From NCBI GenBank assembly GCA_030430255.1, contig JAUIGD010000023.1, forward strand, positions 1 to 32,281: a stretch of 32,281 nucleotides of DNA. The letters run 5' to 3'. The translations under genes were made by a program, and so were the position numbers. Below the pieces are notes generated by a model that saw only the letters and a list, made by a program, of their open reading frames with translations, did no database searches and had not been told where the DNA came from. This document shows, in pieces, positions 1 to 32,281 of the stretch; position 1 is the stretch's first letter; each line of letters starts with the position of its first letter. This DNA comes from Verrucomicrobiia bacterium (GTDB taxonomy: Bacteria; Verrucomicrobiota; Verrucomicrobiia; Verrucomicrobiales; DEV007).

Positions 1-670
1 CGCCGGCCAGCAGGCGGCGGATGTTCGAGCGGTGGCGCCAGATCGCCATGATGGAGGCGAAGACGCCGAAGAAGACGACCGGCCAGTTGATCGCCCCCTC
101 GGTGGCGAGCCCGAGCAGGATGGTGAGCGGGATGATGGAGAAGGCGGCGGCGATGGACGCCAGCGCGACGTAGCCGCTGAAGTAGAAGACGGCGATCCAG
201 GTGGCGAGCGAGCCGAGCAGGACCTGCCAGATGAAGCCGAGCATGACCCCGGCCGAGGTGGCGATGCCCTTGCCGCCGCGGAAGCCGAGGAAGCAGGTGT
301 AGTTGTGGCCGATGATGGCGGCGAGCGCTAACAAAACTTTGGCAGCACCGAACCACTGGCCCCGCGCGGGGGTGTCCTCGGGGAGCGCGCCGTCGACGAC
401 GGCGACGCCGAAGAACACCGGCAGGAAGCCCTTGAGCACGTCGAGGGCGAAGACGGTCAGCCCGGTCTTTTTCCCGACGACGCGGAAGACGTTCGTGGCG
501 CCGATGTTGCCGCTGCCGTGCTGGCGGATGTCGATGCCCTTCAGCTTGGAGATCCAGAAGCCGAAGGGGATCGCGCCGACGAGGTAGGCGGCGACGGCGC
601 AGAGGAGGGTGGTGGTGTAGAAGGCGCTCAGCGTAGTGGAGAATCTGCTAGGGAGCGAAACCCATAGCAA
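1..670 (-). CDS. plsY: Acyl-phosphate:glycerol-3-phosphate acyltransferase PlsY (3' end cut by window)
   Basis: Integral membrane enzyme that transfers an acyl group from acyl-phosphate to glycerol-3-phosphate, the first acylation in phospholipid synthesis. Read on the minus strand, the protein shows the PlsY motifs GSGNIGATNV, LDVLKG and GHNYTCFLGFRGGKGIAT, with several hydrophobic segments between them. It is open to base 1, where the frame reads NIRRLLAG, the usual end of the family, so only a few residues are missing. The start is unclear: there is no ATG in frame. TTG at 670 is the nearest ordinary start, while CTG at 632 would give the more usual N-terminus (SAFYTTTLLCAVAAYLVGAIPFG). 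It is the last visible gene of a leftward run tsaD, rhodanese, plsY. The product call is firm; the start is not. Confidence 0.93.
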   Translation of the reverse strand, partial: MLWVSLPSRFSTTLSAFYTTTLLCAVAAYLVGAIPFGFWISKLKGIDIRQHGSGNIGATNVFRVVGKKTGLTVFALDVLKGFLPVFFGVAVVDGALPEDTPARGQWFGAAKVLLALAAIIGHNYTCFLGFRGGKGIATSAGVMLGFIWQVLLGSLATWIAVFYFSGYVALASIAAAFSIIPLTILLGLATEGAINWPVVFFGVFASIMAIWRHRSNIRRLLAG

Positions 671-749
671 GAGACACGCCGGGGGTCGAGGGGGGAGTTT
701 CTGTCGCGGTTATCCCCGCCCCCCCGCACGCCGATGGGGCGCCGCCGCC

Positions 750-1184
750 CTACTCTCCGGTCGTCGTCTCCCCGTCGGCCTCCTCCCAGGCGAGGATGCC
801 GCCATCGAGGTGATAGACGCTGGTGAAACCGAGCTCCTTCATCTTGGCGAAGGCGGAGCTGCTGCGGCGACCGGAGCGGCAGTGGACGAGGTAGGTCTTG
901 TCGCGATCGAGTTCGGCGAGCTTCGCGTCGAAGTCGCCGGCCTTGAAATCGACCAGCTTGGCGCCGGCGATGTGCCCCTCTTTGAACTCATCGGGGGTGC
1001 GGACGTCGAGGACGGTGATCTTCTTCTCGGCGTCGGTGGCGAGCAGCTCTTTCGCGGCGGCGGCGGTGAGGTTGACGTGCTGGACGGCGTCGCCGGGGGC
1101 GGGTGCGGGTTTCTCGGTCTGCGCGCAGGCGGGGGTGAGGGAGGCGAGCGCGGCGGCGGCGGCGATGAGGAAGCGGAGGTTCAT
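750..1184 (-). CDS. Exported rhodanese-domain protein
   Basis: A single rhodanese domain of about 145 residues. An N-terminal signal peptide (MNLRFLIAAAAALASLTPACAQ) is followed by a Pro/Ala spacer and the domain: VLDVRTPDEFKEGHIAGA (CH2A-like motif) and the active-site loop HCRSGRRS with its cysteine. Rhodanese domains bind or transfer sulfane sulfur; with an export signal this one acts outside the cytoplasm, partner unknown. The frame opens at 1202, but the Met at 1184 directly precedes the hydrophobic stretch and is the better start. The C-x-Q ending of the signal (ACAQ) could also be a lipobox-like site, although the -3 position is poor. It lies 30 bases downstream of tsaD on the same strand, so cotranscription is likely. 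Confidence 0.88.
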   Translation of the reverse strand: MNLRFLIAAAAALASLTPACAQTEKPAPAPGDAVQHVNLTAAAAKELLATDAEKKITVLDVRTPDEFKEGHIAGAKLVDFKAGDFDAKLAELDRDKTYLVHCRSGRRSSSAFAKMKELGFTSVYHLDGGILAWEEADGETTTGE

Positions 1185-1214
1185 GGGGAAGCAATCCCCC
1201 ACCCGGGCCGCGAG

Positions 1215-2297
1215 TCAAGCGACGGCGAGGTTGGGGTCGACGTCTCCCTCGAGCGGGCTGGATTCGCCGCGGGCGAATTTTTCGGCGGCGGCGCGGGCGA
1301 TCATGGCGGCGTTGTCGGTGCTGTGCTCCGGCGCGACGGCGAGGAAGCGCGCGCCGACCCCCGAGCAGGCGGCGGCGAGCGCGGTGCGCAGGGCTCGGTT
1401 GCAGGCGACGCCGCCGCTGAGGGCGAGCAGTTCGCGGCCGCTCGAGCGCAGGGCGGCGGCGGCCTTCGCGGCGAGCACGTCGGTGACGGCGGCCTGGAAG
1501 GAGGCGCAGAGGTCGGCGAGGTCACGCCCGGGCAGCGGGGAGGGGAGCTTCTCGAGGGTGTAGAGCACGGCCGTCTTCAGGCCGGAGAAACTGAAGGCGA
1601 AGTCGCCGCTGTCGAGCATCGCCCGCGGGAGGGCGAAGCGGGCGGGGTCGCCGTCGCGGGCGCGGCGCTCGACCTCCGGGCCGCCGGGGTAGGGGAGCCC
1701 GAGCATCTTGCCGACCTTATCGAAGGCCTCGCCCGCGGCGTCGTCGCGCGTGCTCCCGAGGCGTCGGTAGTCTCCGAAGCGGCGCACGTCGATCAGCAGG
1801 GTGTGTCCGCCGCTGACGATCAGCGCGACGTGGGGCTCGATCCCGGAGCCCATGAACGGCGAGACGAGGTGCCCCTCCATGTGGTTGACCGAGAGGAAGG
1901 GCTTGCCTTTGGCGAGCGCGAGCGCCTTGGCTGCGGTGTTCCCCATCAGCAGGGAACTGGCCAAGCCGGGGCCGGCGGTGGCGGCGAAGGCGTCGATCTC
2001 GTCCAGGTCGGTCCCGGCCGCAGCGAGCGCGGCTTCGATCACGGGGCGCAGGGCGAGCAGGTGGTTGCGCGAGGCCAGCTCCGGCACGACGCCGCCGAAG
2101 GGGCGGTGCAGGGCGACCTGCGAGGCGATCTCGCTGCTCAACAGCCGGTGCGGCGCCGAGAACACCGCGGCGGCGGTTTCGTCGCAGGACGACTCGAGGG
2201 CGAGGAGGGTCGGGGGAGTCTTCAAGGGAGTGGGTGCAGGCTCGGGCGGACTCTTCCGTGTGGGGAGGTGGATGGGCAAGGGCACCCAGTGACCCAT
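1215..2297 (-). CDS. tsaD: tRNA N6-adenosine threonylcarbamoyltransferase TsaD
   Basis: Cytoplasmic enzyme that, with TsaB and TsaE, places the threonylcarbamoyl group on A37 of ANN-decoding tRNAs (t6A). It has the Kae1/TsaD signature LALESSCDETAAAV near the N-terminus, the metal-binding NHMEGH motif at about residue 138, the SGGHT loop and a C-terminal ALSGGVACN and EHSTDNAAMIA. The length from ATG 2297 is 360 residues; the family is usually near 340. An in-frame TTG at 2225 would start the protein as MKTPPTLLALESSCDET, closer to the family norm, but neither candidate has a clear Shine-Dalgarno sequence. The upstream part of the open frame (to 2492) runs through the REP hairpins and is not coding. 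No tsaB or tsaE is visible nearby. Confidence 0.95.
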   Translation of the reverse strand: MGHWVPLPIHLPTRKSPPEPAPTPLKTPPTLLALESSCDETAAAVFSAPHRLLSSEIASQVALHRPFGGVVPELASRNHLLALRPVIEAALAAAGTDLDEIDAFAATAGPGLASSLLMGNTAAKALALAKGKPFLSVNHMEGHLVSPFMGSGIEPHVALIVSGGHTLLIDVRRFGDYRRLGSTRDDAAGEAFDKVGKMLGLPYPGGPEVERRARDGDPARFALPRAMLDSGDFAFSFSGLKTAVLYTLEKLPSPLPGRDLADLCASFQAAVTDVLAAKAAAALRSSGRELLALSGGVACNRALRTALAAACSGVGARFLAVAPEHSTDNAAMIARAAAEKFARGESSPLEGDVDPNLAVA

Positions 2298-2361
2298 GGA
2301 ACTTTGAATGGCGTGGGCTTGAGGGTTTGCGGGTGGGAGGATGGGGTTACTGGCAGTGAAT

Positions 2362-2389
2362 CGGCGGCACGCGGGGACGCGTGCCCTCC
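2362..2389 (-). repeat. REP-like hairpin, copy A of an inverted pair
   Basis: Perfect 8-bp stem GGCACGCG/CGCGTGCC around a GGGA loop at 2366-2385. Read on the minus strand it is a GGAG foot, stem, TCCC loop, stem, then GC. It pairs in opposite orientation with the copy at 2411-2439: same GGAG foot, same loop, same outer stem, different inner stem bases. This is the architecture of REP sequences mobilised by REP-associated transposases. Confidence 0.7.
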
Positions 2390-2410
2390 CGCGGGGCGTG
2401 GCGCGGAACC

Positions 2411-2439
2411 GGAGGGCAAACGTCCCCGTTTGCCGCGCG
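2411..2439 (+). repeat. REP-like hairpin, copy B of an inverted pair
   Basis: GGAG foot at 2411-2414, then an 8-bp stem GGCAAACG/CGTTTGCC around a TCCC loop (2415-2434), then GC. Against copy A, two stem bases on each side change together (CG to AA on one arm, CG to TT on the other), so pairing is kept while sequence drifts. The two copies form a BIME-like unit. Confidence 0.7.
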
Positions 2440-2610
2440 GTCGGCAATGACGAATTGCCCAAGCCCCCGAAGGCCCGAGGGGGCACCTGCACATGCGGGC
2501 AGCGATCAGCGGTGGTCGCGCTGGTTGCTTGTTGGGAGACCGATCACTTTACCAGATTGCAGATTCGGCCCTTCGTTTCTCCGCAGGGTCAACGGACACT
2601 GGCGTGCGAC

Positions 2611-3804
2611 CTATCTCCCCCGCAGCGCGCGGGCGGCGGCGGCGATCGGGGTGTCGCCCTCGCCGAGCGCGAGGTCGGGCTCGATCCCGACGCCTTCGAT
2701 GGCGTGGCCCTTCGGCGTGAAGAATCGGGCGGTCGTCAGGCGGACGGCGGCGCCGGAATCGAGGCCGAGGCTGATGACGGACTGGACGGAGCCTTTGCCG
2801 AAGGTGCGCTCGCCGGCGACGAGTGCGCGCCCATGGTCTCTCAACGCCCCGGTGAGCACTTCGGCGCTGCTGGCGCTCTGGCCATCCACGAGCAGGGCGA
2901 GCGGGTCCGTGCGGGGCGCGGGGCCGAGTTCGGGCGTCTTCAACTCCGCGTTGTTGTCCGTGCCTTCGCGCCCGCGGGTCGAGACGACCGGGGAGCCGGG
3001 CGGCAGGAACAGGGCGCAGGTCTCGACCGCGGCCTCGAGCGCCCCGCCGGGGTTGCCGCGCAGGTCGAGCACGAAGGCGGCCGCGCCTTCCCCCTCCAGG
3101 GCGGCGAGCGTGTCGCGCAGTTCGCGCGGTGTGGTGGCGCGGAACTGGGAGACGCGGGCGTAGCCGATCGGCGGGCCGTCCCCGGCGAGGTCGGCGGGCA
3201 ACAGGCGGGCGCCGACGACGGTCTCGCGGTGAGGCTGCTCGCGCTGGAAGCCGAGCGTGCGCGGCGCGGCGGCGCCGGGGGTCTGCACCTCGACGGTCAC
3301 CAAGGTGCCGGGAGCGCCGTCGAGCCGCCCGTGCGCGCCGGGGACCCCGAGGCCGGCGGTGGGGGTGCCGTCGATGGCTAGCAAAAGGTCGCCGACTTTG
3401 ACGCCGGCGCGCGCGGCGGGGCCGGCCTCGGCGAGGGCGGCGACGGCCAGGCCGAGCGAGGCGTCGCCAGCGCGGATCGAGACCGTGATGCCGGCGGCGT
3501 TGTCCGGGTTCTCGCCGGCGTCCCGCATCTCCTCGAGCAGGCGGGGGCTGATGAAGCCGCTGTGCTCGTCGAGGCGCGCGTAGAGGCCATCGAGCGCCGC
3601 TTCGACGAGCCGCTCGTAGGTGACCGCCTCGGGTTCCACAAACTGCTCGCGGGCGATCTCCATCCCGCGCATGAGGAGTTCGATCTGGCGGAAGGCCTCG
3701 GGGTCGACCCCCGCCGGGGCTGCCGGTGCGGTCGTGTCTTCGGAGCGCAGGGCGGCGCCGGTCAAGGCGAGGGCGACGAGGGCGATGGGCGCGGTCTTGA
3801 ACAT
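2611..3804 (-). CDS. Exported S41 family C-terminal processing peptidase
   Basis: Serine protease of the CtpA/Prc type, 397 residues. A signal peptide (MFKTAPIALVALALTGAALRSE) is followed by a helical region, a PDZ domain (about residues 115-165, including AARAGVKVGDLLLAIDG) and the S41 core with VLDLRGNPGG. The catalytic Ser is in DGQSASSAEV and the Lys in FGKGSVQ, so the Ser-Lys dyad is complete. Such enzymes trim or degrade envelope proteins by recognising their C-termini. The start at ATG 3804 immediately precedes the hydrophobic segment; the same frame is open far upstream (to 6531), antisense to glgB, and is not coding there. It diverges from glgB across a 138-base gap. Confidence 0.93.
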   Translation of the reverse strand: MFKTAPIALVALALTGAALRSEDTTAPAAPAGVDPEAFRQIELLMRGMEIAREQFVEPEAVTYERLVEAALDGLYARLDEHSGFISPRLLEEMRDAGENPDNAAGITVSIRAGDASLGLAVAALAEAGPAARAGVKVGDLLLAIDGTPTAGLGVPGAHGRLDGAPGTLVTVEVQTPGAAAPRTLGFQREQPHRETVVGARLLPADLAGDGPPIGYARVSQFRATTPRELRDTLAALEGEGAAAFVLDLRGNPGGALEAAVETCALFLPPGSPVVSTRGREGTDNNAELKTPELGPAPRTDPLALLVDGQSASSAEVLTGALRDHGRALVAGERTFGKGSVQSVISLGLDSGAAVRLTTARFFTPKGHAIEGVGIEPDLALGEGDTPIAAAARALRGR

Positions 3805-3942
3805 CGGGGGGAGGCGGACGTATACCGGTCGCCGCGCACCTGTGCATCCCGCAATCGGCGATTTGCCCAGAGCGCGAAGGATAGGGGGACGGTGCTTGCC
3901 CGCGTCCGCCCTTTCCCGATACTGGCGCTGCTCCCTCCACTT

Positions 3943-5916
3943 ATGTCCCTCCCGCTCCCGATCGTCGACGAAGATCCTTGGCTCGAACCGTATCGCGACG
4001 CGGTCGCGCGCCGGCGTGAGCGCTACGGGGCGGCGCTGGCCTCGCTCGGCGACCTCCGTCGCTACGCCTCCGCGCACCAGCATTACGGAATCCACCGCGT
4101 GGATGGGGGCTGGGTCTATCGCGAGTGGGCGCCGCGCGCGGGTTCGCTGGCGCTGGTCGGCGACTTCAACGGCTGGGACCGCGCCGCGCACCCTCTGGGA
4201 CGGGTCGGTGACGACGGCGACTGGGAGGTGTTCGTGCCCGACGCCGCCGGCCTCGCGCACGGCGGCCGGGTCAAGGTGCATGTGGTCGGGGCGAACGGCG
4301 CTCACGACCGCATCCCCGCCTACATCCGCCGCGCGGTGCAGGACCCCGAGAGCAAGGACTTCTGCGGGCAGGTCTGGCAGCCGGAGCAAAGTTACGCCTG
4401 GCGCGAGGCGGCGCCCGACTTGGCTGCTGACCGGCGCCCGCTGCTGATCTACGAGGCGCACGTCGGCATGTCCGGCGAGGCGGGTGGCGTCGCGAGCTAT
4501 CAAGACTTTGCCGACAAGGTGCTGCCGCGGATCGCCGCCGGGGGCTACACGGCGGTGCAGCTGATGGCGGTCGCGGAGCACCCCTACTACGGTTCGTTCG
4601 GCTACCATGTGGCGAACTTCTTCGCGCCGAGCTCGCGCTGCGGGACGCCGGAGGAACTGAAGGCGCTCGTCGACCGCGCCCATGGCCTGGGGCTGGCGGT
4701 GCTGATGGACGTGGTGCACTCGCATTCGGTGAAGAACCGGGCCGAGGGGCTGGCGGAGTTCGACGGCCAGCCCGGGCTCTACTTCAAGGGCGAGCACCCG
4801 CAGTGGGACTCGATGCTGTTCGACTACGCGCGGCCGGGGGTGCGGCGCTTCCTGCTGTCGAACGTCGCCTACTGGCTGGAGGAGTTCCGCTTCGACGGCT
4901 TCCGCTTCGACGGCGTCACCTCGATGCTCTACCACCACCATGGGGACACCGCCTTCGACCACTACGACAAATACTTCGGGCGCGAGGTCGACGACGACGC
5001 GGTGACCTACCTGCAGCTCGCCTGCGCGGTGGCCCGCTCGGTCAGGCCCGGCGCCGTCACGGTGGCCGAGGACTTCTCGGGCATGCCCGGCATGTGCCGC
5101 GCCCCTGATGACGGCGGGTTGGGGCTCGACTACCGGCTCGGGATGGGGGTCCCCGACGCCTGGATCAAGCTGCTCAAGCACAGGCGCGACGAGGACTGGG
5201 ACGTCGGGGGGATCTGGGGCGAGCTGGCGAACCGGCGCGCCGGCGAGCGCACGGTCGCCTACTGCGAGAGCCACGACCAGGCCCTGGTCGGGGACAAGAC
5301 GATCGCCTTCTGGCTGATGGACGCCGAGATGTACACCGGCATGAGCAAGGCGGACGCGAGCCCGGTGATCGACCGCGGGGTCGCCCTGCACAAGATGATC
5401 CGCCTCGTCACGCTGGCGGCCGGCGGCGAGGCGTATCTGAACTTCATGGGCAACGAGTTCGGCCACCCCGAGTGGGTCGATTTCCCGCGCGAGGGCAACG
5501 GCTGGTCCTACCACTACGCGCGCCGCCAGTGGTCGCTCGCCGACAACCCGGAGCTGCGCTACGCCGACCTGCTCGCCTTCGACAAGGCGATGCTCGAGCT
5601 CGCGGGAGGCAGCGATTTGTTCGCCGGGGATCCCGCCGAGCTGCTCAACCTCGATCAGGAGAACCACTGCCTGATGTTCCGGCGCGGAGGATTGGTGTTC
5701 GCTTTCAACTTCCACCCGGAGCGGTCGATCCCCGGCTACCGCTTCGGCGTCGGCCGGGGCATCTCCGGCGACCTCGAGGTCGCGCTCGACAGCGACGCCC
5801 GCGAGTTCGGCGGTTTTGGCCGCATCGACTCCGAGGTGCGCTTCCCGACCGTCGGCGGGCAGGTCTCGATCTACCTGCCCTCGCGCGTCGCGCTGGTGCT
5901 GCGGGTGGCGGTTTGA
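3943..5916 (+). CDS. glgB: 1,4-alpha-glucan (glycogen) branching enzyme, eukaryotic-like GH13_8 type
   Basis: Cuts alpha-1,4 linkages in glycogen and re-joins them as alpha-1,6 branches. It has 657 residues: an N-terminal helical lead (DEDPWLEPYRDAVARRRERY), a CBM48 module (REWAPRAGSLALVGDFNGWD), a GH13 barrel and a C-terminal beta domain. Catalytic residues are visible: nucleophile D323 in RFDGV, acid/base E376 in VAEDFSGMP, and D445 in CESHDQ. The lead sequence, the MGNEFGHPEWVDFPREGNGWSYHYARRQW stretch (split: MGNEFGHPEWVDFP, then REGNGWSYHYARRQW) and the size fit the animal/plant GBE family rather than the classical bacterial GlgB, a form also found in some bacteria. No other glycogen genes are nearby. 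ATG at 3943 was chosen because it gives the family N-terminus; no clear Shine-Dalgarno sequence precedes it. Confidence 0.95.
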   Translation: MSLPLPIVDEDPWLEPYRDAVARRRERYGAALASLGDLRRYASAHQHYGIHRVDGGWVYREWAPRAGSLALVGDFNGWDRAAHPLGRVGDDGDWEVFVPDAAGLAHGGRVKVHVVGANGAHDRIPAYIRRAVQDPESKDFCGQVWQPEQSYAWREAAPDLAADRRPLLIYEAHVGMSGEAGGVASYQDFADKVLPRIAAGGYTAVQLMAVAEHPYYGSFGYHVANFFAPSSRCGTPEELKALVDRAHGLGLAVLMDVVHSHSVKNRAEGLAEFDGQPGLYFKGEHPQWDSMLFDYARPGVRRFLLSNVAYWLEEFRFDGFRFDGVTSMLYHHHGDTAFDHYDKYFGREVDDDAVTYLQLACAVARSVRPGAVTVAEDFSGMPGMCRAPDDGGLGLDYRLGMGVPDAWIKLLKHRRDEDWDVGGIWGELANRRAGERTVAYCESHDQALVGDKTIAFWLMDAEMYTGMSKADASPVIDRGVALHKMIRLVTLAAGGEAYLNFMGNEFGHPEWVDFPREGNGWSYHYARRQWSLADNPELRYADLLAFDKAMLELAGGSDLFAGDPAELLNLDQENHCLMFRRGGLVFAFNFHPERSIPGYRFGVGRGISGDLEVALDSDAREFGGFGRIDSEVRFPTVGGQVSIYLPSRVALVLRVAV

Positions 5917-5954
5917 CTTCTTGCCTCCGTGCCCCGCACGGTTCAGGCTTCGGC

Positions 5955-8900
5955 ATGCAGGGACTGTCTGGGATCTGGATCGGGGCATCGCTGTGGTGCT
6001 TGAGCTTCGCGTGTGCCTCGGGGCGGGAGCCGCTCCCGTGGCACGCCGAGGTCTGGGACGCGGTCGATGCGGCGCTCGCTGGCGATGCGGCGCGGGTCGC
6101 GGAGATGTGGGACGCGGTCCTGGAGGCGGAGCCGGGCTTGCACGAAGCGGTCGCCGAGCGCGCGCTGCTGCGGATTTTGGCGAACCGGGAAGCGGAGATG
6201 ACCCCGGGTGCCTACGCGGCGCTGGCCGATGTGCTATGGGGCGCCGACGGGGAAGTGCCGTCGAAAGTGCGCCGCCTGAAGACGGTCGGCGTGCTCTACG
6301 AGATGGCGGGCGGTTTCGATGCGTTTTTGGATGGGCTAATGGCCAGCGCGACGGACGGGGGCGATCCTGGGCGGTACCGCGCGGCGCTGTATCTTTCGAC
6401 CCTATACCATTTGCAGTTGGATTACCGTTCGGCGCAGCGTTGGTATCGAAGCGCGCTGGAAGCGCCGCGCGGAGAGGATGGCGGACTCTGGGAGGAATGT
6501 GCCAAAGTGAGCCCCCGCGTGGCTTCGGCAACCCTTTTGGAAAACCTGGCGGCCCAGGAGCTGGCCGGGGGGCTCCTCGAACCGGAGAGCAAGCTGGACG
6601 TGCTCGCTGTGGGATGGGGTGGAGACGACCGGCGCGAGGCGCTGTTCCGCTATTGGCATGCCCGACGGCCGTGGGAGTGGCTCGCCGCGGCCGATGCTTG
6701 GCGCCGGCGTTCGGAGGAGGATCTGCTGTTCGCCGTCGGCGCGCGGATGTGGATCGAAGGCGGGCGGCCGGAGCTCCGGGAACCCATCCAGCGTTTGGTG
6801 GTCGCGCAGGGGTTGTACGAGATCGGGGAGGGGGGCCTCGCCGTCGAGCTGCTCGAGTCCGTGCTGGCGCTGCCTGTCGCCCCGGGTACGGATTCGGATC
6901 CCGAAGTGAACGACGCGGGCCGATTCCCCAAGGCAGACCAGCGGCGGTGGTCTGGCGACGAGGACACCCTCCGCCTGCTCGCCTGTCTCCTTATCGAGGA
7001 CGCGGCATCGCTGAAGCGCGGTGAGCGCGTGGCGGCGGAGATCGAAGGGCGCCCGCAGATGAGCGAGCTGCGGCGCCTCCTGTGGATGCGTTCCGGGCGG
7101 GTGGCAGGGCGCTCGAAGGCGGCGCGGGAACTCCTCGAATCCGACCGCTGGGCGGCGCTCGATCCTGTGATGCGTGCGGAGTGTGTTGGGATGATCGACA
7201 ATGGGCCGGTCGGGACGATCTCCCTCCGCACCGCGCTGGACCGCAACTGGGACACCGCTCTCGCGCTCTGCCGTCGGGAGCCGTTTGACCTGCGCAGCGT
7301 GCTGGCCTTCGCCGACCGTTCGAACGGGAGCGATCCGAGGCTGGGTCGCGGTGCCGCGGTCGCCGAGGCGATCTGGGAGCGCGAGCGGGCGGGGGATCTG
7401 AGCGAAAACGAGGTCCGGGCGTTCCATGCTTGGCTGGAGAGCGCGCCGACGCAGATCTGGCCCCAGGGGGTGGGGATCGACCCGCCGGTGCCGGGCGCGG
7501 GGAGACACTTCGGGCGGTGGGCGATCATCCTGCAGGGCGAACGTGAGAGCCTCCTTCCCCCGGGCAACAACGCGCTCTGGGAGGGGTTTTTGAGCAGACA
7601 GTATTTCGCAGCAACCCGTCGGCGGATGGGGGCGAGTGTGGATGTCGGAGGCTATTCGACTGGCTATTTCAAAGTGGGCCCGGACGGGGTCGCCGCGCGA
7701 GGGGGCGAGGACAGCCGCTTTGTGAGGACGGTCGCGGATACCTTCCGGTTCGTCGGTGGCGGACTCGACAGGCCGCGCCATGTCGCTGGCGAATGGGTGC
7801 GGCCGGAGCCGGGTGACACGTTGCGCGAGTTGGAGAGCTGGGTGGAGCGGCGCCCCGAGGATGTCCATCTCCAGTTGATCCTCGCGCAAGTGCTGCTGCT
7901 TGAGCCGGATCCTCGATTCGGTCGGAAGCGGGAGCCAGATGAGGAGGGCGTCGGGCGTGCGCGGCGGGCGCTGGCCCTGCTCGACTCGATGCCGGGTTTA
8001 CGCGGTTGGCGGGCGGAGATGGTGAAGCGCCTGCGGAAGCTCGCTGCTGAGGCGGCTGGGGAGAAGGAGCTGGCGGAGCGCCTCGCGGCGGAGATCGAAG
8101 CGATCGAAGGGGAGCCGGTGGACTGCGAGTCCAGCGGCTGGGATGCCGGGCTGGTGGTGGACGCGCCGCCAATCCGTTACGTTCCGCTGTACAAGCAGAT
8201 CGGGGTCGAGAAGGCGACCGCGCTGTGGCTCCGTCCGCTGCCGCGTCTGGACCTGCCGGATGAGGGACTCCAGGCCGCGGCGACCGCGCTGGCCATCGCG
8301 GGCGAGATCCCCGGCCTGCTGACCGAACTCGACGCCGGCTTCGATTCGACCGCTGACCCGGTCGAGCTGCGTTTTCGGATATACCTTCTCAGGCGGGCCC
8401 TGCAGAAAGCGTCGGTCAAACGTCCTGCCGACCATGCTGAGCGGGCGCAACGTGACCTACGCCTGCTGGTGCAGAACGGGGAGGGTTTTGGACCGGCCTT
8501 CCTCGCCGAGGCGGCATCTCTCTTGGCGGAGGAGGATCCGCCCCTGGCCGTGGTTCTGTTGGCGCGCGCCTTTGCCGCAGACCCCGGCGTGGCGCTCGAT
8601 AGCGAAGGCGATTGGGTGCCTCTGCTGGAGGCCATGGAGCCGGCGGATCTGGAGCCGATGGCGGGGGCGTGTCTCGCGTACCTCGAAGGGGCGGTGCCGG
8701 AGCGCGAGGGGGGGGCAGGGTCGAAGGCACAACGGGCGATCGAGCGGCGGAAGGACCGGGCGCTGGCGATCGCCGGCCGGCTAGAGGAGGCGGAGGGGGA
8801 TACTGCCCAGGCGGTCCGCCTAGCGATCGCCGCACTGGTTCACTGCAGTTATATCGGGGTGTCTCGGGATGACTTGGAACCCCTGCGGGGGCGGCTCGAT

Positions 8901-10283
8901 GCGGAACAGGCGATGACCCTGGCGCGGGCCTTGTTGTTGGCGAAGGTGAGGGAAGGGAGGCACCAGGTGGTGGAGCGTGGGGGGTTCCTGTGGAGATGGG
9001 GTCGGGACGGGATGGCTCGGCACTGCGCCGGGTTCACGCTCATGGAGATCGTCGCCGAGGCGGGGGCTGCTGAGGAGTTCTGGTACGAGGAAAGCCAGTG
9101 GATTGAGGAGCGGATCTACGAAACGCCCACTCCGCTCGTCGCCGAGCTTCTCGCGGGTGGCATACCCGACTGGAGTCAGCACGCGGCACGGCTCTCGCAA
9201 GACGTATTCCTCGCCGTCGGCGCCAGCTCCTTCGTCCCGGCGCGCGGGAGGGCGGCGCTGCTGGCGTTGGCGGTCGAAAGGGTTCCGCTGGTCCCCCCGG
9301 GCGCGCACCTCCCGGGCGCGCGATTGCGGGTGCTGAATGCTTGGGCGCTGCTCGACACTGGCGGCGATGCCGCGCAGCAGGTCCGGGATCTGTTTGCCCA
9401 TGTGGAGGCGCAGCCGGCGATGGCGGACGTCGATCTCGCGGTCTGGCTCGAAGCGCTGGCGCCGCTGGCGATGGAAGTCGGGGAGGGGGATCGGTGGCTC
9501 GCGCTCGCCGATGGTCTGCTCGGGGAGGGGGGCGGCGATGCGCGGACCGAGGGGGCGGTGCTGCGCGCGCTGCGCGGTTTCGGGATTGACGCCGTGCGCC
9601 GCGGCATGGAGACGGAGGCCGGGAGGGCGGCGGCTCTGTTGGAGCCAGTCGTCGCGCGGCGGCTGGCGCGCAATACGCCGGACGCGACGCTGCAGAACCT
9701 GTTCGTGCTGCTGGCTGCAAGCGGCCGCCGTGCTACAGCGGAGGACGTGGCCGGACGCGTCGAGGACGAGGTACTGCGGGGCCAGTTGATGGAGCGGCTC
9801 GACCGTCCCGGGAGGTCGCCCGCCGCCGTCGGTGCGGGGGAGCTCGGGTCGCTGGGGCCCGCCGCAGAAGAAGGTGTCCGGATGGCGGAACACGGGGAGG
9901 GGTTCGCCCGGTTCCGCCGGTTCACGGTTACGCCGGGCTTGCCGTCCGGAGCCTTCGCCCGTGCGGATCTGACTTTGCGCGAAGGGGAGGGGGGAGTCGC
10001 GCTGAGGGTGGCTTTGAACCAGCCGCGGGCGATGATGATGCGCGAGATATGCGTAGAGCTGCAGATGCTCGGCGCGGACGGCTCCGTCGTGGGCAGTAAG
10101 ACGGCGGAGGGGAGCAGCTACGGTGTCTCCGGTCGTTGGGTGGAGGTGGAACTGGAAGCGGACAGCACGGGAGCGGAGAGCGCTGCGGTGGTGTTGTCGA
10201 TCGGGTCGAGGGGGGCAAAAGAGCCGGAGGGGGTGGTGATGATTGATGTCGGTGGGGTGGTGTTGGATCCGGTGGGCGGGTGA
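5955..10283 (+). CDS. Very large exported protein of unknown function
   Basis: A protein of 1442 residues that I do not recognise. It begins with a hydrophobic export signal (MQGLSGIWIGASLWCLSFACASG), which could be a Sec signal or a weak lipobox. Most of the chain is Ala/Leu/Glu-rich helix with recurring patterns such as RALLRILANRE and YLSTLYHLQLDYRSAQRWYRSAL that look like degenerate TPR repeats. The last 130 or so residues change character to beta-rich sequence (FRRFTVTPGLPSGAFARADL ... VVMIDVGGVVLDPVGG), resembling a jelly-roll of the carbohydrate-binding kind; this is inference. It starts 38 bases after glgB on the same strand, so it may be cotranscribed, and ends tail-to-tail with the pectate lyase gene. 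The frame upstream of 5955 overlaps glgB and is not coding. Confidence 0.8.
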   Translation: MQGLSGIWIGASLWCLSFACASGREPLPWHAEVWDAVDAALAGDAARVAEMWDAVLEAEPGLHEAVAERALLRILANREAEMTPGAYAALADVLWGADGEVPSKVRRLKTVGVLYEMAGGFDAFLDGLMASATDGGDPGRYRAALYLSTLYHLQLDYRSAQRWYRSALEAPRGEDGGLWEECAKVSPRVASATLLENLAAQELAGGLLEPESKLDVLAVGWGGDDRREALFRYWHARRPWEWLAAADAWRRRSEEDLLFAVGARMWIEGGRPELREPIQRLVVAQGLYEIGEGGLAVELLESVLALPVAPGTDSDPEVNDAGRFPKADQRRWSGDEDTLRLLACLLIEDAASLKRGERVAAEIEGRPQMSELRRLLWMRSGRVAGRSKAARELLESDRWAALDPVMRAECVGMIDNGPVGTISLRTALDRNWDTALALCRREPFDLRSVLAFADRSNGSDPRLGRGAAVAEAIWERERAGDLSENEVRAFHAWLESAPTQIWPQGVGIDPPVPGAGRHFGRWAIILQGERESLLPPGNNALWEGFLSRQYFAATRRRMGASVDVGGYSTGYFKVGPDGVAARGGEDSRFVRTVADTFRFVGGGLDRPRHVAGEWVRPEPGDTLRELESWVERRPEDVHLQLILAQVLLLEPDPRFGRKREPDEEGVGRARRALALLDSMPGLRGWRAEMVKRLRKLAAEAAGEKELAERLAAEIEAIEGEPVDCESSGWDAGLVVDAPPIRYVPLYKQIGVEKATALWLRPLPRLDLPDEGLQAAATALAIAGEIPGLLTELDAGFDSTADPVELRFRIYLLRRALQKASVKRPADHAERAQRDLRLLVQNGEGFGPAFLAEAASLLAEEDPPLAVVLLARAFAADPGVALDSEGDWVPLLEAMEPADLEPMAGACLAYLEGAVPEREGGAGSKAQRAIERRKDRALAIAGRLEEAEGDTAQAVRLAIAALVHCSYIGVSRDDLEPLRGRLDAEQAMTLARALLLAKVREGRHQVVERGGFLWRWGRDGMARHCAGFTLMEIVAEAGAAEEFWYEESQWIEERIYETPTPLVAELLAGGIPDWSQHAARLSQDVFLAVGASSFVPARGRAALLALAVERVPLVPPGAHLPGARLRVLNAWALLDTGGDAAQQVRDLFAHVEAQPAMADVDLAVWLEALAPLAMEVGEGDRWLALADGLLGEGGGDARTEGAVLRALRGFGIDAVRRGMETEAGRAAALLEPVVARRLARNTPDATLQNLFVLLAASGRRATAEDVAGRVEDEVLRGQLMERLDRPGRSPAAVGAGELGSLGPAAEEGVRMAEHGEGFARFRRFTVTPGLPSGAFARADLTLREGEGGVALRVALNQPRAMMMREICVELQMLGADGSVVGSKTAEGSSYGVSGRWVEVELEADSTGAESAAVVLSIGSRGAKEPEGVVMIDVGGVVLDPVGG

Positions 10284-10326
10284 GCCCGTCGTCGGCGCGG
10301 TCGGGTTGGTGGTTGGGAAGCTGCAC

Positions 10327-12528
10327 TCAGCCCCCGCCCGCAGCGAGGGCGTTGAGGTAGTCCTCGAGATTCGTGTAGCCGTCGCCGTCGGGGTCTCCCG
10401 CCCCATCGCCCGGGTCGGCCGGGTCCAGCCCGCGCGCCCGCTCCCACCGGTCCGGCATGCCGTCGCGGTCGATGTCCCAACCCTCGGGGCGGCGGATCTC
10501 CGGGTAGTGCTCCCAGCCGCCGACATCGGCCTGCGAATCCGGCAGGCCGGGGAGCCCGGACTTGCTTCCCCTGAAGGTCGCCGTGCCGGTGCGGGTTTCG
10601 CGCACCACCCGCGTGTCGTGCTCGTCGAGCGCGGGGACGTTGCAGCCGACGTCGGCGAGCACGTCCCCGAAGGCTTCGTCGGCGCCCTGGGTGGTGACGT
10701 GGTGCGCGAAGAACGGCGTCGCGACCGTGACGGGGGCCGCCTGCTCGCCGCGCGGTCGCACACCGGCCAGGGGCGGCAGCGGACCCTCGGGGCCGAACGC
10801 GCCCTCGGTGCGGTTGCCCTCGACGTAATATTGCTGCGGGCCGAAGGCGGGGTTTTCGAACTGCGGGTTCAAGTAGCCGAGGGGCCGGCTGGCGGGGCCG
10901 GGTTTGTAGTAGTTGCCGACGAACTGCACCTGGCGGGCGCCGCCGTCGGTCGTGCGCGAATGCCAGTTGTAGACGACGTTGTTGCGGAGATCGAGCCGCC
11001 CGGCGTGGCGGTTGGCCTGGTCGATGCCGCCCGCCAGCGACCAGTTCCGGCCGGCGTTGTGGGCGAGGAGGTTGTGGTGGAAGCTACCGACCTCGCCGCC
11101 GATCGAGGCCGCGTAGCCGTGGGCGGCACCCTCGCCGTACTTGCGGTGGCCGGCGACGTTCAACGCCTCCGAGATCAGGCAGCGTTGCAGGGTGATGTTC
11201 TTGGCGCCGCGCGAGCTGAAGGCCTCGTCGATCGACCACGAGATCGAGCAGTGGTCGATGATGCAGTGGTCGGCACCGGCGAGCCCCATGCCGTCCATCG
11301 TCTCACCGGAGAGGTCGCCGAGGCGGAGGCGGATGAAGCGCACCACCGTATCGCGCGCGCCGAGCCCGCCGAAGCTGTACCCCCGGAGGCAGATGCCCTT
11401 GCCCGGCGCCGTCTGGCCGGCGACGGTCAGGAACGCGTTGTCGCCCCGGAAGAGGAGCTTCGACTCCAGGGTGATGAGCCCGGAGACATCGAACACGACG
11501 GTGCGCGGCCCGGTCGCTTCGACCGCGGCACGGAGCGAGCCGGGGCCGGAGTCGGCGAGGCTGGTGACGTGGATCACGCGGCCGCCGCGGCCGCCGATCG
11601 CGAAGCGCCCGTACCCCTCGGCGCCGGGGAAGGCGGGCTGGCGCACGCGGAAGCGCCAAGGGTCGCCGCGGGTGACGGCGCCGGTGCGATCGATGCTGTC
11701 CACCCGCCAACAGTAGTGCAGCAGCGAGTCCCGTGTCACCGCCGCGCGGAACGTGTGGCCGGCCGTCTCGCCGAGCGGGCCGGCCGCCGCCAGCGCCCGT
11801 GCGGCCGCGGCGGGGTCGCGATCGGCCGCGATGTGGACGCGGTGGGAGACGGCGCCGGGGGCGGGCTGCCAAGCCAGCGCGACCGTGCCGCCGTCGCCGT
11901 CGGCGTGGTGGTCGAGGTGGGGCGGCTGGGGTTTCAGGGCCTTCTTGCGCGGGTCGGCGACGTCGAGCGCGAAGCCGTTGAGCAGCGCCGTCCCGCCAGG
12001 TCCGGCGCCGATGCGGATGACGGCGGGCGCGTCGGCGGCAACCTCGAACTCGAGGTAGGAGGTGCCGAGCTCATCGTCGTGCGAAGCCTCGGTCGATGAC
12101 ACGAACGGGTCGCCGGTCCGGGCGCCGCAGGCGATGCCCATCGGCTGCGGCCGATCCGGCCAGTGGTGGAAGCCCACAAAGCGATGCCGGCCGGGCGTCA
12201 GCCCGCGGAGTTCGAGCTCGAGCGCCGCCGGCCCGTCGCCGCCGACCATCACGCCGTCCGCGCCGACGGTCAGGCCGCCCGCGACGAGCGCCTTCCCGCC
12301 GATGCGCTGAAGCGCGCTCCCGTCCGCTGCGCGCAGGGCCACCGCGACGCCGCCGAAGGTCGCCGCGGCCCCGCTGCCGGACGGGGCCCAGCTCTCCCAA
12401 CCCTCGCTCCGCATGTCGCTGCGCCCGTGCGTGTCGAGATCGACCCACAGCGGCGCGGCGAAGGCGGTCTGGGCGCCGGGCGGGAGGGTGGCGGCGGCGA
12501 GGGCGAGGGCGATGGACGGGCGGAGCAT
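10327..12528 (-). CDS. Secreted pectate lyase-like (PL1) beta-helix protein with Asp-rich C-terminal tail
   Basis: A secreted polysaccharide lyase candidate of 733 residues. A signal peptide (MLRPSIALALAAATLPPGAQTAFA) is followed by a roughly 200-residue N-terminal region ending in a fibronectin-III-like stretch (HADGDGGTVALAWQPAPGAV ... YCWRVDSIDRTGAV). The pectate-lyase core begins at FPGAEGYGRFAIGGRGGRV and contains VIHVTSLADSGPGSLRAAV, VVFDVSGLI and the helix rungs DHCIIDHCSISWSIDEAFS. The C-terminal tail has Ca-binding, thrombospondin-3-like loops (DIDRDGMPDRWE, DPDGDGYTNLEDYLN). The likely role is degrading algal or plant pectin outside the cell. The start codon lies 9 bases after the trkA stop, so it probably belongs to the maf-trkA-lyase run. 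The substrate is not determined by what can be read here. Confidence 0.88.
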   Translation of the reverse strand: MLRPSIALALAAATLPPGAQTAFAAPLWVDLDTHGRSDMRSEGWESWAPSGSGAAATFGGVAVALRAADGSALQRIGGKALVAGGLTVGADGVMVGGDGPAALELELRGLTPGRHRFVGFHHWPDRPQPMGIACGARTGDPFVSSTEASHDDELGTSYLEFEVAADAPAVIRIGAGPGGTALLNGFALDVADPRKKALKPQPPHLDHHADGDGGTVALAWQPAPGAVSHRVHIAADRDPAAAARALAAAGPLGETAGHTFRAAVTRDSLLHYCWRVDSIDRTGAVTRGDPWRFRVRQPAFPGAEGYGRFAIGGRGGRVIHVTSLADSGPGSLRAAVEATGPRTVVFDVSGLITLESKLLFRGDNAFLTVAGQTAPGKGICLRGYSFGGLGARDTVVRFIRLRLGDLSGETMDGMGLAGADHCIIDHCSISWSIDEAFSSRGAKNITLQRCLISEALNVAGHRKYGEGAAHGYAASIGGEVGSFHHNLLAHNAGRNWSLAGGIDQANRHAGRLDLRNNVVYNWHSRTTDGGARQVQFVGNYYKPGPASRPLGYLNPQFENPAFGPQQYYVEGNRTEGAFGPEGPLPPLAGVRPRGEQAAPVTVATPFFAHHVTTQGADEAFGDVLADVGCNVPALDEHDTRVVRETRTGTATFRGSKSGLPGLPDSQADVGGWEHYPEIRRPEGWDIDRDGMPDRWERARGLDPADPGDGAGDPDGDGYTNLEDYLNALAAGGG

Positions 12529-12536
12529 CCCTTCGT

Positions 12537-13883
12537 TCAGGTCACCAGTTTGACGAGTTTCTTCTTCGCCTTGCGGTCGACGGTGGCGAAGAGGTTGTCG
12601 CCGGCTTCGATCTCGTCGTCGGCGGCGGGGACCGAAGCGTGGATGCCTTTGATGTGGGCGACGAGGACGCAGCCTTCCGGCCAGGAGACCTCGCCGATCT
12701 TGCAGCCGGCGGCCTTGCTGCCCTTGCGCACGGTGATCTCGATGATCTCGCCGGCGCGGAGCTTCTTCACGACATGGTACTTGTCGGAGGTGATGAAGCG
12801 CATGAGCTCGCGGCGGGTGGCCTCGCGCGGGCTGACGGCGCCCGTGATCCCGAGCTGCGAACCCGCCTGGCCGAGGGCGTCGGCATAGTCGGAACGGTGG
12901 ATGAGGGTGAGGCAATGCTTGGTGCCGAGATTCGAGGCCTGCAGGCAGGTCATGACGTTGTCCTCGTCGCTCTGCGTGGTGGCGATGAAGAAATCGGCAT
13001 CGCCGACCTGCTCCTCCCGCAGTTCGTTGACCGAGGTGGCGTCGGCGTTGATGACGGTGACTTCGCCGAGCTCGTCGGCGAGGCGTTCGGCGAGGGCGGG
13101 GTCGCGCTCGAAGATGCGCACCTTGCAGTTCCAGCCGCTAATCATCTGTGCGAGCGAGAAGCCGTACTCGCCGCCGCCGAGGATCACGACGCGCATCGGG
13201 CGGTCTTTCTCGACGCCGGTCTGCAGCATGGCGGCAGTCTCGTGGAGTTTGTGCGGCTCGCCGAAGAGGGTGACGAGGTCGCCGGCCTCGACGGCGCGGT
13301 CGGCGCCCGGGACAAAGGCGTCGTCGCCGCGCAGGATCGAGCCGATGCGGACGCGGGGCGGCAGCTTGATCTGGCGCAGGGTTTTGCCGCAGGCCTCGCT
13401 GCGGTCGGAGACCAGCACCTGTTGGATCTCGACGCGGCCGCGGGCGATCTCATCGACGGAGATCGAGTCCGGGTTGCGCACGAACTTGGAGAGCTCGACG
13501 GCGGAGAGGCGCTCCGAACTGAACAGGTGGTCGATGCCGAAATGGCTGCGGTAGTCGAACAGCCACTCCTCGCGCAAGAGCCCCGGGGAGGTGCGGCAGA
13601 TGGTCTTCTGAGCACCGAGCTGCTTGGCGACCGCGCAGGAGACGAGGTTGGTGTTGTCGTCGCTGGTGAGGGCGAGGAAGAGCTCGCACTCCGGGGCGCC
13701 GACCTCGATCAGGGTGTTCACCGACGCGCCGTTCGCGCTGACGACACGGGCATCGACCTCGGCGCCGAAGGTCGCGGCGAGCTCGGGGTCGCGCTCGATG
13801 ACGGCGATGTTGTGGGCCGCGCCGGAGAGGCTGGCGGCGAGGTGGCGGCCGATCTCGCCGGCGCCGACGATGATGATGTTCAT
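12537..13883 (-). CDS. trkA: Trk system potassium uptake regulatory subunit TrkA
   Basis: Cytoplasmic NAD(H)-binding gating protein of Trk potassium channels, 448 residues. It has the duplicated RCK layout: a first Rossmann domain with MNIIIVGAGEIGRHLA and an acidic IERD after strand 2, a first RCK_C (about residues 140-220), a second Rossmann domain with RVVILGGGEYGFSLAQ and IFERD, and a second RCK_C ending KKKLVKLVT. Both dinucleotide loops are intact. No trkH/trkG membrane subunit is present, so its partner must be encoded elsewhere. It is 45 bases downstream of maf and 8 bases upstream of the lyase. Confidence 0.95.
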   Translation of the reverse strand: MNIIIVGAGEIGRHLAASLSGAAHNIAVIERDPELAATFGAEVDARVVSANGASVNTLIEVGAPECELFLALTSDDNTNLVSCAVAKQLGAQKTICRTSPGLLREEWLFDYRSHFGIDHLFSSERLSAVELSKFVRNPDSISVDEIARGRVEIQQVLVSDRSEACGKTLRQIKLPPRVRIGSILRGDDAFVPGADRAVEAGDLVTLFGEPHKLHETAAMLQTGVEKDRPMRVVILGGGEYGFSLAQMISGWNCKVRIFERDPALAERLADELGEVTVINADATSVNELREEQVGDADFFIATTQSDEDNVMTCLQASNLGTKHCLTLIHRSDYADALGQAGSQLGITGAVSPREATRRELMRFITSDKYHVVKKLRAGEIIEITVRKGSKAAGCKIGEVSWPEGCVLVAHIKGIHASVPAADDEIEAGDNLFATVDRKAKKKLVKLVT

Positions 13884-13928
13884 CCTTTGGGCATGGAGGG
13901 GTGGAGGTGGAAGATGCGGAGGCCGCGG

Positions 13929-14519
13929 CTACGGCGCCGGCGCGGGGTGGATGCCGAAGCGATCGGCGAGGGCGGCGCCGACTTCATCCATCGGCAGGCC
14001 GACGACGTTGGTGTAGCTGCCCGCGGTGCGCGCGATGATCTCCTCGCCGTGTTCCTGGGCGGCGTAGGCGCCGGCTTTGTCGAGCGGTTGGATCAGGGAG
14101 AGGTAGCGCCGGATGCCCGCGCGGGTCAGCGGGCGGAAGGTGACGTCGGTGACGGCGTGGAGCGCGTGCGCGGCATCGCCGCGGAGCAGGGCGACGCCGG
14201 TGATGACCTGGTGGGTCTTGCCGACCAGCCGGGCGAGCATGGCTTCGGCGTCCGCCAAATCGACGGGCTTGCCGAGCGGTTCGCTGTCGAGGAACACCAG
14301 CGTGTCGGCGCCGAGCACCACCGCGTCGGGATGCGCGGCGGCGACCGGCGCGGCCTTGATGCGCGCGTTGGTCTCCGTGAGTTCGGCAGGAGGCAAGTGC
14401 GTGCCGTGCAGTTCTTCCGCGTCCGAGGGCAGGACTTCGAATTCGAAGCCCGCCCCCAGCAGGAGGTCGCGGCGGCGCGGGGAGCCGGAAGCGAGGATGA
14501 GGGGAGGGGAGGCGATGAT
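13929..14519 (-). CDS. maf: Maf family nucleoside triphosphate pyrophosphatase (start uncertain)
   Basis: House-cleaning pyrophosphatase that hydrolyses non-canonical or pyrimidine NTPs. The frame reads LILASGSPRRRDLLLGAG, then ETNARIKA, VVLGADTLVF, GKPVDLADAEAML, THQVITGVAL and GAYAAQEHGEEIIARTAGSYTNVVGLPM, covering the family from the phosphate-binding loop to the end. The oddity is the 5' end: between an in-frame stop near 14553 and the LASGSPRR motif there is no ATG, GTG or TTG. The first ordinary start in frame (TTG 14396) would remove the essential loop. The ATC-ATC pair at 14514-14519 sits where the family start is expected and is used here as the provisional limit. Options are a rare ATC start, a start in another frame followed by a frameshift, or a sequence error. 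Confidence 0.8.
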   Translation of the reverse strand: MIASPPLILASGSPRRRDLLLGAGFEFEVLPSDAEELHGTHLPPAELTETNARIKAAPVAAAHPDAVVLGADTLVFLDSEPLGKPVDLADAEAMLARLVGKTHQVITGVALLRGDAAHALHAVTDVTFRPLTRAGIRRYLSLIQPLDKAGAYAAQEHGEEIIARTAGSYTNVVGLPMDEVGAALADRFGIHPAPAP

Positions 14520-14600
14520 CGGAGGTTGGGGTTGGTTGGGGCGGCGCGGGCGCCACGGAACTTAATCAACGAATCTCCCAATGATCCAATCAACTCCCAA

Positions 14601-14628
14601 CAACATATCAACAAATCATGATATGTTG
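14601..14628 (+). promoter_or_regulatory. AT-rich palindrome upstream of metH, candidate operator
   Basis: Perfect 10-bp inverted repeat CAACATATCA/TGATATGTTG at 14601-14610 and 14619-14628 with an 8-base centre, in an AT-rich island inside very GC-rich DNA. It is 47 bases before the metH start and within the divergent maf/metH gap. The ATATCA-N8-TGATAT core recalls operators of ArsR-family regulators such as SahR, which control methionine-cycle genes in other phyla; this link is inference. Confidence 0.45.
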
Positions 14629-14674
14629 ATATATCGTGTTGAAGCCTGATTTTGGGGGGCTAAACTGCGTCTCG

Positions 14675-17600
14675 ATGGCCAGAGAATCCTGCGAACCCGA
14701 ACTTCGGAAGCTATTGAGCGAGCGCATCGCCGTCCTCGACGGGGCGATGGGCACGACGATTCGTGGATACGGGCTCGACGAGGCGGCGGCGCGCGGGGAG
14801 CGATTCCGATCGAACGCCAAAGACCTGCTCAACAACGGCGACATCCTCTCGCTGACGCGGCCGGACGTGATCGCGGACATCCACCGGCGATTCTATGAGG
14901 CCGGGTCGGACATCGCCGAGACCAACACTTTCTCAGCCACCTCGCTGGCGCAGAGCGAGTTCTTCGTCGAGGACCCGCGGGAGACCGGCAAGGGGCGCAA
15001 AGACCCGGAGTTTTTCCAGAAGATCATCGACGACCCGTTCCTCAACCAACTGGCGTGGGAGATGAACGTCGAATCGGCCAAGCTGTGCCGGGCGGAGGCG
15101 GACAAGGTGGCGGAGGCGACGGGGGTGAAGCGCTATGTCGCCGGGGCGATCGGGCCGTTGACGGTCTCCCTCACGCAGTCGCCAGACGCCGAGGACGCGG
15201 GCTTCCGGACGGTGGACTTCGACCAGGTCAAGGCCGCCTACGCGCATCAGGTGCGGGCCTTGATCGAAGGGGGGTGCGACATCCTGATGGTCGAAACCAT
15301 CTTCGATGCGCTCAATGCGAAGGCGGCGACGGTGGCGATCCGCGAGGTGTTCGACGCCGACGGGGTCGAGCTCCCGTTGATCGTCTCGGCGGCGGTCGGC
15401 ATGGGCGGTGAGACGATGATCTCGGCGCTCAAGGTCGAGGCGCTGGCCAACGCCTTCGCCCATGCGCACCCGCTCGCCATCGGCCTCAACTGCTCTCTCG
15501 GCCCGGACCTGATGCGGCCGTTCTTGGCCGAGCTCGCCGCCAAGACCAGCGCCTTCGTCTCGGCCTACCCGAACGCGGGCCTGCCCAACCCGCTGGCGCC
15601 GACGGGTTTCGATCTGCTGCCGCCGGACATGGCGGCGCACACCAGGGACTTCGCCGAAGGGGGGCTGGTGAACCTGATCGGCGGCTGCTGCGGCAACACG
15701 CCGGAGCACGTCGCGGCGATCGCCGAAGAGGCCAGGAAGCACCCGCCCCGCGCGATCCCGGACATCGAGCCGGTCATGCGCCTCAGCGGCTCCGAAGCCT
15801 ACAACCACACGCGGGACAAGAACTTCCTCATGATCGGCGAGCGGACGAACGTCGCCGGCTCGCCGCGTTTCGCCAAGATGATCAAGGAGGGGCGGCTCGA
15901 GGACGCGGTGGGCGTCGCCCGCCAACAGGTCGAGAACGGCGCCAACGTCATCGATGTCTGCATGGACGAGGGCCTGATCGACGGCGTCGAGATGATGACC
16001 AAGTTCCTCAACCTGGTCGCCGCAGAACCGGACGTGACCAAGGTGCCGATCATGGTCGACAGCTCCGACTGGCCCGTGCTCGAGGCCGGCCTGAAGTGCC
16101 TGCAGGGCAAGGGGATCGTCAACTCGATCTCGCTCAAGGAGGGCGAGGACAAGTTCGTGGAGCACGCCCGCAAGGTGATGAAGTACGGCGCTGCGGTGGT
16201 GGTGATGGCCTTCGACGAGGAGGGGCAGGCGGCCACCTACGAAGACCGGATCCGCATCTGCGAGCGCGCCTACCGCATCCTCGTCGACAAGGTCGGTTTC
16301 AACCCGCAAGACATCATCTTCGACCCGAACATCCTGACTGTCGCGACGGGGATGGAGGAGCACAACAACTACGCCGTCGATTTCATCGAGGCGACGCGCT
16401 GGATCAAAGCGAACCTGCCCGGCGCGAAGGTCAGCGGAGGGGTGTCGAACATCTCCTTCGGCTTCCGCGGCAACAACGTCGTCCGCGAGGCGATGCACTC
16501 CGCTTTCCTCTACCACGCCATCAGGGCGGGGATGGACATGGGCATCGTCAACGCGGGGATGCTCGAGGTCTACGAGGAGATCCCGAGAGAGTTGCTCGAC
16601 AAGGTCGAGGACGTGCTGTTGAACCGGCATCCGGGCGCCACAGAGGCGTTGATCGACTACGCGGAGCAGTTCAAGGGGCAGGCCGGCAAGAAGAAGGAGG
16701 TCGACCTGGGCTGGCGCGAGGCGCCGGTCGAGAAGCGCCTCGAGCACGCGCTGCTGAAGGGCATCACCGATTTCATCGACGAGGACACGGAGGAGGCGCG
16801 GGCGAAATACGGCAAGCCGCTGAAGGTCATCGAGGGGCCGCTGATGGACGGGATGGGGATCGTCGGCGACCTGTTCGGAGCCGGGAAGATGTTCCTGCCG
16901 CAGGTGGTGAAGAGCGCGCGGGTGATGAAGAAGAGCGTCGCCTACCTGGAGCCGTTCATGGAGGCGGAGAAGGCGGCGGGCGAGAGCGCGGGGAAGATCC
17001 TGATGGCCACGGTCAAGGGCGATGTGCACGACATCGGCAAGAACATCGTCGGCGTCGTGCTCGCCTGCAACAACTACGAGGTCATCGACATGGGCGTGAT
17101 GGTGCCCTGCGAGAAGATTTTGGCCAAAGCCGAAGAGGTCGGCGCGGACGTGATCGGCCTCAGCGGACTGATCACGCCGAGCCTCGACGAGATGATGCAT
17201 GTCGCGTCCGAGATGGAGCGCGCGGGGATGCGGACGCCGCTGTTGATCGGCGGCGCGACGACGAGCGCGGCGCACACGGCGATCAAGATCGCGCCGAACT
17301 ACCCCTCGGGCAGCGTGGTGCACGTCCTCGACGCCAGCCGCAGCGTGCCGGTGGTGACCTCGCTGTTGAGCGAGGACGGCCGCGACGCGTTCGTCGCCAA
17401 GAACGAGGCGCGCCATGTCGAGCTGGTGGAGAAGTTCGGCGGCGGGCCGAAGAAGGAGCTGATCTCGCTCGAGGAGGCGCGGGGGAACAAGTTCACCTGT
17501 GATTGGGCGACGGTGGAGGTGGCGGAGCCGAGTGGCGGGAGCAGGGATGCTGGCGCCACCTTCCTTGATCGTGACCGAGGAATTGCTGTCTCGGAGAGAA

Positions 17601-19150
17601 ACTTGCCCCACTGGGAGCAGGACGGGGCAACGTATGCTGTCACCCTCAGGCTGGCCGATTCACTGCCACAGTCCGTCGTGCACGGATACCGTCTTGAGCG
17701 GGAGCGGTTGGAGCGTCTCTTTGTAGAGGAGGCCGGCGAGCCGTGGCGCAAGCATCCCTGCTTGCAGCCCCTCTCCGATGCGGCGAAGCGCATCGACCAA
17801 CAACTCCGCGAACTCCACGAAGAACGGATTCAGAAGGCGCTCGATGCCGGTCACGGCGAGTGCTATCTGCGTGATCCAACGATCGCCGCCACCGTCGCTG
17901 ACGCCCTACGCCATTTCGATGGCGAGCGATATCAGCTGCTTGCGTGGTGCATCATGCCGAACCACGTGCATGCGTTGGTGAAGCCTCTGGGGGAGAACGC
18001 CCTCCAAGACATCCTGCACAGCTGGAAGTCGTTCTCCGCGCAGCAGGCGAACAAGATGCTCAACCGGCGGGGGGACTTTTGGCAGCACGAGTCCTACGAC
18101 CACCTCGTGCGGGACGAGAGAGACTTTTGGAACCAGCGGGAGTACGTGCTGCGGAACCCGGCGGCGGGTGGTTTGGGAGATGAATGGCGATGGGTGGAGG
18201 CCGTGCAGACGGTCGTCGGAGACGATATCGCCATGGCGGTCGACCGTGGCGATTTTACGGGGGCTGCAAGCAAGGATGCTTGCGCCACGCTGGTCCCTTT
18301 CATCGACTGGTCGCCGTTCTTTCACACATGGGAGCTGCGCGGGCGCTACCCGAAGATCTTCGAGGATCCGGACGTCGGGGAGGAGGCGCGGAAGTTGTTC
18401 GACGATGCGGGGGCGATGTTGAAGCGGATCATCGATGAGGGGCGCTTCACGGCGAAGGGCGTCTGGGGCCTGTTCCCGGCGAACTCCGTCGGGGACGACA
18501 TCGAGGTGTACGCGGATGGCTCGCGGTCGGAGCGGCGCTGCGTGTTCCACACGCTGCGCCAGCAGATGCCGAAGAAGGACAAGCCGAACTATGCGCTCGC
18601 CGATTTCGTCGCGCCGAAGGAGAGCGGGCGGCGGGACTACCTCGGCGGCTTCGTGGTCTGCATCCACGGCGGCGACGAGCTGGCGAAGGAGTTCGAGGCG
18701 GACCACGACGACTACTCGGCGATCATGGCCAAGGCGCTGGCCGACCGGCTCGCCGAGGCGTATGCGGAGAAGCTGCACCACGAGGTGCGGGTCGCTTGGG
18801 GCTACGAGCAGCCGGGGGAGTTCACCAATGAGGAGTACATCCGCGAGCGCTACCGCGGCATCCGGCCGGCCGGCGGCTACCCCGCACAGCCGGACCACAC
18901 CGAGAAGCGTACCTTGTTCGACCTGCTGGACGCCGAGCGGCTGACGGGTGCCAGCTTGACCGAGAGCATGGCGATGCACCCGGGGGCGGCGGTCAGCGGC
19001 CTCTACTTCTCGCATCCCCAATCGCGCTACTTCGGCGTCGGGCAGATCGGCAAGGACCAGGCCGAGGACTATGCCGCGCGGAAGGGCGTGCCGCTGGCGG
19101 AGGTCGAAAAGTGGCTGGGGCCGTGGTTGGGATACGCGCCGGGGCGTTAG
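14675..19150 (+). CDS. metH: Cobalamin-dependent methionine synthase MetH with an in-frame REP-associated transposase insertion
   Basis: Transfers methyl from 5-methyltetrahydrofolate via cobalamin to homocysteine. There are 1491 residues against about 1230 in the family. The homocysteine domain keeps its zinc ligands (C273 in LNCSLGP, C338-C339 in GGCCGNTP). The folate domain begins near [14 protein letters not shown]. The cobalamin domain has DVHDIG at 783-788 (axial His785). The AdoMet reactivation domain resumes at L1206 ([14 protein letters not shown]) and has [15 protein letters not shown] and a normal end. Between about residues 953 and 1205 lies foreign sequence: a RAYT transposase domain flanked by REP-like palindromes. 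The frame has no stop across both junctions. ATG 14675 gives the family N-terminus; the frame also opens at GTG 14636. The methyltransferase modules look intact; whether the enzyme works with this insert is unknown. Confidence 0.93.
17532..17559 (-). repeat. REP-like palindrome at the left edge of the transposase insert in metH
   Basis: Imperfect palindrome: GTGGCG pairs with CGCCAC, a GG/GG internal loop follows, then AGCA pairs with TGCT around a GGGA loop. Read on the minus strand it has a GTGG foot, AGCA, TCCC loop, TGCT. The core matches the other two copies at 17743 and 18261. In the metH frame it encodes [10 protein letters not shown]. Confidence 0.7.
17560..18260 (+). mobile_element. 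REP-associated tyrosine transposase (RAYT, Y1/HUH) domain embedded in metH
   Basis: RAYTs are single-strand HUH nucleases thought to spread REP sequences. The domain starts with the classic [22 protein letters not shown]-type block ([20 protein letters not shown]) and contains the HUH motif MPNHVHALV (His1097 and His1099 in MetH numbering). A conserved [19 protein letters not shown] block follows, with candidate nucleophile Tyr1141, then the [13 protein letters not shown] end. It is full length for the family and shows no internal stop. A TTG at 17603 preceded by GGAG (6-base spacing) could be its original start, which would allow separate translation. Its own stop codon is absent; the frame runs through the right REP back into metH. 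It has the phylum-typical sequence and no visible target-site duplication. Confidence 0.88.
17743..17771 (+). repeat. REP-like palindrome inside the transposase coding sequence
   Basis: GTGG foot, then GCAAGCA/TGCTTGC (7 bp) around a TCCC loop, then AGCCCC. It agrees with the reverse complement of the right-edge copy at 18261-18288 at all but one position and is in the opposite orientation to both flanking copies. It encodes part of the domain (WRKHPCLQP). Confidence 0.7.
18261..18288 (-). repeat. REP-like palindrome at the right edge of the transposase insert in metH
   Basis: Minus-strand reading: GTGG foot, GCAAGCA/TGCTTGC 7-bp stem around a TCCT loop, AGCCC. It is nearly identical to the internal copy at 17743 and in the same orientation as the left copy at 17532. 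In the metH frame it encodes [10 protein letters not shown], and MetH sequence resumes directly after it, so it marks the right junction. Confidence 0.7.
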
Positions 19151-19197
19151 GTGGCAATCCGAGGTTTCAACGTTCGACCAAGCGCCCTTGAGGCCCG

Positions 19198-20931
<1,734 letters not shown>

Positions 20932-20947
20932 CCGCCCGGAAGCCGCT

Positions 20948-20984
20948 CGCCTGCGGACGTGGTGATCGATCCGGGCTAGGCGCT
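20948..20984. repeat. Interspersed repeat, copy 1
   Basis: Contains GTGGTGATCGATCCGGGCTA at 20959-20978, identical over 20 bases to the copy at 31946-31965, with further similarity on both sides. It overlaps the stop codon of the small zinc-ribbon gene, whose TAG is formed by the repeat. The centre GATCGATC is self-complementary. Confidence 0.65.
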
Positions 20985-21263
20985 GACGATCATAGCCTCG
21001 CCGCAAGAGGCGCAGACGACCGGCCGGTCGTGGTTCTCGGCGCGCACCTTGGAGACTTCCTCGCAACTCGGGCAGCGGGCGAGCGACCATTCGCGGCGCA
21101 GGGCGGCGGGATCGGGCTCGCTCGTGACGGGGACCGGGAGTTCGCTCTCGCATTTCGGGCAGCGGATGGTGGCGCCGCCGTGTTTTGCCGGAGCTGCGAG
21201 CCGGACACCGCAGCTGGTGCAATGGAATCGGATCTTGTCGCTGGAGGGGTCTGTGTTTGACAC
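20976..21263 (-). CDS. Small zinc-ribbon protein with four CxxC motifs
   Basis: A 95-residue protein with four cysteine pairs: CTSCGVRL, CPKCESEL, CPSCEEVSK and CASCGEAM, enough for two zinc ribbons. It has no signal or membrane segment. The start GTG 21263 is supported by AAGGA eight bases upstream and by the first ribbon beginning about 16 residues later; the open frame to 21419 runs into the divergent neighbour. Related two-ribbon modules occur in the adjacent divergent gene, so the pair may share a function, possibly in regulation or protein contact; function unknown. Confidence 0.72.
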   Translation of the reverse strand: MSNTDPSSDKIRFHCTSCGVRLAAPAKHGGATIRCPKCESELPVPVTSEPDPAALRREWSLARCPSCEEVSKVRAENHDRPVVCASCGEAMIVSA

Positions 21264-21363
21264 GCATTTCCTTATAGCGAAGATGGGCGAAGCGCCTAGC
21301 AGGAATGCAGCCCGCTTCGACGGAGTGGATCGACTCCTCACCGTCGCCCCCCCGAAACCACAC

Positions 21364-23385
<2,022 letters not shown>

Positions 23386-23534
23386 CGAGAGATCGCCGCC
23401 TGGATGGGCGACGAGACAGCGGGGCGGCAAATTGTAAACCGATTCGCGCCGCAACGGGTAAGTCCGACAGCCTCCTAAGAGGCGCTGGGGTCATTCAACA
23501 CGAATGGCTTCGGAGACGCGGATCGCGGTGGGAG

Positions 23535-23560
23535 GCCCTTCGCGTTGCTCAGGGTGACAG
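23535..23560 (-). repeat. CHPEQREG-type intergenic repeat
   Basis: On the minus strand the sequence reads CTGTCACCCTGAGCAACGCG followed by AAGGGC, translating as CHPEQREG. This motif recurs in the intergenic DNA of many bacteria, often misread as coding. Only one copy is in this window, so the assignment rests on recognition rather than comparison. Confidence 0.45.
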
Positions 23561-23772
23561 TAGGGGGGAGTTCGGGGTGGTGTGTGGGGATGGCCACCAG
23601 CCCTCCCGCGGAAGTGCTGTGTTATCCTAACGAGCGCTGCGTCGGAAGAACCCGCACTGAACCCGGCGCGCCGAGCCACCGGGACGCCGCGGATCCCGTT
23701 GCGGGCACCGAGCGAGCGGGCACCGAGACGCTGCCCCATGTCGATGCTGCCGCCCCCTCCTCAGCCCCGACG

Positions 23773-23813
23773 GATGGCGGCGCCTCGGATGTGGGGATCG
23801 ATCCCGGTTGGCG
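23773..23813. repeat. Interspersed repeat, copy 2 (diverged)
   Basis: ATGGCGGCGCCTCG then GGATGTGGGGATCGATCCCG and TTGGCG: the same order of blocks as copy 3 at 31923-31970, with a 5-base deletion and a few changes. The GATCGATC centre is kept and here sits in a longer palindrome (GGGATCGATCCC). Confidence 0.6.
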
Positions 23814-23861
23814 TCCTATGCGCGATGCTCTGCCGCGTCCACACGAAGCAGCGGGCTGACT

Positions 23862-26615
23862 TCACCGGTCCTCGTCGCCGCTCGGGGGCGGGAAGCGCTC
23901 GCGCAGCGCTTTGAGCGCCTCCGCTTGAACATAGCCGAGTTGGCCGGGGAGCTTGGTCGGGATCGCCGATGGGGTGCCGGGGGCGTCGGGGTCGGGCTCT
24001 CCCGGCTCCGGGGTCGCGTTCTCCACGATCTCCAAGGCGCGCGGGTCGTCGGCGAAGCTGCAGGCGCGAAGGGCTTGAAGGCGCACGGCGGGGTCGGGAT
24101 CTTTGGCGAGGACTTCGAGCATCGAGATGGCGCCGGGTTCGGAGTCGAGCCATTCGCCGAGCAGGCGGGTGGCGGCGGCGCGCGCCTCCGGTCGTTTGGC
24201 GCGCAGGGTGGAGCGCAGGAGCGAGGCGTTGGGGCGGGCGAAGTGGGCGTGGAGGTCGAGCAGCGCCAGCAGGTGATGTTCGTAGCGGGCGGCGCCCCGG
24301 TCGAGGGAGGTGCCCCATCGCAGGGCGGCGGCCAGCACGGCGTCGGCGGGGGATCGGCGCAGTTCGCGCATCGCGAGGCGGCGCACGTTCGGGTCGCCAT
24401 GGGCGAGGAGCGGAAGGAGCTCCGGCGGCGCCTTGCCCGCGATCTCCGGCCAGCGGTCGAGGCCGCGGCCTTTGGCGACGACGCGCCAAATTCGGCCGTG
24501 GGAGCGGTCGCGCTCCGGGTCCCGGAGGTGGTGGCCGGTGTGGTCGAGGAGGGCGTTGTGCCAGTCGGTGACGTAGAGGGCGCCGTCGGGGCCGAAGTCG
24601 AGGTCGACCGGGCGGAAGTTGCCGTCGGTGGTCAGCACCACGGGCAGCGACTCTTGGGCGAGCCGCTCGGCGCCGCCGCCGAGGCCGCGCAGATCGAAGT
24701 AGAGCACGCCGAGGCGGGCGATCATGGAGGCCGCGAGCAGGTCGCCGCCGGCGTCTTCGGGGAAGTGCGAGCCGGTGACGAAGACCGGCGCATGGGAAGG
24801 TTCGTTGCGGGCGCGTGCGAAGGGGCGGGCCGGGCCGGGGGCGCCGTTGGGTGGGGGGGAGCCCGACAGCGCGTCGAGGTTGTAGAAGGCGCCGGTGTCC
24901 GCGTCGGCGACGACCCCCGCGCCCCATTCGTCGAAGGCCAGGCCGCGGGCGTTGCCGAAGGTGTAGGAGGCGTGGAGGCGCAGTTCGCGGGTGGCGGGGT
25001 GGTAGCGGTAGACCCCTCCCCCCTCGCGCCGCACGGTGCCGGAGAGGGTCTCGACCGCGCTGGCGCCGCCGCTGCCCTCACAGAAGTAGAGGGCGCCGTC
25101 GGCGCCCCATTCGAGCGAGCTGATCGCCGCGTGCAGCGAGGCGTTGTCGAAGCCGGTCAACAGCACCTCGTGCCGGTCGGCGAGCCCGTCGCCGTCGGTG
25201 TCGGCGAGGAACAGAAGGTCCGGAGCGCAGGCGACGTAGGCGCCGCCGTCGCCGACGGCGATCCCGGTCGGGAGCGCGAGCCCGGCGGCGAAGACCTCGC
25301 AGGTGTCGGCGCGGCCGTCGCGGTCGCGGTCCCCGAGCACCAGCACCTTGTCATCCGGCTCCGATCCGGGCGCCGGTGCCGGATAGCTGGGAGCGCAGGT
25401 GACCCAGAGGCGCCCGTCGGGACCCCAGCAGCTGGCGGTGGGATTGACGAGCTCGGGAAAGTCGAGCTCGCAGGCCCAGAGGTCGATGGCGTAGGGGGCG
25501 TCGGGGCGGAAGCGGCGTTTGGCTTGCGATGGCTTGAGGTAGTTCAGACTGCCCTCTTTGCCCCGGTTGCGGCCGCTGCCGTAGTTGGTGGCGACCGCCG
25601 CCGGTGCCGGAGGCGGCGGTGGGGATGCACCCGGCTCCGAGCCCGAGGCGAGCACCGTCAGGCTCGCGTCGGCCTTCGCCAACAGGGCGTCGAGGATCTC
25701 CATCTCTTTGCCGAGCACGGTGCCGTTGGTGAGGGCGCGGTCCGGCTCGAAGCCGAGGCCTGCGTGGGCGCCGTAGAGGGCGGCGTGGTTGGCGGGCCGG
25801 TAGCGGCGCCGCTCGAGATCTGCCTTGGCGCGGACGGCGGCCAGCAGCTGCGCGCCCGGTGCCCCTGAGGAGCGGCCGAACAGGGCCGATTCGAGCGCTG
25901 CGGCGAGGCGCTCGGCGCCGGCGGGGGAGGGGGTGATGCCGTTGGTGGTGAAGCCGCCGCCAGCGCCCCAGGCGCGCTCGCTGGCGGCGAAGAGGTCGGC
26001 CAGCGGGAGGCTGTACTTCGAGGCCGTGCCGCGAACGGCGTTGGCGTAGAGTTGGCGCGTCGCGTTGAGGCGCTTCGTATCGGGGTCGCCGGGGAACGCT
26101 TCTGCTGCCGGTGGGGTGACGAGGACGACCCGCGTCTTCGGCGGGGTGCCCGGCGCGAAGGCCGGGGGTGTGGCGCCGGCGGCGGTGGCTGCGGCGCGGT
26201 AGTCGGTCATCAGGGTGCGCTCGACCCAACCCTCGAGGGCCGATCTGAACGCTTCCAGGCCGTCCTGGCCAGCGGCCGATTCGCTGCCGCCGAAGAAACC
26301 GATCACCACCGAGGCACCCTCGCGGCGCAGATGGGCCTCGGCGTCGGGGAAGCCGGTCGCCCGTGGTCGCCGAACCACTTCATCGCCCGGCCAGCAGAGG
26401 GAGCGGACTTTGATCGCGCCCTCCCCGGCGCGCGTGTGGAGCAGCGCCTCGAAGCTGCCTTCGCGGGCGATGGCGTCGCCGGCGCCCCCGCCGACGAGGC
26501 AGACGCAGTCGCCGTCCGCGAGCCGCAGCAGCACCTGGGCGCGCAGGGTGCCGGGCGCACAAAGGCCTACCAGCAGGGTGGCGAGCGCGATGAGGTAGCG
26601 CTGGGCTGAACGCAT
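23862..26615 (-). CDS. Secreted SGNH-like/beta-propeller/HEAT-repeat fusion protein of PVC type
   Basis: A 917-residue exported protein. A signal peptide (MRSAQRYLIALATLLVGLCA) is followed by an SGNH-hydrolase-like domain (about residues 30-250), a beta-propeller of the PVC membrane-bound dehydrogenase type (TASCWGPDGRLWVTCAPSYP, DRDRDGRADTCEVFAAGLAL, GLAFDEWGAGVV, DLDFGPDGALYVTDWHN) and C-terminal HEAT-like helices (GDPNVRRLAMREL, KDPDPAVRLQALRAC). In block I the region GGGAGDAI has no serine, so the SGNH domain is probably not a hydrolase. No CxxCH haem site is present, although many relatives carry a C-terminal cytochrome c. Function unknown; substrate binding outside the cell is plausible. 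It follows hisH by 17 bases on the same strand. Confidence 0.87.
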   Translation of the reverse strand: MRSAQRYLIALATLLVGLCAPGTLRAQVLLRLADGDCVCLVGGGAGDAIAREGSFEALLHTRAGEGAIKVRSLCWPGDEVVRRPRATGFPDAEAHLRREGASVVIGFFGGSESAAGQDGLEAFRSALEGWVERTLMTDYRAAATAAGATPPAFAPGTPPKTRVVLVTPPAAEAFPGDPDTKRLNATRQLYANAVRGTASKYSLPLADLFAASERAWGAGGGFTTNGITPSPAGAERLAAALESALFGRSSGAPGAQLLAAVRAKADLERRRYRPANHAALYGAHAGLGFEPDRALTNGTVLGKEMEILDALLAKADASLTVLASGSEPGASPPPPPAPAAVATNYGSGRNRGKEGSLNYLKPSQAKRRFRPDAPYAIDLWACELDFPELVNPTASCWGPDGRLWVTCAPSYPAPAPGSEPDDKVLVLGDRDRDGRADTCEVFAAGLALPTGIAVGDGGAYVACAPDLLFLADTDGDGLADRHEVLLTGFDNASLHAAISSLEWGADGALYFCEGSGGASAVETLSGTVRREGGGVYRYHPATRELRLHASYTFGNARGLAFDEWGAGVVADADTGAFYNLDALSGSPPPNGAPGPARPFARARNEPSHAPVFVTGSHFPEDAGGDLLAASMIARLGVLYFDLRGLGGGAERLAQESLPVVLTTDGNFRPVDLDFGPDGALYVTDWHNALLDHTGHHLRDPERDRSHGRIWRVVAKGRGLDRWPEIAGKAPPELLPLLAHGDPNVRRLAMRELRRSPADAVLAAALRWGTSLDRGAARYEHHLLALLDLHAHFARPNASLLRSTLRAKRPEARAAATRLLGEWLDSEPGAISMLEVLAKDPDPAVRLQALRACSFADDPRALEIVENATPEPGEPDPDAPGTPSAIPTKLPGQLGYVQAEALKALRERFPPPSGDEDR

Positions 26616-26632
26616 GGGCGGGGATCCCTCGG

Positions 26633-27247
26633 TCAGAGCCCGCCGAGGAAGTTCGCGATGAGGCGGGCGCCGGCGGCTTGGCTCTTCTCGGGGTGGAACT
26701 GGGTGGCGAGCAGCCGCCCGCGGCGGATCGCCGCGGCGAAGCGCACGCCGTGGTGGCTGGTGGCGGCGACCAGGTCAGCGTCGTCCGGCTGCGGGAAATA
26801 CGAGTGGACGAAATAGAAGTAGGGGGCCGCGCCGAGGCCGGCCCAGGCGGGATCGCTGGGGTCGGCGAGCTCCAGGTGGTTCCAACCCATGTGAGGCACC
26901 TTGAGGCCGGGTTCGGCGGGGAAGCGGACGACGCGGCCGGGGAAGGCCGCCAAGCCCTCGGCGGCGGGGCTCTCTTCGCTGCTCTCGAACAGGACTTGGA
27001 ACCCGATGCAGATGCCGAGGAAGGGCTTGTCGGCGCCGATCCACTCGCGGAGCGTGGCGACGAGGCCCTGCGCGGCGAGTTGGCGGGTGCAGTCGCCGAA
27101 GGCGCCCACGCCGGGGAAGATCAGCGCGGTGACACCCTCGAGGTCTGCGGGGTTGCGCACCAGCCGGTGCGCCGCGCCGAGCGAGTCGAGCGTGTTGCAG
27201 ACGCTGCGCAGGTTCCCGGCGCCGTAGTCGATGACGCCGGTGCTCAC
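26633..27247 (-). CDS. hisH: Imidazole glycerol phosphate synthase glutamine amidotransferase subunit HisH
   Basis: Releases ammonia from glutamine and passes it to HisF for the cyclase step of histidine synthesis. It has 204 residues, normal for the family: VIDYGAGNLRSV at the start, FPGVGAFGDC, the nucleophile Cys80 in GICIGFQVLFE, HMGWNHLEL, YFVHSYF and the catalytic His in TQFHPEKS. The GTG start (27245-27247) overlaps the hisB stop as GTGA, which indicates translational coupling. hisF is not in the window. Confidence 0.96.
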   Translation of the reverse strand: MSTGVIDYGAGNLRSVCNTLDSLGAAHRLVRNPADLEGVTALIFPGVGAFGDCTRQLAAQGLVATLREWIGADKPFLGICIGFQVLFESSEESPAAEGLAAFPGRVVRFPAEPGLKVPHMGWNHLELADPSDPAWAGLGAAPYFYFVHSYFPQPDDADLVAATSHHGVRFAAAIRRGRLLATQFHPEKSQAAGARLIANFLGGL

Positions 27248-27837
27248 AGCGTGTCCTTGGTGCTCGGTACCCCGGCGACGCGCGGGTCGGGCCGGCAGGC
27301 GAGATCGGTGGCTTTCGCCAAGCCTTTGAAGATCGCTTCGGCCATGTGGTGGGAGTCGCGGCCGTAGAGGATCTCGGTGTGGATGTTGGCCCCGACGTTG
27401 TTGGCGAAGGCGCGCAGGAACTCTTCGACCAGCTGGAACGGGAAGTCGCGGATGGGCGGGACGTTGGCCGGGGCTCGGAACTCGAGGAACGGGCGGCCGC
27501 TGAAGTCGAGGGCGACGCGCGCCAGGGTCTCGTCCATCGGCAGCAGCGACCAGCCGTAGCGCGAGATGCCCCGTTTGTCGCCGAGCGCCGCTTTGAAGCA
27601 AGACCCGAGCACGATGCCGACATCCTCGACCGTGTGGTGGTAGTCCACCTCGATGTCGCCGTCGGCCTGCACGGTGAGGTCGCAGAGGCTGTGCTTCGCG
27701 AACAGCGTGAGCATGTGGTCGAAGAAGGGCGCGCCGGTGTTGATCTCGGCGCGGCCGCTGCCGTCGATGTCGAGGGTGACCTCGATCTCGGTCTCGGCGG
27801 TTTTGCGGTGCTGGCTTGCTTTGCGTGGTGGGGCCAT
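27244..27837 (-). CDS. hisB: Imidazoleglycerol-phosphate dehydratase HisB
   Basis: Dehydrates imidazole glycerol phosphate to imidazole acetol phosphate, using Mn. It has 197 residues, the monofunctional form without the phosphatase domain of enteric HisB. Metal-binding His/Glu motifs are present: FFDHMLTLFAKH, VDYHHTVEDVGIVLG, NIHTEILYG and DSHHMAEAIFKGLA. ATG 27835-27837 gives the usual family start after a short basic lead (MAPPRKASQHRKTAE). It lies 14 bases downstream of the yyaL-type gene and overlaps hisH by 4 bases. Confidence 0.97.
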   Translation of the reverse strand: MAPPRKASQHRKTAETEIEVTLDIDGSGRAEINTGAPFFDHMLTLFAKHSLCDLTVQADGDIEVDYHHTVEDVGIVLGSCFKAALGDKRGISRYGWSLLPMDETLARVALDFSGRPFLEFRAPANVPPIRDFPFQLVEEFLRAFANNVGANIHTEILYGRDSHHMAEAIFKGLAKATDLACRPDPRVAGVPSTKDTL

Positions 27838-27851
27838 GGGCGGGCAATGTA

Positions 27852-29891
27852 TCACGGCTTGGCGCCGAGCGCTTCGAGGCGATGCGTGGCGATGATCGCG
27901 CTCGGGCAGGTGACGGGTTGGGTCTGGAGTTCGGGGGACATCGCGCGCACGAGGGTCTGGGCGCGCGCGAGGGCGGCCGCGTCGCCGCGCAATTCGGCGA
28001 GGTCGAGGAGGTTCAGCGCGGCGAGGCCGTTGGAGGAGGGCTGGTCGCCGTCGCTGTTCAACCAGAGTTCGAACGGGAGGGCGTCGATCTCGCCGATCGG
28101 GGTGAGGTGGTAGAGGCCGATCTCGTCCGAGAAGAAGCGTTCGTCGAGGTGGGCCTGCAGCCGGGCGGCGAGCTGCAGCGCCTCGCCGCCGGCCTCGCCC
28201 GCCGCGCGGCGGAGGTCGATCAGCGCGCGGATGAGGAAGATGTAGTCGTCGGAAAAGGCGGGACCGAAGGGCTTGCCGTTGCCGCGGCCGTGGCTGAGGG
28301 AACCGCCGTCTTCGCCGAGCGTCACACGGGTGAGCTGCGAGGCGATCTCGCCCCCGCGGCTGACGAGCGCAGGGTCCCCCAAGCAGGCGCCGAGACGGGC
28401 GTAGGCGCTGACCAGCAGCGCGTTGCAGCCGGTGATCATCGAGTCGTCGACCGGCGGCAGCGGGCGGCTGGCGAGGACTTTCCCCACGGCGGTCGCCAGC
28501 GGCGAGCCGGGTTCCGGCGAACGGGCGCCGGGCTCTGCGCCGAGGAGGATGTTGGCGCCGACGGGGAAGCCGCCCAACGTCCCGGCGGACGTGCAGTTGC
28601 CGCCGGGCAGCACCCCGAACGCCGCTTGGAAGGCATCCAGCTCGCCCCCCTCCAACACCCCGGCGAGCTGCTCGGAAGTCCAGATCGAGCGACCGTGGGT
28701 GCGTTCGCCACCGCTGCCGAAGGTGTCGTCCGCCAGGCTGGTGTGATAGGTTCCGTCCGGCGCCCGCAGGGTGCTCTCCGCGAACGCCAGCGCCTTCCGC
28801 GCGGCCGCCGCGTGGGCTTCGTCGCGGGTCAACGGATAGGCGGCGGCGACGGCGCGCGCGAAGCGGGCTTGGTCGATCAGCATCTTCTCGAACTGCGGCG
28901 TCCGCCAGGCGGGATCGTGCACGTAGCGATAGAGCCCGCCGTCGAGGGGGTCGAGCACCGCCCCCGCCAGCATGCCGTCGAGCGTGCGGTCGAGCATCTT
29001 GGTGATCTGTTCGCGGCGGAAGTTCCCTTCGGGGAGCCCTGTGGCGATCGCTGCGAGCGCCTCCATCAGTTCTGGGCGGGGGAATTTCACCGCGTTGTCG
29101 AAGCCGCCGTGCACCGGATCGAAGGCGCTGGACGCCTCGATGTAGAGCTCTTCGACGGGGTCTCCCTCCTGTGGCTGGAGGTCGCTGAGGGGCGGCCGCC
29201 GGACGCTCTCGCGAAGCTTCTCCAGATCGCGGGCCGCCTGCTCTTGGACGTAGTCCGGGAAGCGGCGGTTTTGGGTGGTGATGTGGTCGAGCACCTTTTG
29301 GAAGGTCGAGGTGCCTGCGCCGGCGGGCGCTTCGGCCGGGAAGTAGCTGCCGACGCTGACGGGGTGCCCGGCCGGGGTGAGCCAGACGTTCAGCGGCCAG
29401 CCGGAGGGGTTGTTGGTGACCCTGGCGTAGGTGCGGAAGGCGAGGTCGATGTCCGGTCGCTCGAGGCGGTCGACTTTGATGCAGACGAAATTTTCCTCGA
29501 GCCGTCGCGCGAGTGCTTCGTCGCGGAACGACTCCTCGTCCATGCGGCGGCACCAAGGGCAGGCGTGATAGCCGATCGAGACGAAGACCAACTTGCCTTC
29601 CTCTTCAGCGCGATCGAAAGCCGCGGGCGACCAGGCAGACCAGCTGAGCGGGCCGCCCGCATACTCGCGGAGGTGGGCCGAGGCGGCCTCCGCGAGGTCG
29701 CCGCCAGTGGAAGCGGCCTCCGCGAGGTCGCCGCCAGAGGATGCGGCCTCCGCGAGGTCGCCGCCAGAGGAGGCGGCCTGCGCGAGGTCGCCGCCGGTGG
29801 AGGCGGGGCTTTGAGCGGAGGTGGGCCGGATCAGGACGGCGAGGGCGAAGAGGGTCGCGATCACGCGGTGGCCGAGGCTCTGAGGGGACAT
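27852..29891 (-). CDS. Exported thioredoxin-domain protein of the YyaL/SSP411 (DUF255) family
   Basis: A 679-residue protein. A signal peptide (MSPQSLGHRVIATLFALAVLIRPTSAQ) is followed by four 10-residue repeats (GGDLAEAAS type, residues 32-71) and a thioredoxin-like domain with WSPAAFDRAEEEGKLVFVSI and active-site C111-PW-C114. A long (alpha/alpha)6-like region typical of the family follows (DPVHGGFDNAVKFPRPELM, GAVLDPLDGGLYRYVHDPAW, PQFEKMLIDQARFARAV). The biochemical role of the family is unsettled; the CxxC suggests redox work, and the signal places it outside the cytoplasm. ATG 29889-29891 is chosen for its position before the signal. It is the first gene of a leftward run with hisB, hisH and the SGNH/propeller protein. 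Confidence 0.9.
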   Translation of the reverse strand: MSPQSLGHRVIATLFALAVLIRPTSAQSPASTGGDLAQAASSGGDLAEAASSGGDLAEAASTGGDLAEAASAHLREYAGGPLSWSAWSPAAFDRAEEEGKLVFVSIGYHACPWCRRMDEESFRDEALARRLEENFVCIKVDRLERPDIDLAFRTYARVTNNPSGWPLNVWLTPAGHPVSVGSYFPAEAPAGAGTSTFQKVLDHITTQNRRFPDYVQEQAARDLEKLRESVRRPPLSDLQPQEGDPVEELYIEASSAFDPVHGGFDNAVKFPRPELMEALAAIATGLPEGNFRREQITKMLDRTLDGMLAGAVLDPLDGGLYRYVHDPAWRTPQFEKMLIDQARFARAVAAAYPLTRDEAHAAAARKALAFAESTLRAPDGTYHTSLADDTFGSGGERTHGRSIWTSEQLAGVLEGGELDAFQAAFGVLPGGNCTSAGTLGGFPVGANILLGAEPGARSPEPGSPLATAVGKVLASRPLPPVDDSMITGCNALLVSAYARLGACLGDPALVSRGGEIASQLTRVTLGEDGGSLSHGRGNGKPFGPAFSDDYIFLIRALIDLRRAAGEAGGEALQLAARLQAHLDERFFSDEIGLYHLTPIGEIDALPFELWLNSDGDQPSSNGLAALNLLDLAELRGDAAALARAQTLVRAMSPELQTQPVTCPSAIIATHRLEALGAKP
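29681..29800 (-). repeat. Four tandem 30-bp repeats in the yyaL-type gene
   Basis: Units at 29681-29710, 29711-29740, 29741-29770 and 29771-29800, each differing from the next at only one to three bases. They encode (S/T)GGDLA(E/Q)AAS between the signal peptide and the thioredoxin domain. The near identity points to recent duplication and likely length variation among strains. No spacers separate the units, so it is not a CRISPR array. Confidence 0.9.
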
Positions 29892-30151
29892 GGAATCGGA
29901 TTCGGTCGTTAGGGGCGGACGGTCGCGCACGCTACGGTCTCGCGCCGCCGGGCACAACCGCGAGCCCTGCGGGTTGGGATCGCGGCGGGGCGTCCGTGGG
30001 GCGGAGGGGATGTGTCGCTCGCCGCGAGCCGCGCCCGCACCCCGCGCGGTGGGGGGCTCCGTCGGCGGGAGTGGCCGGAGAACCTGCCCCGAGATGAAAC
30101 GATGGGTTGCGCAGTTTTTCGACAGACTGTTAAGGTGGCGGTCCACACGCC
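29892..30151. other. Divergent intergenic region between yyaL-type gene and parA-like gene
   Basis: 260 bases that should hold promoters for both divergent transcription units. The last 50 bases are less GC-rich (GTTGCGCAGTTTTTCGACAG) and include AGGTGG at 30134-30138, a Shine-Dalgarno-like sequence about 13 bases before the parA-like GTG. No confident -10/-35 pair could be assigned. Confidence 0.4.
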
Positions 30152-30967
30152 GTGAAGATCCTCGCCATCGCAAGTCAGAAGGGAGGGGTTGGGAAGACGA
30201 CCGTCGCCATCAACCTCGCCTACGCCCTCGCCCATCGCGGGCACCGGATTCTTATTGTCGATACCGACCCCCAGGGATCGGTCGGGCTGTCGCTCTCGCG
30301 TGGCGCGCGCGAGCGCACCGGGTTCTATGACGCGTTGGCCGCCGGCGAAGACCCCTCGCGCCTGGTGCTCCAGAGCCGGCTGCCGGAGCTCAAACTGCTA
30401 CCCGCCGGGCGGACTGATTCGTTCTTGGCGGCGGGTGGGTTCGGGGGCGTGGACGACCGGGCGGTGGCCGACGCCCTGGCGGCGTTGGCCGCGGCGGCCG
30501 GGGTCGATGTCGTCGTGGTCGACACGCCCGCGGGCATGTCCGGGGTGACGACCTCGGTGTTGCGCGCGGCGGATTCGGTCCTGATCCCCCAGCAGGCCGA
30601 GCCGCTCGGGGTCCGCTCGGTGCCGCAGGTGCTACAGGCCATCGCCGCGCTGCGCCGCAAGGGCCACCCGTTGGCGGTCGCCGGCATCGTCATGACGATG
30701 GTGCAGGGCGACCAGAAGGAGAGCGTCGAGGCCGAGCAGCAGTTGCGTGCGGCATTGCCCGCCGGGTTGATGTGCTCCGCCAACGTCCCGCGCGAGGTCG
30801 CCTTCCTCAAAGCGAGCGGGGCGGGCGTCCCGCTGGGGCTCCTGTCGAAGCGCCCGCCTGCCGCGGCCGCCGTGTTCGATCAACTCGCCGCCGAACTCGA
30901 GCCGAAGCTCGGCCTGGGCAGCCCAACTGAAGCGGATCCCCATGGCGTCGGTGAACTCGTGGATTGA
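30152..30967 (+). CDS. ParA/Soj-family ATPase
   Basis: A Walker-type ATPase of 271 residues with the deviant Walker A KGGVGKTT (K10-T17), IVDTDPQGSVGLSLS (A'-type motif) and VVVDTPAGMSG (Walker B). It is the short form without an N-terminal DNA-binding extension. Such proteins position chromosomes, plasmids or protein complexes by cycling on the nucleoid. No parB or parS is nearby; instead the stop overlaps a Roadblock-like gene by 26 bases, which suggests an orphan ParA that places another cargo. It starts with GTG, directly before the conserved KILAIASQKGG. Confidence 0.92.
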   Translation: MKILAIASQKGGVGKTTVAINLAYALAHRGHRILIVDTDPQGSVGLSLSRGARERTGFYDALAAGEDPSRLVLQSRLPELKLLPAGRTDSFLAAGGFGGVDDRAVADALAALAAAAGVDVVVVDTPAGMSGVTTSVLRAADSVLIPQQAEPLGVRSVPQVLQAIAALRRKGHPLAVAGIVMTMVQGDQKESVEAEQQLRAALPAGLMCSANVPREVAFLKASGAGVPLGLLSKRPPAAAAVFDQLAAELEPKLGLGSPTEADPHGVGELVD

Positions 30968-31658
30968 CCCGGAGCAGTTGGCGGCCTTGGCCGCCGAACT
31001 GACGGGCGCCAAACCGGAAGCGGCCGGTGCGAACGCCGGCGAAGACGCCGAGCCCACCGCGGCTGCGGCGGGTGCCGAGGACGCTGGCGGCGCCGGGACC
31101 GCGATCGGCGGCGGCAATGACGTGGCGAGGCTGGCGGCCGACGTCAGCCGCATCGGCGCCCAACTCGCCGAGATCAAGGCCCGCGCGGTCCGCAGCGGCC
31201 TGCTGCGGTCGGCCTCCACCAGCGGTGCGGCGGCGGCCGCAGGAACCGCGTCCATCCCCAGGCGGATCCCGGGCACGGGGGCGAGCCTCGTCGACCGGCT
31301 GGAGAGCTTTGTGGCCTGGGCGGCGGGACAGGAAGGGCTCACCGGCCTCTTCATCGCCGACTGTGCCGGCCACGAACTCGTCGAGTCGGGGGCCGACCCG
31401 GCGCTCGTCGCCTCGGGGGTCGCCCTCGCCGAGGGGTGGGACCGTGCGCGGGGGGTGCTGGAGAGCACCGCCCGGAACGGTGTCTCCACCGGCGCCAGCG
31501 TCCGCGACAGCGAGGGGTCAATGCTCACCGTGTTCAGCTGCCGCTCCGCCTACGGGCGCCATGTCCTCGGCGTGCTCACGCCAGAGCCGCTCGGGATCGC
31601 CCTCTCCGCGGGGCTGCGCGCCGGCTTCGCCAGGGTGTTGGGGGTGGGGGAAGGTTGA
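30942..31658 (+). CDS. Roadblock/LC7-like domain protein paired with the ParA-like ATPase
   Basis: A 238-residue protein. The N-terminal half is Ala/Gly-rich and low-complexity with a short helical part (DVARLAADVSRIGAQLAEIKARAV). The C-terminal 120 residues look like a Roadblock/LC7 fold: helix LVDRLESFVAWAAGQEG, then TGLFIADCAGHELVESG, a helix, GSMLTVFSCRS, YGRHVLGVLTPEP and a last helix. Roadblock proteins bind or regulate small GTPases (MglB for MglA) or form scaffolds. The ATG lies inside the end of the upstream gene, so the two are almost certainly cotranslated. The domain call rests on secondary-structure pattern and a few positions, so it is moderate; no MglA-like GTPase is in the window. 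Confidence 0.72.
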   Translation: MASVNSWIDPEQLAALAAELTGAKPEAAGANAGEDAEPTAAAAGAEDAGGAGTAIGGGNDVARLAADVSRIGAQLAEIKARAVRSGLLRSASTSGAAAAAGTASIPRRIPGTGASLVDRLESFVAWAAGQEGLTGLFIADCAGHELVESGADPALVASGVALAEGWDRARGVLESTARNGVSTGASVRDSEGSMLTVFSCRSAYGRHVLGVLTPEPLGIALSAGLRAGFARVLGVGEG

Positions 31659-31824
31659 GGCCCGCGACGGAAGGTGCGGCGCAGTCTGCCGCCCACGGCG
31701 GATCGCGGAGCTCCCTTCCGATAAGTTCCTCCCTGCCCCCCTTCGTGGCACTCGAAGGTGCTCGGATCACCTCGTCTTGCGACTAACCCGAATCGATCAC
31801 CAAGCTCCGAGCTACGGCTTGCCC

Positions 31825-31922
31825 TCGTTGATGCTGAGGGTGTTGCCGTTGGGAACGGCTCGGGCAGGGTGCCTACCCAGCCGCATCGCCGATCCCTGCC
31901 GCCGCCTACTCAGCATCAACGA
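31825..31922. repeat. Long inverted repeat with internal hairpins (structured RNA or small mobile unit)
   Basis: Perfect 14-bp arms TCGTTGATGCTGAG (31825-31838) and CTCAGCATCAACGA (31909-31922). Inside are GCCGTT/AACGGC around GGG and GGCAGGG/CCCTGCC, giving a three-way junction of about 98 nucleotides. It could be a small RNA, a riboswitch-like leader or a MITE-like element; the strand is not decided. Confidence 0.6.
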
Positions 31923-31970
31923 ATGGCGGCGCCTCGCATGCGGATGTGGTGATCGATCCGGGCTAAGGCG
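31923..31970. repeat. Interspersed repeat, copy 3
   Basis: ATGGCGGCGCCTCG, CATGCGGAT, then GTGGTGATCGATCCGGGCTA (31946-31965, identical to copy 1) and AGGCG. It directly abuts the right arm of the long inverted repeat. Confidence 0.65.
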
Positions 31971-32249
31971 GCTGTTGGATGAGGACTCCTTCGTAGCCAA
32001 CGGGCTGAGGTTCCAACCCGGTGCTGCACGGGGCGCTGCGTGCGCGGGGCGCCTGGCTACTGATTCACTCGAGGTGGTGCGTTGGCAACGCGGACGAGGT
32101 TGTCGACGTTCGAAGGTGCGGAACTGCTTCCTGCGCCCGGCGCCATGAGAGCCATGATCCGTCGAGGATTGCGGCGTCGCCTCGAGAGAGCGGCGAGGCC
32201 AAACCGAACGGGGACTCCGCAGGTGAAGCGCAGCGACCGGGCTTGGCGC

Positions 32250-32281
32250 AAAAAAAAGACCCGCCCGGCGAACCGGGCGGG
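32250..32281 (-). terminator. Rho-independent terminator for a leftward gene beyond the window
   Basis: On the minus strand: 9-bp stem CCCGCCCGG/CCGGGCGGG with a TTCG loop (32260-32281), followed by TC and eight T (32257-32250). This is a textbook intrinsic terminator and implies a minus-strand gene ending just past base 32281. The stem could also act on rightward transcripts, but the sequence after it is not visible. Confidence 0.88.

Follow-up and report, generated by a model that had tools for sequence, protein, structure and literature searches.

The window analysed here is a stretch of 32,281 nucleotides from a Verrucomicrobiia bacterium and carries on its forward strand a metH reading frame at 14636-19150, recognized by its open frame and by Pfam and NCBIfam matches. 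The frame comprises 1504 codons and, if unspliced, encodes a protein with a computed mass of 165 kDa; an ATG at 14675 (Met14) may be the real start. Domain matches and alignment assign the homocysteine, folate, cap and cobalamin domains and the beginning of a linker to a first MetH part (14636-17539), and the AdoMet-dependent reactivation domain to a second part (18290-19147; PF02965 match at 18284-19087). The MetH proteins of relatives without an insert represent the empty site, and alignment with them delimits in between an in-frame insert of 750 bp at 17540-18289 (250 codons, MetH residues 969-1218). Its GC3 is 0.74, that of the first MetH part 0.93. A Y1_Tnp match (27.2 bits, cut-off 23) lies within the insert, and MetH domains flank it on both sides. 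The initial annotation had described a stop-free REP-associated transposase (RAYT) in an interdomain linker of an otherwise normal MetH, and the reading frame, the domain matches and the relatives all confirm this. The comparison with relatives that it had called for delimits the insert with ends good to about a dozen variable linker residues, which remained unmatched as judged by eye; the insert itself stands, whereas the earlier extent of 17532-18288 and about 253 codons has to be revised. Chance can be excluded because there is homology on both sides and because the REP copies described below were expected 0 times in 100 shuffles. The AF2 model of the C-terminal half of the fusion was poor (pLDDT 64.8, pTM 0.53) and uninformative on the domain arrangement.

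The RAYT homology domain extends from 17564 to 18184 on the forward strand, with an E-value of 2.6e-85 to an alignment (A1) that has the window RAYT itself at its head and contains three MetH rows out of 20. The HUH pair claimed for the insert is present as NHVH at 17960-17971, its H-x-H being invariant in 20/20 aligned RAYTs. The catalytic tyrosine had been sought in SYDHLVRD (Tyr codon at 18095-18097), but this position varies between Y and F; the tyrosine invariant in all 20 sequences is that of EYVLRNP (Tyr codon at 18143-18145), which aligns to the tyrosine motif of the solved structure 4er8 and is thus by homology the probable catalytic residue. NCBIfam REP_Tyr_transpos (NF047646) matched the 1504-aa protein with an E-value of 2.3e-18; the score of 66.5 bits falls short of the whole-protein cut-off (80). 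In the predicted model of the RAYT domain (pLDDT 83.5) the nearest solved structure found by Foldseek was 4er8 (E 6.8e-7; TM 0.59 by target and 0.38 by query; rmsd 8.0), and a sequence profile matched the same structure with an E-value of 4.2e-10. By sequence and model the insert thus has what characterizes a RAYT (TnpA_REP): HUH, a downstream tyrosine in YxxxNP and the predicted REP-associated transposase fold. It is not a separate gene, but an internal domain. The closest RAYT to that of the window sits in IspG (57%), and the closest in other taxonomic families in LeuS (53%).

A repeat search found REP copies in the insert. The left-edge copy (17540-17559, forward strand) has a partly degenerate stem and a CCAC foot at its 3' side. 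A second copy (17743-17765, reverse strand) lies within the RAYT coding region and is translated in frame. The right-edge copy (18266-18288, forward strand) shows, by eye, a GCAAGCA-loop-TGCTTGC stem with a CCAC foot (GTGG on the opposite strand). Matching REPs occur elsewhere in the source genome on contigs C2, C72 (as a pair), C197, C220 and C598, with 0 matches in the reversed control. Since the edges carry only direct GTGG-foot REPs, one of them degenerate, the window copy may no longer move. Among 127 related in-frame loci, inverted GT[AG]G-foot REP hairpins were present on both sides in 66 (0/635 in base-shuffled sequences) and a hairpin on at least one side in 85 (29/635 shuffled); pairs are equally common at short-frame loci (22/44). 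At locus L147 the unit lies directly 3' of a GTAG that is found in the empty gene L238. The empty genes L237 and L235, which were compared with L149 and L184 respectively, show no GTAG at the site, and we therefore claim no target rule.

Another RAYT lies in frame in the one ispG detected in the same genome, and this copy together with the wider survey rules out a single chance event. The assumption that RAYTs are normally separate single genes is not borne out in this group: of the 150 top-ranking rows listed by a profile search, 81 lay in frames of ≥500 aa (62/66 in family f2 and only 5/60 in family f4), and of the best 80 found by motif patterns in an unselected named sample, 43 lay in frames of ≥420 aa. 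The working set comprised 171 loci, 127 of them long-frame, of which 118 are internal (≥60 aa on each side); 127/171 is no frequency because the set was deliberately enriched for long frames (60 of 68 outstanding long-frame rows were added, one earlier batch was long-frame only and another mostly short). Family f2 contributes 57 of the 112 internal non-duplicate loci. Six named loci duplicate loci of the genome set; they are excluded from the cross-family kinship, dN/dS pair and loop-site counts, two of them also from the MetH tree and the two-RAYT kinship comparison, and all six are included in the host survey, the nearest-kin, motif, start-codon, REP-flank and ≥80% identity counts and the RAYT/host identity comparison. 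The hosts of the 127 in-frame RAYTs include MetH, LeuS, ValS, IspG, CarB, AlaS, FabZ-like proteins, XseA, Sua5 and restriction enzymes; of 18 representatives scanned with Pfam, at least 13 have host domains both before and after the RAYT. Hosts outside the scanned proteins were named from the cluster that they share with a scanned one or by visual inspection (ValS for L068, DinG, FabZ).

Disrupted, out-of-frame hosts were searched for at the 44 short-frame loci by tblastn with the host parts of the named host clusters. Three had host sequence beside them: L123, with LeuS sequence on the left side only, and L090 and L101 (the latter partly masked), whose RAYTs proved to lie in frame within a FabZ-like protein. 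Short-frame 'free' loci are therefore not all free-standing, and L090 and L101 are mislabelled as short-frame in the nearest-kin, start-codon, REP-flank and cross-family kinship counts.

The catalytic residues are conserved throughout. HUH is intact in 127/127 in-frame RAYTs and in 84/84 copies found without a motif pattern; YxxxN[PA] is present in 122 of the 127, and the other five retain the tyrosine there. The dN/dS ratio of the RAYTs was 0.04-0.52 in the 99 estimable pairs (dS 0.02-2, out of 702 same-host pairs after removal of duplicates) and below 0.3 in 77 of them, which at the sequence level indicates purifying selection. An ATG no more than 30 codons 5' of the LPHW motif was found in 19/122 in-frame as against 26/40 short-frame loci (P 8e-9), five in-frame and four short-frame loci without the motif being omitted. 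Any start-like codon within 45 codons was present in 98/122 and 34/35, respectively; GTG and TTG are not rare.

The RAYTs cluster by host gene and by insertion site. For 63 of 98 RAYTs the nearest RAYT from another taxonomic family sits in the same host gene (shuffled mean 18%, maximum 30%), and this kinship reaches across families and phyla; it is weak in IspG (1/7) and holds for half of the cases in LeuS (9/19). Of the LeuS RAYTs 19/20 lie at one loop, the 20th being interrupted by a contig end, and all seven CarB RAYTs share one loop. MetH RAYTs also cluster by site. Two metH genes revealed by tblastn MetH matches, L166 and L199, each contain two RAYTs, at sites A and B; their site-A RAYTs are mutual closest kin, their site-B RAYTs are not. 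On a MetH tree with 23 insert-free sequences (L056 left out, L079 a very long branch) insert and none exchange 13 times, and presence is patchy among close relatives. Inserts are nevertheless more clustered on this tree than in shuffles (site B, 11 changes vs 17.6), so that part of the site clustering reflects shared descent. The metH genes L180 and L181 carry an identical unit with sharp edges (RAYT dS 0 vs host dS 1.05), which at the level of sequence marks a recent transfer between diverged genes of different species at the same site. RAYT dS was below half of host dS in seven pairs (two MetH groups and one IspG group), of which only L180/L181 is unambiguous; it exceeded host dS in 27 pairs, which tempers the homing reading given below. 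Plain homologous recombination could account for this transfer without RAYT chemistry.

We propose, with a probability of roughly 0.6, that REPtrons persist as unspliced, site-specific, homing-like selfish domains that are held in frame by the host enzyme. The insert would be a REPtron, that is a RAYT with GT[AG]G-foot REP hairpins in one continuous open frame, which has no stop and usually no ATG of its own and which would be translated as an extra internal domain of the essential-type enzyme whose loop or linker it occupies. Promoter and start would come from the host gene, and the fusion protein would be made and be active as a ssDNA nuclease. The RAYT would then, either by itself or by initiating recombination, place copies of the unit in the corresponding linker of alleles that still lack it, and the need for the host enzyme would block decay of the frame. 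The fuller proposition, that HUH-transposase units are permanent unspliced domains of essential enzymes, each lineage in its own loop, homing into empty alleles and decay-proof by indispensability, as intein-like parasites that do not splice, is more tentative; we put it at just short of even odds.

REPtrons might instead insert anywhere, with rare in-frame hits in tolerant loops surviving and then being inherited without homing. This agrees with the variable loops and linkers that form the MetH sites, with the correlation of RAYT and host identity (0.48-0.97 in the eight groups that have at least five pairs), with the 27 pairs in which RAYT dS exceeds host dS and with REPs read in frame within genes, as reported in passages of PMC3733652. 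Free insertion should, however, yield recent copies from gene to gene, and pairs with at least 80% nucleotide identity (over at least 350 bp) numbered 30 within the same gene, some being one locus from two collections, and 0 between different host genes, so that recent hopping between genes was rejected. The L180/L181 transfer, the 13 changes on the MetH tree, the same-gene clustering over families and phyla and the selected, intact catalytic residues also speak against it, and we consider such passive survival rather unlikely.

Still less probable is that the RAYT domain is kept because it is useful to the enzyme or the cell, for instance in regulation. That it has long resided in MetH and is under purifying selection would fit, and RAYTs elsewhere are termed domesticated in PMC8266576 and PMC8049555, but the host enzymes are unrelated in function, presence is patchy among close relatives, and genes with two RAYTs exist. 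The initial annotation had treated the fusion as an isolated oddity, the product of a very recent hit or of domestication; a recurrent class that clusters by gene and site, is patchy and keeps its catalytic residues does not support this.

Removal of the insert after transcription or translation, as an intron, an IStron or an intein-like element, would account for its tolerance in essential genes. Inteins follow a splice rule of His-Asn at the C edge, which the insert lacks. No intron family of Rfam matched over 16500-19200 apart from one sub-threshold chance match, and no intein domain was found in the window protein (Pfam, NCBIfam) or in 18 relatives (Pfam). Selection on an open frame would moreover be pointless for an RNA intron, and we regard removal as very improbable. 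An assembly or binning artefact is hardly credible: the source genome is a draft and probably a MAG (679 contigs, 89% complete, 6.75% contamination) and most related loci also come from MAGs, but its second insertion, the same architecture in the single-contig genome G220, in two records without a MAG tag (L082, L085) and in dozens of other assemblies argue against the misassembly that had been named as a possible refutation.

Inteins with homing endonucleases are in-frame, site-specific lineages in conserved genes with patchy occurrence, and they excise themselves. The in-frame RAYTs resemble them in all but the last respect and would be homing-like as well, having no detected splicing domain and a nuclease of the HUH type. 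Such inteins are mentioned in PMC4853749. IStrons (PMC4227781) are likewise IS elements resident inside genes, and a group I intron splices them out of the RNA; no such intron was detected in the region 16500-19200. With known RAYTs and REPtrons the inserts share the HUH and Tyr motifs, the predicted fold nearest 4er8 and, at many loci, GT[AG]G-foot REP hairpins. Passages of PMC6006769 and PMC8266576 describe these as separate, housekeeping-like genes, and one of PMC8049555 as single-copy, vertically inherited and domesticated; here they are internal domains of core enzymes, at times two or more per genome and even per gene. A REPIN model in PMC8049555 takes it that a gene hit by a REPIN 'will be destroyed'. 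Passages of PMC3733652 deal with palindromic elements that are translated as part of a protein, namely REPs and Rickettsia palindromic elements (RPE): in-frame GTAG cases are mostly in Opitutus terrae (Verrucomicrobia), many in repair- or RNA-related genes, with lengths mostly of 20-30 aa and clusters of 43-82 aa. These passages mention no transposase, whereas the inserts described here bring the transposase into the host protein, with its motifs intact. In the open-licence PMC literature searched, we found no report of RAYTs that form in-frame parts of host enzymes.

If confirmed, this would be a further solution, besides introns and inteins, for living inside essential genes; the inserts would show where MetH, LeuS, IspG and CarB naturally tolerate insertions, and RAYT mobility would become testable. 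It may also explain long 'fusion' proteins thrown out by surveys. For annotators, core enzymes of Verrucomicrobiota and Planctomycetota may contain a predicted foreign nuclease domain.

Among the PF02965 matches listed for the source genome there is one, the RAYT-carrying metH fusion itself. A MetE-like piece at C347:105-473 is only partial, which leaves MetH as the sole complete methionine synthase observed in this 89% complete assembly.

The metH frame of the window (14636-19150, + strand; 1504 codons) is open throughout, and Pfam and NCBIfam place normal MetH domains on both sides of a Y1_Tnp/REP_Tyr_transpos region. By alignment with MetH of insert-free relatives we located the junctions of an in-frame insert of 250 codons at 17540 and 18289 (+ strand), in the linker between the cobalamin and reactivation domains. 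This confirms the initial annotation, which had seen a REP-associated tyrosine transposase (RAYT) in frame within metH at 17532-18288. GC3 is 0.74 in the insert and 0.93 in MetH on either side. The insert carries the HUH motif NHVH (17960-17971, +). The catalytic tyrosine had been assigned to SYDHLVRD, which is the wrong motif; it is predicted in YVLRNP (18143-18145, +), where it is invariant in 20/20 aligned RAYTs and aligns with the tyrosine motif in 4er8, a solved RAYT structure. A predicted structure of the insert taken alone (pLDDT 83.5) had 4er8 as its top match. The AF2 model of the MetH-RAYT fusion was poor. The closest RAYT is one from an IspG frame (57%), and the window RAYT groups weakly with that of locus L079, inserted at the same MetH site. 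In the closest insert-free relative of the window (L214/L251) this linker is longer than in others (GGGAGIPVTACSPP), possibly as a scar or a REP-only remnant.

Within the insert one palindrome occurs three times, with 0 copies expected in 100 shuffles: at the left edge (17540-17559, +; degenerate), inside the RAYT itself on the opposite strand (17743-17762, -) and at the right edge (18269-18288, +; hairpin 18266-18288). A fourth, weaker match with 3 mismatches lies outside metH (21614-21633, -). The same REP recurs on five other contigs of this genome (C2, C72, C197, C220 and C598; reversed control 0), including an inverted dimer outside metH at C72:18897-18969. Its foot is GTGG, one of the REP forms listed in PMC6006769. 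The three copies, the genomic repeats and the GTGG foot argue that the insert is a REPtron, i.e. a RAYT with its REP hairpins, through which translation would run. The two edge REPs share one orientation, while other loci have inverted pairs.

The draft genome (679 contigs) contains a second in-frame RAYT, 50% identical to the first, inside the sole ispG detected. In 57 relatives many top RAYT matches lay within frames >1000 aa. Order-wide, 215/386 genomes had a RAYT match at E <= 1e-25, and 81 of the best 150 matches listed fell in frames >=500 aa long (by family, f1 6/13, f2 62/66, f3 5/7, f4 5/60, f5 1/1 and f6 2/3). In a phylum sample 78/288 genomes had a match at E <= 1e-40, with 50 of the best 150 listed in such frames. 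Of the best 80 named loci, 43 had frames >=420 aa long. Internal named loci were found in Verrucomicrobiota, Planctomycetota, Kiritimatiellota, Bacteroidota, Ignavibacteriota, Chloroflexota, Armatimonadota, Methylomirabilota, Myxococcota and Pseudomonadota, as the records name them, and single cases may be binning errors.

We assembled 171 RAYT loci, deliberately enriched for long frames; 127 frames reached at least 420 aa (in-frame loci), and in 118 of these the RAYT was internal. The hosts of the 127, six duplicate loci included, were MetH (32), LeuS (20), type I restriction HsdR (8), IspG (8), CarB (7), adenosine deaminase (6), TPR/DUF5107 (5), Eco57I-type (5), ValS (4), NUDIX, glycosyltransferase and DUF1156 (3 each), AlaS, DinG-like, FabZ-like and SNF2 (2 each) and others (15, including XseA in L108 and Sua5 in L065). 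Two further in-frame RAYTs in Planctomycetota FabZ-like frames (L090, L101) were missed by the 420-aa cut-off. One common loop is used in 19/20 LeuS frames, the 20th being cut by a contig end, and in 7/7 CarB frames; IspG has two sites (n=2 and n=5; one locus cut off). In MetH, site A is the linker used in the window (n=3), whereas site B lies in the reactivation domain, in one of its loops (n=29). PF02965 matched in 359/386 genomes and, among the matches listed, twice in 43, with a best E of 1e-57 to 1e-70 in 39/43 as judged by eye; splitting by a site-B insert would give such pairs.

The HUH motif is present in 127/127 in-frame RAYTs, and in 84/84 in-frame copies found without a motif pattern; YxxxN[PA] is present in 122/127 and the other five retain a tyrosine. 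For the 99 pairs with dS 0.02-2, out of 702 non-duplicate same-host pairs, RAYT dN/dS was 0.04-0.52 (<0.3 in 77, <0.5 in 96). Host MetH is also constrained (L180/L181, dN 0.035, dS 1.05). Within the 30 codons preceding the RAYT motif LPHW, 19/122 in-frame versus 26/40 short-frame loci had an ATG (P 8e-9); some start-like codon lies within 45 codons in 98/122 in-frame loci, and GTG or TTG could serve as start in many. Inverted GT[AG]G hairpins flank both sides of 66/127 in-frame and 22/44 short-frame RAYTs, versus 0/635 shuffles. At L176, L195, L055 and L048 tandem peptide repeats (e.g. VGGTPTLLE), apparently translated REP arrays, adjoin the RAYT.

On the tree of the 171 RAYTs host labels changed 46 times versus 114.6 when shuffled. 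The nearest RAYT in another family had the same host gene in 63/98 cases (within-family label shuffling: mean 18%, maximum 30%), a tendency weaker for IspG (1/7) and LeuS (9/19), and no pair in this set with at least 80% nucleotide identity spanned different hosts. Two MetH frames (L166, L199) carry RAYTs at both sites. Their site-A copies are 80% alike and share 75% and 71% with that of L201 versus about 50% with site-B RAYTs; their site-B copies have their nearest kin elsewhere. About 733 bp are identical between the metH genes of L180 and L181, in a block that begins 47 bp to the left of the RAYT domain and extends 83 bp beyond it on the right, although the hosts have diverged (dS 1.05). 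In L153/L157 dS is 0.07 for the RAYT versus 0.59 for the host. RAYT dS was below half the host dS in 7 pairs and above it in 27. The MetH tree required 13 changes between insert and none; site-B inserts were more clustered than in shuffles, and therefore descent accounts for part of the pattern. Compared with the empty gene of L238, the unit in L147 directly follows a GTAG that the empty gene has, which might fit a single-stranded DNA mechanism; GTAG was not seen at the empty site in two other filled/empty pairs compared.

In-frame REPs without transposase are known, the GTAG type chiefly in Opitutus terrae (PMC3733652). In PMC6006769, TnpA_REP genes containing in-frame REPs form subclass 2.4, and over-long sequences were excluded as 'gene fusions or annotation errors'. 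Other accounts treat RAYTs as housekeeping-like or domesticated (PMC8266576, PMC8049555). No account of RAYTs in frame inside enzymes was found in the open-licence literature searched. The in-frame RAYT of the initial annotation stands, and we widen its reading to a whole class: judged from sequence, these are site-specific REPtrons embedded in essential-type enzymes, apparently unspliced and, as a class, probably homing, although the IspG kinship of the window RAYT and its weak tie to L079 count against this reading for the window copy.

MetH varies in other ways. L250 (genome G072, single contig) and L079 carry another in-frame insert of about 230-320 aa between the cap and cobalamin domains, with the P-loop FNAGGQGSGKTT, which we take to be perhaps zeta-toxin or kinase-like; other f4 genomes have, among the matches listed, frames about 1610-1660 aa long that may hold the same insert. 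Among L234-L238 and other f2 MetH loci several frames span just about 920-1035 aa; these may lack the homocysteine domain, perhaps as a split MetH.
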